Assembly (NCBI RefSeq): GCF_003946405.1
Contig: NZ_RHOG01000003.1
Location: 1-64,000, forward strand
Length of the DNA stretch: 64,000 bases
From: Lacticaseibacillus yichunensis
Lineage (GTDB): Bacteria; Bacillota; Bacilli; Lactobacillales; Lactobacillaceae
Direction: 5' to 3'
Shown here: piece after piece, positions 1 to 64,000 of the stretch
Layout: every line of letters starts with the position of its first letter
Numbering within the stretch: position 1 is the first letter of the stretch
Program-made: the position numbers and the translations under genes
The notes under the pieces: generated by a model
What the model saw: only the letters and a program-made list of their open reading frames with translations
Database searches by the model: none
Told to the model about the DNA's origin: nothing

Positions 1-142
1 GTCCGTTTAAGCCCTTTGGGTTACTCCCTTACTGCAGGTAACCGTCATTGCGTCGCTCGGGGTGGGTCGCGGGTTGGTTCCCGCCGGACTGACCGACGCT
101 GGGAGAGAACTCGTGGCCAGCTCCTCCACGCCTCTCAGTGTC
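1..142 (-). ncRNA. Possible structured RNA or mRNA leader running off the left edge
   Basis: No convincing protein is seen in bases 1-566. On the minus strand, a transcript starting near 142 would fold into clear hairpins: an outer GAGAG/CTCTC pair enclosing CGTGG/CCACG (about 85-138), GCGGG/CCCGC (about 70-86), and GGTTAC/GTAACC (about 18-45). A good sigma-A promoter lies directly upstream. This is compatible with a riboswitch-type leader or a small RNA whose body lies outside the window. I could not match it to a known riboswitch consensus. The remaining bases up to about 530 show nothing I can name. Confidence 0.35.
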
Positions 143-148
143 GAGATC

Positions 149-177
149 AGTATAACCGATGTAAGCGGATACGTCAA
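149..177 (-). promoter_or_regulatory. Sigma-A promoter reading leftwards
   Basis: On the minus strand TTGACG (177-172) and TATACT (154-149) are separated by 17 bp. This is close to the consensus and points out of the left edge of the window. The gene it serves is not visible. Confidence 0.5.
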
Positions 178-534
178 CTGGTTTTTAATGGGAATTTCCG
201 TCAACATTCGTAAGAAATATTTGGGATTCCGATCTCGGGGGTTGACGTTTATGCATGATCTGTTCAGTATCTTTGCGATAATGAACAGTTTTCCTGATTT
301 TGACCATTAACCCGGCGTGAAATGAATTTTCCACCATCGTATTTGGCTAAATAAAAACAAATTATTCATTGTGGCACGGGATGCGTCAACGGGAGGCACG
401 CGCCGTGGAATCTGCTGCGGGTCCATTTTTGCACGCGATGGGTGGCGCCTTGTGACGCGGGTATTTGTCTCTCAGGCTTTGGACTGATTTGGCGGGGCCG
501 CCGCAACTTTTTCGGTCGGGGACTTGAAAGGCTG

Positions 535-543
535 TGCTACACT
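535..543 (+). promoter_or_regulatory. Extended -10 element upstream of the YesL-like gene
   Basis: TGCTACACT is an extended -10 (TGn plus TACACT) lying 24 bp before the ATG of the YesL-like gene. No good -35 is seen. The same TGCTA-type extended -10 recurs before other genes of this window. Confidence 0.4.
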
Positions 544-566
544 GGAAAGGCAAATCGAAATAAAGG

Positions 567-1184
567 ATGGTGCCGCTCGTGATCGGGAAGGCCTCACAAA
601 ATATTTTTATCAAAGTCTATGTCATGCTGATGCTCAGCCTCTTCTTCTGGGTCTTCACCTTGTGCGGGGTGGTCGTACTCGGCATCGGGCCGGCGTATCG
701 CGCGATCGCCGAGGTGTTCGACCAGAACCAGTGGGAATACCGGCAGTATCATTTCAAAGATGTCTGGGCCGTTTATAAAAAAGTGTTCAAGCAAGCTAAC
801 CTGGAATTCTGGGGCTTTGCGGCGGTCGGCGCGATCTTGGGGTATAACCTCTATCTCGCTCTGCAGCTGAAAGTGATCTGGATGCTGGTCATTACCTTCA
901 TTCTCATTTTCGCGCTGCTGTTGGTCGTCAGTCTCTGGCTGTTCCTCAACGGAGTGCACAGCCATTATGATGTGAGCTTCAAACCAGCGCTGCGCTTGGC
1001 GGCGGGCCAATTTTTCGCCAGTTTTCCACGGCTCTTGCTGTTCTGGACGGGGCTGATCATCATCATCGTGGTCAGTGCCAAATGGTCGGGCCTGATTCTG
1101 TTCCTCAGTGTGCCAGGCGTATTGGTCTGGACCTCGTACATGTCGACGAAGTGGTACAAGTTTGTCGACAAACAAGTCAAGTAA
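567..1184 (+). CDS. YesL-like (DUF624) membrane protein
   Basis: The 205-residue product is hydrophobic, with about four to five membrane segments (roughly 15-40, 85-105, 108-130, 150-185). Its N-terminal part has the F-W-x-F-T-L-x-G-x-x-x-x-G-I-G-P-A pattern of the DUF624/YesL family. These proteins are typically encoded beside CUT1 sugar ABC transporters and two-component systems of polysaccharide-use loci, which is the context here. Their molecular role is not established. The ribosome site is weak (AAAGG just before the ATG), so a slightly later GTG start is possible. A strong terminator follows and the gene seems to be its own unit. Confidence 0.7.
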   Translation: MVPLVIGKASQNIFIKVYVMLMLSLFFWVFTLCGVVVLGIGPAYRAIAEVFDQNQWEYRQYHFKDVWAVYKKVFKQANLEFWGFAAVGAILGYNLYLALQLKVIWMLVITFILIFALLLVVSLWLFLNGVHSHYDVSFKPALRLAAGQFFASFPRLLLFWTGLIIIIVVSAKWSGLILFLSVPGVLVWTSYMSTKWYKFVDKQVK

Positions 1185-1193
1185 GTCACTAAA

Positions 1194-1217
1194 ACGGGCC
1201 GCGATGCCCGTTTTTTT
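1194..1217 (+). terminator. Rho-independent terminator after the YesL-like gene
   Basis: ACGGGC/GCCCGT stem with a 6-base loop, followed by seven T. It separates the YesL-like gene from the ABC operon. Confidence 0.85.
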
Positions 1218-1289
1218 GTTGTCCGGAGGCGTCCGCCAAAGCCCTGTGTTTCCGGGTTGCGACACTTTTGAAACTTCCGAGACTTTAAT

Positions 1290-1319
1290 TTGGACACTAA
1301 TCTCTTAAATATGTATATT
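1290..1319 (+). promoter_or_regulatory. Promoter of the sugar ABC transporter operon
   Basis: TTGGAC (1290-1295) and TATATT (1314-1319) are 18 bp apart. A perfect cre site starts 27 bp downstream of the -10, within the likely transcribed leader. Confidence 0.55.
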
Positions 1320-1345
1320 GGCATCGGAACAACCGTTTTTTACAA

Positions 1346-1359
1346 TGTAACCGTTATCA
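1346..1359 (+). promoter_or_regulatory. cre site (CcpA operator), perfect consensus match
   Basis: TGTAACCGTTATCA fits all 14 positions of the consensus TGWAANCGNTNWCA. It lies downstream of the predicted start of transcription, a position where bound CcpA acts as a roadblock. It implies glucose repression of the transporter operon. Confidence 0.75.
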
Positions 1360-1382
1360 GTTAAGTAAGGGGGAGGGTCAAC

Positions 1383-2363
1383 GTGGAAAATAGTGCCGCT
1401 ATTGAACAAGCACCGGTACGGACCAAGAAAAAGAAGAAGAGCTTTTTCCAAAAGGTCAACGAAAACAAGACCTATCTGTTGTTCGTTTTGCCTGGGACAT
1501 TGTTCCTGATCATCTTTTTCTACATTCCAGTGTTCGCCAACATCGTCGCATTCCAGAACTTCCAATATTCGGAAAAGGGGTTCCTCTGGAGCTTGCTCAC
1601 CAGTCCGTTTGTCGGGTTCAAGAACTTTGAATTTTTCTTCAAGTCAGCGGATTTCATGCTGGTCTTGCGTAACACCGTCGGGTACAGTCTGACATTCCTG
1701 CTATTAAATTTCTTCTTCGCGATCTTCTTTGGGATCGTTATGAGTCAGCTGCGTAACCACCGGGCGCTGCGCGTTTATCAAACATCGATGCTGTTCCCGT
1801 ACTTCTTGTCTTGGGCCATCCTGGCATACTTCGTTTATGCCTTCCTGAGCACGGACAAAGGGATCATCAACCACTGGATCACTGGTGGCGGTGGGACCGC
1901 GATCGACTTCTACAACGCGCCGCAGTTCTGGCCTTTCATCATCATCTTTATGGGTGTTTGGAAGGGCATCGGCTACAACAGTATTCTCTACTTCGCCACT
2001 GCCAGCGGGATCGACCCGTCATACTATGACGCCGCGATGATCGATGGTGCCAACAAGTGGCAACAGATCCGCAACGTCACACTGCCACATATCATGCCAG
2101 TTGCGACGTTGATGCTGATCTTGAACATCGGCGGGATCTTCCGTTCCGACTTCGGGCTGTTCTACTTGTTGCCACGAACATCCGGGACCTTGATCAATGT
2201 CACGCAGACGTTTGATACCTACATCTACCGTGCGTTGACCACCACCAATGATATCGGCATGTCGACCGCCGCTGGGCTGGTTCAGTCCGTTGTCGGGGCC
2301 GCGCTGATCATCATCACCAACTTGATCGTTCGCAAGCGTCAGCCAGACGCCGCATTGTTCTAG
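1383..2363 (+). CDS. Carbohydrate ABC transporter permease, LplB type
   Basis: A 326-residue inner-membrane permease of the CUT1 family, similar in layout to LplB/YtcO. A Lys-rich cytoplasmic N-terminus (about 1-28) is followed by six membrane segments. The EAA loop that contacts the ATPase lies near residue 215 (Y-D-A-A-x-I-D-G-A-x-x-W). Translation begins at GTG, chosen because GGGGGAGG precedes it. It forms an operon with the second permease (16 bp gap) and binding protein 1. No ATPase is encoded nearby, as is usual for systems sharing an MsmX/UgpC-type ATPase encoded elsewhere. The substrate is probably an oligosaccharide or glycan fragment, by context only. Confidence 0.9.
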   Translation: MENSAAIEQAPVRTKKKKKSFFQKVNENKTYLLFVLPGTLFLIIFFYIPVFANIVAFQNFQYSEKGFLWSLLTSPFVGFKNFEFFFKSADFMLVLRNTVGYSLTFLLLNFFFAIFFGIVMSQLRNHRALRVYQTSMLFPYFLSWAILAYFVYAFLSTDKGIINHWITGGGGTAIDFYNAPQFWPFIIIFMGVWKGIGYNSILYFATASGIDPSYYDAAMIDGANKWQQIRNVTLPHIMPVATLMLILNIGGIFRSDFGLFYLLPRTSGTLINVTQTFDTYIYRALTTTNDIGMSTAAGLVQSVVGAALIIITNLIVRKRQPDAALF

Positions 2364-2379
2364 AGGGGAGGGACACGTT

Positions 2380-3297
2380 TTGCGGAAAAAAAGGCACATT
2401 ACTTCAGAAGAGATTCGCAAATTTAGCTACGGAACCAACGTGTTCTTCAACATTTTCTTAGCCCTCTTTGCGATCAGCTGTGTGGCACCATTCCTGTTCA
2501 TCGTTGTTTTGTCACTGACCAAGGAAAGCGACATCACCTTGTACGGCTACCAATTCTGGCCAAAACACTGGTCGTTTGGCGCTTACGAATACCTCGGCAG
2601 CATGGGCGGCCAGCTCATGACGTCCCTGGGTGTCACCTTGTTTGTTACCATCGTCGGGACCATCATCAACTCCACGTTCGTTTCGACTTACGCGTATGCG
2701 ATCTCCCGGCCGAACTTCCACTTTGCTCGGTTCTTTACCGTTTTTGCCCTGATCTCCATGCTGTTCACACCTGGCATGGTGCCGACTTACTTGGTCGTCA
2801 CCAAGATGTTGAACTTGTCAGATAATATCTGGGCCTTGATCTTGCCGATGAGTTTCTCTGTCTGGAACGTTTTGATTATGCGGACGTTCTTCAAGACATC
2901 TGTTCCTGAAGCAATCATCGAAAGTGCCCGGATGGATGGGGCATCCGAGTTCCGCACCTTCCGCAGCATCGTTGTGCCGCTTGCGGTACCTGGCATCGCG
3001 ACCATTTCCTTGTTCACGACGCTCGGCTACTGGAACGATTGGTTCAACGCCCTGCTGTATACGAGTTCCAGTAACATCATTCCGTTGCAGTACTTGCTGG
3101 TCAAAATTCAAAACAACATTCAGATTCTGTCGCAGCAAGCCGCTCAGGGCGGCGCTGCCCAGATCGCATCCCAGCTCCCAACGGAATCCATGCAGTTTGC
3201 GGTCGTAGTTGTGGCGACCTTGCCAATTGCATTGACCTACCCATTCTTCCAGAAGTACTTCGTCAAAGGCATGACCATTGGCGGGGTCAAGGGTTGA
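2380..3297 (+). CDS. Carbohydrate ABC transporter permease, YtcP/LplC type
   Basis: A 305-residue second permease of the CUT1 transporter. Six membrane segments can be traced and the EAA loop lies near residues 178-200 (E-S-A-R-M-D-G-A-S). The C-terminus F-V-K-G-M-T-I-G-G-V-K-G is typical of YtcP/LplC proteins. The start is TTG, supported by GGGGAGGG seven to eight bases upstream and a gap of only 16 bp from the first permease. It pairs with the LplB-type subunit in the membrane. Confidence 0.9.
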   Translation: MRKKRHITSEEIRKFSYGTNVFFNIFLALFAISCVAPFLFIVVLSLTKESDITLYGYQFWPKHWSFGAYEYLGSMGGQLMTSLGVTLFVTIVGTIINSTFVSTYAYAISRPNFHFARFFTVFALISMLFTPGMVPTYLVVTKMLNLSDNIWALILPMSFSVWNVLIMRTFFKTSVPEAIIESARMDGASEFRTFRSIVVPLAVPGIATISLFTTLGYWNDWFNALLYTSSSNIIPLQYLLVKIQNNIQILSQQAAQGGAAQIASQLPTESMQFAVVVVATLPIALTYPFFQKYFVKGMTIGGVKG

Positions 3298-3376
3298 TCC
3301 GTTTTACCTAATCTAGTGTTCCAGGCGTTATGAAAAGTTTGTCCAGTTTTAAATAAATCCACGGAGGGGTTCATTC

Positions 3377-4849
3377 ATGCATTATTCTAAGCGTGTTTTG
3401 ATGATCGCCGCCGCTTCCGCCAGTGCCATTTTGCTGGCAGCTTGCGGTAGCAACGGTAGCAGTAGCAGCAACGGGGGAAGCAGCAGCAAGACCGTTGTGA
3501 CGATGATCCAACCAGGCAGTGGCATTCAGAACGAAACAAAGCTGATGGCCGCCGCGAACAAGGAACTTCAAAAGAAGTATCCGAACATCGAACTGAAGAT
3601 CAAGCAGATCGACTGGGGCGATTATGGCCAGAAGTTCAACGTCATGGTCACTTCTGGTGAATCCTACGACTTGGCCTTTTCTCAGGATTACGCAGCCAAT
3701 GCGTCCAAAGGTGTTTTCCAGGACTTGACCTCATTGATCAAGGACAACGCCAAGGAAGCTTATGACGCGATCGACCCTGCGTACTGGCAAGGTGTCAAAG
3801 TCGATGGCAAGATCTATGGTTTCCCAACCAACGCCAACGTCTTTTCTCAGCAGGCTTTCGTCTTCAACCCGACCTTCACCAAGAAGTACGGCATCGACGT
3901 TTCCAAAGTTGATTCGTATCAGTCACTCGAGCCAGTTTTGAAAGAATTCCACGAAAAGAACCCGAACGTCGTGGCCTTCCCACTGGTCAAGGGCGCACGT
4001 ATCTCCCTGAAGGCAATGTCTTATCCGCTGGGGAACAACTTCCCATTTGCGATCGACGCTTCGGGCAAGTCCACCAAGGTCGTCAACCAGTATGACACCA
4101 AGGAAATGATGGACGACATGAAGACGCTGCACAAGTATTACCAAGCCGGCTACCTGCCAAAGGATGCCGCGACCTCTTCCACCACTTACAATGCGGCGGA
4201 TGACACCTGGTTCGTTCAGAACCAGACGGTCGGCCCATTCGACTATGGTAACAATGCGTTGAAGACGGCGGCGAACGGCAAGGACATTATTGTCAACAAG
4301 TTCACCGATGCTTACAAGCAGACTTCTGATGCACAGATGGCCGTTTATGTCATGAGCAAGACTTCCAACCACAAGAAGGAAGCCATGCAAGTCATGAACG
4401 CGATCAACACTGACAAGAAGCTCGAAAACATCCTGGTATGGGGTGTTGAAGGCCAGCAGTGGAAGTTCACGAACAAGGCAAACGGCCAGATCGAAACGCT
4501 TAAAGGTTACGATGCAACCAAGGCGCTTGGCGCATGGCTGACCGGTAACAACCGTCTGCTTTACACCAAGTCCAACATCACACCTGACGACATTGCGACC
4601 CGCGACAGCTCCATCAAGTCTGCCAAGGACTCCGCAACGCTGGGCTTCAACCCGACAACGGATGATGTGAAGACCGAGCTGACCAACGTGTCGAACGTCA
4701 TGAGCAAGTACGCTGACATTCTGAACACCGGGACTGCCGATCCGACAACGACCGTTAAACAGATGGACAAGGAACTCAAGGCTGCGGGCTGGGATAAAGT
4801 ACAAAAGTCCCTGCAAAAGCAGTATGACGCATTCCTTGCAAGCAAGTAA
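3377..4849 (+). CDS. Extracellular solute-binding lipoprotein 1 (DUF3502-type C-terminus)
   Basis: A 490-residue type II lipoprotein: signal peptide, lipobox L-L-A-A-C with Cys at residue 22, then a Gly/Ser/Asn-rich linker. The body has the features of large CUT1 binding proteins of the LplA group, including a D-P-A-Y-W-Q-G segment and a C-terminus resembling DUF3502 domains. It should deliver sugar to the two upstream permeases. It is clearly paralogous to the protein at 11715-13184; blocks such as D-G-K-I-Y-G-F-P-T-N-A-N-V-F-S-Q are the same in both. GGAGGGG precedes the ATG and a strong terminator follows, closing the operon. Confidence 0.92.
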   Translation: MHYSKRVLMIAAASASAILLAACGSNGSSSSNGGSSSKTVVTMIQPGSGIQNETKLMAAANKELQKKYPNIELKIKQIDWGDYGQKFNVMVTSGESYDLAFSQDYAANASKGVFQDLTSLIKDNAKEAYDAIDPAYWQGVKVDGKIYGFPTNANVFSQQAFVFNPTFTKKYGIDVSKVDSYQSLEPVLKEFHEKNPNVVAFPLVKGARISLKAMSYPLGNNFPFAIDASGKSTKVVNQYDTKEMMDDMKTLHKYYQAGYLPKDAATSSTTYNAADDTWFVQNQTVGPFDYGNNALKTAANGKDIIVNKFTDAYKQTSDAQMAVYVMSKTSNHKKEAMQVMNAINTDKKLENILVWGVEGQQWKFTNKANGQIETLKGYDATKALGAWLTGNNRLLYTKSNITPDDIATRDSSIKSAKDSATLGFNPTTDDVKTELTNVSNVMSKYADILNTGTADPTTTVKQMDKELKAAGWDKVQKSLQKQYDAFLASK

Positions 4850-4867
4850 CTAAGTGCCTCCCTAATC

Positions 4868-4904
4868 AAAAGGTATCGATGGCTGACATCGATGCCTTTT
4901 TTTT
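4868..4904 (+). terminator. Terminator of the ABC transporter operon
   Basis: Thirteen-base arms AAAGGTATCGATG/CATCGATGCCTTT with one G-T wobble and a 5-base loop, then a run of T. A stem-loop repeat unit begins at the next base. Confidence 0.9.
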
Positions 4905-5043
4905 GAGGGTGCGGAGGCTCGTGGGATGGGCGGACGTCTAGCTTGGCTCGGGCGCTTGATGGCGCACTTGGCCATCGAGTGCACGAGACTGCTAGACGCT
5001 CCGACCATGCGAGGCGGAGCCCGGCTATGAAAAGGGTGCGGAG
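4905..5043 (+). repeat. Nested stem-loop repeat, locus A (one full unit)
   Basis: About 139 bp, bounded by GAGGGTGCGGAG (4905-4916) and AAAAGGGTGCGGAG (5030-5043). Inside are nested arms: a basal GCTCG/CGAGG pair, the GTCTAGC/GCTAGAC pair, and an inner GATGGC/GCCATC hairpin. It has the same orientation as the upstream gene and starts right after its terminator. Confidence 0.85.
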
Positions 5044-5116
5044 CCGCGCCCTGCACCGCAAGACAAGATACAGACCCATTTCACTTCTCAATTTTCCAAA
5101 TTTCTGGAGGCCAAAT

Positions 5117-8100
5117 ATGAACGAAGCGAGTTTTAAACGAATTTCCCGCATCGCGGAAGCGCTGAAGGACAACATTCAGCGCGCGCATTATCCTTTTTCC
5201 AAGGCAACGGTTGGCGGCGATATACCCACCCGCGACTATCATGCCGGGGACTATTTTGGCAAGGCCGATGGTAATTACGATATGACCGCCACGGTGCCGC
5301 TGCCCGATTACGATGCGAGCCGCCATTATGCGCTGTCGATTGCGACGCGCGGCTACAACGATGACAATAGTCGTAATCCGCAGATGAAATTATTTATCGG
5401 CGATGAGCTGGTCCAAGGCCTGGACGTCAATCACCGCACCACGCGCGTTGAGTCGAGCTGGGTGGTCGACGATCAGATCGACCTGCGCCTGCAGATCTAT
5501 GCCGGGCGCGACGACAAGCAGTTTCCGGTCGACATCGAGGCGTTTTGGCTGGATGAACAGAGCTGGACGACTTATTTTGACTTCATGACGTATCTGGGCT
5601 GCTGGCAAAATGTCGACAGCGACGATAATCTGGACAATCGCTACCACCGCGCGCTGGAGGCGGCGGCCAATCTTGTCGATCTGCGCGCGCCGTATTCGGA
5701 TGACTACGAGCAGAGTCTGCGCCAGGCGTCTGACCTGTTGCACAGCCAACTCGACGAGGCGCCGGATGCGAAAAACGGGACGATCTACGCGATTGGCCAC
5801 ACGCATATCGATATGGCGTGGCTCTGGCCGATTCGCCAGACCGTCGAAAAAGCCAACCGCAGCTGGGCGACCGTGCTGAATCTGATGAAGCAGTATCCCG
5901 ATTTTCAGTTCATGCACAGCTCGCCGCAGCTCTACAAGTGGATCAAGGAAAAATATCCCGAGGAGTACGCCCAGATCAAGCAGGCGGTCAAGGACGGCCG
6001 CTGGGAGCCAGAGGGGGCCATGTGGGTCGAGCCTGACACCAATCTACCATCCGGGGAGTCCCTGGTCCGCCAGATCTTGTACGGTAAGCGGTTCTTCAAG
6101 AAGGAATTTGACCTCGACTCGCGCGTGCTTTGGCTGCCGGATGCGTTTGGCTACACCGGCGCCTTGCCGCAGATCATGAAAAAAGCCGGCGTGGATTATT
6201 TCATGACGACCAAGCTCGCCTGGAACGACACGAACATCTGGCCCGACACCAGTTTTTACTGGCAAGGCATCGACGGCTCCAAGGTCGTCGCTCACATCAT
6301 CAACACCATCTCCGAATTCTGGAGCCTCAACGAGTGGTACTCAACCTATTCCGGCCTTGTTACCCCGAATGTCCTCAAGAAGACTTGGGACAAGTACCGG
6401 CAAAAAGACGTCTCCGACTCCGTTTTGGTCGCGTACGGCTGGGGCGATGGCGGGGGCGGCCCGACTGCCGAGATGATGGAATACCTCAAGCGGTTCAAGC
6501 AGGGGATCGCCGGCATGCCGCGCATCAAAAACGCTGGCGCCGCCGAATACTTCGACCACCTGGCCGCCCAGCTCGCTGAACACCCCGGCGAAGTGCCGAC
6601 CTGGATGGGTGAAATGTATTTTGAGTTCCACCGCGGCGTCTTCACAAGCCTTGCGAAAAATAAACACAACAACCGGGCCATCGAGGCGCTTTTGTCCGCC
6701 ACCGAGAAGCTGTTGGCCACCGTGCCGGGAGCGGCCGCCCATCACGAAACGCTCGATGACATTTGGGAGCGCACCATGATGAACCAGTTCCACGACGTTT
6801 TGCCTGGCAGTTCGATCAAAGAAGTGTACGATCAAACGGACAAGGATTACGCCAAGGGCTTCGCCGAGCTGGACAAGATCCTGACCGCTGTTGCGACGGA
6901 TCACCTGACCGCCCAGACGGATGCCATCACGCTGTACAATCCGCTTGGCGAAACGCGCAACATGGATGTGGTCCTGCCGCTTTCGCTGACGCAAACGGCC
7001 AACGCGGCGGGCAAGCCGCTGCCGGTGCAGCATCTGTCCGACAAACAGGCGCTGGTGCGGGTGCCAGCCGCCGCGCCATTTTCCATGACGACGATCACGA
7101 CTGGCTCTGAAGCGGCCGCGGACCTGCCAGCAGAAGAGCCTCTTGGGCCGTCGTTTGAGACCGCGGATCTGGCGGTCACGTTTGATACGAATTTTGCCAT
7201 CACCAGCCTGATCGACAAACACGCCGGGCGCGAGGTTGTGCCGGCGGGCGGTAAGCTCAATGAGCTCGTCGTCTACCAGGACCTGCCGACGGAATATGAC
7301 GCGTGGAATATCGACAGCACGTATCACGCGAAGTCCTGGCCGGTCAGCGACGTCGTTAGCGCGACGATCGCCAGCCGCGGCCCGCTGGAGGATGTCCTGC
7401 ACATCGTTCGCCGCTTCGGTCAATCGCTGATCGATCAGCGCTGGCACTTCACCCATGGCACCACACGGATCGCGGTCGAAACGGATCTTGACTGGCACGA
7501 CGACCACATGCTCCTGCGCAGCGAAAACGCGGTGGATGTGAACGCCGACAGCGCGACGTATGACATTCAGTTCGGGACCCTCAAGCGCCCGGTCAACAAG
7601 AACACCTCATGGGAACAGGCCAAATTCGAGGTGCCGGCCCAGCTGTGGGCGGATCTCTCCGATCGCGGCTATGGCCTGAGTATTTTGACCGACGCGAAGT
7701 ATGGCTATGATGCCGCCTATCAGCATCTCGGCCTGTCGCTGCACCGCTGCCCGACGATGCCGGATTCGGAAGCCGATACTGGCGCGGATCACTTCACTTA
7801 CACCTTGATGCCGCATGCCGGCGATTGGGTGCAGGCCGGCACGATGCAGGCCGCGCTCGCGCTGAACAACCAGCCGATCGTCTGGCAAGGTTATGCGGCC
7901 AGCGAGACCGCGCCGTTTGTCACCTGCGACAAGGATGATATCCTGATCGACACCATCAAGGTCGCGGAGGACAGCGACGCCACCATCCTGCGCGGCTACG
8001 AATTCACGGACGCCGCAAGCCAGGCGACCTGGACCTTCACCAAACCGCTGGCCAGCGCTGCCATCTGCGACTTGCTGGAAAACGAGCAGACCCCACTGAT

Positions 8101-8182
8101 CATCAGCGAAGACGGCCGGTCGGTCACCGTGCCGTTTAAGCCATTTGAAATACAGACAGTTAAGATCACTTTCCAAAAGTAA
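5117..8182 (+). CDS. Alpha-mannosidase, glycoside hydrolase family 38
   Basis: A 1021-residue, full-length GH38 enzyme that hydrolyses alpha-mannosides, presumably in the cytoplasm because no signal peptide is seen. The catalytic metal motif H-x-D-x-x-W is at 230-235 (G-H-T-H-I-D-M-A-W-L-W-P). The nucleophile Asp is D342 in W-L-P-D-A-F-G-Y, and a further conserved block N-Q-F-H-D-V-L-P-G-S-S-I lies near residue 558. The reading frame extends upstream into the repeat, but the ATG at 5117 is preceded by TCTGGAGG and matches the family's usual N-terminus. It lies between the transporter and its regulators, so imported mannosides are its likely substrate. Confidence 0.95.
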   Translation: MNEASFKRISRIAEALKDNIQRAHYPFSKATVGGDIPTRDYHAGDYFGKADGNYDMTATVPLPDYDASRHYALSIATRGYNDDNSRNPQMKLFIGDELVQGLDVNHRTTRVESSWVVDDQIDLRLQIYAGRDDKQFPVDIEAFWLDEQSWTTYFDFMTYLGCWQNVDSDDNLDNRYHRALEAAANLVDLRAPYSDDYEQSLRQASDLLHSQLDEAPDAKNGTIYAIGHTHIDMAWLWPIRQTVEKANRSWATVLNLMKQYPDFQFMHSSPQLYKWIKEKYPEEYAQIKQAVKDGRWEPEGAMWVEPDTNLPSGESLVRQILYGKRFFKKEFDLDSRVLWLPDAFGYTGALPQIMKKAGVDYFMTTKLAWNDTNIWPDTSFYWQGIDGSKVVAHIINTISEFWSLNEWYSTYSGLVTPNVLKKTWDKYRQKDVSDSVLVAYGWGDGGGGPTAEMMEYLKRFKQGIAGMPRIKNAGAAEYFDHLAAQLAEHPGEVPTWMGEMYFEFHRGVFTSLAKNKHNNRAIEALLSATEKLLATVPGAAAHHETLDDIWERTMMNQFHDVLPGSSIKEVYDQTDKDYAKGFAELDKILTAVATDHLTAQTDAITLYNPLGETRNMDVVLPLSLTQTANAAGKPLPVQHLSDKQALVRVPAAAPFSMTTITTGSEAAADLPAEEPLGPSFETADLAVTFDTNFAITSLIDKHAGREVVPAGGKLNELVVYQDLPTEYDAWNIDSTYHAKSWPVSDVVSATIASRGPLEDVLHIVRRFGQSLIDQRWHFTHGTTRIAVETDLDWHDDHMLLRSENAVDVNADSATYDIQFGTLKRPVNKNTSWEQAKFEVPAQLWADLSDRGYGLSILTDAKYGYDAAYQHLGLSLHRCPTMPDSEADTGADHFTYTLMPHAGDWVQAGTMQAALALNNQPIVWQGYAASETAPFVTCDKDDILIDTIKVAEDSDATILRGYEFTDAASQATWTFTKPLASAAICDLLENEQTPLIISEDGRSVTVPFKPFEIQTVKITFQK

Positions 8183-8223
8183 GCCTATATAATAGAAGAA
8201 ACACGTTTTGACTGCACTCTCAA

Positions 8224-8267
8224 AGGCGGGCTCCGCCGCGAAATCTCGCGGCGAGGCTCGTCTTTTG
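8224..8267 (+). terminator. Hairpin between the mannosidase and histidine kinase genes
   Basis: A long GC-rich hairpin (core CCGCGA/TCGCGG, extended by imperfect pairing) ends in TCTTTT. It may act as a terminator for the mannosidase or limit read-through into the kinase gene. Confidence 0.5.
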
Positions 8268-8301
8268 GTGTGGTAAACTGAGGGGACAGGAGGCGACCGG
8301 G

Positions 8302-10029
8302 ATGAAACTCAATTTTCGACGATTGATGCAGATCTATACCGTGGTGCTGCTCGTTTTGGGCTTGGGCATCACCACCGTTGGCATCGTCAGCTCGGTCAGC
8401 AGTTACCAATCGTCGCTGGAACAAGCGGAAAACATGGCAACGCAGCGCGCGACCGAAACGGTGACCCGCTACCAAACCATCGCTGATGACTACGCCGCAA
8501 ATATCACCTCGGATGGCCGCCGGTTGACGAATATCGCGCAGTATTTTGCCCTATCACCGGCCGCCTACGCGCAATATGCGATCACCCAGAGCCAAGGGGA
8601 GGGCCAGTATTACAATTGGTCCAACGAATCCTCGACGTTCATGATGCAGCATCCCGAGGTCAAACGGCTGACCCTGACGCTGAATGTGACGAAGGCCAAA
8701 GCGGGCCAGGTGTTTGTGGCCACCCAGAAGAAAAAAGAGGGCCAGCTGCTCACGAACCAGACCGTCAGTCCCGATTTTTCCACGAGCCTGATCAATCCGA
8801 CCGACGCGACGATCGATGGCACCCTGGGCATCGATTATGACCGCAGCACGCTGGATCAGCAGCTCGCCGCAATCGACGCCCGGGCGCATTTGCAGGTGCT
8901 GGTCCTCAACAATAGCGGCGTGTTGGTCAACCACTTTAGCGACAGCTCGGTGGATAAAAATGAGCGCGCGCTGGCGACCAAGGCCGCCAAAAACGACGAT
9001 TTCGGCAAGCTCCACGACTTCACTGTCGAGAAAAAGGAGCTGCCCAATGAGTTTACCTTGATCTTTGTGGTCAGCCGCAGTGGCATGCGCGCCCTCATGT
9101 TCTGGCGGGTCGCGTCCATCGCCTTGCTCGGCCTGTTTGTGCTGGCGCTGCTCAGTGCGCTGCTGTGGGTCACGTTTGGCCGGTACCGGGTCCAGCTCAA
9201 CACGATCTTGGCCACGGTAAAAACAGTGGGCAACGGCGATCTCAAGGCGCGGGTGCCGGTCACGGTGGATCAATCCGACCTCAGCGAGCTCGGCGATGGC
9301 ATCAACCGGATGCTCGGTGACATCGATCAATATATTTATACGATCTACCAGCTGCGGATCGCCCAGCAGGAGGCCAATATCAAGGCTCTGCAGGCACAGA
9401 TCAATCCGCATTTCATGTCCAACACCCTGGAATATATTCGCATGGCCGCGCTGGATGCCGATCAGCCGGAGCTGGCCAATGTCGTGTATAATTTTGCCGC
9501 CCTGCTGCGAAATAACACCGATTTTTCACCGCTGACGACGATTCAGCACGAATTGGATTTCATCGACAAATATGTGTTCCTGTATCAGGTGCGTTTTCCA
9601 GACCGCTTGGCCTACCAGATCACGGTGGACCCAACGATTGCGGCACTGAGCATTCCGAAGTTCAGCTTCCAGCCGTTAGTTGAAAATTATTTCGTGCATG
9701 GCGTCGACTTCTCGCGCGGCGACAACGTGATTCGCATCAAGTCCTGGCGGGAAGGCGACCTGATCACCATCAGCATCGCCAACAACGGCAAACCGCTGGC
9801 GCTGGATGAGGTCCAAAGCCTCAACAAACGGATGAAGGAACCGCTGGCCGGGGACCAGAGCACGTCGATCGGAATTCAAAATGTTTATTCACGACTCGCC
9901 GATTATTTCGGTGATAGCTTTAATATGTTTATGACCAGCGACGGGTTGAGAGGGGTCCAGACCACGATTCAATTCCGCGACCCCGCTGCCGACAAAGGAG
10001 GCCACGATGAAAAAAGTAATGATCGTTGA
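8302..10029 (+). CDS. Sensor histidine kinase, YesM type
   Basis: A 575-residue membrane sensor kinase. The first membrane segment is at about 10-32, an extracellular sensing region spans roughly 33-265, and the second membrane segment is at about 268-290. A HAMP domain and a His_kinase domain follow, with H370 in Q-I-N-P-H-F as the phosphorylation site, and then an ATPase domain ending in a G-I-G-I-Q-N-V-Y-like box. AGGAGG precedes the ATG. It overlaps the response regulator by 23 bp, so the pair is translationally linked. By position it should sense a sugar or glycan and control the neighbouring uptake and mannosidase genes. Confidence 0.92.
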   Translation: MKLNFRRLMQIYTVVLLVLGLGITTVGIVSSVSSYQSSLEQAENMATQRATETVTRYQTIADDYAANITSDGRRLTNIAQYFALSPAAYAQYAITQSQGEGQYYNWSNESSTFMMQHPEVKRLTLTLNVTKAKAGQVFVATQKKKEGQLLTNQTVSPDFSTSLINPTDATIDGTLGIDYDRSTLDQQLAAIDARAHLQVLVLNNSGVLVNHFSDSSVDKNERALATKAAKNDDFGKLHDFTVEKKELPNEFTLIFVVSRSGMRALMFWRVASIALLGLFVLALLSALLWVTFGRYRVQLNTILATVKTVGNGDLKARVPVTVDQSDLSELGDGINRMLGDIDQYIYTIYQLRIAQQEANIKALQAQINPHFMSNTLEYIRMAALDADQPELANVVYNFAALLRNNTDFSPLTTIQHELDFIDKYVFLYQVRFPDRLAYQITVDPTIAALSIPKFSFQPLVENYFVHGVDFSRGDNVIRIKSWREGDLITISIANNGKPLALDEVQSLNKRMKEPLAGDQSTSIGIQNVYSRLADYFGDSFNMFMTSDGLRGVQTTIQFRDPAADKGGHDEKSNDR

Positions 10030-11476
10030 TGACGAATACATGTTGTTGCGCGGCCTGCCGAAATTGATCGACTGGGCGCGCCTCGGCCTGACTATCGTGA
10101 AGACCGAGCAGAATCCGCTCAAGGCGCTTGATTGGTTGGCCGAGAATCCGGTGGACATCCTGTTGTCAGACATGAACATGCCCGAGCTGGACGGCCCGAC
10201 CTTTGTGGCCAAGGCAAAAAAATTGCAGCCGGACATGGAACTGATCGTGATCTCCGGTTACGCCGACTTTGATTACGTGCGTGCGGGCCTGCAGCAGCAC
10301 GCGGTGAATTACCTCAGCAAGCCCGTTGACACTGAGGAATTGGTGACGGCGCTCGAGGCGGCGCTCAAGCGCATCGACGAGCGGCAGGCCAGCGATCACA
10401 ACGCAACGCTTGCGGCTCAGGCCGAAATGCGCGCGCTGGTGGCCGGCACCGACCCCGGCAGTGCACACGACCTGTTGAAAAGACTCGAGATCGTCTTCAC
10501 CAATCCCGCCGCGCCGGTGCGCCTGATCGCGGTCCTGAATCCATTGCCGCCGACGGATCTGGTGGATTTTTTGCAGGAACAGGCAGCGGTCCCCGGCTTT
10601 TTCCGCGAGGGCCAGGACTTCATCATCCTGTTTCAAGGGGATGACAACCAGCTCAACGCCTTCATCAACGAAGCCCCGCAGCCGATCTCCTCGACGCGCC
10701 GGCCGGAATTGATCGGACCGACCGTGTCGAACATGACCACCCTGACAGAGGCGTACCACACCATGCGCGGGGAGATCGCCCGGCAGTATTTCTTCGAGAC
10801 CAATGCGGGCCTGCGCCGGCTGCCAAGGCCCGAGGAAACCGAGGCGATGCCGACGCTGCCCGGTTTTTCCGAGCTGCGCGAAACGCTTGGCCCACTGGAT
10901 CCGGTGGCCTTCAAGAAATGGCTCGTCGAACAGCTTGAAACACTCAAGGAACTAAACGCCACCGTGGCCTTCACCCGCCAATTCGCGATGATCGTCCTGC
11001 TGGTGATCAGTGAAAAAGGGACGGCCAGCGAGCGCAAACCCGCGGCGATCAACGCCATCAATCAGGCGCAGACGGTGACCAAGCTGACCGAGATTCTGGT
11101 CGACATCGCCCAGCGCGCCGCCCAGGAAAGTGATCGCCGCTACTCGCGCAATGTGCTGGCCATGCGCCGGCTGATCCAGGAACGCTACGGCGAACCGCTG
11201 ACCTTGGCGGAGGTCGCCGATGAGCTTCATTTGAACGCCGTTTACCTAGGCCAATTATTCAAACAGGAAGTCGGCCGCAGCTTTTCTCAGTATCTGAACG
11301 ACTGGCGCATGAGCATCGCCATCGACCTATTGCGCAACTCAGGCGAGGACGTCAATCAGATCGCAGAGCGGGTCGGCTACCAGACGCCAAGCTATTTCTA
11401 CAAACTTTTCAAGCAACAGACTGGCATGTCGCCTCGCGAATATCGAGCGGCCGCAGACAACGGCACGGCCGACTGA
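10007..11476 (+). CDS. Response regulator with AraC-type DNA-binding domain, YesN type
   Basis: A 489-residue regulator. The receiver domain (about 1-120) carries the acidic pocket D-D near residue 9, the phospho-acceptor D55 in L-L-S-D-M-N-M-P and K104. A middle region of unknown function follows, then an AraC-type double helix-turn-helix at about 385-485 (L-A-E-V-A-D-E-L-H-L-N and I-A-E-R-V-G-Y-Q). AAAGGAGG lies eight bases before the ATG inside the kinase gene. It is the cognate regulator of the upstream kinase; a target promoter could be the one at 11634-11662. Confidence 0.93.
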   Translation: MKKVMIVDDEYMLLRGLPKLIDWARLGLTIVKTEQNPLKALDWLAENPVDILLSDMNMPELDGPTFVAKAKKLQPDMELIVISGYADFDYVRAGLQQHAVNYLSKPVDTEELVTALEAALKRIDERQASDHNATLAAQAEMRALVAGTDPGSAHDLLKRLEIVFTNPAAPVRLIAVLNPLPPTDLVDFLQEQAAVPGFFREGQDFIILFQGDDNQLNAFINEAPQPISSTRRPELIGPTVSNMTTLTEAYHTMRGEIARQYFFETNAGLRRLPRPEETEAMPTLPGFSELRETLGPLDPVAFKKWLVEQLETLKELNATVAFTRQFAMIVLLVISEKGTASERKPAAINAINQAQTVTKLTEILVDIAQRAAQESDRRYSRNVLAMRRLIQERYGEPLTLAEVADELHLNAVYLGQLFKQEVGRSFSQYLNDWRMSIAIDLLRNSGEDVNQIAERVGYQTPSYFYKLFKQQTGMSPREYRAAADNGTAD

Positions 11477-11495
11477 CCCCTCAAATATGAGAAAC

Positions 11496-11529
11496 AAAAC
11501 AGTGTATACCAATGTATACGCTGTTTTTT
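11496..11529 (+). terminator. Terminator after the two-component system
   Basis: AACAG-T-GTATAC / GTATAC-G-CTGTT stem with a CAAT loop and a run of six T. Confidence 0.85.
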
Positions 11530-11633
11530 AATTACAGATTTATTCGTTAATGGTTAAGGACTTATGAAAATTAGGCCACGATGTGAAAATGGTGAAGAAT
11601 GTGGCCGGTTCGTGGCGTTTCGAGTCCAATCAC

Positions 11634-11662
11634 TTGACGAAACCGCTTTCATGGCGCATATT
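11634..11662 (+). promoter_or_regulatory. Promoter of binding protein 2, overlapped by a cre site
   Basis: TTGACG (11634-11639) and CATATT (11657-11662) have a 17 bp spacer. The sequence CGAAACCGCTTTCA (11638-11651) fits 13 of 14 cre positions and covers the end of the -35 and the spacer, so CcpA binding would block RNA polymerase. Confidence 0.65.
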
Positions 11663-11714
11663 AATAATTGTTTGGAGGGTCTACACCAAATTTGTTTTTT
11701 AGGGGGAAATTGTT

Positions 11715-13184
11715 ATGAGTATGTGGCGTAAAGGTTTGGCTTTGAGTGCGGCGGCTGTCTGTGCCGTCACACTGGCAGCATGCGGCAACAACAGTTCTTC
11801 AGGCAGCGGGTCTTCGTCCAAGAAGGTCGTTGTCACGATGTATCGTCCTGGCGATCCGCTGACGAACTCCACCGAAATGATGAAGATCGTCAACAAGGAG
11901 ATTCAAAAACAGTATCCGAATGTCGAATTACAGATCAAGCCGATCTCTTGGGGGGATTATGGCCAAAAGTTCTCTGTGATGCTGACATCCGGTGATGGTT
12001 TTGACCTTGCGTTTGCGAACAGCTATTCCGCAAATGCGCAAAAAGGCGGCTTTGCCGATATGACTGAATTGATCAAGAAATATGCGTCCAAGGCATATGA
12101 CGAGATCGACCCAGCTTACTGGAAAGGCGTGACCCTGGATGGCAAGATCTATGGTTTCCCGACCAACGCCAACGTCTTTTCACAAGAGAAGCTGGTCTTC
12201 AACGGCACGTTCACGGATAAGTACAACATCAATGTGGACAATGTCGACTCGCTGCAGACCGCGACCGACGCAATGGCCGCGTTCAAGAAGGCTGACCCAA
12301 GTGTCAACCCGATGGCGATCGTGAAGGGCTACCACGCCCCGACACCAGGCTGGTCCTACCCACTTTCCAATGGCTATCCATTCGTCGTTGACCAAAGCGG
12401 CAAGGACACCAAGGTTCAAAATCCTTACAACCTGGACATCATGCGCAAGAACTTGGCGACCTTGCATGAATGGTACCAAAAGGGCTATGTCCCACGGGAT
12501 GCCGCAACATCGACCACACAGTACTCGCTGGCTGACGACACCTGGTTCGGCCGCATCGAGACCACCGGCCCATTCGATTATGGCGACACGGCGATCTTGA
12601 ACGCCCGCGGTGGCAAGCCAGTTGTCACCAAGCAGATCTCCCAGCCGTACAAGAGCACGGCTGACGCACAGATGGCGCTGTATGTGATCTCCAAGGCTTC
12701 CAAGCACAAGAAGGAAGCGGTCGAGGTCCTCAACGCGATCAACACCAACAAGAAGATCATCAACACGATGGTCTGGGGCATTGAAGGCAAGCAGTGGGAG
12801 TTCACTGACAAGGCCAAGGGCAAGATCAAGACCCTGCCTGGCTACAAGCAAAACACCTACTACGGCGCTTGGATGACCGGTAACAACCGCAACCTCTACA
12901 CGCTTGACAGTGTTACTGACAAGCAGATCGAGGAACGCGATCAAAGTATCAAGGATACCCCAGAAGCCGCTGACTTGGGCTTCATGCCGAACCTTGATAA
13001 GTACAAGACGGAACTGACCAACATCGCGAACGTCATGAGCAAGTACTCGGATATCATCAACACAGGTACCGCGGATCCTGTTCCGACGATCAACAAGATG
13101 AACGCTGAGCTGAAGACAGCTGGCTGGGATACCGTTGCCAAGGAATTGCAGAGCCAATACGACAAATTCCTCGCAGCCAAATAA
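11715..13184 (+). CDS. Extracellular solute-binding lipoprotein 2 (DUF3502-type C-terminus)
   Basis: A 489-residue lipoprotein with signal peptide, lipobox L-A-A-C (Cys at about residue 23) and Ser-rich linker. It is a paralogue of the protein at 3377-4849, sharing long identical blocks throughout (W-G-D-Y-G-Q-K-F, D-P-A-Y-W, G-F-P-T-N-A-N-V-F-S-Q). It is a single-gene unit with its own promoter, cre site and terminator. No extra permeases lie beside it, so it probably feeds the same CUT1 permeases and widens the range of sugars taken up. The ATG is supported by AGGGGG nine bases upstream. Confidence 0.92.
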   Translation: MSMWRKGLALSAAAVCAVTLAACGNNSSSGSGSSSKKVVVTMYRPGDPLTNSTEMMKIVNKEIQKQYPNVELQIKPISWGDYGQKFSVMLTSGDGFDLAFANSYSANAQKGGFADMTELIKKYASKAYDEIDPAYWKGVTLDGKIYGFPTNANVFSQEKLVFNGTFTDKYNINVDNVDSLQTATDAMAAFKKADPSVNPMAIVKGYHAPTPGWSYPLSNGYPFVVDQSGKDTKVQNPYNLDIMRKNLATLHEWYQKGYVPRDAATSTTQYSLADDTWFGRIETTGPFDYGDTAILNARGGKPVVTKQISQPYKSTADAQMALYVISKASKHKKEAVEVLNAINTNKKIINTMVWGIEGKQWEFTDKAKGKIKTLPGYKQNTYYGAWMTGNNRNLYTLDSVTDKQIEERDQSIKDTPEAADLGFMPNLDKYKTELTNIANVMSKYSDIINTGTADPVPTINKMNAELKTAGWDTVAKELQSQYDKFLAAK

Positions 13185-13208
13185 TCGCTGACTGGTAACA
13201 GCGAAACG

Positions 13209-13247
13209 AGCACGCCTCTGGATGGACCCCCAAGAGGCGTGCTTTTT
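13209..13247 (+). terminator. Terminator after binding protein 2
   Basis: Eleven-base perfect arms AGCACGCCTCT/AGAGGCGTGCT followed by five T. Confidence 0.9.
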
Positions 13248-13251
13248 GTTG

Positions 13252-13310
13252 TAGGATGCGGAGCGGGGCGCTTAGGTCTGAGTGGCTAACTTGGCTCGGG
13301 CGCGAGAGCC
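13252..13310 (+). repeat. Nested stem-loop repeat, locus B (left half only)
   Basis: GGATGCGGAGC followed by AGGTCTGAG and TTGGCTCGGGCGC match the left arm of the repeat family. The right half is missing, so this is a truncated unit. It follows the terminator of the upstream gene in the same orientation. Confidence 0.7.
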
Positions 13311-13443
13311 GCAAAAATCGTCGCCATCTTCTCCAAATTTCCCCATTTCACTTTGACTGAGCGGCAGATCCGTGCAAAATAGAAGCGCAAGACGATTCGC
13401 AACTCGTTCTTAGACAGTGATGGCAAAGAAAGGAAATCGACTC

Positions 13444-14919
13444 ATGCAGACACATTTTTTCCTATTAGCGGATACGCATCTGACAACAGATTCGGCCAGC
13501 CAGGCGGCGCTGCGACGCGGCCTGGAGACGATCAGCAAGCAAGCGGGCCGGCCGCTGGTGGTGATCAACGGGGATCTGACGAACACCGGAGACCCAGTGG
13601 AGTATCAGGCGTTTGCCGAGGTGCTCGACGATTTTTCCGACCGGCTGGATTTCGCGCTGACCCTGGGCAACCATGATGTGCGCGGCCCCCGCAATTTTGA
13701 GTGGACGAACATGCAAGAGGAGGATCCGCAGCATTTTCATCAAGTGGCGGCCCCATTTTTCCTGCGGTTCCTGGCGAACGCGCCCATCAGCGAGCGGCAA
13801 GGCCTGTCGTACACGTTGCGCGCAGGGTCCGCGCGACTGATCTTCCTGAATACGGAAAAAGGGTTGAAGGATGCCGTTTATTTGCCAGCCGCGACCCTCA
13901 ATTGGCTGGACCGGCAGTTGGCAGAAGAGGCCGGCCCGCACCTCGTGTTTTTGCATGAGCCATTGAACGATACGCATCGGCTGTCGGATCTATACGGCGG
14001 GACAGGTCAGCAGGATGCCCTGCTCAAGGATGTGTTGCGGCGGCACCCGGACACGTTTTTCTTCAGTGGGCACATCCACAACGCGTTTGGCGTGGCCGAG
14101 GTCATTCCGCGCGCCTATGCGACGTGCATCGACACGCCGGCGTACGGTCGCGCCAAGGCTGGCCTGCACAGCGCAGGGTGCGGCTACGAGGTGACGCTGG
14201 ATGACGCGCACCTGACGCTTGCCGCCTGGGATTTTGCCAACGACCAGCGGCTTCCGGCATTCGATGCGGCCCTGCCAGCGCGGACGTTGGGCAGTGTGTG
14301 GGCGGATGCACTGAGCCAAAAGGCGCCGGATACCGACTGGCTCGATTGCGCACTGCCGCTTTTGACAGCGACGTATTCGCAAAGTGCGCAGGACGTGGAT
14401 GCCGATGAGGAGGCGCTTGAGGCCCCCTTGTTTGGCGCGGGCGTCCAGACGACGATGCGTGAGCTGATCGAAACGGCGCCAGGTGGAAAGCGCGAGACGC
14501 CGGCGCCGTGGTCGGCTGCCCATGATGGGGTCGTATTTGCGACTCGCGACTTGTATCTCGATCAGCTGATCGAAGCGGGGAAAAAAGTGACCGCGTTGAC
14601 CCCGCACACGCCGGCCGCCAAAACGGCCCGTTTTGAGGCGCTAGACCGGCTCGCGCGGATGCAGGGCCAACTTGCCCGGTACAGTGATGCGGCGCTGCAG
14701 GAGGCCCTGGACGCGCTGGCGTGGGTCCTGTCGACTAGCTATCCGATCGATCAGCGGCCACAGTTGCAGCAGACCGTTAGCCAGGCCCAGGCGCTCACGA
14801 AAACACCGCAGCTGACGCGTGCGTTGATGCCGGCGCGCCTGGCACTTGCGGATGCGACCACCACGCCGGGGCAATTGGCGACGTTGATGAAAGACTTACT
14901 GGCAGCGATGGGGCACTAA
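13444..14919 (+). CDS. Metallophosphoesterase, calcineurin-like
   Basis: A 491-residue cytoplasmic protein with the complete metal-binding set of calcineurin-like phosphoesterases: D-x-H (A-D-T-H-L, about residue 10), G-D-x-x-N (N-G-D-L-T-N), G-N-H-D and G-H-I-H-N. The N-terminal ~280 residues are the catalytic domain. The C-terminal ~200 residues are not recognised. An upstream GTG in frame exists, but the ATG at 13444 has AAAGGAAA at the right distance and fits the fold. The substrate is unknown; nucleotide or phosphodiester substrates are usual for the family. A small membrane protein gene follows 28 bp downstream. Confidence 0.85.
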   Translation: MQTHFFLLADTHLTTDSASQAALRRGLETISKQAGRPLVVINGDLTNTGDPVEYQAFAEVLDDFSDRLDFALTLGNHDVRGPRNFEWTNMQEEDPQHFHQVAAPFFLRFLANAPISERQGLSYTLRAGSARLIFLNTEKGLKDAVYLPAATLNWLDRQLAEEAGPHLVFLHEPLNDTHRLSDLYGGTGQQDALLKDVLRRHPDTFFFSGHIHNAFGVAEVIPRAYATCIDTPAYGRAKAGLHSAGCGYEVTLDDAHLTLAAWDFANDQRLPAFDAALPARTLGSVWADALSQKAPDTDWLDCALPLLTATYSQSAQDVDADEEALEAPLFGAGVQTTMRELIETAPGGKRETPAPWSAAHDGVVFATRDLYLDQLIEAGKKVTALTPHTPAAKTARFEALDRLARMQGQLARYSDAALQEALDALAWVLSTSYPIDQRPQLQQTVSQAQALTKTPQLTRALMPARLALADATTTPGQLATLMKDLLAAMGH

Positions 14920-14947
14920 TGCGCTTTGATACGGAAGGAGCCTTTCG

Positions 14948-15301
14948 ATGATATTTACGCGACGTTTCCTTCAATTTGGCTTTGGCCTCGCCGCGGAATT
15001 TTTGATCGCGGCAAATCTGCTGGCCGCCGTCACGGAAGCCTCTTATGCGGGGGCAACCGAGAAACTGACGATTGAGATCGTACTGTTGGTCCTGTTGATG
15101 CTTAGCATTGCTGGGGGCGCCGCGCTGGCGTTTGGCCATTACGTGCACACGCTGCTCATCATGGCCGGCCTGGTGTTTATCGCGGCACTGATGCTTTGGC
15201 TCGTGTGGCCAGCGAGCACTGCACTTGCCGCATGCTGTATGGTGTTTGCGGGCTTGATCGGGGCTGAGGGCTGGCTGGCGCGCTCAGGGAAGTCTGTCTG
15301 A
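14948..15301 (+). CDS. Small membrane protein of unknown function
   Basis: 117 residues with four predicted membrane segments (about 8-28, 42-62, 68-85, 88-108) and no recognised motif. GGAAGGAG precedes the ATG. It lies 28 bp after the metallophosphoesterase gene and is probably co-transcribed with it. The duplicated ncRNA module starts 31 bp downstream of its stop codon. Confidence 0.65.
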   Translation: MIFTRRFLQFGFGLAAEFLIAANLLAAVTEASYAGATEKLTIEIVLLVLLMLSIAGGAALAFGHYVHTLLIMAGLVFIAALMLWLVWPASTALAACCMVFAGLIGAEGWLARSGKSV

Positions 15302-15451
15302 GGCGCATTGGTCATACAAACGCCAAAATGGGTTGGCGATTCGCCAATAAAATGAACGATTCACCGTTTTGGGGGTCTCAACTGTCTGTGGATGAATGGA
15401 AACCGCGTCTTGGCGCGGTTCTTATGGCGCTCTGAAGCTTTGAGCCAAGCG

Positions 15452-15490
15452 GTTCAGATGATTGACAAGAAACCGCTTACTATATAAAAT
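15452..15490 (+). promoter_or_regulatory. Promoter of ncRNA copy 1, set inside an inverted repeat
   Basis: TTGACA (15462-15467) and TAAAAT (15485-15490) are 17 bp apart. The -35 is flanked by an 8-bp inverted repeat, AAGCGGTT and AACCGCTT, which looks like an operator. The right arm also resembles a cre half-site. Confidence 0.7.
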
Positions 15491-15496
15491 AAAGTA

Positions 15497-15817
15497 GAAT
15501 TCTCGATTGCAGGTGTAGGCCTTGCTAACCTACTGCTCTCCTGTACAATTTTTCGGAGATCCACCCGGTGCGCCGGGTTCCGAGCATCATCAGCTTTTCC
15601 CGGGGCCACTTGGGCGAGGTCCGCTGACTTAGTTCAAGTGGTATAAAGCCACGACGGTCACCATTACTACTATAGTGACTAGAGGTAGCGACAGTTCCAT
15701 CGCCGTTACCCGCCAAGGTGAAAAGGGTCCCGCCAGTGGTAGGTGCTGGCGGTCACATAGGGCACTGCAGTCACGTAATCGCATCAAGTTAAAAATGGGG
15801 CCTTTCGGGGCCTCTTT
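15497..15817 (+). ncRNA. Candidate structured small RNA, copy 1
   Basis: A transcript of about 320 nt from the promoter just upstream would fold into several hairpins: GTAGG/CCTAC, ACCCGG/CCGGGT, CCACTTG/CAAGTGG, GCGA/TCGC and CCGCCAG/CTGGCGG. The last two keep their stems in both copies while their loops change. It ends in a GGGGCC/GGCCTC hairpin with a short T run. Short open frames inside have no ribosome site and are not convincing. It does not look like tmRNA, RNase P or 6S RNA; no match to a known family was recognised. Confidence 0.65.
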
Positions 15818-15865
15818 GTCGTGGCCGGCCCTGATTTCTTCGGGGCTACAAACGGATAACTCAAA

Positions 15866-15925
15866 TGAAATAGGCGTCTCTCACAGATCGCAACGTGCGA
15901 TCCTGCTGAGAGACGCCTATTTTTT
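15866..15925. terminator. Bidirectional terminator between the ncRNA and the tetR gene
   Basis: Long arms AAATAGGCGTCTCTC/GAGAGACGCCTATTT enclose a second hairpin ATCGCA/TGCGAT. There are A and T runs on both sides, so it can serve both strands; it touches the TAA of the tetR gene. Confidence 0.9.
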
Positions 15926-16565
15926 ATGCCGGCCGCAGCCCTTGCACGAGCACAGCGGTTGCTTCGTCCGCCGCCCGCTCTAGGTCAAACTTGTTCGTCG
16001 GCATCAAGATCAGTGGCACCGCATGGCCGGCCATCACCCCGAGAAACGTCCGAAACAGTTCGCCGACCGGCCAATCGACAACTTCTCCAGTCGCTTGATA
16101 GTGCTGGAAGATCGCGGTCAACGGGCCTTGCGCGACCTGCTGGAAGTCCTTGAGAAGCATATTGAGCATGGCCTGGTCATGCATCAGCTCACCGAGAAAT
16201 ATTTTGGCCTCGGCCCGATTTTCCTGGGCAAATTCCAGGCGGTCTTTGATCACATAATGCAAAAAGGTCGCAAAGTCTGGCGCCGCTTGGCCTTGAATGC
16301 GGGCAATGAAGTCCCCTGCGACGCGCGGGACCACTTGTCGCACGAAGGGGCGCATGACGGCCGCCAGCAACTGGTCTTTGGTCTTGAAGTGTTTATAAAC
16401 GGTGCCTTCTGAAACGTGGGCTGCGGCCGCGATGTCCGCAGTCGAGGTATTGTCGAATCCCTTGGCAGCAAACAATTGCAGGCTTGCCTTCAGGACCGCT
16501 TTTTGTTTTTCAGAAAGATCAGTTGCGGCGACGGTTTCATCAAAAAGTTTTGCCAGTTCACTCAT
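15924..16565 (-). CDS. TetR family transcriptional regulator
   Basis: 213 residues. The N-terminal helix-turn-helix is typical of TetR proteins (about 22-68: F-A-x-K-G-F-x-x-T-S, T-V-Y-K-H-F). The C-terminal ligand domain is not assignable. It is the last gene of the exporter operon, 18 bp after the permease stop. A palindrome at the operon's promoter is the probable operator, so the protein likely represses both the exporter and itself until a toxic ligand appears. Confidence 0.9.
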   Translation of the reverse strand: MSELAKLFDETVAATDLSEKQKAVLKASLQLFAAKGFDNTSTADIAAAAHVSEGTVYKHFKTKDQLLAAVMRPFVRQVVPRVAGDFIARIQGQAAPDFATFLHYVIKDRLEFAQENRAEAKIFLGELMHDQAMLNMLLKDFQQVAQGPLTAIFQHYQATGEVVDWPVGELFRTFLGVMAGHAVPLILMPTNKFDLERAADEATAVLVQGLRPA

Positions 16566-16583
16566 TGTGCGTCCACTCCTTTG

Positions 16584-17729
16584 TCAGACTTGCCGGTAGC
16601 GTTTCATCGTTTGCCCATTCAGCACCAGGAAGACGAGGGCAAAGCCGAGCAAGATCAGCAGGCTTGGGCCGATCGCCGAAAGGGTCGCGCCTTTTTCGAT
16701 CACTGCGGTCATGCTTTGGGCGCCAAAGTACAGCGGAAAGACATGGGCGACGACCTGGAGCCAGCCAGGCATGGTTGCGACCGGGATGATGCCGGAGAAA
16801 AAGATCTGTGGCAAGGCAACGATGGGGATGAACTGAATCATCTGAAACTCGGAGTCGGCAAAAGTCGAAATGAAGAGCCCCATCGTCAGGGCGACGGCCG
16901 CCATCAACAGATTGATCAGCAAGACCAGCCACAGACTCCCGATGATCTGCACTTTGAAGACGCCGATCGTATAGAGCACGATCAAAAGCGTTTGAACCAC
17001 CGCGAAAAGGCCATAACCGGCCAGGTACCCGGCAATGATCTCGCCGCGCCGCACCGGCGTTGCCAGCAGGCGATACAAGGTGCCAGTCGTGCGCTCGCGA
17101 AGCAGTGCGATGCCGGAGATCAGGAAGACAAAGAAAAACACGATAAAGCCCAGCAGAATTGGCAGAAGCGTGTCAAAATAGGTCGCGTCTGCCCCGCCAT
17201 ATAGGTAATGGGTTTTGACCGTGACGCCTTTTTCGGTGGTCGTCGGTTGCGAGGCCCCTTTGATGCCAGCCTGGCCCGTTGCCTTGGCGAGGGCTGTTTG
17301 AAGCTGCTTGAGGGCGGCTGCTTGGGTCTTGATCGTGGCGGCCGCAGTCTGCATTTTCAGCTTGACCTGCGCTTGTTGCAGGCTCTGTTTGAGGATGGCG
17401 CTTTGGCTTTGGTCACTGTTGGCCAGGGTCAACGTGAGCTTGTCGCCAGTTTGCACCAGCATGCCTGCTGCATCGTGCTGGCGAATCTGCGATTTTGCAC
17501 TACCTGATGCGCTGGTGGGCTTTAGTTTCAAGTGGTCATTTTTCATTGCCGTGGTCAGGGGCTGGTCGACATTTTTCACCAGCAAGCTCGCGGTCTGCGT
17601 GCCGTTCCCCTGGAAGAGAAAATAGACCAGCGTCAAGATCAAGAGGGGACCGAGGAACATCAGCGCCAGCGTCCGTTTGTCTCGAAGCATCTCGGTGAAA
17701 ATGCGATGAATCATTCCTTTAACGCGCAT
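16584..17729 (-). CDS. ABC-2 type exporter permease
   Basis: 381 residues. One N-terminal membrane segment (about 15-40) is followed by a large outside region (about 45-165) and five or six C-terminal membrane segments, the usual ABC-2 exporter layout. The ATG at 17729 is chosen for its GGGAGGAA site; it overlaps the end of the ATPase gene by 11 bp. With the ATPase it should form a drug or lipid exporter in the membrane. The substrate is not predictable from the sequence. Confidence 0.88.
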   Translation of the reverse strand: MRVKGMIHRIFTEMLRDKRTLALMFLGPLLILTLVYFLFQGNGTQTASLLVKNVDQPLTTAMKNDHLKLKPTSASGSAKSQIRQHDAAGMLVQTGDKLTLTLANSDQSQSAILKQSLQQAQVKLKMQTAAATIKTQAAALKQLQTALAKATGQAGIKGASQPTTTEKGVTVKTHYLYGGADATYFDTLLPILLGFIVFFFVFLISGIALLRERTTGTLYRLLATPVRRGEIIAGYLAGYGLFAVVQTLLIVLYTIGVFKVQIIGSLWLVLLINLLMAAVALTMGLFISTFADSEFQMIQFIPIVALPQIFFSGIIPVATMPGWLQVVAHVFPLYFGAQSMTAVIEKGATLSAIGPSLLILLGFALVFLVLNGQTMKRYRQV

Positions 17730-18447
17730 CCTGATTCCTCCCTGCCTGCAAAAAGACTTGCTCGATCGAGTCGACATGGTATTGTGCCGTCAAAGCGGCC
17801 GGCGTCCCTTGGGCGATCGCGGCGCCCTGCCGAATCATCATCACCTGATCGGCTTCTTCGGCGTCTTCCATCACGTGAGTCGTTAATAAAATCGTGATGC
17901 CGCGCTTAGCCATGCGGTGGAGCTCCGCCCAGATCTGTTGGCGAAGCTCCGGATCGATGCCAACAGTCGGCTCATCCAGAATCAGTAATGGCGGATCGGC
18001 CAACAGCGCGATGGCCAAGGACAACCGTCGCCGCATTCCGCCTGAATAATCTTTGAGCGGCTTATCCAGATCACCCTGGAGATCGACAACACCCGCCGCG
18101 CGTGGGATGCGCTGCTGCAATTCAATTTTCAGCACGCCTTGCATCGTGCCGAAAAAGGCCAGATTCTCGCGGCCGGTCAGCTCGTCATATAAGGCGTCGG
18201 TCTGCGCCATGTAGCCGATCTTTGCCAATAGTGCGCGATCGGGCATCGGCGTATTCAAGACCTCGACTGTGCCTGATTTTGGCCGCAGCATGCCCATGAT
18301 CGAACTGACCAGCGTTGTCTTGCCTGCGCCACTTGGACCGATCAAGGCGAGAATCTGCCCTGGCGCCACTTGAAGCGAAATGTCATGAAGCACGATTGTC
18401 TTGCCATAGCCTTGCGTGAGGTGGCTCACGTTGATCACAGTTGCCAT
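17719..18447 (-). CDS. ABC transporter ATP-binding protein of the exporter
   Basis: 242 residues. Walker A is G-P-S-G-A-G-K-T-T (37-45), the signature Y-S-G-G-M follows, and Walker B is L-L-I-L-D-E-P. The ATG at 18447 is preceded by GAAGGAGG; an ATG six codons earlier overlaps that site and is unlikely. It belongs to the CcmA-like group of exporter ATPases and works with the permease encoded next. It is the first gene of the ATPase-permease-tetR operon. Confidence 0.93.
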   Translation of the reverse strand: MATVINVSHLTQGYGKTIVLHDISLQVAPGQILALIGPSGAGKTTLVSSIMGMLRPKSGTVEVLNTPMPDRALLAKIGYMAQTDALYDELTGRENLAFFGTMQGVLKIELQQRIPRAAGVVDLQGDLDKPLKDYSGGMRRRLSLAIALLADPPLLILDEPTVGIDPELRQQIWAELHRMAKRGITILLTTHVMEDAEEADQVMMIRQGAAIAQGTPAALTAQYHVDSIEQVFLQAGRNQDAR

Positions 18448-18534
18448 GGATGTTGCCTCCTTCATGCGGCGAGCACGCGCTCACCGCGTTGAAAATAATA
18501 AGATGCGATCATATTCGATGCTGAAACCCCGTTG

Positions 18535-18580
18535 GTGAGTTTCCACTCACTCATTATAGTCAGCGACAACAAGAGCGCAA
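18535..18580 (-). promoter_or_regulatory. Promoter and palindromic TetR operator of the exporter operon
   Basis: On the minus strand TTGCGC (18580-18575) and TATAAT (18558-18553) are 16 bp apart. Directly downstream is the perfect palindrome GTGAGT-GGAA-ACTCAC (18550-18535), covering the expected transcription start. This position suits repression by the TetR protein of the operon. Confidence 0.65.
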
Positions 18581-18762
18581 CCTCAAATAATGCGGCGAGC
18601 AAACCTTTTCGCAACATCAGCGCTTTCGTTTCTTTGCTGGGCATGGCAGAGTCTTCGAAAACAGGCCATGACTTGCGACCGGTTCTTGAATGCTTGTTAT
18701 AAGCACTTAGCTCCACTTTTTCCACAATTGGACAGCGCTTCCACCGGGTGTGTTGTAGATGT

Positions 18763-18770
18763 GCTATAGT
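18763..18770 (+). promoter_or_regulatory. Extended -10 of the araC-type gene
   Basis: TGCTATAGT is an extended -10 element about 40 bp before the ATG. No convincing -35 accompanies it. Confidence 0.4.
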
Positions 18771-18810
18771 CGGCCCGAACAGGAAACAAATCGACTTATC
18801 GGAGGGCACC

Positions 18811-19638
18811 ATGCAACTGTTATGGCAAAAGTTTCCGGCGCGTGAGCTCGATCTTGCCCCACAGGAATGCGGCTGGCAGCGGTGCACGCCGCTGGATCGC
18901 TATGCGTATCGCATTCAGTGCGATCACATCATTCATTTTGTGGTCCGGGGTCGCGGCTATCTCAAGGTGGCGGGACAAACGCATGAAGTCCGCGTCGGCC
19001 AATGTTTTTTGTTAAAAAGTGGCACTGAGGTCAGCTACTGGCCGGCCTTTGATGACCCCTGGGAGTATTGCTGGCTGGGGTTTGGCGGCCAACTGGCGGG
19101 GCGGTACTTGGATTCAGTTCTGCCGGCGGGGTGGTGGATCGGCGAGATGCCGCAAGTGGCTGGGAAGCTTTTGGTGGGGTTCAACGAAGCACGGATGCCC
19201 GCGGCTGGCCAGGGGGATGATAGCTTGCGGCGGCTGCGGGATCTGGCGGCCTTTTTCTCCGCGTTCTGCGAGGCTGAGGGGTTGACGGAGCCTGAACAGC
19301 CGCCGCATCCGCAGTTGGTGATGCGGGCGTTGACCTATCTGAACGCCTCGTTTGAGCAGCCGATCACGGTGCAGGATGTGGCGGATTCGGTTCATATCAC
19401 GCGCAGTTACCTATACAAATTGTTCATGAAGGAGCTGCGCCTGTCCCCGCAACAATATCTTCAGCGTTTGCGCCTCGGGCATGCCCAACAGCTCCTTGAG
19501 ACCACCCAGCTGTCGATCGAAACGGTCGCCAGCCAATCCGGGTACCGAGATGCGCTGCATTTCACCAAACAATTCAAGGCCCATTACCAACTCGCCCCAC
19601 GGGATTATCGAAAAAAGGGTGCAAAGCGGGGCGTTTAG
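18811..19638 (+). CDS. AraC family regulator with cupin-like sensing domain
   Basis: 275 residues. The N-terminal half is a cupin-like effector domain (H-F-V-V-R-G-R-G-Y near 45, then G-Q-C-F-L-L-K). The C-terminal half is an AraC double helix-turn-helix (about 175-270). GGAGGG sits before the ATG. It probably controls the beta-galactosidase just downstream. Its last eight codons (K-K-G-A-K-R-G-V) and stop lie inside a stem-loop repeat, so the repeat supplies the C-terminus of the protein; this tail is unlikely to be ancestral. Confidence 0.88.
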   Translation: MQLLWQKFPARELDLAPQECGWQRCTPLDRYAYRIQCDHIIHFVVRGRGYLKVAGQTHEVRVGQCFLLKSGTEVSYWPAFDDPWEYCWLGFGGQLAGRYLDSVLPAGWWIGEMPQVAGKLLVGFNEARMPAAGQGDDSLRRLRDLAAFFSAFCEAEGLTEPEQPPHPQLVMRALTYLNASFEQPITVQDVADSVHITRSYLYKLFMKELRLSPQQYLQRLRLGHAQQLLETTQLSIETVASQSGYRDALHFTKQFKAHYQLAPRDYRKKGAKRGV

Positions 19639-19791
19639 GGCTGAGCAGATAGTTCGGCCCGAGCGGTTGATGGCGCACTTAGCCAGCGAACGACCGGGCC
19701 GACTATCTGTCTCAGCCCTGCCCCGCGGCGCCCAACTAAAAAAGGGTGCAAAGCGGGGCGTATAGGGCTGAGCAGATAGTTCGGCTCAGCC
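19611..19791 (+). repeat. Nested stem-loop repeat, locus C (one full and one partial unit)
   Basis: The full unit (19611-19737) has ~24-bp arms GGGCTGAGCAGATAGT/ACTATCTG-T-CTCAGCCC with a basal GCGGGGC/GCCCCGC pair. A second unit begins 127 bp later with nearly the same 50 bases and then breaks off. Left edges are AAAAAAGGGTGCAAAG in both. The first unit overlaps the 3' end of the AraC-type gene. Confidence 0.88.
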
Positions 19792-19854
19792 AAAACCAGG
19801 CAAAAAAGTGACTGGCCAGTTCCAGCCCCACGCGGCATGCAACATAATGCCTGA

Positions 19855-22926
<3,072 letters not shown>

Positions 22927-22970
22927 GCGACGGCCTCAAAGTGCGAGGCTGCATTTCCGTGGAATAGAAA

Positions 22971-23005
22971 AAACGGCGAGGGCCGCATGGACCGTCGCCG
23001 TTTTT
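22971..23005. terminator. Bidirectional terminator between lacZ and the SGNH esterase gene
   Basis: ACGGCGA/TCGCCGT arms with A and T runs outside, placed between two convergent genes. Confidence 0.8.
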
Positions 23006-23015
23006 CGTTGGCTGT

Positions 23016-23633
23016 TCAAATAAGTTGTGCGAGCGTATCCGCGATCTGGCGGCCAATCAGGCGATGGCCCCAATCGGTCGGATGAAACAAGAACCCGGTC
23101 TGCGCCACGTCATCGGCGAAAAATCGTGTGACGTCCGCCTTGACGTCCAGCGGCCACAAGTCACACACGGGCCGGTCGAATTCCCGACCAAGGGCCAGGA
23201 TGCGCTCACGATAAGCGCCGGCGCTCCAGCCTTTTTCCCGCTTATAAACGGGGTAGGGAGCCACCAGCAGGACGGGGATGGTCGGGGACGTTTGTGCCAA
23301 TTGGGTGAGGCAGTGTCGGGTGGCACCGGTAAAGGTCTCGGGCGCCAGCGTGGTTGGCGCGCCGATCTGGCTGAGCGACTCCTTGTTGAAGTTGTTGATG
23401 CCACCAAACAGCACCAGCGCGTCCCCGGGGCGAAAGGCAAAAGTCGCCATACGCTGGGTGATCTGCTGGAGCGTTTCGCCGGAGACCCCTTCATTGAGGA
23501 CGGGTACGCCGAATGTCTCTCGCAACACCTGTTGGTAGCCGACACAGCGCTGCCCCGGGGTGTGAGTGGTGGCTAAATAGCGCTGGCGATCGTACCACGT
23601 CACCGAATCGCCGAATGTGATCAGTCGTTTCAT
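23016..23633 (-). CDS. SGNH/GDSL hydrolase
   Basis: 205 residues with the blocks of SGNH esterases: F-G-D-S-V-T-W near the N-terminus (nucleophile Ser), a Gly block near 45-50, G-G-I-N-N in the middle, and H-P-T-D-W-G-H with the catalytic Asp and His near the end. No signal peptide. The ATG at 23633 follows AGGAGG. It is divergent from the sialidase gene with 105 bp between them, suggesting shared use. A role in removing acetyl groups from sugars such as O-acetyl sialic acid would fit the context but is inference. Confidence 0.85.
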   Translation of the reverse strand: MKRLITFGDSVTWYDRQRYLATTHTPGQRCVGYQQVLRETFGVPVLNEGVSGETLQQITQRMATFAFRPGDALVLFGGINNFNKESLSQIGAPTTLAPETFTGATRHCLTQLAQTSPTIPVLLVAPYPVYKREKGWSAGAYRERILALGREFDRPVCDLWPLDVKADVTRFFADDVAQTGFLFHPTDWGHRLIGRQIADTLAQLI

Positions 23634-23652
23634 GATAAATCCTCCTGTGGCC

Positions 23653-23680
23653 ATGATACGAGGCCAGACGGAAAACACAA
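23653..23680 (-). promoter_or_regulatory. Promoter of the SGNH hydrolase gene
   Basis: On the minus strand TTGTGT (23680-23675) and TATCAT (23658-23653) are 16 bp apart, 20 bp before the ATG. Confidence 0.5.
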
Positions 23681-23738
23681 TGGCGACGTGGCTCGTGAAT
23701 ATGGACTTTTGACGCGACTATGCGTAAAGGAGACACAA

Positions 23739-25049
23739 ATGGCACTATTTGAACCAGAGACAAATGGCATCGCCACCTACCGGATTCCAAATTTGCTGAC
23801 CACTGCGGCTGGCACGGTGCTGGCGTTTGCGGATGGGCGCGTGGCGTCCTCAAATGACAGTCCCAACGAGATTCATTGCGTACTTCGGCGTAGCACGGAT
23901 GGCGGCGCGACGTTTGGCCTGATGCAAACGGTCGTCGCCTATCCCGGGCGCGGATTGAACGGCGCCTCGGCGATCGACTCGAGTAGCCTGCAGGATCCTG
24001 CCACTGGGTGCATCTGGGTCCTGTTTTCCCATTCGCCCAGTGGTGTCGGGCTGTTCAATTCCGTCGTCGGAACGGGGTTTGGCCCGTTTGGCCGGCGACT
24101 GAGCGACGAAGCCGGCCACTTGTTTTCCGTCGATGGCGCCGGGATCGTGCGCGATGCAGCCGGGACGCCGACTGGCCAGCAGGCGGCCGGGACGATGATC
24201 GATGGGCATCATTGGTATCACGCCCGCGACAAAGCACAGGACTTAATGGAACAGCCCACTGTGTTTTTGCAGACGGTCTTCAGTGATGATGACGGTGTGA
24301 CCTGGTCGGCGCCCATTGATCTCAATCCACAGGTCAAACAGCCCTGGATGTCATTTCTTGGGGCGGGGCCAGGCATTGGGACGGTGATCGAAGCCGGCGC
24401 GCATCAAGGCCGCCTGCTGTTTCCGGTGTATTTTGCCAATGCGGCGCATTTCATGTCGGCGGCGCTGATCTATAGCGATGACCATGGCGCGACGTGGCAG
24501 CTGGGCGAAACGCCAAATGCGGGCCGCGTGGTGGCTGGTCAGGTGATCGATCCGGCGACAAGTGATGTGGGCGCGGCCAACTTGACCGAAGCACAGGCGG
24601 TCGTGGCGCAAGACGGTACTGTTCAGCTGTTTATGCGCAATCATCTGCCGGCGCCGCATGCGCTGGTGGCGACAAGCGGCGATGGCGGGGGCCATTTTGA
24701 CACGTTGCGCCCCGTCACCGGTTTCCAGACACCGATCAATCAGGCGAGCTACCTCTATGATCGGGGAAAAACAGTCCTGTTGGCGAGTCATGCGGAGAGC
24801 GCCACCGAAACGCGGCAAAATGGGCAGATTCATCTTTCGCGCGACGGCGGCCAGACCTGGTCGCAGGTCCTGCAAGTTGAACCGCCCACGATGGGGTTTG
24901 GCTATTCTTGTCTGACGCAGCTGGATGATCAGCGGTTTGCGGTGCTGTACGAGCGCATCGCCGATCAAAGTGATTGGGCGCATATGCGGCTATGTTTGAA
25001 AATATTTACATTAGCGGATTTTTCACAGATGGAGGAACCAAATGACTGA
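23739..25049 (+). CDS. Sialidase (exo-alpha-sialidase, GH33 type)
   Basis: 436 residues. It has the Y-R-I-P motif (14-17) with the first Arg of the sialic-acid triad and four Asp boxes: S-T-D-G-G-A-T-F (52), S-D-D-D-G-V-T-W (182), S-D-D-H-G-A-T-W (246) and S-R-D-G-G-Q-T-W (about 367). A G-Y-S-C-L segment near the C-terminus holds the likely nucleophilic Tyr. There is no signal peptide or anchor, so it should act inside the cell on imported sialo-oligosaccharides. The ATG at 23739 has AAAGGAG upstream. It overlaps the GH20 gene by 8 bp. Confidence 0.88.
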   Translation: MALFEPETNGIATYRIPNLLTTAAGTVLAFADGRVASSNDSPNEIHCVLRRSTDGGATFGLMQTVVAYPGRGLNGASAIDSSSLQDPATGCIWVLFSHSPSGVGLFNSVVGTGFGPFGRRLSDEAGHLFSVDGAGIVRDAAGTPTGQQAAGTMIDGHHWYHARDKAQDLMEQPTVFLQTVFSDDDGVTWSAPIDLNPQVKQPWMSFLGAGPGIGTVIEAGAHQGRLLFPVYFANAAHFMSAALIYSDDHGATWQLGETPNAGRVVAGQVIDPATSDVGAANLTEAQAVVAQDGTVQLFMRNHLPAPHALVATSGDGGGHFDTLRPVTGFQTPINQASYLYDRGKTVLLASHAESATETRQNGQIHLSRDGGQTWSQVLQVEPPTMGFGYSCLTQLDDQRFAVLYERIADQSDWAHMRLCLKIFTLADFSQMEEPND

Positions 25050-26508
25050 GCCAATGTGGCAATTGAATGCAGAGACGACCTTACGTGGGGCAGAGACGCC
25101 GGCCATCGCCGACCTGGTCGCGATCGTCGCCGATGAATTAGCGACAAGCGGCTGGGGCTTGTCGCTGCCGGCAGCTGGCGCGACGGGGACGCAGGCTTTG
25201 CAGCTGGCGCTGGCTGACGACATGGCTAGTGGGGACGGGTTTGCAATCGAAGCGACTGAAGCGCGCCTGACCATTTCGGCTGCGACCACGCGGGGGTTGC
25301 TGTACGGCTTACGGACGGTGATCGCGCGCCTGCACGTGGCAGGTGGTTGGCCGCTGGGCAGTGTGCACGAACAGCCCGCATTAGGTGAGCGCCGGCTATT
25401 TGTCGATGCCGGCCGCAAATATTTTTCCAAGGCATGGCTCATTGACCTGATTCACTGGCTCTCATTCCTGCGCATCAACACCTTGCAGTTCCATTTTTCG
25501 GAAAATCGTGGGTTTCGAATCGACTGTGACACGGACCCGGCAATCGTGTCGACGCATCATCTGAGCAAGGCAGATGTCCGCGAGATCTTGGCCGAAGCGC
25601 GGCGGTATCAGGTTGATGTGATTCCGTCTTTTGATACGCCGGGGCACGTGGAACATATTTTGAAGGTACATCCGGAATTCGGCCAACGCGGGGTGGATGG
25701 CACCCGGTCGACGACTGGACTGGATATTACCGACCCGGCGGCCAAGGCGTACTTCCGCAGCCTGTATGAGGAGTATTTTGCCCTGTTTGCAGGGTGCCGC
25801 GACTTTCACATTGGCGGCGACGAATATATGGAACTGGACCGCGAGCCGTTTTTGACCACTTACCAGCCGGTGCTGGACACGTATGCCAAGCACCGGTATG
25901 GCAAGGAGGCGACGTTCAAGGACGCGCTGGCCGGCTATGTCGCCGATCTCGCGGACTTGGCCGAGGACCACGGCTTCCACGCGCGCGTCTGGAATGACGG
26001 TCTGTATTACAGCGAAAATGGGGAGCAGGGTGCCCCTCAGCGGATCCAGATCGATCCGGCACTTGGCATCGACTACTGGTATCCGATGAATTGGAACAAG
26101 GCAGTCGCCGAATTGCCGGTCTTTCTGGCGCGCGGTCAGCGCCGGCTGTTCAACGTTAATTCGACGTTCTTCTATTATGTCTTGCGCACCGAGCTGCCCG
26201 AAGACGGGCGCGCCCAGCACAGCTTCGACGTCCCAGATCAAGATCGGAACATCTACGAGAATTGGCATCCGGGGCTGTTCGCCGGCACCGAGCTGCCGGA
26301 TGACGACCCGCGCATCTGTGGGGCAGCCTTAGCGATCTGGTGCGATGAACCGGATCTGACCGATGAAAAGACGATTCGGCAAGAGATCAGTTCGGCGCTG
26401 CAGGCGTTTGCGGCGAAAGCATGGACACCGGCGATCAACGTAGCCCGGTCCTGGACTGAGCAGCAGCGACTAATGGCGGCTTTGAAGCCACTGGCAGGGC
26501 GGGACTGA
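25042..26508 (+). CDS. Beta-N-acetylhexosaminidase, glycoside hydrolase family 20
   Basis: 488 residues forming the GH20 barrel. The catalytic pair D260-E261 lies in I-G-G-D-E-Y; substrate-assisted hydrolysis of terminal GlcNAc or GalNAc is the family reaction. Other GH20 features are the H-F-S-E-N-R-G-F-R segment and W-N-D-G around 315. No signal peptide, so the enzyme is probably cytoplasmic. It starts 8 bp before the end of the sialidase gene, with GGAGG inside that gene, indicating coupled translation. The two would act one after the other on a sialylated glycan. Confidence 0.92.
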   Translation: MTEPMWQLNAETTLRGAETPAIADLVAIVADELATSGWGLSLPAAGATGTQALQLALADDMASGDGFAIEATEARLTISAATTRGLLYGLRTVIARLHVAGGWPLGSVHEQPALGERRLFVDAGRKYFSKAWLIDLIHWLSFLRINTLQFHFSENRGFRIDCDTDPAIVSTHHLSKADVREILAEARRYQVDVIPSFDTPGHVEHILKVHPEFGQRGVDGTRSTTGLDITDPAAKAYFRSLYEEYFALFAGCRDFHIGGDEYMELDREPFLTTYQPVLDTYAKHRYGKEATFKDALAGYVADLADLAEDHGFHARVWNDGLYYSENGEQGAPQRIQIDPALGIDYWYPMNWNKAVAELPVFLARGQRRLFNVNSTFFYYVLRTELPEDGRAQHSFDVPDQDRNIYENWHPGLFAGTELPDDDPRICGAALAIWCDEPDLTDEKTIRQEISSALQAFAAKAWTPAINVARSWTEQQRLMAALKPLAGRD

Positions 26509-26523
26509 CCAAGAAGCAGGTTC

Positions 26524-26571
26524 AAAAAAGCATCGAGACGCCAAAGTGCTGGGCAGCTCGATGCTTTTTTC
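26524..26571. terminator. Terminator after the sialidase-hexosaminidase pair
   Basis: AAAAAAGCATCGAG/CTCGATGCTTTTTT arms, with A and T runs on either side. Confidence 0.9.
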
Positions 26572-26756
26572 GTACAAAAATAGCGGCTGTGCAACGCACT
26601 GCCGCCTAGGCGTTAGAGAAAGTCTTTAGAGGATGTTACGCCTTCAAGCGGATGGGGAGGTCCCCTTGAAGACATGATTACTATCTCATCGCAGCGCCCT
26701 TGCCTCAATAGCCAAAATCAATAAAAGTCTACACAAATTAAAGGTAAGATTGCCCC

Positions 26757-26786
26757 TTGACATTTTTAAGAAAGCGGTTATATAAA
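26757..26786 (+). promoter_or_regulatory. Strong orphan promoter
   Basis: TTGACA (26757-26762) and TATAAA (26781-26786) are 18 bp apart; a cre-like sequence (12 of 14, AGAAAGCGGTTATA) overlaps the spacer. No protein gene follows on this strand before the convergent repeats and ddl. Confidence 0.6.
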
Positions 26787-26792
26787 TGGCGA

Positions 26793-27000
26793 ACTGATTA
26801 GAAATGCCGGTGAGACGGGGTTATGATCTACTTGATGCGAACATAACTAGGACTGCGGTCGCGCAAAAAACTGCACAAAAAAAGTGAGCCCCTTCGACCT
26901 TCTGAACGTTTGCGCGCCGATCGTCCTGACTCACAGTATGGTTTGGCACCATGCCCTGTATTATGACGGGTCATGGTGCAGTTGTCAATTGGAGAAAATG
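26793..27000 (+). ncRNA. Possible non-coding transcript from the orphan promoter
   Basis: Bases 26793-27000 hold no believable reading frame, but contain a hairpin with perfect arms GCACCATG/CATGGTGC extended by CCC/GGG (about 26947-26982). Upstream, 26607-26670 has two more hairpins (AGGCGT/ACGCCT, TTCAAG/CTTGAA with GGGG/CCCC). No terminator with a T run is seen, so the 3' end may lie in the stem-loop repeats that follow. Could be a small RNA, an antisense RNA to ddl, or a remnant. Confidence 0.35.
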
Positions 27001-27020
27001 GGATGGCGCCCGACTGTGAG

Positions 27021-27305
27021 GCATAGACCATCCCGCGGGCCTCCGCACCCTTTTCCAGTTGGGCTCCGGCCCGCATGGTCGAGGTATCTAGTTGTCTCGT
27101 GCACTCGGTGGCAAGGTTCGCCACCAAGTACCCGAGCCAAACTAGCTACTCGACCATCCCGCAGGCCTCCGCACCCTTTTCCAGTTGGGCTTCGCGCGGC
27201 AGGTCTGAAGCATCTAGTCGACCTGGTCACGTATGGCTAGGTGCGCCATACGCGCCCAGGCCGCACTAGCTACTCAGACCTGAACGCCGCGCTCCGCACC
27301 CTTCC
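27021..27305 (-). repeat. Nested stem-loop repeat, locus D (two full units and a fragment)
   Basis: Units repeat every ~125 bp with the shared linker GCACCCTTTTCCAGTTGGGC. The two full units have different but complementary arms: GGCCCGC-ATGGTCGAG pairing with CTCGACCAT-GCGGGCC-like arms and inner GGTGGC/GCCACC; and GCGCGGC-AGGTCTGA with TCAGACCT-GCCGCGC and inner GTATGGC/GCCATAC. The array starts at the base after the ddl stop codon, in the direction of ddl. Confidence 0.88.
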
Positions 27306-28364
27306 TTAATTATTCATGCCACTTTCGTAAAGGGCGAGTTTGCCTTCGACGATGCTTTCGACGAGGTCTGGGTAGGCCACGCCTTCTGCTTCTGCTTCTT
27401 GCGGCAGAAGGGAGAGCGGTGTCATGCCTGGCAGGTTATTGGCTTCGATGACCCAAACGCCGCCGTCGTTGGCAAAGAAGTCGATACGGCCGTAGTTTTG
27501 CATACCGAGGACCTTCATGGTTTGGACCGCAACGTCTTTCATTTGCTGGTGAACGTCGTCGTCAAGGTCATGCGGCGGGGTCACGAAGTCGGTGTGACCT
27601 GGTTGGAATTTATGTTCGAAATCGTACCAGCCATCATGGACCTGAATCTCGATGGCTGGGAAGGCATGGCCGTTGACAACGCCGAGTGAGAACTCGCGCC
27701 CTGGGGTGAATTCCTCCACGATGGCCGAGTTGTCAAACCGGAAGACATCATTCAAGCTGTTTTCCAGTTCGTCTGCATCATGCACGATATGGGTGCCGAC
27801 AGAGGAACCGCCGGAAGTTGGCTTGACCACGACTGGGTAGGCGAATGGCAAGACATGGCCCGTGGCGCCTTGATCGCGGGTGTACTCGATGAAGGCCGCG
27901 GTCTGGATGCCGTGATACAGCATGATCTCTTTGCTGTAGACCTTATTCATCGTGATGCCGGATGCAGTCGAGCCGGAGCCGGTGTATTTGATGTTGTTCA
28001 GGTCAAGCACGGCTTGCACCTTGCCGTTTTCGCCGTCGCCGCCGTGCAGGGCGAGGAAAACGATGTCGGCTTCTTTGCAAATGGCCAGGACGTTTGGGCC
28101 GAAGAGCTCGGTTGAGCCGTCGCTGCGCAGCGCGTTGATGTCGGCGTCGGTCAAGATCGCATCCGAGATGTTCAGATCTTTGGACGTGTTCGCGTCGTCA
28201 AAGGCTGAGACTGGCGCCTTGCCTGCCAAGTCGTAGCCGAGAAACAGGTCGATGAATGTCGCTTCGTGCCCTTTTTCGCGAAGGGCGTTGGTGATGCGGT
28301 AGCCGCTGGAGAACGAGACGTTGCGCTCGGTACTGCGCCCGCCGGCTAATACGGCAATTTTCAT
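27306..28364 (-). CDS. ddl: D-alanine--D-lactate (D-Ala-D-Ala family) ligase
   Basis: A 352-residue ATP-grasp ligase that makes the dipeptide or depsipeptide for the peptidoglycan precursor. Conserved pieces are the N-terminal G-G-R-S-x-E, H-G-x-x-G-E-N-G near 107, K-P-x-x-G-G-S-S-V-G near 181 and the D-F-F/E-x-N-N-L-P-G-M-T end. At the specificity position in Y-D-F-E-H-K-F the residue is F253. Tyr there marks D-Ala-D-Ala enzymes and Phe marks the D-Ala-D-Lac enzymes of naturally vancomycin-resistant lactobacilli. AGGAGG precedes the ATG. The divergent neighbour is a D-2-hydroxyacid dehydrogenase, as in van clusters. Confidence 0.92.
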
Positions 28365-28430
28365 AAGGGTAGAACCTCCTGATTTTTCCCGCGCGGGGTG
28401 AACCGCGCAGCCGATAGTTTTAGAACCTTA

Positions 28431-28460
28431 AGCATAGCACAAACGAAGCAGTCATTGGAA
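28431..28460 (-). promoter_or_regulatory. Promoter of ddl
   Basis: On the minus strand TTCCAA (28460-28455) and an extended -10 TGCTATGCT (TATGCT at 28436-28431) are 18 bp apart. A cre-like palindrome TGAAAGCGCTTCA lies just upstream (about 28466-28479). Confidence 0.5.
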
Positions 28461-28627
28461 CGAATGAAGCGCTTTCACCAAAAATTAAGGAGTCGAGGGG
28501 CTTCGTTGTTTTTGGTTGAACGCTTCGCAGCTGCCTGATGTCGCTCGTTATTTTCCCCGCGGTTCGACTAGCCAACCGGGTCGTTCTTCCCGTATACTGA
28601 AAATATCTGAAAAAGGGAGTGGCGAAC

Positions 28628-29623
28628 TTGAAAATCATTGCCTATGGGGCGCGCGTCGACGAGATTCCATATATGAAGCAATGGGCACAAGAAACAGGCG
28701 ACGAACTGACGATCAAAGAAGAACTGCTTGAAGCCGATACGGTCGAATGGGCAAAGGGGTACGATGGCATCAACTGCCTGCAGACGACCCCGTATTCGGC
28801 GGCTGTCTTCGATAAAATGGGCGAATACGGGATCCACTATTTGACGTTGCGCAACGTCGGCACGGATAATGTCGATTTTGCAGCCGCAGCCAAAAATGGT
28901 GTGACGCTGGCCAATACGCCGGCGTATTCCCCGGAAGCCATCGCGGAGTTTGCGGTGACGATGACGCTGAACCTGTTGCGGCGGGTGGGGGAAGTCGAGC
29001 ATGCCCTGCGCCATGGCGATTATGCGGGGTCAACGCGATTGATCGGCCGCGAACTGCGCAGCCAGACGGTCGGCATCATCGGCGCTGGGCGCATTGGGCG
29101 TGCGGCCATCCAGATGTTTTCCGGATTTGGCGCCAAGGTGATCACGTATGATCCGCATCCTTCCAAGGACGACACCCTGGCCTGCCGCTATGCCGACATG
29201 GATGAATTGCTCGCGGCCAGTGATGTGGTCGACCTGCATATTCCGGGCGTTCCGGCGAATGATCACATCATTGATGCCCGGGCGCTGGCGCAGATGAAGC
29301 CTGGGGCGGTGCTGATCAATACGGCGCGTGGTAATTTAGTCGATACTGCCGCCATGATCGCGGCGCTGGAAAGTGGCCACTTAGCAGGGGCTGGCATCGA
29401 TACCTACGAGCATGAAACGGCGGCGCTGCTGGATATGGCACACACCGGCCGGTTTTCCGACCCACAATGGGATCAGCTGCAGAAAATGCCGAATGTGTTG
29501 CTAACGCCGCATGTCGCGTATTACACCGAGACGGCGGTCCACAACATGGTGACCTTCTCGCTGACTTATCTGACAGAGCTGTTGACCACAGGCACCACGG
29601 AAACAATCGTCCATCCAAAATAA
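28628..29623 (+). CDS. D-2-hydroxyisocaproate / D-lactate dehydrogenase family protein
   Basis: 331 residues, NAD-dependent D-2-hydroxyacid dehydrogenase. The N-terminus M-K-I-I-A-Y-G-A-R-V-D-E and the stretches Y-D-G-I-N, T-P-A-Y-S-P-x-A-I-A-E-F and L-T-P-H-V-A-Y-Y-T-E-T-A-V are those of D-HicDH of the L. casei group. The Rossmann motif G-x-G-x-I-G lies near 150; the catalytic Arg, Glu and His (H of T-P-H-V) are present. It reduces 2-keto acids to D-hydroxy acids; D-lactate for the ddl product is possible. The TTG at 28628 is preferred over a GTG nine bases earlier because AAAGGGAG then has proper spacing. Confidence 0.9.
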   Translation: MKIIAYGARVDEIPYMKQWAQETGDELTIKEELLEADTVEWAKGYDGINCLQTTPYSAAVFDKMGEYGIHYLTLRNVGTDNVDFAAAAKNGVTLANTPAYSPEAIAEFAVTMTLNLLRRVGEVEHALRHGDYAGSTRLIGRELRSQTVGIIGAGRIGRAAIQMFSGFGAKVITYDPHPSKDDTLACRYADMDELLAASDVVDLHIPGVPANDHIIDARALAQMKPGAVLINTARGNLVDTAAMIAALESGHLAGAGIDTYEHETAALLDMAHTGRFSDPQWDQLQKMPNVLLTPHVAYYTETAVHNMVTFSLTYLTELLTTGTTETIVHPK

Positions 29624-29637
29624 AGTTCAGCGGATCG

Positions 29638-29670
29638 AAGGCCTTGCGCAAACAAACGCGGGGCCTTTTT
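29638..29670 (+). terminator. Terminator after the D-hydroxyacid dehydrogenase gene
   Basis: AAGGCC/GGCCTT stem extended by GCG/CGC, then a T run. Confidence 0.8.
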
Positions 29671-29783
29671 GATTGCTCGAAAACACGAACGAGGAAAAAG
29701 TAAAGATTGTCGGCTAGTTATCGTTGGTGAACAAGAATCGGCATGATGTTGACTGCCTCACGACGCAACACGTCCGTTGTTCG

Positions 29784-29800
29784 TTATAAACCGAACGTTA
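29784..29800 (+). promoter_or_regulatory. PurR-box-like site upstream of the purine permease gene
   Basis: The core CCGAAC (29791-29796) lies in a sequence fitting about 11 of 13 positions of AWWWCCGAACWWT, with an inverted GTTCG about 10 bp before it. It is centred near -76 from the predicted start, the position described for Lactococcus PurR boxes. Confidence 0.45.
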
Positions 29801-29834
29801 AATCTAAAAAATTAAAAATAAGACGTGTTTCCGC

Positions 29835-29862
29835 TTGACTGTGGTCATTTTTTTGGTATATT
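29835..29862 (+). promoter_or_regulatory. Promoter of the purine permease gene
   Basis: TTGACT (29835-29840) and TATATT (29857-29862) are 16 bp apart. Confidence 0.65.
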
Positions 29863-29897
29863 GGGTTTATCGTCAAATACGAACAAAGAGGTGCATC

Positions 29898-31355
29898 ATG
29901 GATCACTTTTTCCAATTAAAAGCGAACGGAACAACGACCGGTCGTGAAATTCTTGCGGGCCTTACCACATTCTTTGCCATGTCTTATATTTTATTCGTCA
30001 ACCCGCAAGTCCTGTCGTTGGCCGGCATGCCATCGCAGGCTGTTTTCCTCGCAACGATCATTGCAAGTGCAGTCGGGACACTGTTTATGGGGTTGTTCGC
30101 GAACGTTCCTTACGCGCTGGCGCCGGGGATGGGCCTGAACGCGTTTTTCACCTACACCGTTGTCTTCGCCCTCGGGTATTCTTGGCAACAGGCTCTCGCG
30201 ATGGTCTTCATCTGCGGGCTCATCAACATCCTGATCACCGTGACCAAAGTGCGTAAGCTGATCATCACCGCCATTCCAGAAAGCTTACAGCACGCGATCG
30301 GCGGTGGGATCGGCGTCTTCGTTGCCTACATCGGTTTGAAAAATGCCGGTTTCCTCCAATTCACGTCGGACAGTTCGAATATCTTGAGCATCAACAATGC
30401 GGCTTACAACGCCGGCACGACTTCCTATAAAGATGGCGTCACCGGCGTTGTCACAGGCGGCGGCATCGTGCCGGCGCTGGTCAATTTCACGCAGTCCGGC
30501 GCGTTGCTTGCGCTGATCGGGTTGTTCGTGATGGCGATCTTGGTCATCAAAAAAGTGCCGGGCGCGGTTCTGCTGAGCATCGTGATCACGACCATCATCG
30601 GGATTCCGATGGGGGTCACCAGTCTTGATTTTTCCGCGAACAATTCGCTCGGCCACGCGATCGGCCAGCTCAGCACCACATTTGGTGCAGCGTTTTCGGC
30701 CAAGGGGATGGGCAGCCTGTTCACCTCGCCGGATAAGATCGTGATCAGCTTGATGACGATTTTCGCCTTTAGTTTCTCCGATACCTTTGACACACTGGGT
30801 ACCTTCATCGGCACGGGCCGGCGCACCGGAATCTTCTCCGATGCCGATGAGATCGCGATGGAGACCGGCCACGGGTTCTCCTCGAAAATGGATAAGGCGC
30901 TTTTCGCCGATTCTATCGCCACTTCGATCGGTGCGATCTTCGGGACTTCCAACACGACGACTTATGTTGAAAGTGCCGCTGGAATCGGTGCTGGTGGGCG
31001 CACTGGCCTTACGTCCGTGACCACTGCGGCCTGCTTCCTGCTCTCAGCTGTTTTTGCCCCACTGATCAGCATCGTGCCGACCCAAGCGGTTGCGCCGGCG
31101 CTCATTCTCGTCGGGGTCATGATGGTCTCCAGTCTCAAGGAGATCGATTGGAGCAGCATGGAAGAGGCCCTGCCGGCATTTATGGCGTCCGTTGTGATGG
31201 GCCTCATCTACAACATCTCGTACGGCATCGCCGCTGGGTTTATCTTCTACTGCTTGGTCAAGATTCTGACAGGCAAGATCCGCGACATTCATCCGGTTTT
31301 GGGTATTGCGACCCTCGGCTTCATCTTGAACTTCATTGTGCTGGCTGTTTTGTAA
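29898..31355 (+). CDS. NCS2 purine permease, AzgA/PbuG type
   Basis: 485 residues and about 12 to 14 membrane segments. Family blocks are T-F-F-A-M-S-Y-I-L-F-V-N-P near 25, A-P-G-M-G-L-N-A-F-F-T-Y near 80, and S-D-T-F-D-T-L-G-T near 295. Such proteins import guanine, hypoxanthine or adenine by proton symport. The ATG at 29898 follows AAAGAGGTG; a longer frame runs into the promoter and is discarded. Single-gene unit with own promoter, PurR-like box and terminator. Confidence 0.92.
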   Translation: MDHFFQLKANGTTTGREILAGLTTFFAMSYILFVNPQVLSLAGMPSQAVFLATIIASAVGTLFMGLFANVPYALAPGMGLNAFFTYTVVFALGYSWQQALAMVFICGLINILITVTKVRKLIITAIPESLQHAIGGGIGVFVAYIGLKNAGFLQFTSDSSNILSINNAAYNAGTTSYKDGVTGVVTGGGIVPALVNFTQSGALLALIGLFVMAILVIKKVPGAVLLSIVITTIIGIPMGVTSLDFSANNSLGHAIGQLSTTFGAAFSAKGMGSLFTSPDKIVISLMTIFAFSFSDTFDTLGTFIGTGRRTGIFSDADEIAMETGHGFSSKMDKALFADSIATSIGAIFGTSNTTTYVESAAGIGAGGRTGLTSVTTAACFLLSAVFAPLISIVPTQAVAPALILVGVMMVSSLKEIDWSSMEEALPAFMASVVMGLIYNISYGIAAGFIFYCLVKILTGKIRDIHPVLGIATLGFILNFIVLAVL

Positions 31356-31363
31356 AAAGTCGG

Positions 31364-31410
31364 CACGAAAAAATGGCGTCTTCACATGGGTGGAGGCGCC
31401 ATTTTTCGTG
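31364..31410. terminator. Bidirectional terminator between the purine permease and acetyltransferase genes
   Basis: CACGAAAAAATGGCG/CGCCATTTTTCGTG arms between convergent genes. Confidence 0.85.
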
Positions 31411-31417
31411 AGTAAAC

Positions 31418-31990
31418 TTAGAACTGATACTGTGGGTCGTCTTTGACTGTCTCGCCGGCAAGTGTCAATTTGAGCAGCGGCACACTTTGCCCATCTGGCA
31501 TTGTGCGCGTTCGGCCAGTCGATGTTGCCGTGAAGTGGTTCGCCTTCAGCAAGGCCACATCCGCTGTGGCGGTTTCCGGCAACAGGGCATAGACCTGGGC
31601 GACGCCGAGCTCGAAAAAGGCGAAGCCCAGCATCCGTGGCAGCACTTCGGTCATCACGGGGCGACTCGCTTGGGCGGCGAGGACCTCGAAACGAATCTGC
31701 GCTTGAGATTTATTTTCGCTGAAGTTCCACAGGCAAAAACTGCCGCAGAAACTGTGGTCGTCGCGCGCGGTCACGCCATAGAGCAGCGCGTGGTCCGCCA
31801 TGACGAGGCGCATCGACTGATTGACGTAATGGGCGGTGGCCTCGATGCTACTGTCGCGCTCGCGGCCCGAAATCGCAGCGACGAGCGGATCATTGCGCAA
31901 GGCAAACACGTCTTTGAGCTTGGCCATTGTCAGCCAGTCCATGGTGTAATGGGCGGATAAAAGTGGGTGGTATTTTTCAAAACGAGTCAT
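31418..31990 (-). CDS. GNAT family N-acetyltransferase, RimJ/RimL-like
   Basis: 190 residues with the general plan of GNAT enzymes that acetylate N-terminal or small-molecule amines using acetyl-CoA: a strand-rich core with F-C-G-S-F-C-L-W-N near 80, an A-Q-I-R-F-E-V segment near 95, and L-G-F-A-F-F-E-L-G-V-A-Q-V-Y-A near 120. The acetyl-CoA loop is degenerate, so activity is uncertain. The substrate is unknown. It is encoded 8 bp after the hypothetical gene at 31999-32325 and shares its promoter. Confidence 0.75.
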   Translation of the reverse strand: MTRFEKYHPLLSAHYTMDWLTMAKLKDVFALRNDPLVAAISGRERDSSIEATAHYVNQSMRLVMADHALLYGVTARDDHSFCGSFCLWNFSENKSQAQIRFEVLAAQASRPVMTEVLPRMLGFAFFELGVAQVYALLPETATADVALLKANHFTATSTGRTRTMPDGQSVPLLKLTLAGETVKDDPQYQF

Positions 31991-31998
31991 CGCATGCC

Positions 31999-32325
31999 TC
32001 AGATCATGCCGTGGTCGTCTTTGTCGACGATCGGGGCGTTGAAATTTTTGTTGTAGTATTCTTCGGAGATCACTTTATACTTGCCGTTGATAAAATGGGC
32101 GATGATGTCGCCAGGGTGTGCGATCTGGACTTTGGTGTCGGGCAAATGGAGTTCGACCGTCGGCATCGGAGTCAGCGCCACGAATTTTGCGTCCTCGCCG
32201 AAGAATTGTTCGATCTCACTGCGGGTCATGTCCGCACGCATGGGCAAAAAATACGACATTTTTGCGGTGGAAAACGCCGCGAACTCGCCGCTTGGAAAAC
32301 TTGCCAGTACTTTTGTATCAGTCAT
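31999..32325 (-). CDS. Conserved hypothetical protein
   Basis: 108 residues, soluble, no recognised domain. The sequence is acidic with a regular beta-strand rhythm (T-V-E-L-H-L-P, V-Q-I-A-H-P-G-D) and a Tyr/Asn/Lys patch near 80-95. GAGGTG precedes the ATG. It is the first gene of a two-gene unit with the acetyltransferase, and its promoter (extended -10 TGCTACACT, 32360-32352) is back-to-back with that of rarA. Confidence 0.65.
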   Translation of the reverse strand: MTDTKVLASFPSGEFAAFSTAKMSYFLPMRADMTRSEIEQFFGEDAKFVALTPMPTVELHLPDTKVQIAHPGDIIAHFINGKYKVISEEYYNKNFNAPIVDKDDHGMI

Positions 32326-32385
32326 CCTTGCACCTCATTTCGCTTTTCTTAAGTGTAGCATACCCCCGCCAACAAGGCGTTGTCA

Positions 32386-32394
32386 TGGTATTAT
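32386..32394 (+). promoter_or_regulatory. Extended -10 of rarA
   Basis: TGGTATTAT is an extended -10 without a clear -35. The stem-loop repeat starts five bases later, so the repeat would be transcribed as most of the rarA leader. Confidence 0.4.
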
Positions 32395-32398
32395 GAAG

Positions 32399-32535
32399 AA
32401 AAGGATGCGCAGTCGTGCGCTCAGGGGTGAGCGGGTAGCTTGGCGCGCGTGCGTATGGCGCACTCAGCCATACACACACGCGCCAGCTAAACGCCTCACC
32501 CCTGCACGGCGGAGCTCAACTAAAAGGATGCACAG
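32399..32535 (+). repeat. Nested stem-loop repeat, locus E (one unit in the rarA leader)
   Basis: Bounded by AAAAGGATGCGCAG (32399-32412) and AAAAGGATGCACAG (32522-32535). Arms: basal CGTGC/GCACG, AGGGGTGAG/CTCACCCCT, TGGCGCG-like/CGCGCCA and inner GTATGGC/GCCATAC. Unlike most loci it lies upstream of a gene, between the rarA promoter and its start codon. Confidence 0.85.
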
Positions 32536-32575
32536 ACCCGCGGAAACGCAGGCCACAACAAAGGAAGTGAGCGTC

Positions 32576-33898
32576 ATGGCCTCTTTATTTGATCAGGCCG
32601 GCCAGTTTCAGCCGCTGGCGGACCGGATGCGGCCACAAACATTGGAAGAATTTGTCGGCCAGAGCCAACTGCTGGGGCCGGGTAAAGTGTTGACCAACGT
32701 GATCGAAAATGATGAGGTCCCTTCAATGATCTTTTGGGGGCCGCCTGGTGTTGGAAAGACCACACTGGCGCAGATCATCGCGCGCCGCACCCGGGCGCAA
32801 TTCGTCACATTTTCGGCGGTCACCGCCGGCATCAAGGAGATCAAGGCGGTGATGGAAGAAGCCGCCTCGAACCGCGAGCTTGGGCAAAAAACCATCGTCT
32901 TTGTCGACGAGATTCATCGCTTCAATAAGGCCCAGCAGGATGCCTTCCTCCCGTATGTGGAACGCGGGGCGATCATCTTGATCGGGGCGACGACGGAAAA
33001 TCCTTCCTTTGAAGTGAACGCCGCGCTGCTGTCGCGGACGCGGGTGTTCGTGCTTCAGCCGCTGACGACGCAAGACCTCGTGCGGGTGCTGCATCAGGCC
33101 CTCAGCGATCCCCGCGGTTATGGCTCGCAAACCATTAACGTCAGCGAGGAACTGCTTGAACGCATGGCCGATTTTGCCAACGGGGATGCCCGTATCGCGC
33201 TGAACACGCTGGAAATGGCGGTGACGAACGCCAATCAAAGCGATGGCGAGCCGATCACACTGACGGCTGCGGGGGTTGGCCAGCTGCTGACGAAAAAGGC
33301 GCTGCTGTACGACAAAAACGGTGAGGAGCACTACAATCTGATCTCCGCATTGCACAAATCGATGCGCAATTCAGACGTCGACGCGGCCATCTACTGGCTG
33401 GCGCGGATGCTGGAGGCGGGGGAAGACCCGCTGTATATCGCGCGGCGGCTTGTGCGTTTTGCCTCGGAAGACATCGGCATGGCCGACAGTCGGGCCTTGG
33501 AGATCGCGATCGCCGTTTTTCAGGCCTGTCAGTTCATCGGGATGCCTGAGTGTAGCGTGCATCTGACGCACGCGGTGACCTATTTGAGCATGGCGCCGAA
33601 ATCGAACGCCGTATACACCGCCTACGAATCGGCGAAAAAAGATGCGATGGAAACGCTCGCGGAGCCGGTGCCCCTGCAGATCAGAAACGGCGTCACGGGC
33701 CTGATGAAGGATCTCGGCTATGGCAAGGACTATCAGTATGCTCATAACAGCGCCGATAAGTTGACCAATATGCAGACCATGCCGGACAATTTGCAAGGCC
33801 GCACTTATTATCATCCCACGGATCAGGGTAGCGAGGCGCGTGTGAAGGCCCGGCTGGATCAGATCAAGGCCTGGCATGCCGAACATGACAACAAGTAA
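32576..33898 (+). CDS. rarA: Replication-associated recombination protein A (MgsA/RarA AAA ATPase)
   Basis: 440 residues. Walker A is G-P-P-G-V-G-K-T-T (about 49-57) and Walker B is [10 protein letters not shown] (about 108). The N-terminal R-P-x-T-L-E-E-F-V-G-Q and the C-terminal MgsA domain are both complete. RarA acts at stalled replication forks. A longer frame extends upstream through the stem-loop repeat, but the ATG at 32576 has AAAGGAAGTGA and matches the family start. Single-gene unit with its own terminator. Confidence 0.94.
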
Positions 33899-33914
33899 GC
33901 CGTGACGCAAGCAA

Positions 33915-33961
33915 TAAAAAAGTCCGCAGAAGGCCAATTTTGGCCGACTACGGACTTTTTT
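33915..33961. terminator. Terminator after rarA
   Basis: AAAAAAGTCCG/CGGACTTTTTT with an inner GGCCA/TGGCC hairpin; symmetric, so it can also serve the convergent small genes. Confidence 0.9.
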
Positions 33962-34027
33962 GATACGGATGCGGGCTCGGAACGTGAGCTTAGGCTGGTG
34001 CCCGATTCGTGCGTCGCTTCTGTCTAT

Positions 34028-34201
34028 TTAGATCAAATGCTTACCGCGCAGATCGTTGCGCGGGTCACGGTCGATCAAGATCGCGCCCACCATCAGTAGG
34101 GCGACGACGATGGCGCTAATATAGGCGCCGATCGCGATCAGCGCGATAAACGCGATAAGTGCAAATGCAGCGATCAACCATTCGAAAAATGTTAGTCTCA
34201 T
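34028..34201 (-). CDS. Very small membrane protein, 57 residues
   Basis: The product is M-R-L-T-F-F-E-W-L, then a long hydrophobic stretch (about 9-43) that can form one or two membrane segments, ending in D-R-D-P-R-N-D-L-R-G-K-H-L-I. GCAAAGGAGTGG provides a good ribosome site eight bases before the ATG. It lies 27 bp downstream of another tiny membrane protein gene in the same direction. No family recognised; the good start signals and hydrophobic composition support a real gene. Confidence 0.6.
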   Translation of the reverse strand: MRLTFFEWLIAAFALIAFIALIAIGAYISAIVVALLMVGAILIDRDPRNDLRGKHLI

Positions 34202-34228
34202 GGATCTCCACTCCTTTGCGAACTGAAA

Positions 34229-34357
34229 CTATGGCTGGGCCGGTCGGCGATCGTCGTGGATCACCACGACTTGGTCGAGCCAAGACTGAACGAGTAGCGT
34301 GGCGCACACCCCGATCAAGATGCCGCCGAGTGCTGTCAACCGTTGACTTTTCGTCAT
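34229..34357 (-). CDS. Very small membrane protein, 42 residues
   Basis: The product starts M-T-K-S-Q-R-L-T-A-L-G-G, has one membrane segment (about 9-25) and a polar tail with V-V-V-I-H-D-D-R-R. AGGAGG lies nine bases before the ATG. It is the first of two small genes; the second starts 27 bp further on. Function unknown. Confidence 0.55.
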   Translation of the reverse strand: MTKSQRLTALGGILIGVCATLLVQSWLDQVVVIHDDRRPAQP

Positions 34358-34559
34358 GGCGCCGCCTCCTTGTGTCTGGGGTCGCTCCCCCTTGTGATTA
34401 TTTTAACACCGTGAAGGGGCGCGGCGGGTCAACTTTTACAAAAATCTGATTGCTCGAGACACATTGTTTGGGTCGGCGCGGCCGAGTTGCTAGACTAAGG
34501 GTGAATGAGAAATTGTAATAAGTCGTTGTAAGTATTATTAAGCGGACTTGCTTATTTTG

Positions 34560-34568
34560 TGCTACACT
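34560..34568 (+). promoter_or_regulatory. Extended -10 of the phosphoketolase gene
   Basis: TGCTACACT, 34 bp before the ATG. No strong -35. Confidence 0.45.
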
Positions 34569-34601
34569 GAAGGCAACAATTAAGAAAGCAGGGATTACGT
34601 C

Positions 34602-36971
34602 ATGGCAGCTATCAAAGATTTTGATTCCACAGCCTACTTTGCCAAACTGAACGCATACTGGCGCGCGGCGAACTATATCTCCGTTGGCCAACTTTACTTA
34701 CGCGATAACCCGCTGTTGAAGCGGCCGCTTCAATCAAGCGATGTGAAATTCAATCCGCTGGGCCACTGGGGCACCATTGCCGGCCAAAACTTCATCTACG
34801 CGCATCTCAATCGCGTGATCAATAAGTATGACCTGGATATGTTTTACATTGAAGGCCCGGGTCACGGCGGTCAGGTCATGATCTCCAACGCGTATTTGGA
34901 TGGCACGTACACCGAGGCCTATCCGGAAATGCCGCAAAACGAGACGGGCATGAAGCTGCTGTTCAAGCGCTTCAGTTTTCCGGGGGGTGCGGCGTCTCAT
35001 GCCAATGCGCAGATTCCTGGCTCCATTCATGAAGGCGGCGAGCTGGGTTATGCGCTGAGCCATGCGACCGGCGCGATCTTGGACAACCCAGAGGTCATTG
35101 CGGCCACGGTGATCGGGGATGGCGAAAGCGAAACGGGGCCGCTGGCGACCAGCTGGTTCTCCAATACGTTCATCAATCCCATCACAGATGGCGCGGTGTT
35201 GCCGATCGTCCACATGAACGGGTTCAAGATCTCGAATCCGACGATCTTGTCGCGCAAATCCGATGCGGATCTGACTAAGTATTATGAAGGTATGGGCTGG
35301 CATCCGTATTTTGTCGAAGGCGATGATCCGGAGAAACTCAGTCCGGAAATGGCCAAGACGCTCGATACGATCATCGAAGAGATCAAGGCGATTCAAAAGC
35401 ATGCCCGCGAGACACATGATGCGACCATGCCGCATTGGCCAGTGTTGATCGTGCGCACGCCTAAGGGCTGGACGGGTCCAAAGGAATTCAACGGCGAGAA
35501 GATCGAAGGCTCGTTCCGCGCGCATCAGGTGCCGATTCCGGTCAAGCGCGACGATATGACCCATGCAGATGAGCTGGTTGCTTGGCTCAAGTCCTACAAG
35601 CCGGAAGAACTGTTTGATGAAAACGGGGTACTGAAGCCAGAGCTAAAGACGTTGACGCCAAAAGGGGCCAAGCGGATGGCCGCCAACCCAATCACCAACA
35701 TGGGCTTGAACGCGAAGCCGCTGGTGTTGCCAGACTATAAGCAATACGCGCTGGACAACACGGAGCATGGGAAAAACGTCAAGCAGGATATGATCATTTG
35801 GTCGGATTACCTGCGCGACCTGATCAAGCTCAACGCGCATAACTTCCGCGTGTTTGGACCGGATGAGACCATGTCCAACCGCCTGTATGGCCTGTTTGAG
35901 ACCACTGACCGTCAGTGGTTAGAAGGCATTTCAACGAATGGCTCCGATGAGGACATGGCGGCAAGTGGCCGGATCATTGACTCGCAGCTGTCCGAACATC
36001 AGGCGGAAGGTTTTCTTGAAGGGTACACGCTGACGGGCCGACACGGCGTCTTCACGTCCTATGAAGCCTTTCTGCGCGTGGTCGATTCGATGCTCACCCA
36101 GCATTTCAAGTGGCTGCGTGAAGCGCATGAGCAGAAGTGGCACAAGCCATATCCATCGCTGAACGTCGTGTCGACTTCGACCTCCTTCCAGCAGGATCAT
36201 AATGGTTACACCCATATGGATCCGGGTGTCCTCACCCATTTGGCGGAAAAGAAGGGCGAATACATTCGCGAATATCTGCCGGCGGATGCGAACTCCCTGC
36301 TTGCGATCTCGCCGAAAGTCTTTTCCAGTGAAAACACGATCAACCTCTTGATCACGTCGAAGCAGCCGCGGCCGCAGTTCTATTCCATCGAAGAGGCAAC
36401 CGTCCTGGCTAATAATGGCCTGAAGCGCATCGACTGGGCATCGACGGATGATGGGGTCGAGCCTGACGTTGTTTTGGCGGCAGCCGGCACCGAGCCCAAC
36501 TTGGAAAGCCTCGCTGCGATCGACATTCTGCATGATAACTTCCCAGAGCTGAAGATTCGCTTCGTCAACGTGTTGGACCTGTTGAAGCTGAAGAAGAGCG
36601 ATCCGCGTGGGCTGAGCGATGAGGTCTTTGACCAGTACTTCACCGCGGACAAGCCAGTCTTCTTTGCCTTCCATGGCTTCGAGGACCTGATTCGCGACAT
36701 CTTCTTTGATCGCCACAACCGCGACGTCCATGTGCACGGGTTCCGTGAAGAAGGCGCGATCACCACGCCGTTTGACATGCGGGTGCTCAATGAGCTCGAC
36801 CGATTCCACTTGGCCAAGGACATCATCCTGCATGTCCCGAGTTACGCTCAGAAGGCTGCGGGCTTTGTACAGAAAATGGATGACACGCTGCAATATCACT
36901 ACGATTATATTCGCGAGACCGGCGAAGATATTCCTGAAGTCCTGAACTGGACCTGGAAGCCGATCAAGTAA
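34602..36971 (+). CDS. xfp: Xylulose-5-phosphate / fructose-6-phosphate phosphoketolase
   Basis: 789 residues, the usual length of the family. The enzyme splits xylulose 5-phosphate (and often fructose 6-phosphate) with phosphate, giving acetyl phosphate and a triose or tetrose phosphate; it needs thiamine diphosphate. Recognised stretches are G-H-G-G near 88, F-P-G-G-A-A-S-H-A near 125, the cofactor motif G-D-G-E-S-E-T-G-P near 169, and the conserved Q-Q-D-H-N-G near 528. It is the key enzyme of pentose use and heterolactic fermentation. Single-gene unit with strong terminator. Confidence 0.96.
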
Positions 36972-36980
36972 CTTGCATGC

Positions 36981-37027
36981 AAGAAGCGCCGCATTTCCCT
37001 CGATCATGGGAGATGCGGCGCTTCTTT
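36981..37027 (+). terminator. Terminator after the phosphoketolase gene
   Basis: Fourteen-base arms AAGAAGCGCCGCAT/ATGCGGCGCTTCTT with an inner CCC/GGG pair and T run. Confidence 0.92.
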
Positions 37028-37040
37028 GCGTGTCGATCAG

Positions 37041-37661
37041 TCAGTCGTCCGCCCGCATGTTGTCGGGGATGCGCGGCAGCGGCACCCCGCGGCGAAGGAG
37101 GACCGGTTGGCCGTGCTCCGTCATCATCACATTGAGCCGGAAGATTTTTGGAAAATAGGTCTCGTATCCGATCGTACAAGCGATCAGCACGATGATCCAG
37201 CACACGAGTCACACCCAGATGCGGGCGCTACCGGCGGGAAAAAACTGGTTGAACAGCGCTGTGGTGGCCCAGGTCACGCCGCTTTCCATCAGGATGAAGC
37301 CGCCCTGATAAAGCAAGTGGCGGCCTTTTGCACGCTGGTGATGAATGCGTTTAAAATGATTGCTGCTCCGCTGAAAATCCGGCAGTGAGACGCTCGGGCG
37401 ACTGGACGCGCTACCGCCAATGTCGTCGAGCGCCGCCGCTGCGTGATAGCCCAGCAGGTGAATGAGGCCATAGTTGAGCGTCCGCCCGGTCAGGTAAAAC
37501 AGCAAAAAGGTGCTGACCATCGCAGGGTTCAGGAATTCTGTGGTCATAATTCCGGCGGTCTGGGCGGCAATAGCTGCGATAAAAATAGTTGTTTCTTGAA
37601 GTAGGCACCACAGCAAGGTGATCAAGCCGCTGTGGTTGCGTGGAGGCGTGGGTCTTGGCAT
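37041..37661 (-). pseudogene. Membrane protein gene interrupted by an in-frame TGA
   Basis: From the ATG at 37661 (AGAGGAA upstream) the frame encodes 150 residues with about three membrane segments and ends I-W-V at a TGA (37211-37209). The same frame then continues for 55 codons: L-V-C-W-I-I-V-L-I-A gives a further membrane segment and the end D-N-M-R-A-D-D is followed by TGA at 37043-37041. Together this would be a ~206-residue four-segment membrane protein. The stop may be a TGG (Trp) to TGA change, making a pseudogene, or a sequencing error. The family is not recognised. Confidence 0.6.
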
Positions 37662-37757
37662 GCGAATTCCTCTTTTCTGCTTTGAGCTTAGCAGAGAAAA
37701 GGGGGTGTGGGGGGTCAGATTTGAGAAAACTGGTGCGCGGAAATTATGCGGGGGAAC

Positions 37758-38298
37758 GTGCTGCCCAGGCCGCACTAGCTGCTCAGACCTGAACGCCGCG
37801 CTCCGCAGCCTACAGTTGCGCTCCGGCCCGCATGGCGGGGACATCTAACTGTCTTGTGCACTCGAGGCGAAGAACGCCTCAAGCACCCGAGCCAAGTTAG
37901 CTGCCCACCATCCCGCGGGCCTCCGCAGCCTACAGTTGGGCTCCGGCCCGCATGGCGGGGACATCTAACTGTCTTGTGCTCTCGAGGCGAAGAACGCCTC
38001 AAGCACCCAAGCCAAGTTAGCTGCCCCACCATCCCGCGGGCCTCCGCAGCCTACAGTTGGGCTCCGGTGCGCATGGTCGAGACAGCTAGGTACGCCAAGC
38101 ACTCGGTGGCAAGAAGCACCACCAAGCGCTTGGCTAGCCTATCCGCTCGACCATAAGCGCGCACCTTCGCACCCTACAGTTGGGCTCCGCGCGGCAGGTC
38201 TGAGGCATCTAGTCGGCTCGGTCACGCATGGCTAAAAGCGCCATACGCGCCCAGGCCGCACTAGCTGCTCAGACCTGAACGCCGCGCTCCGCACCCTA
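37758..38298 (-). repeat. Nested stem-loop repeat, locus F (four full units and a fragment)
   Basis: The largest array, with a period of 120 to 123 bp and the shared linker CTCCGCAGCCTACAGTTGGG. Units 1 and 2 are near-identical (inner GAGGCG/CGCCTC). Unit 3 has basal GGTGCGC/GCGCACC, ATGGTCGAG/CTCGACCAT. Unit 4 has GCGCGGC/GCCGCGC, AGGTCTGA/TCAGACCT and is nearly the same as unit 2 of locus D, although the linker differs. It lies between divergent genes. Confidence 0.9.
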
Positions 38299-38299
38299 C

Positions 38300-38337
38300 A
38301 AAAAGATCCCGTCCTTGGGGGGAAGGCGGGATCTTGC
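38300..38337 (-). terminator. Orphan minus-strand terminator next to repeat array F
   Basis: On the minus strand AAGATCCCG/CGGGATCTT with a T run reads into the repeat array. No minus-strand gene lies upstream of it, so its purpose is unclear; it may be what is left of a lost gene. Confidence 0.6.
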
Positions 38338-38411
38338 CGGCTGGTACCGGCCACCTGTGAAGATTTTGTGAGTAGAAAGTTATGATTTTAAAAAGAAACT
38401 AGATGGGGCAA

Positions 38412-38456
38412 GGTGCAAGCGCTTTTTTGCCTTAAAGCGGGGGTTCTTGCTATACT
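38412..38456 (+). promoter_or_regulatory. Promoter and cre-like site of the baeRF-type gene
   Basis: TTGCCT (38427-38432) and TATACT (38451-38456) are 18 bp apart. TGCAAGCGCTTTTT just upstream fits 11 of 14 cre positions. Confidence 0.5.
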
Positions 38457-38494
38457 TAAATAGTAGTGCCACTACAGAAAGGGGACGATTGTTC

Positions 38495-39634
38495 ATGGCT
38501 ACGATGACCTATACCACGCTCCAAGATCTATTGACCGAGGCAAGCAGCGGTCCGTTCGTTTCGCTTTACATGCCCCTCGAGGCAAATCAAAGTGCGGATA
38601 AATCCAAACTGATGATGCGCCACCTGCTCACTCACGCCAAAGAGGTGATGGCCTCCGCTTGGCCTGACGTTGATTGGGCGCCGTTTGCCGACTTGTTGCA
38701 GCCGTTGGTCGACGATCCAAGCCAGATCGCCAGTCTCTCCGGTCAAGGGATTGGGGTCCTTGCGAACAGCGATGCGATCTATATCCGTGACCTGGAATAT
38801 CCGGTCTCAGAAATGGCGATGGTCACAGCAATGCCGCAGATCTTGCCACTATTGTTGGATGATCAACGTCATTTGGATTTTGACCTGCTGACGCTGCAAG
38901 GCGATCAGATCGGTTTGTATCACAATGCAGGGGACGTTCTGACGCCGGTTGCCCTTGGTGCCGATGCCCCGTTGACGCTGAAGGGGACATTGGGCACTGA
39001 GCTGCGCGGCGGGTCCCTGAATTCGGTGCGCCAAGGCGGACCGGGCGCCACGTATCATGGCCACAATGCGAAGTCCGAAGAAGACGAGATCGACCGCCGT
39101 CGCTATTACCAAGCGGTGGATAGCTATGTCGCGGATCATTTTTCCAAGCCGAATGCGCGTCGCCTGGTTGTGATGGGGCTGCCGCAAAATATTGCCATGT
39201 TCCGCGAAGTGTCGCGCAACACGCATCTTTCCGGGTCGATGCAGGTGGAAGCAAGCCCGGCCAACATGACGCTGCTTCAACTGGACGAAGCGGTCAACCC
39301 AGTGCGGCTCGAGCACGTCCGCCAGCGCCAAGAGGCCATTTCTGCCCAGCTGGATGGTGCCCGCAGTAAAGGCCGCTATCTTGAAGATGTCGGTGGCATT
39401 ATCGATGCGTTGCATCATCGGGCAATCGCGCAGTTAGTGATTCGTCAAGGCGCGCGCATCAATGGCCGCCTGCATGGGCAAAAGATCGACACCGAAAGTG
39501 AAATGGCGAAGCACAACAATCTACTCAATGACCTGGCCGACCTGACGATTGCGCAAGGCGGCACCGTGAACGTGTTGCCAAGTGACCTGATGGAACCGGC
39601 GGCCGCAGCCATTCGTCGTTACAGCGAAGAATAA
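38495..39634 (+). CDS. Putative baeRF-type protein (archaeo-eukaryotic release factor-like)
   Basis: 379 residues, cytoplasmic. The N-terminal part (F-V-S-L-Y-M-P near 18), the central D-E-I-D-R-R-R-Y-Y-x-A-V-D region followed by R-L-V-V-M-G-L, and a C-terminal G-G-T-V-N-V-L-P-S-D-L-M resemble bacterial proteins with an eRF1/pelota-like fold (baeRF families). Some of these are thought to act on stalled ribosomes or in defence, but the role is not established. The ATG at 38495 is preceded by AAAGGGG. Single gene with own promoter and terminator. Confidence 0.6.
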   Translation: MATMTYTTLQDLLTEASSGPFVSLYMPLEANQSADKSKLMMRHLLTHAKEVMASAWPDVDWAPFADLLQPLVDDPSQIASLSGQGIGVLANSDAIYIRDLEYPVSEMAMVTAMPQILPLLLDDQRHLDFDLLTLQGDQIGLYHNAGDVLTPVALGADAPLTLKGTLGTELRGGSLNSVRQGGPGATYHGHNAKSEEDEIDRRRYYQAVDSYVADHFSKPNARRLVVMGLPQNIAMFREVSRNTHLSGSMQVEASPANMTLLQLDEAVNPVRLEHVRQRQEAISAQLDGARSKGRYLEDVGGIIDALHHRAIAQLVIRQGARINGRLHGQKIDTESEMAKHNNLLNDLADLTIAQGGTVNVLPSDLMEPAAAAIRRYSEE

Positions 39635-39647
39635 ACGCGCGGGGTCG

Positions 39648-39686
39648 AAAAAAGGAGCGTCTGACGTGAAGTCGGCGCTCCTTTTT
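39648..39686 (+). terminator. Terminator after the baeRF-type gene
   Basis: AAAGGAGCG/CGCTCC with inner GAC/GTC pair and five T. Confidence 0.85.
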
Positions 39687-39753
39687 GATTCGACAGATCT
39701 AAGACGATGCTTGACAGCACATTGACGGGATGCGAGACCCTGTGATTGCCGTT

Positions 39754-40512
39754 TCAAAGCGCCCCAGCCGCCTCTTGGTGCGCCGCGGCCCGGGCGATGA
39801 AGTCCTGATAGATCGACAGCTCCGCAGGGTCATCCTGCCACAGATTTTCCGGGTGCCATTGCAGGCCGAAGATCAGGTCGTCGTCTGTGCTTTCGAAACC
39901 TTCAACAGTGCCGTCTGGGGCGGTGGCAATCGCCTTCAAGCCGCGGCCTAGGTTGCGGACGGCTTGATGATGGCGGGAGTTGACGTACGCTGTTTCCCCA
40001 ATCAGCGAAAACAGCCGCGAGTCGCGGGCAATCGTAACGTGGTGTGTTGGGTATTCGCCGGAGGTCCGCTGCAGATGGCGCAGACTGTCCTGTTTTTGGC
40101 TGGCGAGGTCCTGGTATAAGCTCCCACCGCACGCGACGTTGAGAATATGGCTGCCTCGGCAAAGGCCAAACATGGGCTTGCGTGCAGCGCGCGTCGCCTT
40201 GATCAGCGCGAGCTCAAAGGCATCGCGGCGCGGCATGGCGGCACCGATAAAGGGCCCGGGCTGCTCGCCATAGCGTGTGGGGTCCACATTTGGGCCGCCG
40301 GGGATGATCAGGCCGTCAAACAGGCTCACGAAGCGTTCAATCAGTCCCGGCGCCTCGCGCATGTGCGTGGGAAATGGAATGATCACTGGGACCCCGCCGG
40401 CCTCGATCACGGTGTCTTTGAACATGGTTGGGGCGATGTCGACGGTATTTGGTTTGGTAAAAACGCTGGTGTCTTCGATCACATCAGCGGCAATGGCAAT
40501 TAGCGGACGCAT
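39754..40512 (-). CDS. Class I glutamine amidotransferase-like hydrolase (PuuD family), copy 2
   Basis: 252 residues of the gamma-glutamyl-GABA hydrolase group (peptidase C26 fold). The nucleophile is C118 in F-G-L-C-R-G; the His and Glu of the triad lie in Q-W-H-P-E near 225. The members hydrolyse gamma-glutamyl amides. The ATG at 40512 has AAGGAG upstream. It follows its paralogue by 14 bp, so the two are a tandem duplication in one transcript. No other polyamine genes are seen nearby, so the natural substrate is open. Confidence 0.85.
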   Translation of the reverse strand: MRPLIAIAADVIEDTSVFTKPNTVDIAPTMFKDTVIEAGGVPVIIPFPTHMREAPGLIERFVSLFDGLIIPGGPNVDPTRYGEQPGPFIGAAMPRRDAFELALIKATRAARKPMFGLCRGSHILNVACGGSLYQDLASQKQDSLRHLQRTSGEYPTHHVTIARDSRLFSLIGETAYVNSRHHQAVRNLGRGLKAIATAPDGTVEGFESTDDDLIFGLQWHPENLWQDDPAELSIYQDFIARAAAHQEAAGAL

Positions 40513-40526
40513 AAACTCACTCCTTT

Positions 40527-41273
40527 TTATTGGGCATGCGCGATGGCGCGGGCGACAAGGTCGGCAAATAGATCCAACTGGCTGGGCTGCGTTTCCCACA
40601 AATTTTCCGGATGCCATTGCACACCGACCAATTGATGTGAATCGCGACTCTCCACACCTTCGACCACGCCGTCTTCGGCAACGGCGGTGACTTTCAGGCT
40701 TGGGGCCACGCGCCTGATCGCCTGGTGATGGCGCGAATTGACATAGACGCGATCGCCAAGCAACATGTTCAGCCGGCTATCGGCCATTGTTTTGATATGA
40801 TGGGTCGGATACTGGCCGGACGCTGCCTGGGCGTGCCGGATTCGCGAGTCGGGGTCTTCGGTGACCAGATCCTGGTATAAGTCGCCGCCCAGCGCCACAT
40901 TCAACACCTGCATTCCACGACAGATGGCAAAAAGCGGTTTGCCAGCCGCGATCGCCTTGCGTACAAGGGCGACTTCAAAGCGATCCTCTGGATAAATGAC
41001 CGCGCCTAATTCTGGGATGGGCTCCTCGCCATAAAGCGTCGGGTCAATGTCGGGCCCGCCTGGCAGAAGGAGCCCGTCAAACAAGCCGATGTAATGATCG
41101 ACAAGCGGCGTCACGGCATCATCAACTTCTGGAAATGGCAGGACGATGGGGACCGCTTTGCAGGCGATCAGCGCGTTTTTGATCATATGCGGTGAGTAAT
41201 CCGCCTGATTGAGATTAATGGCGGCGCTGGGCGTGGTGAGGCTATCGGCGGGAATCGCGATGACTGGATGCAT
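40527..41273 (-). CDS. Class I glutamine amidotransferase-like hydrolase (PuuD family), copy 1
   Basis: 248 residues, same fold and length as its neighbour, with C118 in F-A-I-C-R-G and W-H-P-E-N-L-W near the C-terminus. The pair share the P-G-G-P-x-x-D-P-T-x-Y-G-E and Y-V-N-S-R-H-H-Q-A segments. GGAGGG lies before the ATG. It is the first gene of the pair. The two proteins have diverged enough that different gamma-glutamyl substrates are plausible. Confidence 0.85.
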   Translation of the reverse strand: MHPVIAIPADSLTTPSAAINLNQADYSPHMIKNALIACKAVPIVLPFPEVDDAVTPLVDHYIGLFDGLLLPGGPDIDPTLYGEEPIPELGAVIYPEDRFEVALVRKAIAAGKPLFAICRGMQVLNVALGGDLYQDLVTEDPDSRIRHAQAASGQYPTHHIKTMADSRLNMLLGDRVYVNSRHHQAIRRVAPSLKVTAVAEDGVVEGVESRDSHQLVGVQWHPENLWETQPSQLDLFADLVARAIAHAQ

Positions 41274-41475
41274 TGGGGGCCCTCCTAGTGAACTGGCTTT
41301 ACTTTAATCATACGAGGCCGAGGCCGATTGACGCAATTCGCAGGCCTTTTGCTAGGCGGAAAATAGGCAGGTGGGCCATGCAGCCTTTCCGGTCCAAAGG
41401 CGACGCTTGCGGGGCCGGTACGCAGACGCTCTCCGGGCCGGCTCAAGGAGCCAATTTCAAGACCGGTCACAAGAC

Positions 41476-41510
41476 GCAAAAACGGCGCCCCCAGATGAGG
41501 TCGCCGTTTC
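41476..41510 (-). terminator. Terminator of the small membrane protein operon
   Basis: On the minus strand AAACGGCG/CGCCGTTT with a T run. Confidence 0.75.
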
Positions 41511-41512
41511 GC

Positions 41513-41764
41513 TTACTTCTTATTGTTCGACTGCGCGCTGGCGTCAGTCGGCTTTTTTTTCGTGTGCTTGCGGGTCATCATGTAGAACCCGACGAGCACA
41601 AACGCGATGCCCAAGGTCACAAGGCCGGGATCCGCACGGGTCGCACCAGGTACAGTCGGGCTGATCATAATGATGAAAAACCCGATGGCAAGTGGCAACA
41701 ACCCTGGCGTGTAGTCCTTTTTCGGCTTAGACTCGGGCGTTGGCGCGTCAGCTTTTTTGGTCAC
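41513..41764 (-). CDS. Small membrane protein
   Basis: 83 residues: a Lys/Pro-rich N-terminus, two membrane segments (about 21-40 and 47-66) and a basic Lys-rich tail. The start is GTG and overlaps the stop of the previous gene as GTGA, indicating coupled translation. No family recognised. Confidence 0.65.
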   Translation of the reverse strand: MTKKADAPTPESKPKKDYTPGLLPLAIGFFIIMISPTVPGATRADPGLVTLGIAFVLVGFYMMTRKHTKKKPTDASAQSNNKK

Positions 41765-41985
41765 TTTTCGACGCCGACTTGGAAGTAGAGCACAGACGCC
41801 CAGCGCTGCGCCTTGATCGTCGACTTAGCGAGTTTGGCCGCTGCGTCGAGGTCTTCCATGTTCGTGGAGAAGGTGAGCTTCATACCTGCCTTTTTTTCGA
41901 GCTTGAAGGTCACACCGTTTTCGTTGTAGCTTTCAAGTGTTTCGATCATCTTGTCTTGTTCTAGTGGTGCATTGATGAAGATCAT
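41761..41985 (-). CDS. Small conserved hypothetical protein
   Basis: 74 residues, soluble, mixed charged. It starts M-I-F-I-N-A-P-L-E with AAGGAG at the right distance; longer versions lack a site. Translation is coupled to the following membrane protein through a 4-base overlap. Function unknown. Confidence 0.6.
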   Translation of the reverse strand: MIFINAPLEQDKMIETLESYNENGVTFKLEKKAGMKLTFSTNMEDLDAAAKLAKSTIKAQRWASVLYFQVGVEK

Positions 41986-42059
41986 CGTTGTCACTCCTTT
42001 ATCGATGCCGAGCAAGTCGGCGAATTTTTTTGCAATGGGCAAAAGCCCTCGCCGTAATA

Positions 42060-42103
42060 ATAAGCCACCCGCTGCAACGAGGCAACCGGTGGCTTACTTT
42101 ATT
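42060..42103 (-). terminator. Hairpin downstream of the PTS gene
   Basis: Arms GTAAGCCACC/GGTGGCTTA on the minus strand followed by TTATTA; likely the end of the PTS transcript, weakly T-rich. Confidence 0.55.
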
Positions 42104-42121
42104 GACGCCTAGGCGATGCGA

Positions 42122-43498
42122 TCAAGCATTCGCGGATTCATCAACTGTGTCCTGTTGAACACGGCTAGAAGCCATGACGAACGGTACCCAGATAAAGAAC
42201 GCGATGACCATGTTGACGATCGCAAGAACCGCAGCACGCCAGTCAAACCCAGTAGCCATCAAGGCATTGAGAACTGGCGGGGTGATCCAAGGAACAGCGA
42301 TCTTAACAGGGCCGACCCAGCCAGCCATCGTTACAAAGTAAGCGATAGCGGTGTTCAGAACTGGCGCTACGATGAACGGGATGAAGTAGATCGCGTTCAA
42401 AACGATTGGCAGACCGAACATAACTGGCTCGTTGATGTTGAAGAGACCTGGGGCAAAAGCAAGTTTTGCGACAGTCTTTTCATCAGCACGCTTGGAGAAC
42501 AGCAGGATGGCGATCAACAGAACGATCGTACCACCTGAACCGCCGAACCATACGTAGGCATCGAAGGAACCACGAACCCACTTGAATGGAAGCGGATCGC
42601 CGTTTTGGAAAGCCTGAACGTTCGCAATCTGGGAAGTGCCCCAGATGGATTCGAGGATAGGTGCCAAAACGTTAGGACCATGAATACCGAAGAACCAGAA
42701 GATCTGAACGAGCAGGGCAACCAGGATAACCATGCCTGCGCCTTGGCCGGCGTGCAGCAGTGGTGCCTGGATGGTTGCGCTCAGCCAGTCGCCGAAGTTC
42801 TTGCCAGTGAAGTGCGAGAACAGGTAACCGATGATCGCAACTGCATACAAGGCAGCGATCCCAGGGATCAGGGAAACGAATGCCTTGGAAACTGCAGGCG
42901 GAACCGTATCTGGCATCTTGATGGAGATATCCTTCTTCATCAAGAAGATATAAACGACCAGCGCAATTGCGCCGAAGATCATGGCAGTAAACAGAGATGC
43001 GGAACCCATGTTACCAATCGCAAATGCGCTTGGTACGGTGACAGTGCCGCCAGTTACGGTTGCACCAGCATCGGTGAAGAGCTTGGAAACGCTCTTGGAC
43101 AGGTTCTTTGCAACTGTGACGGTTGCGTTGCTGTTGATACCCATGAAGAAGGCGGACAGAGAAACCAAAGCCCCTGCGACACCGTCAACGTCATAAGCGG
43201 TAGACAGATGGTAACCCCACATAGCGGCAAAGAATACCGCAAAGATGGACAAAGATCCGGTGCCGACGATGCCGTCGATGGCAATGACTGGTGCCATTGC
43301 ATTGACAAAGCCCGTCCAGCCCCATTGTGCTGGATATGTCGAAAGCAGCGCGTTCAGCAGCGTTGCAAGAGATCCGGCCATGGTGATCGGCAATGTTGCG
43401 ATGAATGAATCACGCAGCGCGACCAGCCAAGGGATCGAACCGATCTTGGCAGCCACTGGCACGACATACTTCTCGAGCCAGTTCATAATGACTTGCAT
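42122..43498 (-). CDS. PTS sugar transporter EIIC component, cellobiose (Lac) family
   Basis: A 458-residue membrane protein of the lactose/cellobiose EIIC family: N-terminal W-L-E-K-Y-V-V-P-V-A-A-K-I, the T-L-P-I-T-M-A-G-S segment near 35, about ten membrane segments, and the conserved F-N-I-N-E-P-V-M-F-G-L-P near 350. It should import and, with EIIA/EIIB, phosphorylate a beta-glucoside or similar disaccharide. EIIA and EIIB genes are not adjacent, so it must share subunits encoded elsewhere. GGGGAGG precedes the ATG. A cre site in its leader predicts CcpA control. Confidence 0.92.
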   Translation of the reverse strand: MQVIMNWLEKYVVPVAAKIGSIPWLVALRDSFIATLPITMAGSLATLLNALLSTYPAQWGWTGFVNAMAPVIAIDGIVGTGSLSIFAVFFAAMWGYHLSTAYDVDGVAGALVSLSAFFMGINSNATVTVAKNLSKSVSKLFTDAGATVTGGTVTVPSAFAIGNMGSASLFTAMIFGAIALVVYIFLMKKDISIKMPDTVPPAVSKAFVSLIPGIAALYAVAIIGYLFSHFTGKNFGDWLSATIQAPLLHAGQGAGMVILVALLVQIFWFFGIHGPNVLAPILESIWGTSQIANVQAFQNGDPLPFKWVRGSFDAYVWFGGSGGTIVLLIAILLFSKRADEKTVAKLAFAPGLFNINEPVMFGLPIVLNAIYFIPFIVAPVLNTAIAYFVTMAGWVGPVKIAVPWITPPVLNALMATGFDWRAAVLAIVNMVIAFFIWVPFVMASSRVQQDTVDESANA

Positions 43499-43641
43499 GT
43501 ACTTACCTCCCCTAAGTTATATGCAAACTTCCGCTTTTCCGAGTCGGCGAATAGGTGATCATGGCTGTCGGAAGCCCGTCGCAGTGGCAGTTGCGGCGTG
43601 TTTCCTCCGAAATGAATGACCGCCTCGGAGATGCGGCGTAA

Positions 43642-43671
43642 TGAAACGGCTTTCATTACTTGAACAGTGTA
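43642..43671 (-). promoter_or_regulatory. Promoter of the PTS gene with a cre roadblock site
   Basis: Minus-strand extended -10 TGCTACACT (TACACT at 43671-43666) with a weak TTGCCC upstream. The dyad TGAAA-nnnn-TTTCA (43642-43655; 13 of 14 cre positions) lies just past the predicted start of transcription. Confidence 0.6.
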
Positions 43672-44014
43672 GCATATTTAGATAACGGTAGGGCAATTAG
43701 TTTTGAAATATAACGAAAATAGATTCACGGTTCCGATTAACACGCTTTACTATAATTGACCATTCATGAAAATCATACGCAAAAAGAAACAAGAAAAGTG
43801 TAGCGTTTATCTTTTGAAACGTGTGAACATCTGCCTTAGAGTGCCCGTGTTTGACGCATTTTCCCGGTATACCATTGACCAGCCGTTTGTCAAACGTAAC
43901 ACGCGTTTGGCGGAAACCACGGCGCCGGGCAGGATTATAAAACAGCGATACCAGTCACTTTCCGCAAAAAAGAATCGGCGCGGAGCCGCTTCCAATGGGC
44001 GAAAATTAGTGTAT
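43672..44014. other. Gene-free spacer
   Basis: Between the PTS promoter and the terminator of the flavoprotein gene. It contains a TATAAT at about 43751 but no reading frame with a ribosome site. Nothing further recognised. Confidence 0.4.
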
Positions 44015-44043
44015 ACAAAAACACCGGTCCGGGGACCGATGTT
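44015..44043 (-). terminator. Terminator of the flavoprotein gene
   Basis: On the minus strand ACATCGGTCC/GGACCGGTGT with TTTTTG after it, about 107 bp beyond the stop codon. Confidence 0.7.
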
Positions 44044-44149
44044 GATAGACCGGGATTCTTGTTGGTTGAGCGAAACGCGATGGGGACGCGGTTTCAACGG
44101 CGTGGACCGGTTCTGGGAACGGCCGAGTGGTCCACCTTGTGTCGATGCC

Positions 44150-45991
44150 TTATGCGGGATCTTGCCCCCAGATCACCGACGCGATGCTGGCGGCTTCTCG
44201 CAGCGCGACGTCATTGACATACGGTCTTGGGCTTGCCGTGGTCAACCAATGATACCCCTCGGTCGGCACACCCCAGAAAAAGAGCAGCCCCTGGGTGTCT
44301 CGAGCGCTGTTGAGGAGTTGCAGCGTGCGGCGATCGTTGACGACCGCCCCAGATTGGAAACGTCTATCACCTGCAAGCTGGAGTTCATAAAGCGTTGCCA
44401 TGTCATCGTGCAGTAATTGCTGCATCAGCGGGTTTTGGGCAGTCGGCGCATTGGCGGCGGGCACGCGGGCCTCGATCAGGGCGGTGCCACGCGCGCGAAA
44501 GTCTGGGAAGAGCCCGGATGTGACTTCAAACCGGCCTTTTTTTCCAGCGACCTGCATCTGCGGTGGCAGTAAGGTGACGATGCCGGCGTCGCGCAGGGCC
44601 TTGAGTTCCGCGATGCGCACCACCGGCGGGCCAATGGTCAGAAAATCGTTCAGTCCGTTGAACCAGCGCAAAAATTGATCCAGGTACTGGTCATCCGTCA
44701 GCATCCCGCCACTTGCGACGGTCCGCACCACATCCCGCAGATCCCGCCAGACTTCCAGCGCAGCCGTTAACGGGCCATGCTTACTCCCTGCCTTGGCCGC
44801 TTCAATGTCCGCAGGCAGATAGGCATCCAGCAGGCGCTGAAAGGCCGCATTGTCGGCTGGCTTCGGTGGCGCCATCAGTGTCGCCCAATCTAGCCGGTCT
44901 GCTTCCTTGATGGCAAGCGCGCTCACAGCTTTTTCGGGATCCGCCAGCATGCGCAGCTGAAAATCGATGACAGACTGGTCGGGATAGTCTGCCTTTAATA
45001 GAAGCGAATAATAAATGAACTCGGCTTCGTGCTGCAGGCCTTCCCAAAACCAGCTGCTACTGGCGGGCTTTTGCGCACGCATTTTGGCCAGATAGGCAGG
45101 AGTCAAGAAATGCGCAGGCACCAGTTCGCTTGGGCCTTTTTCATTCCGCGCCTTCGCGTGATAAGGCAGGCCGCGCCGCGATCCCGCCAACAGATGCGGT
45201 TCGTTGCCGCTGGGCAGGTAGGTGAGCTGACCATCTTTTTCAACAAAGCGACCGCCGCGCCCCTCCGTCAGCCGCGCTGTGAAGTCAAAGAAACTCAGGC
45301 CCAGCCCGCGCAAAATGACGGTGTCCTCAGTGGTGATGGCGGACAGATCGGGTTCGCTCGGCCAGTTCGGCGGCCAATATTGGAGGTTGTTGGCGGTTGA
45401 AAATTGGGCGAGGACCTCCTGTTCCCGGGTCAGCGTATTCGCACTATTGCCCAGCGCCATGACGACCGCATCAAAGTCGCCGCCATGATGTGCCGCCACC
45501 GTGAACCGCTGGCCATTTTTGCGAACTGCGGTCACTGTTTCTTTCTGGAGGTCGACATAGGACTGTTTGGGTAAGTCGGCGGTCAGCTTGGCGAAAAACC
45601 ATTGCTGGTAGGCGCCATACAGTGCACGGCTGGCATACCCATTTGGTCCAAGCGTGGTCGCCTCGGTCGCCAGGGCGTTGGCCTGCCCGAGGTCATTGCG
45701 CCCGGCGAGATAAGCACTTGCCTCATCACGCGCCCATTCGTACAGACTGGGGCCCGGGGTGAACGGCGCAGGATGGGCGACGGTCTGGTCGTAAAATAGG
45801 GTGATCTGTTGGGCGGCGGTGTTCATGATCAGCTCATGGGGCTGGTCACTTTGCCAGACGCGCCCACCGATGCCATATGGATCAAACAGGGTGATGCTCA
45901 GCGTCGGCTGGAGTGCCACGCGCTGCAGGGCGACCAGCCGCTCAAGCACGAGCAGGCCGCGGGGACCGGCGCCGATCAATGCGATCTGCAT
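44150..45991 (-). CDS. FAD/NAD(P)-binding flavoprotein
   Basis: 613 residues. The N-terminal dinucleotide-binding motif is G-A-G-P-R-G (7-12), followed by F-D-P-Y-G-I-G-G-R-V-W near 36 and M-N-T-A-A-Q-Q near 56, as in the family of large FAD/NAD(P)-binding proteins (FAD_NAD_binding_9 type). These are widespread in lactic acid bacteria and of unknown substrate; some relatives are amine N-hydroxylases or oxidoreductases. AAGGAGG lies nine bases before the ATG. Single-gene unit; the terminator is at 44015-44043. Confidence 0.8.
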   Translation of the reverse strand: MQIALIGAGPRGLLVLERLVALQRVALQPTLSITLFDPYGIGGRVWQSDQPHELIMNTAAQQITLFYDQTVAHPAPFTPGPSLYEWARDEASAYLAGRNDLGQANALATEATTLGPNGYASRALYGAYQQWFFAKLTADLPKQSYVDLQKETVTAVRKNGQRFTVAAHHGGDFDAVVMALGNSANTLTREQEVLAQFSTANNLQYWPPNWPSEPDLSAITTEDTVILRGLGLSFFDFTARLTEGRGGRFVEKDGQLTYLPSGNEPHLLAGSRRGLPYHAKARNEKGPSELVPAHFLTPAYLAKMRAQKPASSSWFWEGLQHEAEFIYYSLLLKADYPDQSVIDFQLRMLADPEKAVSALAIKEADRLDWATLMAPPKPADNAAFQRLLDAYLPADIEAAKAGSKHGPLTAALEVWRDLRDVVRTVASGGMLTDDQYLDQFLRWFNGLNDFLTIGPPVVRIAELKALRDAGIVTLLPPQMQVAGKKGRFEVTSGLFPDFRARGTALIEARVPAANAPTAQNPLMQQLLHDDMATLYELQLAGDRRFQSGAVVNDRRTLQLLNSARDTQGLLFFWGVPTEGYHWLTTASPRPYVNDVALREAASIASVIWGQDPA

Positions 45992-46349
45992 ATAATGATG
46001 CCTCCTTCTTCATCAGACGTGAAATTTGGCGGCGACGTGCGTCACAACGCAGATAGCCACCTCTGGCGTCAGTATAGCTGGAAAGAAGGGGGCTTGGGAA
46101 GCAAAGAGACTTGGGGTCATTATGGAGATAAACAATAAAATCAGCATCATACAGCTGTCTCGCGATGGCAGAGTGAGACGGTCGGTATTGTTGATACTTC
46201 ATTGTGCTTTTTGAAGCTGGATTACACGACGGCTTAAGCAAAGAGAACTTGTTTTTTTGCCAATGAATTTAACTACGGGAACTACAAATCCGGATTTTGG
46301 CGAGTGAAAGGTTGTTGAACAACGGTTATTGATGGCATTCGTTTCAGAT
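45992..46349. other. Intergenic region entering the AT-rich island
   Basis: 358 bp without a believable gene. On the minus strand an ATACT-type -10 (about 46072-46067) may serve the flavoprotein gene. From about 46130 base composition shifts clearly towards A and T. No repeat of the stem-loop family is present. Confidence 0.4.
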
Positions 46350-46544
46350 TTATTTAAATCGTTTCTCATGACCCTCTTTCCTGAAGAAGGCTTCAGCTGT
46401 TAACATAATCAATAAGAATGTGCCGGCACCAAACACAATCTTAGTCAGCTCTAAACTGCCGTTAACGAAACACTGTGTGAGTAAGGCCGACACGAAGTAT
46501 GCACCTACCAAGAGAATTGTTTTGCGGTATCGAATTGTTTTCAT
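46350..46544 (-). CDS. Small two-segment membrane protein, possible immunity protein
   Basis: 64 residues with two membrane segments (about 8-27 and 33-52) and basic ends. AAAGGAG precedes the ATG. It is divergent from a secreted bacteriocin-like protein and shares its control region. Its size and topology are those of many bacteriocin immunity proteins, but no family match is visible, so this is inference from context. Codon use is AT-rich like its neighbour. Confidence 0.55.
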   Translation of the reverse strand: MKTIRYRKTILLVGAYFVSALLTQCFVNGSLELTKIVFGAGTFLLIMLTAEAFFRKEGHEKRFK

Positions 46545-46571
46545 GGAATAGCTCCTTTCTGACCTGAGTTA

Positions 46572-46604
46572 ATTATATACCAGCCGGGTTGGAAAGCGCT
46601 TGCA
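46572..46604. promoter_or_regulatory. Divergent control region with a cre-like site
   Basis: Minus-strand TATAAT (46577-46572) for the small membrane protein. GGAAAGCGCTTGCA (46591-46604) fits 12 of 14 cre positions on either strand. The secreted-protein promoter on the plus strand is less clear (TTGCAT at about 46600, TAATCT about 18 bp further). Confidence 0.45.
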
Positions 46605-46665
46605 TATATATGGTTAAACGCATTAATCTTATTTTGCACAAAAAATAAAGCTTGGAGGTCTTCCG

Positions 46666-47331
46666 ATGAAAAAGAGTATTGTGTCCTTCATTACTGTTGT
46701 TATTTTAGCTTCGGCAATTGCACCCGCAACACCTATTTTTGCAGCGGAGTCTGAGACAGCAACAGCCGCCACATCGCAAAGTGTCGTTCATCCTTCCGAC
46801 ATGAGCTTTTTACCTGGTATCACGCTTTCCGAAAAGACAGCAACTGTTCAACATGCTATCACTGAGCTGGATCCTTACGTTAGAGTCGTCGAGAATCAAT
46901 TTGTATTGGATATTCCTCAGAATCTGGAGGTGGATGCGACAGCCCTTCAAGAAGCTAGAATGCTAATCGTTAAAACCAACCAAGTTATCTCGGACAACAA
47001 AGCCACCATCGATGTTGCTACAAGGACAGCAACATTTACCAGCACAACTCACGATACCGCAAGCCGTCTTAGATATAAGAACGGCCTCAGCAAGGTAACG
47101 GTACACTGGAATTTTGTGCGAATTTATATTTCAAAAAGCGACCTTATAGGCGTTCAAGCCGGCCTTTTAGCTGGGTTAGGGGTTTTAGTGGGAAAGGTGC
47201 CTGATGTGCGAGTAGAATTTGTAGCCGCGGCGCTAATCGGCTTTATCGGGATGCTGACCCCTCCTGGTGGCATTTGGGCGGACTATAATTATTTGCTGGG
47301 ATTTTCGCAGGGTTCCTGGGGTTGGCAATAG
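46666..47331 (+). CDS. Secreted bacteriocin-like protein
   Basis: 221 residues with a clear signal peptide (about 1-27, cut near I-F-A-A). The mature part is Thr/Ala/Val-rich with T-x-T repeats to about 150. A C-terminal hydrophobic, Gly-rich region follows (L-L-A-G-L-G-V-L-V-G-K, then A-A-L-I-G-F-I-G-M-L-T-P-P-G-G-I-W-A-D-Y-N-Y) and the protein ends S-W-G-W-Q. A Gly-rich membrane-active tail ending in Trp is reminiscent of pore-forming peptides. TTGGAGGTC precedes the ATG. The gene is AT-rich against a GC-rich genome, suggesting transfer. Could instead be a cell-surface protein of unknown role. Confidence 0.6.
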   Translation: MKKSIVSFITVVILASAIAPATPIFAAESETATAATSQSVVHPSDMSFLPGITLSEKTATVQHAITELDPYVRVVENQFVLDIPQNLEVDATALQEARMLIVKTNQVISDNKATIDVATRTATFTSTTHDTASRLRYKNGLSKVTVHWNFVRIYISKSDLIGVQAGLLAGLGVLVGKVPDVRVEFVAAALIGFIGMLTPPGGIWADYNYLLGFSQGSWGWQ

Positions 47332-47383
47332 CGCATAACCAGTATCTTGTGTGGGGCGATATTCTGATGTAACTGTCAACGTG

Positions 47384-47428
47384 TGGGTGGCGCTTCGTCT
47401 CTTATTGGATGAGGTGTCGCCCATTTTT
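47384..47428 (+). terminator. Terminator after the secreted protein gene
   Basis: Imperfect stem GGGTGGCGC.../...GTCGCCC followed by six T. Confidence 0.6.
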
Positions 47429-47711
47429 TGTGTTCTGGGATAAGCTGTTACATATTTTTCAATTTTGCGTGTTGTTATCTTTCGTTCAGAATTGTTCATT
47501 TCGGCTATGACTCTTCACGGTATAAGTAATTGACTGTAGACAATCATATTCTGTTCTTAATTGTCGAGATAGCTGGGTCAGTACGGTAGATCAAAGACAG
47601 ACAGTCGGCCTGGCTCTTTGTGGGTGCGGTGCGCCAGCAATCATTCAGTGGACACTATTTACCCAGACATACACATTCGCTATGGACACCTCATACTGTC
47701 GCCCCAAATTT
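47429..47711. other. AT-rich spacer
   Basis: No gene, tRNA or repeat recognised. It probably marks the right edge of the AT-rich island; base composition returns to the genome average after about 47770. Confidence 0.4.
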
Positions 47712-47740
47712 TTGCGTTGCCTGTGTCTGTGCGCTAAGAT
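47712..47740 (+). promoter_or_regulatory. Promoter of the NADH oxidase gene
   Basis: TTGCGT (47712-47717) and TAAGAT (47735-47740) with 17 bp between. Confidence 0.5.
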
Positions 47741-47810
47741 AATGGTAATGTACCCTTTTTATCGACTTGGGTTGCGGCTGAGGCCGCCAGTAAAGTGAGG
47801 ACGACGAATT

Positions 47811-49169
47811 ATGAAGATCGCAGTGATCGGCTGTACCCATGCCGGGACCGCCGCCGTTCAGGAAATTATGCGGACCCATCCAGACGCCGCAGTCGATGTT
47901 TTCGAGCGGCGTGGCGACATCTCGTTTTTATCCTGCGGCATTTATCTTTATCTTGAAGGCGTGGTTGAAGATCCAACGACGCTGTTTTACGCGGACGCAC
48001 CTGGGTTGGCGGCACTTGGCCCAAATGTGCGCCTGTTCATGCGCCATGATGTCCTCAGCATCGATGCGGCGACCCATACGCTTCAGGTGCAAAACATGCA
48101 GACGCAGGCGACTTTTGCGGAAAACTACGACAAGTTGATCTTCTGCACCGGCAGTTACCCCGTTGTGCCGCCGGTTCAGGGGGTCAGCTTGCCGCGGGTG
48201 TTGATGTGCAAAAATTATGACGATGCGATCGCCATCAAGGAAAGCGCAAAGGATGCGGAGACGATCGCAGTGATCGGCGGGGGCTACATTGGCGTGGAGC
48301 TTGCGGAGGCGTACAGCCACACTGGCCACAAGGTGATCTTGATCAATGGTGTCCACGGCTTGCTTAGCCATTACGTCGATGACGAGCTGGCCGGCGTGAT
48401 CGCCGCGGATCTCAGGGCGCATCACGTTGAGGTGGTCCTCGATGAGGTCGCGCTCAAGTTTGACAGCGATGAGACTCACGTTTATGTGCGCACCGATAAA
48501 GGCGAGCATCAGGCGGATCTGGCGGTCGTCTGCACCGGTTTTCAGCCGATGACGGAGCTACTGGACGACCAGGTGAAAATGAATCCGGACCGCTCGATTC
48601 ATGTGAACGACTACATGCAGACCAGCAACTCCGATATTTATGCGGCCGGGGATACCGTGGCCGTCCACTACAATCCAACTGGCCGTGATGCCTACGCGCC
48701 GCTTGCCACAAATGCTGTGCGCCAAGGAAAATTGGCGGGGATCAATGTTTTTGGCAATAAGGTCAAATACATGGGGACCCAGGCGACCAGTGCGCTTCGG
48801 CTGTATGACAAAACCATGGCGTGCACGGGGATGACGCTGAAGCGCGCCCGCAATCACGGCTTTGAGGCGGATACGGTGACGCTGACCGACAATTACCGGC
48901 CGGAGTTCATGCCGACCACCGCGCCGGTGACGATGGCGCTTGTGTGGGACAAGGAAAGCCGCCAGATTCTTGGCGCGCAACTTTATTCTTCCTATGATAT
49001 CGCGCAGTCGGCAAACCTCTTGTCGGTGATGATTCAAAATCGCAACACGATCGATGACCTGGCATATGTCGACATGTTGTTCAATCCGAATTATGATAAA
49101 CCTTGGAACTACCTCAATTTGCTCGGACAAGCGGCGGTCGCGGAAGCGGATCGTCAGAATAAAAGGTGA
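47811..49169 (+). CDS. nox: NADH oxidase (FAD-dependent, Nox/Npr family)
   Basis: 452 residues. FAD motif G-C-T-H-A-G (7-12) with His10, redox Cys42 in F-L-S-C-G-I-Y, a second dinucleotide motif G-G-G-Y-I-G-V-E near 160, and A-A-G-D-T near 280. These are the marks of water-forming NADH oxidases and the close NADH peroxidases; the oxidase is commoner in lactobacilli. It regenerates NAD+ with oxygen in the cytoplasm. The ATG has only a weak GTGAGGA site. The stop overlaps the first GTG of the next frame, so the two genes are co-transcribed. Confidence 0.9.
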   Translation: MKIAVIGCTHAGTAAVQEIMRTHPDAAVDVFERRGDISFLSCGIYLYLEGVVEDPTTLFYADAPGLAALGPNVRLFMRHDVLSIDAATHTLQVQNMQTQATFAENYDKLIFCTGSYPVVPPVQGVSLPRVLMCKNYDDAIAIKESAKDAETIAVIGGGYIGVELAEAYSHTGHKVILINGVHGLLSHYVDDELAGVIAADLRAHHVEVVLDEVALKFDSDETHVYVRTDKGEHQADLAVVCTGFQPMTELLDDQVKMNPDRSIHVNDYMQTSNSDIYAAGDTVAVHYNPTGRDAYAPLATNAVRQGKLAGINVFGNKVKYMGTQATSALRLYDKTMACTGMTLKRARNHGFEADTVTLTDNYRPEFMPTTAPVTMALVWDKESRQILGAQLYSSYDIAQSANLLSVMIQNRNTIDDLAYVDMLFNPNYDKPWNYLNLLGQAAVAEADRQNKR

Positions 49170-49174
49170 CTGTA

Positions 49175-49807
49175 ATGAACGCATGGAACTTGATCGGCCT
49201 CGGCGCATGGGTGCTACTGGCGATCTACTTGATCTTCGTGATCTTCAACATCCGCAACCGCCACATTAAAATGGTGATCACGCGCCAAACAGAATGGCGG
49301 CACCGCAACCATCTCCTTGATACGCTCGAAGTGATCGTGTTACTGGCCGCTATCGTCGGGATGGGCTGGGTCTCATTTTTCCGCCAGGTCGATTATGCAG
49401 ACGAGGCGACGGTTAGCCGCAGTTACAGCTACGCCCCGCTTGTGTTGCAGGTCAACACGAATCGCTCCTACTATGTGACGGCGCGGTCAGGCAATGGCAA
49501 TCACCCGGTCAAGTATTTTTCCTATTGGCGCGAAGGCGCAAAATACGCCATCACAAGCCGCAACGCGACCATCAGCGATGGAACGGATCCGTTAAATGTG
49601 CAGGCGGCGGGCTATCCGTGGTCGCTGAAAAAGCTCAAGAAGCTGGATAAGACTGAGGAAAAAGCCTGGATCGCCACATTCACGGCGACCTACACGCCGA
49701 CCTTCCTCAACGGCCTCGGGATGCACGTGGGCCACGTTGCTCAGCGCTACTCGATCATCCGCATTCCAAACGACACCTTCCTGCGCGTGTTGCCGCGAGG
49801 AGAATAA
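49175..49807 (+). CDS. Membrane-anchored protein, LVIS_2131-like
   Basis: 210 residues with two membrane segments (about 6-25 and 48-67) and a ~140-residue domain, probably extracytoplasmic, rich in Tyr and Ser (Y-S-Y-A-P-L-V-L-Q-V-N-T-N-R-S-Y-Y). It resembles a lactobacillus-specific family I know as LVIS_2131; the function is unknown. AAAGGTG precedes the ATG at 49175, five bases after the nox stop. A truncated stem-loop repeat begins in its stop codon. Confidence 0.65.
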   Translation: MNAWNLIGLGAWVLLAIYLIFVIFNIRNRHIKMVITRQTEWRHRNHLLDTLEVIVLLAAIVGMGWVSFFRQVDYADEATVSRSYSYAPLVLQVNTNRSYYVTARSGNGNHPVKYFSYWREGAKYAITSRNATISDGTDPLNVQAAGYPWSLKKLKKLDKTEEKAWIATFTATYTPTFLNGLGMHVGHVAQRYSIIRIPNDTFLRVLPRGE

Positions 49808-49842
49808 GGGTGCGAAGCGGGGCGGTTAGGTCTGAGCCCTTT
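49804..49842 (+). repeat. Nested stem-loop repeat, locus G (short left fragment)
   Basis: AAGGGTGCGAAGCGGGGCGG and AGGTCTGAG match the left end of the family, then the unit stops. It starts within the stop codon of the upstream gene. Confidence 0.65.
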
Positions 49843-49886
49843 TGACGCTTACCGCAATTTCCAAGACAAACCACACAGACTCAAAA

Positions 49887-49922
49887 CGGCCCCTCTCATG
49901 TCGAGAAGGGCCGTTTGTTTTA
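49887..49922. terminator. Bidirectional terminator between convergent genes
   Basis: AAACGGCCC/GGGCCGTTT arms with T-rich flanks on both strands. Confidence 0.85.
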
Positions 49923-50126
49923 CTTGCCGTTTGGTTTGTGTTCCATGTAATCGCGAAGGCTGGCCACAATGGTCGGGTCCGGCGCTTCTCGCATGGCCTT
50001 GATGTTGTGAATGTGCTCCACTGAGACATGGCTGTTCAGCGCCATTTCCGCATCCGTCAGGTCGTTTTTGCGTTGAAAGTCGATGATCTCACGCGCGAAC
50101 TCGCTTAGTTGGTCTTTTTCAGTCAA
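49920..50126 (-). CDS. Small putative DNA-binding protein (LBP_cg2779-like)
   Basis: 68 residues with a helical pattern that could form a helix-turn-helix (L-T-D-A-E-M-A-L-N-S-H-V-S-V-E-H-I-H-N-I). It resembles a small lactobacillus family annotated LBP_cg2779. GGAGGGAT precedes the ATG. Target and function unknown. Confidence 0.65.
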   Translation of the reverse strand: MTEKDQLSEFAREIIDFQRKNDLTDAEMALNSHVSVEHIHNIKAMREAPDPTIVASLRDYMEHKPNGK

Positions 50127-50202
50127 GATCTATCCCTCCTCGATAAGCTACTCTCTTAGTATACCGAATTTTGGCGCAAGCGCGCACTTAAAGTCTCACG
50201 AC

Positions 50203-50231
50203 TTGCAAAATCGAACGTGCGTTTGTATAAT
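50203..50231 (+). promoter_or_regulatory. Promoter of a small hypothetical gene
   Basis: TTGCAA (50203-50208), 17 bp, TATAAT (50226-50231); near consensus. Confidence 0.7.
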
Positions 50232-50276
50232 CAAGGTATGAGAGACGTGGGTCATGACGAAAGGACTGTGATCTGC

Positions 50277-50576
50277 ATGGACCGATTTGCCTACCTGAAA
50301 GACTTGGCCGCCGCCCAGACCACCCCGCTCCAAGTACGGGTCTGGGAAAATAAAAATGTGATCATCCATCGCAATCTGCAAAATAAACGCGGACTGATCA
50401 CCGAGGTGTGGGACGCCTGGCTTCATCAAGCGCTCCGTCCTTTCGGTGGCTTTGAGACGGTCATCGAGATCGACCGGCTCGATGCGCAAGCGGATATCCG
50501 CTTTTTCTCGGAGAATGATCTGGCTGCGGCCATTCACTATCTATTACATGTTGACGAAACGTTGGCGGTCAGTTGA
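50277..50576 (+). CDS. Conserved hypothetical protein
   Basis: 99 residues, soluble, mixed alpha/beta character (P-L-Q-V-R-V-W-E-N-K-N-V-I-I-H), no recognised domain. The ATG at 50277 has AAAGGA about 12 bases upstream; a GTG nine bases earlier is too close to it. A strong promoter lies 46 bp upstream. Confidence 0.6.
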   Translation: MDRFAYLKDLAAAQTTPLQVRVWENKNVIIHRNLQNKRGLITEVWDAWLHQALRPFGGFETVIEIDRLDAQADIRFFSENDLAAAIHYLLHVDETLAVS

Positions 50577-50717
50577 TCGCCCTAACCCAATCAGTGAGGC
50601 GGCTTGCCACGAGGCGGCCGCTTTTTGTTTTTCTGCGGAAAAGTAAGCGAAAATCCTTTAACTTCTTTTTAGTAAGTGATATGGTTAAGACAATCATTGT
50701 TGTAGGAGGCAATCATC

Positions 50718-51833
50718 ATGACAATTGTGAATGGGTATGAACAAAGCGATAACGAAAACAAACTTGATATCTTGAACCTGCCAAGTCTTGAGGCAGAGGC
50801 GAAGAAGATCATTCCGGCAGGCGGCTTCGGCTATATTGTCGGCGGATCTGAAGATGAATGGACGTTGGCGGAAAACACCAAGGCGTTCAGTCACGCGCAG
50901 ATCGTCCCGAAAGTCCTGTCAAATATCGAGCAGCCTGATCTGTCCACCAGCATTTTTGGTATCTCCCTCAAGACGCCAGTGATGATGGCCCCAACCGCCG
51001 CCCAAGGTCTCGCCCACAGCCAAGGTGAAAAAGACACCGCGCGTGGCGTGGCGGCAGTCGGCGGCTTGATGGCGCAGAGTACTTACAGCTCGACTTCGAT
51101 CGCAGACACCGCAGCCGCGGGCGAAGGCGCGCCACAGTTTTTCCAGCTGTACATGAGCAAGGACTGGACGTTTAATGAGAGCCTGCTGGACGAAGCGAAA
51201 AAAGCCGGCGCGAAAGCCATTCTTTTGACATCCGATGCGACCGTTGACGGCTATCGTGAAGAGGATATCGTTAACAACTTCCAGTTCCCGATTCCGATGG
51301 CCAACCTCACCAAGTTTTCCGAAGGCGATGGCAAAGGCAAGGGCATTGGCGAGATCTACGCATCCGCGGCACAGAAGATCAGCGAGGATGATGTTCGGCG
51401 GATCGCAGCATACACGGATCTGCCCGTGATCGTCAAAGGGGTGCAGTCGCCTGAAGATGCGCTACGGGCGATCGGCGCCGGTGCGGCTGGTATCTATGTT
51501 TCCAATCACGGCGGGCGTCAGCTCAACGGTGGCCCGGCCTCGTTTGATGTTTTGCCAGCGATCGCCAAGGCGGTCAACCATCAAGTACCGATCATCTTCG
51601 ACTCTGGCGTGCGTCGCGGCTCCCATGTCTTCAAGGCGTTGGCGGCAGGCGCTGACCTGGTCGCGATCGGCCGGCCAGCAATCTACGGCCTGGCCCTCGG
51701 CGGTGCGCTTGGCGTGCAAAGCGTCTTCGAGCAGCTTGACCACGAACTGACGATCACGATGCAGCTTGCCGGCACCAAGACGATCGAAGACGTGAAGCGC
51801 GCGCCACTGACCCATTTCAATTACGCGGATTAA
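50718..51833 (+). CDS. L-lactate oxidase (FMN-dependent alpha-hydroxy acid oxidase)
   Basis: 371 residues forming the FMN TIM-barrel of the family. Active-site residues are visible: Y39 (G-F-G-Y), Y145-type residue in F-Q-L-Y, and H264 in S-N-H-G-G-R-Q with the following Arg. The enzyme oxidises L-lactate to pyruvate with oxygen and makes hydrogen peroxide. GTAGGAGG precedes the ATG. It is a single-gene unit and its stop codon is followed at once by a stem-loop repeat instead of a usual terminator. Confidence 0.9.
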   Translation: MTIVNGYEQSDNENKLDILNLPSLEAEAKKIIPAGGFGYIVGGSEDEWTLAENTKAFSHAQIVPKVLSNIEQPDLSTSIFGISLKTPVMMAPTAAQGLAHSQGEKDTARGVAAVGGLMAQSTYSSTSIADTAAAGEGAPQFFQLYMSKDWTFNESLLDEAKKAGAKAILLTSDATVDGYREEDIVNNFQFPIPMANLTKFSEGDGKGKGIGEIYASAAQKISEDDVRRIAAYTDLPVIVKGVQSPEDALRAIGAGAAGIYVSNHGGRQLNGGPASFDVLPAIAKAVNHQVPIIFDSGVRRGSHVFKALAAGADLVAIGRPAIYGLALGGALGVQSVFEQLDHELTITMQLAGTKTIEDVKRAPLTHFNYAD

Positions 51834-51834
51834 T

Positions 51835-52012
51835 AAAAGGGTGTGGAAGCCCGCGGGTATGGTCGGGCGGGTAGCTTGGCTCGGGTGCTGCGGCGGGCTT
51901 AGCCGCGAGTACACGAGTCAGCTAGACGATCCGACCATGCGGGCTGTAACCCAACTGGAAAAGGGTGTGGCGATGCGCGGCTATGGTCGAGCAGGTAGGC
52001 TAGCCTGTTGCT
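51835..52012 (+). repeat. Nested stem-loop repeat, locus H (one full and one partial unit)
   Basis: The full unit (51835-51958) has the linker AAAAGGGTGTGG, arms ATGGTCGG/CCGACCAT, GTCAGCTAGAC-type arm and inner GCGGC/GCCGC. A second unit begins at 51959 with ATGGTCGAG and a TAGGCTAGCCT core, then ends. It starts one base after the lactate oxidase stop codon. Confidence 0.85.
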
Positions 52013-52124
52013 TACTGCCTGCTACGGCGTTTGCGTCCCCGCCTCCGATTTTTCCGGCCATCAGTTCTGAAAGCTTTTACACCCATGCCTGACAAGGTAT
52101 ACTTGAAGCAAAGGGGTGAGCGCA

Positions 52125-52586
52125 ATGAAAGTCTTGATTCTATACGCATCGATCACAGGGAACGCCAAGGGGATGGCCCGGCTACTCGAACAATTTTTCA
52201 AACACGCAGGCGCTGAAGTCGACGTTGGCACCATGCAACAGACCGCCGCGGAAAAATTGAAAGCATACGACGGCATCATCATCTCGACGTATACCTGGTC
52301 TGGCGGCACGATTCCCGAGGAGTCTGAGGATTTCTTCGCGGATCTGGCCCAAACGGATTATAGTCAAAAACCTCTGGTGTTCGGGATCGCGGGCACCGGT
52401 GACCTGTTTTACGGCAAGGATTACAACACCGCACCGGATCTGTTTTCCGGCGCGTTGCGCGGTAGCGGGGCGATTCGCGGGGCAAAGACGATCAAGATCG
52501 AGCAAGGCGTAGACGAAGAAGACGTGCCATTGTTTGCAACACTCACCAAGGACGTTGTGGCCAAGATCAAAGAGGTCACAGCGTAG
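52125..52586 (+). CDS. Flavodoxin
   Basis: 153 residues, FMN electron carrier. The phosphate-binding loop is Y-A-S-I-T-G-N-A near the N-terminus; S-T-Y-T-W-S-G-G and F-G-I-A-G-T-G-D are the other cofactor loops. The ATG at 52125 has AAAGGGGTGA upstream; a GTG nine bases before it overlaps that site. It leads a short run of genes of the same strand to 53495. Confidence 0.9.
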   Translation: MKVLILYASITGNAKGMARLLEQFFKHAGAEVDVGTMQQTAAEKLKAYDGIIISTYTWSGGTIPEESEDFFADLAQTDYSQKPLVFGIAGTGDLFYGKDYNTAPDLFSGALRGSGAIRGAKTIKIEQGVDEEDVPLFATLTKDVVAKIKEVTA

Positions 52587-52625
52587 CTCAGTTGCGCAAG
52601 TCAATTTGAAAGGCAGGGACAAGAC

Positions 52626-52862
52626 ATGGATGAGATCGTATTTTTCAATCCGGGTGACGCGGTTGCCCGTGACCATGATTTTCAAGCCGCCCGCCGCAGC
52701 GCCGAGGTCTTCAAGGTCGATCACCCGACCGACCAAGGCCTGGTCGTTGGCAAGGATGATAGCGGCGAGTTCGCCGTCTTTTATGAGGCGGCAGGAATGT
52801 TGAACGCAAATGACTACGGCGACGTGCCCGCAAGTAAATACACGATTCTGGCACATTTATGA
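52626..52862 (+). CDS. Small hypothetical protein
   Basis: 78 residues, acidic, soluble, no recognised family. AAGGCAGGGA lies before the ATG. It overlaps the next gene by four bases (ATGA), so translation is coupled. Confidence 0.6.
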   Translation: MDEIVFFNPGDAVARDHDFQAARRSAEVFKVDHPTDQGLVVGKDDSGEFAVFYEAAGMLNANDYGDVPASKYTILAHL

Positions 52863-53044
52863 GCAGCGCAAAACGGCGTTGGCTCACGGTGGGACTCGTG
52901 GCTGTGCTGGCAGGGCTGGTGGCACTGATCGCCTGGCTATTGGCTGAGCCGCTACCAAACCCGTTTGCTGTCGGTTTTGCCGGGTTATCCGGCGGGGCGC
53001 TGATCGCCATTTTGATTGCACTCTGGTGGCCATCACATTCCTAA
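52859..53044 (+). CDS. Small membrane protein
   Basis: 61 residues, two membrane segments (about 9-27 and 37-55). The ATG overlaps the previous stop codon. Function unknown. Confidence 0.6.
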   Translation: MSSAKRRWLTVGLVAVLAGLVALIAWLLAEPLPNPFAVGFAGLSGGALIAILIALWWPSHS

Positions 53045-53090
53045 AAAACTGTCGAGACACATCTGATTTTGATGAAGGGATCTGAGTGAT

Positions 53091-53495
53091 ATGGCAACAT
53101 TGACACAAGAGATGAAAGACATGATCGGTGCTCAGCTCAACTTTTTGGCGACAGCCGATGAAGATGGCAACCCGCAAGTTGGCCCTAAAGGCACATTGCG
53201 CGTGTTCTCCGATCATCAATTGATCTATAACGAGGAGACCGGCCGCCATGCTTGGCACAATCTGCAGGCCTCTGGCAAAGTCGCCGTTGCGACAGTCGAT
53301 CGGCCGGCGCTGAAGGGCTTCCGCTTCGAAGGCACGGTCGAGATTCATAAGGATGGCAAGATCTTCGACGACGCTCAGGCGTTTGCGCAGGCCCGTCATC
53401 TGCCAGCAGCAATCGCGGCCGTTGTGATCGATGTGCATCGCATCATCAAGCTCGATGCTGGCCCGAATGCCGGGACAGTTATCGCAGAAGATTAA
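53091..53495 (+). CDS. Pyridoxamine 5'-phosphate oxidase-like FMN-binding protein
   Basis: 134 residues with the split-barrel pattern of small FMN-binding proteins: F-L-A-T-A-D-E-D-G-N-P-Q-V-G-P-K-G at 18-34, then H-A-W-H-N-L and the R-P-x-L-K-G-F-R-F-E-G strand. Members are usually reductases or oxidases of small substrates, or FMN carriers; too short for true PdxH. It ends with a strong terminator. Confidence 0.8.
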   Translation: MATLTQEMKDMIGAQLNFLATADEDGNPQVGPKGTLRVFSDHQLIYNEETGRHAWHNLQASGKVAVATVDRPALKGFRFEGTVEIHKDGKIFDDAQAFAQARHLPAAIAAVVIDVHRIIKLDAGPNAGTVIAED

Positions 53496-53504
53496 GCAAA
53501 TCAA

Positions 53505-53552
53505 TAAAGCCTGTCTGCATGCTGGTCAATGTCAGCATTGCAGACAGGCTTT
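53505..53552 (+). terminator. Terminator after the FMN-binding protein gene
   Basis: Perfect AAAGCCTGTCTGCA/TGCAGACAGGCTTT arms with inner GCTG/CAGC and T run. Confidence 0.93.
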
Positions 53553-53571
53553 TTCGTGCGCGCGAGACGGG

Positions 53572-54243
53572 CTATGCCGTTGGTTGGCCGACCCGTTCTT
53601 CGTGGCTCTTGATGATCATTTCGGTGATTGCCTTGGCGATGTTTTCGTTTCGCAAAATTGGGCCGTGGGCGTAGCTACCGATCGTATTTTTGTAGCGCAT
53701 GCCTTCGACGCCGTCTTCGGGGTTGTTGCCATAACCCTCGACCATTTTGCCCAGGGGCTGCAATTTTTCCTTGTCGTCAAAATAGGTGCGGCCGCTGTGA
53801 TTTTCAAACGCGCGGACCAGGCCGAACTCCGTCTGAAATTCGGTGTCGCCGATCATGCGGCTGTCCGCCTTGAAGATCGTGTGTAGCGGCAGGATGCCGA
53901 GGCCTTTGATGACGGTCCCATCGGAAGTCTCGTAATAGTCGCCCAACAGTTGGTAGCCCCCACAGATCGCCAGCATCGGTTTACCGGCGTCGATGAATTT
54001 CGCCAACTCATTTTTATGCCGAAACAGGTCTTTGGCGACCACGGTCTGCTCATAATCCTGGCCGCCGCCGAAAAACACAAAGTCGTAGTCGCTGGCGTTG
54101 AACTCGTGATCCAGTGAGACGTCATCGACTTGCACGTCATAGCCGGCCTGATTTAGCCAGTAGCGCAAGATCTTCACGTCACCGCTGTCGCCATAAGTGT
54201 TCATCAAGTCCTCATAGAGATAGGCGATTCGAATCGTTGCCAT
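53572..54243 (-). CDS. gatD: Lipid II isoglutaminyl synthase glutaminase subunit
   Basis: 223 residues, CobB/CobQ-type glutamine amidotransferase. The catalytic Cys is C94 in L-A-I-C-G-G-Y-Q and the His is H193 in S-Y-A-H-G-P. GatD releases ammonia that MurT uses to amidate the D-Glu of lipid II. In most Gram-positive genomes gatD follows murT directly. Here the gene upstream on the same strand is missing (the neighbour is a divergent acetyltransferase), so murT must be elsewhere or this is a paralogue. GGAGCGA precedes the ATG. Confidence 0.88.
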   Translation of the reverse strand: MATIRIAYLYEDLMNTYGDSGDVKILRYWLNQAGYDVQVDDVSLDHEFNASDYDFVFFGGGQDYEQTVVAKDLFRHKNELAKFIDAGKPMLAICGGYQLLGDYYETSDGTVIKGLGILPLHTIFKADSRMIGDTEFQTEFGLVRAFENHSGRTYFDDKEKLQPLGKMVEGYGNNPEDGVEGMRYKNTIGSYAHGPILRNENIAKAITEMIIKSHEERVGQPTA

Positions 54244-54397
54244 CTGCGTCGCTCCCTTTTAGGTTTGACGCAATGATACCACAGGAAGGCGAACGGGTCG
54301 ACGCCGGCGCCTTCGCTTTAATGAAATTACAACCCGCGTGTTTTTCCCGGCAGCCTGTTTTATACTGAAGCCAGACGAGACAATGGAGGGATGCGTC

Positions 54398-54817
54398 GTG
54401 CTTGACCTGACACCGACCACACATTTTGACCTGCCGCTGACCAAAACAGAGCTGCGATGGGTCTGCACCGCGGAAAAATTCAATGAACGTCTGATGCAGC
54501 CGGGCGTGGTTGGCCTCAATGTGCAGCGCGATGGCGAGTTGGTGGGGTTTGCGCTGCTGGCGCCTTGGCAGGAGACGCTTTTTCTCTGGGAGCTGGTGAT
54601 TCGGCACGATCGGCAAGGCCAAGGCCTGGGCGGCGAGGTGCTCGAAGCGCTGAAGGCGTATGGGCGCACGCTGCCTGGGGCGAAGGTGATGACGGTCACT
54701 TACACACGCGGCAATCAGCGCGCCGAGGTGCTGTATCGGCATCACGGCTTCACCCAGACGGATGTGGTCGACACGCCGACCGTTCATGAGGTCAATATGC
54801 GTTGCGCTTTGGGGTGA
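54398..54817 (+). CDS. GNAT family N-acetyltransferase
   Basis: 139 residues. The acetyl-CoA site is R-H-D-R-Q-G-Q-G-L-G-G-E near 70, followed by A-E-V-L-Y-R-H-H-G-F at about 112. The GTG at 54398 is chosen because GGAGGG lies seven bases upstream; the in-frame ATG earlier contains that site. Substrate unknown. Confidence 0.82.
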   Translation: MLDLTPTTHFDLPLTKTELRWVCTAEKFNERLMQPGVVGLNVQRDGELVGFALLAPWQETLFLWELVIRHDRQGQGLGGEVLEALKAYGRTLPGAKVMTVTYTRGNQRAEVLYRHHGFTQTDVVDTPTVHEVNMRCALG

Positions 54818-54886
54818 AAACAGGGTCCGCGGGCAATGCGCTTCGTGAGCAGGCTGACCAGCCTGGTGATCCTTGCCCACTTTCTT

Positions 54887-54915
54887 GACGCCACCGAGTT
54901 TCATCAGTAGTATAA
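54887..54915 (+). promoter_or_regulatory. Promoter of the LysE exporter gene
   Basis: TTGACG, 17 bp, TAGTAT; it would make a leader of about 125 nt before the exporter gene. Confidence 0.45.
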
Positions 54916-54968
54916 GACTATTGACTAAAGGCTATTTTCCCATCGATCATCGGGTCGGCGGGTCAGGC

Positions 54969-55029
54969 ATTCGCATGCGCGCAGATACGGGGGTCTCCCA
55001 TAAGCGCATGGCGGATGCTATTTTTTTGA
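54969..55029 (+). terminator. Leader terminator (possible attenuator) before the LysE gene
   Basis: GCATTCGCATGCGC and GCGCATGGCGGATGC form a long imperfect hairpin with an inner GGG/CCC pair, directly followed by seven T. It lies between the promoter and the ribosome site of the exporter gene, so it looks like a premature terminator controlled by a ligand or a leader event. Confidence 0.6.
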
Positions 55030-55044
55030 AATTAGGGAGGACAC

Positions 55045-55674
55045 ATGGTAGGGGTTTATTTACGGGGAATGCTCGTCACTTTTGCATTGGTCAGTTCGAT
55101 CGGGATGCAAAATATATTCATGTTCAATCAGGCAATGAGTCAGCGGTTGCGCCGCGCATTTCTGATCGCGTTTTTCGTTTGGGTCGCCGATACGGCACTG
55201 ACCGCCGTTGCGTTCTTGGGCCTCGGGTCGATCATCGCCAGCAACGCGGTCCTCAAGGTGACGATCATGTTGATCGGCGGGGCGGTCGTGGTCTGGATGG
55301 GCTGGGGCATCTTGCGAAGCGCGCACAGCGCCCAGTTTGGCAATGACAACCAGGTGTTGACCTTGCGAGAGGCGTTTGGCGAAGCCTGGATCGTAGCGTT
55401 TGCCAATCCCCAGGCGTTGGTCGACACCAGCGTGACCCTTGGCGCTTTGCGCAGCACGCTGACTGCCGCACAGGCGATTCCGTTTCTGCTCGGCATTATC
55501 ACATCGACGGCGATCTGGTTCATCGCCATCACGACCTTGATCGGCCTATTAAAAAATCGATTGCCGCGGCGTCTACTGATGTGGGTCAATATTATTTCGG
55601 GGTTCATCGTCATGGGCTATGGGGTCGTCTTGATCTTCCACGCGGGCCAGGCGATCGTCGGCGCATTGTTCTAG
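55045..55674 (+). CDS. LysE/ArgO family amino acid exporter
   Basis: 209 residues with six membrane segments. The N-terminal S-I-G-M-Q-N-x-F-x-F-x-Q-A and the middle F-A-N-P-Q-A-L-V-D-T are family marks of basic amino acid exporters. GGGAGGAC precedes the ATG. A leader terminator lies 16 bp upstream. The deformylase-like gene starts 10 bp after its stop, so they form an operon. Confidence 0.9.
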   Translation: MVGVYLRGMLVTFALVSSIGMQNIFMFNQAMSQRLRRAFLIAFFVWVADTALTAVAFLGLGSIIASNAVLKVTIMLIGGAVVVWMGWGILRSAHSAQFGNDNQVLTLREAFGEAWIVAFANPQALVDTSVTLGALRSTLTAAQAIPFLLGIITSTAIWFIAITTLIGLLKNRLPRRLLMWVNIISGFIVMGYGVVLIFHAGQAIVGALF

Positions 55675-55684
55675 GAGGCGCGAT

Positions 55685-56095
55685 ATGAAGCAAAAGATCA
55701 TGAAAGATCCAACTTTTTTGAGTCAACCGGCTCCAGCGACGGGCCTACCGGATGATCAATTGGCGCAGAATTTGGTAGATACATTGCTCGCGCACCAAGA
55801 CCATTGCGTTGGCATGGCCGCAAATATGATCGGCGTCAACAAAGCGATGATCGTGCTGTTTATGGGCGCCTTGCCAGTCGTGATGGTCGCGCCACAGATC
55901 ATCAAACAAAGTGGCCGTTATGAGACAAAAGAAGGATGCCTATCTCTGCTTGGCGAACGGCCCGCGACCCGGTACCAGGCAATCACCGTCACTTTCAAAG
56001 ATCGTGGCGGCGTCGCCCATACACAGGCGTTCACCGGATTTGTCGCGCAAGTGATCCAGCACGAATGCGATCACCTTGCTGGTAAGTTGATTTGA
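55685..56095 (+). CDS. Peptide deformylase-like protein
   Basis: 136 residues. Two of the three deformylase motifs are intact: E-G-C-L-S-L with the metal-binding Cys and H-E-C-D-H near the C-terminus. The first motif, normally G-x-G-x-A-A-x-Q, reads G-M-A-A-N-M-I-G, so the Gln that stabilises the transition state is replaced. This is the pattern of the short type-III-like deformylases in Firmicutes, some of which lack activity. A housekeeping Def is expected elsewhere. AGGAGG precedes the ATG. Confidence 0.8.
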   Translation: MKQKIMKDPTFLSQPAPATGLPDDQLAQNLVDTLLAHQDHCVGMAANMIGVNKAMIVLFMGALPVVMVAPQIIKQSGRYETKEGCLSLLGERPATRYQAITVTFKDRGGVAHTQAFTGFVAQVIQHECDHLAGKLI

Positions 56096-56098
56096 CGG

Positions 56099-56156
56099 AA
56101 AAAACGGTTCGGCGTAGCTCGCACGGAATGTGTATGAGTTGCGCTGAACCGTTTTT
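56099..56156 (+). terminator. Terminator after the deformylase-like gene
   Basis: AAAAACGGTTC/GAACCGTTTTT, extended by GCG/CGC. Confidence 0.85.
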
Positions 56157-56195
56157 ATGTGGGACAAGGCGTGTGAAGTTTATGTGGTGAGAACT

Positions 56196-56585
56196 GCGCG
56201 CCCCTCCACCCTTCCTTTAGTCGGGTTCCAGCCCGCATTGTCGGATCGTCTAGCTGACTCGGGCACTCGAGGTGAAGAGCGCCTCAAGCGCCCGAGCCAA
56301 GCTACCCGACCGACCATCCCGCGGGCTTCCACACCCTTTAGTCGGGTTTCGGTGCGCAGGGGTGAGACATCTAACCGACTCGCGCACTCGCTAGCGAAGA
56401 CCGCTATCAAGCGCACGAGCCAGGTTAGCTGCTCACCCCTAAACGCGCCCCTCCACAGCCTTTAGTCGGGTTCCAGCCCGCATGGTCGAGGCAAATAGGT
56501 ACGCCCGTCACTCGGGGCGAAGTACGCCCCAAGCGCCAGGCTAGCCTATCTGCTCGACCATACCCGCGGGCTTCCACACCCTTCT
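56196..56585 (-). repeat. Nested stem-loop repeat, locus I (three full units and an end fragment)
   Basis: Period 120 to 124 bp with the array-specific linker CACACCCTTTAGTCGGGTT. The arms of the three units differ: inner hairpins GAGGTG/CGCCTC, TAGCG/CGCTA and GGGGCG/CGCCCC; outer arms AGGGGTGAG/CTCACCCCT in unit 2 and ATGGTCGAG/CTCGACCAT in unit 3. The array starts right after the stop of the metallophosphoesterase gene, in its direction. Confidence 0.88.
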
Positions 56586-56586
56586 C

Positions 56587-57429
56587 TTACCACGGGTCTT
56601 TTTCTATTAGTTGCTGGGCTTGGCGCAGGAAGTCGTTTGCCAGGTTGTCTGCGGCGACGGCCGGGCGATTGTAGGTGAAGCCGCCTGTTTGAATCAGCTT
56701 GAGATACAGATTGGCATAGGGCAGGTCGCTCGTTTTGGCCCATTCGATCTCCTGGGCGAGGTCGTATGGGACGTTGCGCTGCTCCCAGCCCGCGAAGTGG
56801 CCGTCGTCGATGCGCAGGAGCCCGTACTCGGCTTTTGCGCCAGCCAACCGTAGATCGACGGTCACCGCCTGGCCGATACTGCCTGGATTCAGCACGAGTT
56901 GGCCATGGGTCGTTGGGCGTAAGAGTGGCTGGTGGGTGTGCCCGTACAAGGCGATCAGGGCGTTGGATCCCTCAAATAGGCTGTCAAAATGATCCTGCGG
57001 CGCATCTGGTGCCGTATATGAACCGCGGCAGCTGGTCGGGGTCGCGTGAAAAACAGACAGAATTAGGCCATCAATGTCGACGTCTTGCTGCAGCGGCCGG
57101 CTGGCGTAAAAGCGAAATTCGTCGGCGGACAGTTGGCTTCGGTCATACCCGGAGGTCACCACGGCCATGATTGCCTTGGCGTTGTCCTCAAATCCCTTGA
57201 ACTGGTGCGCGAGCAAACTTTGATAGACTTCCTCGTGATTGCCAATCACCCAGGCAAGGGGATGCAACGCCTGGAGCGCCGCTGTGACCTCGTGAGGCCG
57301 CGGCCCGCGGTTGACCATGTCACCCACCACCAAATAATCGGTCACGCCTTGGTCTTTGGCATCTGCCAATACAGCTTGCAGCGCACTGTAATTGCCATGC
57401 GAATCAGATAAAACTGCGATCGTTCTCAT
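56587..57429 (-). CDS. Metallophosphoesterase, YfcE/MJ0936-like
   Basis: 280 residues with the metal ligands D-S-H-G-N-Y (near 8), G-D-x-V-N-R-G-P (near 40), G-N-H-E and Y-G-H-T-H-Q. It belongs to the small calcineurin-like phosphodiesterases; the substrate is unknown. The ATG at 57429 follows GAAGGAAT; six codons more upstream are possible but less well placed. It is followed by the DUF554 gene's stop 36 bp upstream on the same strand, so they may be one transcript. Confidence 0.85.
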   Translation of the reverse strand: MRTIAVLSDSHGNYSALQAVLADAKDQGVTDYLVVGDMVNRGPRPHEVTAALQALHPLAWVIGNHEEVYQSLLAHQFKGFEDNAKAIMAVVTSGYDRSQLSADEFRFYASRPLQQDVDIDGLILSVFHATPTSCRGSYTAPDAPQDHFDSLFEGSNALIALYGHTHQPLLRPTTHGQLVLNPGSIGQAVTVDLRLAGAKAEYGLLRIDDGHFAGWEQRNVPYDLAQEIEWAKTSDLPYANLYLKLIQTGGFTYNRPAVAADNLANDFLRQAQQLIEKDPW

Positions 57430-57465
57430 TTTTTCACATTCCTTCATTAAATTAAGCCGATTTCG

Positions 57466-58161
57466 TTAGAGACCCATTGCCTGCAAGATCGGTACGACCA
57501 CAAGTGGCACCGCCAACGCAGGCAGGAGATTCATCGGATGGCAATCCTTGATCTTGAGCAGGCCAAGGCCGGACGCCAAGATCAGCGCGCCGCCGGTGAT
57601 CGTTAGTTCCGTAATCATGGCGCTGGAGATCGCGTCACTGGCCAGTAGCGTCACGCCAAAAATTGCGCCTTGCCAGCAAAAAAGGACCGGGGCGGCGGCA
57701 ATCATGCCGATGCCAAATGTCGAGGCCAGGACCATCGCGGTGATGCCGTCCAGCATCCCATTGGTGAATAAAAATGTCTGGTCGCCTTTGAGCGCGGCCT
57801 GCATTGGCCCGACGATCGACAGCGTTCCGATGCAGTAAAGCAAAATGCCAGTTGCCAGCCCCTGCGCCAGAGACGGCCCGCCATCCTCGTGGTCAAACCG
57901 CGCCAGCAGGTGATCGAAGCGGTCCTCCAGGCGAAGCGCGCTCCCAATCACCGCGCCGATCGCAAGGCTGGCGATGAAGAGGACGGGATAATGGCTGGCG
58001 CCCATGTGGCTGATCGTCGTGTTCAGCCCCAGACACACGACCGCCAAGCCCAGTCCGGTCATCAGGTCGCGCGTGATGGTCTCGTTCATGCCGCGCTTAA
58101 ATAGCGCCCCGACTGCACTGCCGACGATGATCATCACCGTATTGAAAAGGGTCCCTGTCAT
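57466..58161 (-). CDS. DUF554 membrane protein (YqgA/YdfK type)
   Basis: 231 residues with about six or seven membrane segments. The start T-G-T-L-F-N-T, the G-L-G-L-A-V-V-C-L-G segment and F-T-N-G-M-L-D-G-I-T-A are typical of DUF554. Transport function is suspected for the family, not shown. GGAGG precedes the ATG. Confidence 0.88.
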   Translation of the reverse strand: MTGTLFNTVMIIVGSAVGALFKRGMNETITRDLMTGLGLAVVCLGLNTTISHMGASHYPVLFIASLAIGAVIGSALRLEDRFDHLLARFDHEDGGPSLAQGLATGILLYCIGTLSIVGPMQAALKGDQTFLFTNGMLDGITAMVLASTFGIGMIAAAPVLFCWQGAIFGVTLLASDAISSAMITELTITGGALILASGLGLLKIKDCHPMNLLPALAVPLVVVPILQAMGL

Positions 58162-58281
58162 AATTTGCCTCCGTTTGTCTATGCCTTCGATTATAGCCAT
58201 TGCGCAGGGCCAAAGGTCAAGGCTGTTTGCTTGTTTTCACTCCCGGCCGCGGGTATCATGGGCGCAACTGGAGGTGGGCAC

Positions 58282-59160
58282 ATGATTCTTTTGGGGAAAA
58301 AATGGCGCGCGACACTGGCTTTGGCGCTGGGTCTATTGGTTTTGGCCAGCTGCCAGCCCAATCGACAAAAGACGGCGCGTCCCGCGCCGGAAACAGTGCT
58401 GTATGTTCATGGCTACAGCGGAGGTAAAGGCTCGACCAATTTTCTGATCAATTATGCGGTGGCGCATGCCGGGGCCACCAAAGCGCTGGTGGCCACCGTC
58501 AACGCCTCTGGCAAGGTCCATTTTACCGGACGCTGGCCCCAGACTGCCACGCGGCCGCTTGTGCAGGTGATTTTTCAGCAGAATCGCGACCCCGACCCTG
58601 CACACCTGAGCTTGTGGCTTCGCAACGTGACGCGCGCGTTGAAGCAGCGGTATGGCGTCAAGAAGATCGGCATCGTGGCGCATTCCATGGGCAACAACGC
58701 GACCATGGCATATGAGCTGCGCGACGGGAAAAAGCCTGGCCAGCCACAACTTGTGCATTACGTTGCCATCGCGGCCTCAATCAACGGCATCGTGGATCCA
58801 AACATTGGGAATGCCGCGCTCACAGGCATCACGGGTAACGCGACTGGCGCGCAGTTCGCACATAATGTTTTTGCCAAAGACGGCCGACCGAAGTATCAAA
58901 CGCCTGATTATCGACAGTTGGCTGCCTTGCGCGATCAATGGCCAGCAGGCGTTGAGGTCCTCAATTTGATCGGTGACCTCAAAGACGGCTCCGAAAGTGA
59001 TGGCCGGGTCCCGGTTGCCAGTGCGCGCAGCCTGCGGTATTTGATGCCGACCGCCGCCTTGTACGCGACCCGCATTTTCACCGGCAAGTCCGCCCAGCAC
59101 AGTGCCCTACATGAAAATGCTCAGGTGGCCAAAGCCGTGGATGACTTCATTTGGAAATGA
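58282..59160 (+). CDS. Alpha/beta hydrolase lipoprotein, DUF915 type
   Basis: 292 residues: a signal peptide with lipobox L-A-S-C (about residue 21) and an alpha/beta hydrolase domain with H-G-Y-S-G-G near the N-terminus and the nucleophile Ser in A-H-S-M-G-N-N. The end holds S-D-G-R-V-P and a late His (Q-H-S-A-L-H-E-N). It should be a lipid-anchored esterase at the outer membrane face. GGAGGTG precedes the ATG at 58282; the reading frame runs further back without a site. Confidence 0.88.
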   Translation: MILLGKKWRATLALALGLLVLASCQPNRQKTARPAPETVLYVHGYSGGKGSTNFLINYAVAHAGATKALVATVNASGKVHFTGRWPQTATRPLVQVIFQQNRDPDPAHLSLWLRNVTRALKQRYGVKKIGIVAHSMGNNATMAYELRDGKKPGQPQLVHYVAIAASINGIVDPNIGNAALTGITGNATGAQFAHNVFAKDGRPKYQTPDYRQLAALRDQWPAGVEVLNLIGDLKDGSESDGRVPVASARSLRYLMPTAALYATRIFTGKSAQHSALHENAQVAKAVDDFIWK

Positions 59161-59252
59161 ATCCGGCGCAGTCAAGTTCCACCCCCCGTTTCGCTGGTAG
59201 TCCAGATATGCTAGGATGAGAACGATATGAGAAAAATGAAAAGAGGGGTATC

Positions 59253-61052
59253 ATGGCAGATCAGTTGAAACGAAGCGAGGCACCAGTAGCACTCACTTGG
59301 AATTTGCAGGATCTTTTCGAAACACCGACGGATTTTGCGGCCGCGTTGACGGAATTGAAGCAACTCGGGGCCGATTTGGCGACCCAAGCCGAAGACTTCA
59401 CCAAAGACGGGGACCATTTTCTCAAGGCAGTGCGTGATTATTTCAATGCGTTGGTAAAGTTGACCCGCGCCTATTTGTACGCGGAACTGGAAAATGCGCA
59501 GGACACGACCGACGCGACCGGCCTTCAAGATTGGGCGGACGTGCAGACAGTCGGCACGGCCTTTGACCAAGCGACGGCCTGGTTCTCGCCGGCTGTTGTG
59601 GCGCTGGATGAGGGGACGCTAACACAATTTCAGAGTAATTTGCCTGAATTGGCAGATTATGCGCGCCAGCTTGCGAAGATTCGCACCCTGGTCGGCCATG
59701 TGTTGCCGAAAGAACAGGAAGCCCTGCTGGCCCAACTCAGCTCGAGCCTCAATAGCGCCGGCGCGATTCAAGAAACGCTGGATGACTCCGACCTGACATT
59801 TGGCCAGATCGACTACGATGGCAAGACGCAGGCGCTGACGAAGGGGTTGATGGGGCCAATCTCGTCCTCCGCGCCGCGTGACGTCCGCCGCATCGCCAGC
59901 AAGCAGTTCCAGACCAGTTACTATGACCATCGCTTCACCTTTGCCAAGACATTGAACGATCACATGCACGCGCAAAATACGATCGCGAAGATCAGGCATT
60001 ACGACTCCGCCCGGCAGATGGATCTGGCGGCCAATGCGGTGCCAGAATCCGTTTACGATACCTTGATCGCGCAGACGCACGCCCATCTGGACCTGCTGCA
60101 TCGCTATTATGCCCTGCGCAAAAAGGTGCTGGGGCTCGACCCGATGTATGGCTATGATGGCAGCGTGCCGTTGACCGGGAAAAAGCCGCCGATCGCGCCT
60201 ACCTATGAGGAAGCCAAAGCCACGGCACTGAAGGCCCTGGCCCCACTTGGTGAAGACTATCTGGCTCACCTGCGCGCTGAATTCGACGGGCGCTGGGTCG
60301 ATGTCCTTGAGACCAAGGGCAAGACCTCTGGTGGTTTTGAGAACTTCGCCAATGGCACCCATCCGTATATTTTGCTCAACTGGGCCGACACATACGGCGA
60401 CATGAGCACCCTGGTCCATGAAAGTGGCCACGCGATGCAAAGTGTCTATTCGGACGAAAATCAATTGCCCTGGAACTCGTGGTATCCGATCTTCACCGCC
60501 GAGATCGCCTCAACGACCAACGAAAGCCTCCTGAATGCGTATATGCTTGAGCAGACCAAGGACGACAAGGAAAAACAGATCTACTTGTTGACCGAGGCCG
60601 TCAGTGATTTCACCGGCACACTGTATCGTCAGGCGGAGTTCGCTGAATTTGAGCAGTTCATGTACGAAACAGAGGCAAATGGCACACCGCTGACGCCAGA
60701 AACGCTGACAGCAAAATGGGATAAGATCGATGCCGCGTACGCCGGGCCGGCCGTGACCCCGAATGATTGGCCGAAAGCCTACTGGGCCCATATCCCGCAT
60801 TTCTTCTATAACTACTACATGTATCAGTACGCGACGTCCAAGGCGATCGCGACCAGTTTTGCCCACCGCATCTTGACGGAAGGTGAGCCTGCCGCTGCGC
60901 AATACAAGCAGTTCCTGTCCGCTGGCGACTCGCAGACGCCGGTCGATGTGTTAAAAAATGCTGGAATCGATGTCACCAAGGCTGATTATCTCGAGGAAGC
61001 CTTTGCGACGTTCGAGGCGCAACTCAGCAAACTCGAAGCGCTGTTAAGTTGA
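59253..61052 (+). CDS. pepF: Oligoendopeptidase F (M3 metallopeptidase)
   Basis: 599 residues, full-length. The zinc motif H-E-S-G-H is at 389-393 with the second Glu further on (E-I-A-S-T-x-N-E). The enzyme cuts peptides of about 7 to 17 residues in the cytoplasm. AAAGAGGGG precedes the ATG. Its stop codon (61050-61052) lies inside the first bases of the second copy of the duplicated ncRNA module. Confidence 0.95.
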   Translation: MADQLKRSEAPVALTWNLQDLFETPTDFAAALTELKQLGADLATQAEDFTKDGDHFLKAVRDYFNALVKLTRAYLYAELENAQDTTDATGLQDWADVQTVGTAFDQATAWFSPAVVALDEGTLTQFQSNLPELADYARQLAKIRTLVGHVLPKEQEALLAQLSSSLNSAGAIQETLDDSDLTFGQIDYDGKTQALTKGLMGPISSSAPRDVRRIASKQFQTSYYDHRFTFAKTLNDHMHAQNTIAKIRHYDSARQMDLAANAVPESVYDTLIAQTHAHLDLLHRYYALRKKVLGLDPMYGYDGSVPLTGKKPPIAPTYEEAKATALKALAPLGEDYLAHLRAEFDGRWVDVLETKGKTSGGFENFANGTHPYILLNWADTYGDMSTLVHESGHAMQSVYSDENQLPWNSWYPIFTAEIASTTNESLLNAYMLEQTKDDKEKQIYLLTEAVSDFTGTLYRQAEFAEFEQFMYETEANGTPLTPETLTAKWDKIDAAYAGPAVTPNDWPKAYWAHIPHFFYNYYMYQYATSKAIATSFAHRILTEGEPAAAQYKQFLSAGDSQTPVDVLKNAGIDVTKADYLEEAFATFEAQLSKLEALLS

Positions 61053-61167
61053 CGATTCGCCAATAAAATGAACGATTCACCAAACTGGCGGTCGTGACTG
61101 TCTGCAGATGGTCTGGAACCGCGTCCTGACGCGGTTCTTGTGGCGCTCTGAAGCTTTGAGCCAAGCG

Positions 61168-61206
61168 GTTCAGATGATTGACAAGAAACCGCTTACTATA
61201 TAAAAT
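61168..61206 (+). promoter_or_regulatory. Promoter of ncRNA copy 2
   Basis: TTGACA (61178-61183) and TAAAAT (61201-61206), 17 bp apart, with the same flanking AAGCGGTT/AACCGCTT inverted repeat as copy 1. Confidence 0.7.
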
Positions 61207-61212
61207 AAAGTA

Positions 61213-61535
61213 GAATTCTCGATTGCAGGTGTAGGCCTTGCTAACCTACTGCTCTCCTGTACAATTTTTCGGAGATCCACCCGGTGCGCCGGGTTCCGAG
61301 CATCATCAGCTTTTCCCGGGGCCACTTGGGCGAGGTCCGCTGACTTAGTTCAAGTGGTATAAAGCCACGACGGTCACCATTACTACTATAGTGACTAGAG
61401 GTAGCGACAGTGCTATCGCCGTTACCCGCCAAGGTGAAAAGGGTCCCGCCAGTTGGTCGCATGCTGGCGGTCACATAGGGCACTGCAGTCACGTAATCGA
61501 ATAAAAGCAAAATTGGGGCCTTTCGGGGCCTCTTT
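61213..61535 (+). ncRNA. Candidate structured small RNA, copy 2
   Basis: As copy 1; the first ~200 nt are identical. The differences fall in the loop of the GCGA/TCGC hairpin, in the loop of the CCGCCAG/CTGGCGG hairpin (two bases longer here) and in the single-stranded part before the terminator. Confidence 0.65.
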
Positions 61536-61561
61536 GTCGTGGCTGGACCGCCATCCCGACT

Positions 61562-61606
61562 CAAAAACGGCGTCGACATTGTGTTTGTCGGCGCCGCTTT
61601 TTTTGT
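61562..61606. terminator. Bidirectional terminator between the ncRNA and the surface protein gene
   Basis: AACGGCG-CGACA/TGTCG-CGCCG arms with T run on the plus strand and T run on the minus strand. Confidence 0.8.
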
Positions 61607-61657
61607 CGTCTCATTCGCGCACAGATCGGGGGAATCGATGCGATAAGAGAATGTGTG

Positions 61658-64000
61658 CTACTTGGATCGGTGGGTGCGCCATTCGACGCTGGCAATACCC
61701 GCAATGATCGTGCCGAGTAGCAACAAGCCTGCCCAGATCAACAAAGTGCCCTGGTCATCGCCAGTCTTTGGCATCGTCTTTTGCGCTGGAACCACCACGA
61801 CCTTTTTTGCGGGTTGCTCGCTGTTGGTCGTTGGTTTCTTGTCAGGCGTTGTGTTTGGCTTCCCAGCTGGGGCCGGCTTGGCTGGCGCTTTCGGTGCGCT
61901 CGGTGTGTCCGGCCGGCCAGGCGTCTCCGGTTTTACCGGGGTCTCAGGCTTGCTTGGCGTTTCCGGTTTGTTCGGCGTCTCAGGCTTGCTTGGTACTTCC
62001 GGTTGCTTTGGTGCCTCGGGTTTAACCGGTGTTTCCGGCTTGCCAGGATTTTGCGGGGTCTCCGGCTTGCCAGGCACTTCTGGCTTCCCGGGCTCACTCG
62101 GTTTTTCGACCGGGGCCGCCAGCAATGCCGGCGCCATGTGCGATGCTTCAACGTAGCCAGTGGTGCGATGCTGGACTTGCATGCCATATGTGGCGAGCGG
62201 CACCAGGCGAATGTTCGTCACAGTCTGCTTTTTGATCTGAGCGAATTTTTCCTTTTGGCTGATTTGCCAATTGCCTTGGCCGACCGCACGATAGGTCTTT
62301 CCGCCATCCGTACTGATGTCGACGCGATAACTTAAAATAGTGCCCAGCGCGTCGGTGCCCATCTTCGTGTTTTTCGGCGTGTAGCGAATACCATCGATCG
62401 CGGTTGGCTGCTTGAAGGCAAAATCGACCCAGCCGTATTTTTCCAGATTGCTGCTTTCCGCGGACTTCCAGTTGGTGCGGCGGGCTTCCTCGCCGCTGTC
62501 TGAGAGATAGTCGAGGCCGACATTGTCGCGCTGGAGACTGGCGGCACTGACGGTGTACCCGGTTGGCTGAATGCTGTCGGAGAATTGTGGGTCGCGGTCC
62601 TTGAGATCAAAATCCATCTTGTCGGCGTAGATCCATTCGTGCGTCGCGTAGTTGCGAATACGTACGTGGATCTTGGTGCCGTCGACGGTGACCTGGTAGC
62701 CAAGCTGGGTGCTACGATCCGAGCCGTAATCCTGACGAATGAAGGCAGGGACGTCAACGATGTGGCCAAACTCGGTGTGGTACGTGGCGACCATGTCTGG
62801 GCCGGAATGAATGTGGCCGGTGAAGATCACGGCTTGTGGGTATTTCTTGAGCACGTTTTTCAGCTTCTGCTCGCCGCCACCGATGCGATCCAAGTTGATG
62901 TGGTCGGCATAGCCTTCAAACGTTTGATGAATCGACAGGAAACCGGGTTTGGACGGATCATTTTCCTGCGCGATCGTCTTGTCGACCCAGGCAATCTGTT
63001 CGTCAGATAAATAGGCCTGGTCCTTCAAGTCGCGTTCGGTGTTGAGAACTAAAAAATGGTAACCGCCGACCCATTGATCCCAGTAGACCTTGCGCTGGTC
63101 CGCCGGGTTTTGATGGGTCTTGCTGTTGGCCATGTAGCGGCGGTTATATTGCAGATAGCGATCAAACACCGGCGTCGTGGCGCCAGGGGCCGTCGTCGGG
63201 TCCTGGACATCCTTGCTGGGGTTCTGCTTGGTCCCTTGCCAGCGGACGTCATGATTGCCCAGCGCGACGATTGGGGTGCGCTTTGGGGTGATGAATTGGT
63301 CGATGCTGTCATACAAGTTGTTGTATTGGTCGATCTTCCCGTTGTCGGTGTTGTCGCCGGTCATGATCACCGCTTGTGAGTCGGGATTGATGCGGTCGAC
63401 TTGTTTGAGCGCGTTTTGAAAATTCGTCACGGTCTGCGCACTAGAGAGATGCACATCGGAAAACACGTTGAAGGTGAATTTTCCCGGAACGGTGTTACTG
63501 GTCTCGTCCAGAAAATCGATCTGCGCCTGCTTGAGCGCGGCAATCGCATTCGTTGCGTCGGCACCAAGTTTCATCGTCTGCGCCAACAGGTCGATTGCCT
63601 TTTGCAGGGCTACTTTGCGATCGGTGGGCTGCTGCGAATGAGCCGCAAGCAGCGCACGGGCCTTGTTGAGCTCTTGTTGCGCCGCAAACTTGGCGTATTC
63701 GGCACTGATGCGGAATTCCGGCACCACGCCCCGGTAGATAGTCAGCTCGTCGATCAAGGCATCATCGAGCCCGAATTGGCCAAGTCCGTCTGCGCCGAGC
63801 GTCAGCTGCAAATTGGCGGCATCGCTGGCATCGAAGTCCTTGATCGGCAGTAAGGACTTGCGGCTCGTGATCTTGCCATCCTTGTAGGTGGTCAGATCGC
63901 CGCCGCGGTCGTAGTTGGCGACGATGTAGTGCCACTGCCCGTCGATCGTTCCGCCGATACGGTCGGATTCAACGCGCGTGTGGCCATCCGCCAAGTTGAT
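61658..64000 (-). CDS. Cell-wall anchored metallophosphoesterase (N-terminus outside the window)
   Basis: At least 780 residues are visible; the gene continues past 64000. In order: the end of a LamG/concanavalin-like domain (W-H-Y-I-V-A-N-Y-D), a helical linker, a calcineurin-like domain (S-D-V-H-L, G-D-N-T-D, G-N-H-D, G-H-I-H-S), a discoidin-like carbohydrate-binding domain, a long Pro/Lys/Glu spacer made of P-x-K-P-E-T-type repeats, and a sorting signal M-P-K-T-G with hydrophobic segment and basic tail. It should be a sortase-linked surface phosphoesterase. The M-P-K-T-G variant replaces the usual L-P-x-T-G. Confidence 0.9.
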   Translation of the reverse strand: MNLADGHTRVESDRIGGTIDGQWHYIVANYDRGGDLTTYKDGKITSRKSLLPIKDFDASDAANLQLTLGADGLGQFGLDDALIDELTIYRGVVPEFRISAEYAKFAAQQELNKARALLAAHSQQPTDRKVALQKAIDLLAQTMKLGADATNAIAALKQAQIDFLDETSNTVPGKFTFNVFSDVHLSSAQTVTNFQNALKQVDRINPDSQAVIMTGDNTDNGKIDQYNNLYDSIDQFITPKRTPIVALGNHDVRWQGTKQNPSKDVQDPTTAPGATTPVFDRYLQYNRRYMANSKTHQNPADQRKVYWDQWVGGYHFLVLNTERDLKDQAYLSDEQIAWVDKTIAQENDPSKPGFLSIHQTFEGYADHINLDRIGGGEQKLKNVLKKYPQAVIFTGHIHSGPDMVATYHTEFGHIVDVPAFIRQDYGSDRSTQLGYQVTVDGTKIHVRIRNYATHEWIYADKMDFDLKDRDPQFSDSIQPTGYTVSAASLQRDNVGLDYLSDSGEEARRTNWKSAESSNLEKYGWVDFAFKQPTAIDGIRYTPKNTKMGTDALGTILSYRVDISTDGGKTYRAVGQGNWQISQKEKFAQIKKQTVTNIRLVPLATYGMQVQHRTTGYVEASHMAPALLAAPVEKPSEPGKPEVPGKPETPQNPGKPETPVKPEAPKQPEVPSKPETPNKPETPSKPETPVKPETPGRPDTPSAPKAPAKPAPAGKPNTTPDKKPTTNSEQPAKKVVVVPAQKTMPKTGDDQGTLLIWAGLLLLGTIIAGIASVEWRTHRSK

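What the first reader, a model, noticed from the sequence alone, without database searches (positions are those of the whole stretch)
46130..47770. AT-rich island with a secreted bacteriocin-like protein and a small membrane partner
Base composition drops sharply compared with its surroundings. A 221-residue secreted protein has a Gly-rich hydrophobic C-terminus ending S-W-G-W-Q, and a divergent 64-residue two-segment membrane protein could be its immunity protein. A cre-like site lies between them. I recognise no known bacteriocin class.
Basis: partly seen in the sequence, partly recalled or inferred. Interest (0 to 1): 0.62.

Follow-up and report, generated by a model that had tools for sequence, protein, structure and literature searches.

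The report
Unnamed bacteriocin-like secreted protein–immunity pair
A recently acquired two-gene island encodes an exported protein with a hydrophobic tail and a tiny membrane protein, a pairing repeated on plasmids, phages and chromosomes of many Gram-positive bacteria, most likely an undescribed family of bacteria-killing proteins with their antidotes.

Summary
The island is 46116-47701: 43.6% GC, the lowest of 625 overlapping stretches of that size. A sister genome with flanks 94.6% and 96.4% identical lacks it. In 18 same-genus genomes the flanking genes lie 136-430 bp apart, against 1,819 bp here.

The 221-aa protein has no significant Pfam, NCBIfam, PHROG or PADLOC match. It belongs to an unnamed family: 32 of 395 order-level and 18 of 398 class-level genomes, its own included, and only its own among 398 at phylum level. 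Members occur on plasmids and in Listeria phage A500 (gp27).

Its two-segment membrane partner is a family feature: 43 of 55 family loci have such a neighbour against 5 of 69 control genes. The nearest relative shares both proteins (48% and 51% identity) and the divergent layout, on a small plasmid.

Best reading: a Sec-exported proprotein with a pro-region and an ~82-residue hydrophobic head, paired with an immunity protein. Family, pairing and mobility are shown. Export, killing, processing and immunity are inferred. It resembles EntV and SdpC in layout, not in sequence.

The parts
46116..47701 (.). Horizontally acquired island (1,586 bp) between a FAD/NAD-binding protein gene and a NADH-oxidase-like gene
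   Evidence: absent from sister genome G021, 199 other bp there; flank genes 136-430 bp apart in 18 same-genus genomes; lowest GC of 625 overlapping stretches
46666..47331 (+). 221-aa bacteriocin-like preproprotein
   Evidence: family
46666..46743 (+). Sec-type signal peptide, residues 1-26 (judged by eye, no signal-peptide program run)
   Evidence: sequence; 21 of 21 family rows of at least 170 aa in A3 have a hydrophobic N-terminal core
46744..47082 (+). Pro-region, residues 27-139, acidic (pI 5.0)
   Evidence: residues 61-120 predicted with block pLDDT 77-93, residues 128-140 under 50
47083..47328 (+). Putative killing head, residues 140-221: HWNFVRIY strand pair, Gly-rich hydrophobic helices, GGIWADYN strand, C-terminal WGWQ
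   Evidence: alignment A3, where all 22 rows end in Q; weak strand-strand-helix-helix-strand-strand models
46350..46544 (-). 64-aa two-segment membrane protein, putative immunity protein
   Evidence: 51% identical to the partner in G073
46545..46665 (.). Divergent promoter region between the two genes
   Evidence: divergent layout also in L009, L011, L035, L082, L085; no consensus sigma-70 promoter found there
46591..46604 (+). cre-like site, one mismatch; function unsupported
47383..47424 (+). Terminator-like hairpin (18 pairs, then TTTTT) after the 221-aa gene

Best explanation
The island is a self-contained toxin-immunity cassette. The 221-aa protein is exported by the Sec pathway and its signal peptide is removed. 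The acidic pro-region (residues ~27-139) keeps the hydrophobic C-terminal ~82 residues soluble and harmless until it is cut off in the linker near residue 139. The freed head (two beta-strand pairs around Gly-rich hydrophobic helices, ending WGWQ) inserts in the membrane of related bacteria and permeabilises or blocks it. The divergently transcribed 64-aa two-segment membrane protein sits in the producer's membrane and protects it. Shown here: the family, the pairing, the divergent layout, mobility, and conservation to the last residue. Inferred: export, the cut, membrane insertion, killing and immunity.
For: Pairing with a 45-95 aa, 2-3-segment ORF: 43 of 55 family loci against 5 of 69 control ORFs in the same loci, and 7 of 8 further loci. 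Nearest-neighbour partners agree with nearest-neighbour long proteins in 10 of 23 pairs, reached in 0 of 5,000 permutations. The nearest relative keeps both proteins and the divergent layout on a small plasmid with rep-like and mob-like genes (those names are my reading). A 2,297-bp Mammaliicoccus plasmid carries essentially a rep-like gene plus this pair ('rep-like' is my reading). The pair lies in Listeria phage A500 (gp27, gp29) between endolysin and attP. A partner by the rule stands beside 7 of 10 assessed broken or truncated long genes. L005 and L037 carry a weakly EntV-like cassette next door. AgrC-like kinases (under that model's cut-off) lie beside L012, L026 and L027, and an Rgg-type regulator beside L038.
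Against: No activity data. Pairing is not universal: 12 of 55 loci fail the rule, five of them (L024, L036, L046, L052, L054) without a convincing partner while the long frame is open. Partners beside broken genes (7 of 10) are no commoner than overall (43 of 55). Pair distances show no overall rank correlation for the full protein (rho 0.04 and 0.05) or for the head (0.07 and -0.01); only the pro-region shows some (0.15, reached in 57 of 2,000 permutations; 0.20, in 21 of 5,000). So a fit between head and partner, which dedicated immunity predicts, is not visible beyond close relatives. Both models are weak (pLDDT 59 and 62) and match no solved fold. The cut site is a guess from a disordered linker. 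Regulators were hand-picked neighbours, not a survey.
Confidence: 0.68

Rival explanations
1. Lysogenic-conversion or plasmid-benefit pair: the exported protein and membrane protein change the carrier's own envelope, for example blocking superinfection or conjugation, rather than killing neighbours.
For: Members lie in phage A500 between endolysin and attP and on many plasmids.
Against: No PADLOC match. Several members lie on megabase contigs. Partners stand beside 7 of 10 broken long genes, as an antidote could, though that rate is not above the overall one. The pro-region plus hydrophobic head looks like a precursor.
Confidence: 0.13
2. Signalling pair: the secreted protein is a precursor of a peptide signal and the small membrane protein helps process or sense it.
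For: AgrC-like and Rgg-type regulators lie beside four of the loci.
Against: The regulators are separate genes and none lies in this island; how common they are elsewhere was not counted. A head of about 80 residues conserved to the C-terminus is unlike known peptide pheromones (recalled).
Confidence: 0.08
3. Secreted protein acting on an animal or plant host or on other matter, with an unrelated small membrane neighbour.
For: Some carriers are animal isolates.
Against: Carriers also come from kefir, kimchi, beer and soil. The membrane neighbour recurs.
Confidence: 0.06

Closest known systems
EntV / enterocin O16 of Enterococcus faecalis
   Same: Sec-type precursor (170 aa) whose C-terminal 68 residues are the active peptide after protease cleavage (passages of PMC6606811); a weakly EntV-like cassette adjoins two family loci
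   Different: No match of the window protein to the EntV model at E up to 1; different head sequence
SdpC (sporulation-delaying protein) of Bacillus subtilis
   Same: About 200-aa secreted precursor with a hydrophobic toxin segment and a membrane immunity protein (recalled)
   Different: No SdpC match at E up to 1; no TIGR04032 hit in this genome while the B. subtilis control rings; SdpI is a larger membrane protein (recalled)
Listeria phage A500 gp27 and gp29
   Same: Family member with a downstream 60-aa two-segment partner
   Different: Annotated only as gp27 and gp29; tandem, not divergent; phage-borne
Class II bacteriocins of lactic acid bacteria
   Same: Small hydrophobic Gly-rich head and small membrane immunity protein (recalled)
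   Different: Here a long pro-region and Sec-like signal rather than a short double-glycine leader; no ABC exporter gene in the island

Membership tests
EntV family (NF058576) | Match to the family model | tested here: not met
   No hit of the 221-aa protein at E up to 1, while two neighbours of relatives do hit that model weakly
SdpC family (TIGR04032) | Match to the family model | tested here: not met
   No hit; none in the whole genome while the B. subtilis control rings
Double-glycine-leader class II bacteriocins | Short leader ending GG before the head | tested here: not met
   Sequence: residues 1-26 look like a Sec-type signal, followed by a 113-residue region with a single Gly
The unnamed family described here | Signal, pro-region with LDPYV..NQ(F/Y)VL, H-W-N motif, GxWxDYN, C-terminal Q | tested here: met
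   Alignments A1 and A3; last residue Q in 22 of 22
The unnamed family described here | Adjacent 45-95 aa two- or three-segment membrane protein | tested here: met
   Window pair passes; 43 of 55 family loci, the window's own included
Bacteriocins in general | Kills or inhibits bacteria, producer immune | not testable with these tools
   needs bench work
Pfam-A, PHROG and PADLOC families | Significant match | tested here: not met
   None in Pfam and PADLOC at E up to 1; best PHROG E 0.11
Any solved fold | Structural match | tested here: inconclusive
   Weak models; no Foldseek E under 0.001, best VIA Z 3.2

The most novel reading that the evidence does not exclude
A previously unrecognised class of Sec-exported, pro-region-guarded bacteriocins spread through Bacilli: a shared N-terminal region carries a fast-diverging hydrophobic head, each head matched by its own tiny two-segment immunity protein, and the cassettes are moved by minimal plasmids, temperate phages and chromosomal islands.
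Probability: 0.45. Interest if true: 0.76.

Novelty: new variant of a known kind. Interest (0 to 1): 0.64.

Why it matters
If true, a widespread family of antibacterial proteins has been listed as 'hypothetical protein' in food lactobacilli, Listeria and Staphylococcaceae, and as gp27 in Listeria phage A500. It would supply ready-made toxin-immunity pairs for food preservation, help explain the upkeep of tiny cryptic plasmids, and give a new lysogenic-conversion trait to test. The two-gene minimum and the many natural variants make the immunity mechanism directly testable.

Tried and rejected
Scans: the single-protein scan of genome contigs found no relative; the profile found three loci. No match for the window protein in the phage collection, for L016's protein in viral contigs, for the A7 profile in viral contigs, or for L050's protein among plasmids; other queries did find viral members. 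One Corynebacterium plasmid matched the L. kefiranofaciens protein weakly (22% over 107 residues, E 7e-4), outside Bacilli; not followed. No DNA-level match of the island among plasmids. Repeats in the island are few and short.

Weak library hits (NheC, SSL13, Imm61, AaeA, Bor and others) are single and under cut-off; no family matched more than 1 of 22 members. PDB sequence searches gave nothing convincing. VIA rows (prenyltransferases, Z up to 3.2) are below a meaningful match. EntV absence in this genome is uninformative because no control rang.

Pairing count: the rule was written after seeing many loci, and the hydrophobicity threshold was eased from 1.7 to 1.6, so it is not blind. Of 62 loci then held, L005, L039 and L041 were dropped as near-duplicates, L040 for lack of room, and L034, L057 and L058 because no ORF reached E 1e-4. 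Related loci remained (L016, L018, L023; L006, L007; L013, L020; L049, L050; L060, L061), so the Fisher value (8e-17) is only a guide. Of the 8 further loci, four (L063, L064, L084, L085) had not been inspected for partners; 3 of those 4 pass.

Distance correlation failed for head and full protein; only nearest neighbours, and weakly the pro-region, agree. I lowered the novel-case odds from 0.5 to 0.45 when I put the head result beside the pro-region result. The three copies in G073 are read as one ~6.86-kb plasmid assembled as a concatemer, not as amplification. I expected Rgg regulators in L008 and L037; neither hit a model.

Literature: searches returned no papers; some searches returned listings, in which I saw nothing on this family but read only passages of PMC6606811.

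Full report
What is there. The window lies in a 2.56-Mb, 73-contig genome. Between a gene for a FAD/NAD-binding protein (44150-45991, -) and a NADH-oxidase-like gene (47811-49169, +) lies a 1.8-kb stretch. It holds a 221-aa ORF with a signal-like N-terminus (46666-47331, +) and a divergent 64-aa ORF with two hydrophobic segments (46350-46544, -). Good ribosome-binding sites precede both, and an 18-pair terminator-like hairpin follows the long one. No consensus sigma-70 promoter was found in the 121 bp between them.

The island. Of 625 overlapping stretches of equal size, the one at 46101, over the island, has the lowest GC (43.6%; mean 55.7, sd 2.9). Genome G021 matches the left and right flanks at 94.6% and 96.4% nucleotide identity but has 199 other bases instead of these 1,586. 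The left gene is found in 22 of 30 same-genus genomes, the window's own included. Of the other 21, the two flanking genes lie 136-430 bp apart, between match ends, in 18; in G020 and G019 they are far apart, and in G003 I found no pair on one contig; here the gap is 1,819 bp. Neither island protein has a close relative in the genus: the 64-aa protein hits 1 of 30 genomes, its own; the long one hits its own, plus one 30% match over about half of it in G010. A recent gain is the simplest reading.

The family. The 221-aa protein has no significant match in Pfam, NCBIfam, PHROGs or PADLOC, and no Pfam or NCBIfam model matched more than 1 of 22 relatives. tblastn against plasmids gave 27 records, none covering 80% of the query. 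From four full-length proteins I built a profile (A1), which matched 32 of 395 genomes of the order, in 17 of 80 genera. A wider profile (A3, 22 rows) matched 18 of 398 genomes of the class and only the window's own among 398 of the phylum. All three counts include the window's own genome; the lowest rows are weak. The core features are: signal; (L/I)DPYV..NQ(F/Y)VL; a TN motif; then, after a linker, HWN(Y/F)xR(I/V); Gly-rich hydrophobic stretches; G(I/V)WxDYN; and a terminal Q, last residue in 22 of 22 rows. More distant members read YWWG, HWWG or FWWG in place of HWN. Conservation up to the final residue suggests that the C-terminus is the business end and is not trimmed.

The partner. By one rule (45-95 aa, 2-3 hydrophobic segments, within 150 bp downstream on the same strand or within 250 bp divergent) 43 of 55 family loci have a partner: 39 tandem and 5 divergent, one locus having both. 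Of 69 other ORFs in the same loci, 5 do. The loci are partly related and the rule was made after looking, so the p-value is only a guide. Eight further loci gave 7 of 8. Five of the 12 failures hold partner-like ORFs just outside the rule (L027, L031, L032, L044, L055); L007 and L043 are broken genes; L024, L036, L046, L052 and L054 lack a convincing one. The nearest relative (G073) is 48% identical in the long protein and 51% in the small one and has the same divergent layout. Its contig reads as a concatemer of a ~6.86-kb plasmid with rep-like and mob-like genes (those names are my reading). Partner and long protein agree on nearest neighbours in 10 of 23 pairs, reached in 0 of 5,000 permutations, but there is no overall distance correlation for the full protein or for the head; only the pro-region shows a weak one (rho 0.15 and 0.20).

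Broken genes. Where the long gene has a stop, is truncated or lacks a usual start, a partner by the rule stands beside 7 of 10 assessed loci (L008, L010, L023, L029, L035, L056, L065; not L007, L027, L043; L057 not assessed). In four L. kefiranofaciens plasmids only the C-terminal part matches; in the one that I read, pWW2, the first ~140 residues are gone and the partner is intact. An antidote could behave so, but the rate is no higher than the overall rate.

Where it lives. Named carriers include plasmids of Weissella koreensis, L. kefiranofaciens, L. crispatus, L. plantarum (matching over the N-terminal half only), Listeria monocytogenes and L. seeligeri, Nicoliella, Macrococcus (no partner by the rule), and a 2,297-bp Mammaliicoccus sciuri plasmid whose main contents are a 299-aa rep-like protein and the divergent pair. 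Five Listeria phage records carry it, two of them A500 itself; in A500 the pair is gp27 and gp29, between endolysin and attP. Beside the L. crispatus and L. equicursoris copies stands another secreted protein plus small membrane protein that resembles EntV weakly (E 2e-5 and 6e-4, far under cut-off). Of seven hand-picked neighbours, three are AgrC-like kinases (L012, L026, L027; under that model's cut-off), one is an Rgg-type regulator (L038, over the cut-off), one an ABC transporter, and two (L008, L037) hit nothing.

Structure. AlphaFold2 with five sequences gave mean pLDDT 59. Residues 61-120 are good (blocks of 77-93), 128-140 are under 50, and the C-terminal half is weak. The C-terminal 85 residues alone, with seven sequences, gave pLDDT 62 and a similar order of elements: two strands, helices, two strands. 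No solved or viral structure matches convincingly. The fold stays open.

How it probably works. A Sec-exported precursor with an acidic pro-region (pI 5.0) and an 82-residue hydrophobic, slightly basic head (GRAVY 0.64, pI 8.3) is the layout of EntV, where the C-terminal 68 of 170 residues are active after cleavage (PMC6606811, passages), and of SdpC (recalled). I infer cleavage in the linker, insertion in the target membrane, and protection by the two-segment protein. Membership in EntV or SdpC is not met by sequence. The cre-like site would suggest sugar control, but the nearest relative lacks a good one at that place.

Verdict. I found no description of the family in the libraries and papers searched; most listed papers were not read, so this is not proof that it is unpublished.

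Noticed in passing
L005:1954-2815 and L037:115-957: Secreted 192-201-aa protein, weakly EntV-like, followed by an 84-92-aa membrane protein, directly beside the family cassette; in L005 its signal peptide is nearly that of the L. kefiranofaciens family member.
   Followed up: partly
L083 (Listeria phage A500) 3974-4811: gp27 and gp29, annotated without function, are a family pair between endolysin and attP.
   Followed up: partly
L082 (2,297-bp Mammaliicoccus sciuri plasmid): A plasmid of essentially three genes: a rep-like gene, the secreted protein and a divergent unannotated 53-aa membrane protein.
   Followed up: partly
L070 (G073 contig C3, 17,020 bp): Contig looks like 2.5 head-to-tail copies of one ~6.86-kb plasmid, an assembly concatemer.
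   Followed up: partly
L012:3208-3354 (-): 48-aa basic hydrophobic peptide that looks like a leaderless bacteriocin or delta-lysin, near an AgrC-like kinase and the family pair.
   Followed up: no
L013:1048-1293 (+): 81-aa Gly-rich hydrophobic peptide just upstream of a family gene, possibly another bacteriocin.
   Followed up: no
L066 (G021), the 199 bp in place of the island: Sister genome carries other sequence at the same spot, hinting at a replacement or a hot spot.
   Followed up: no
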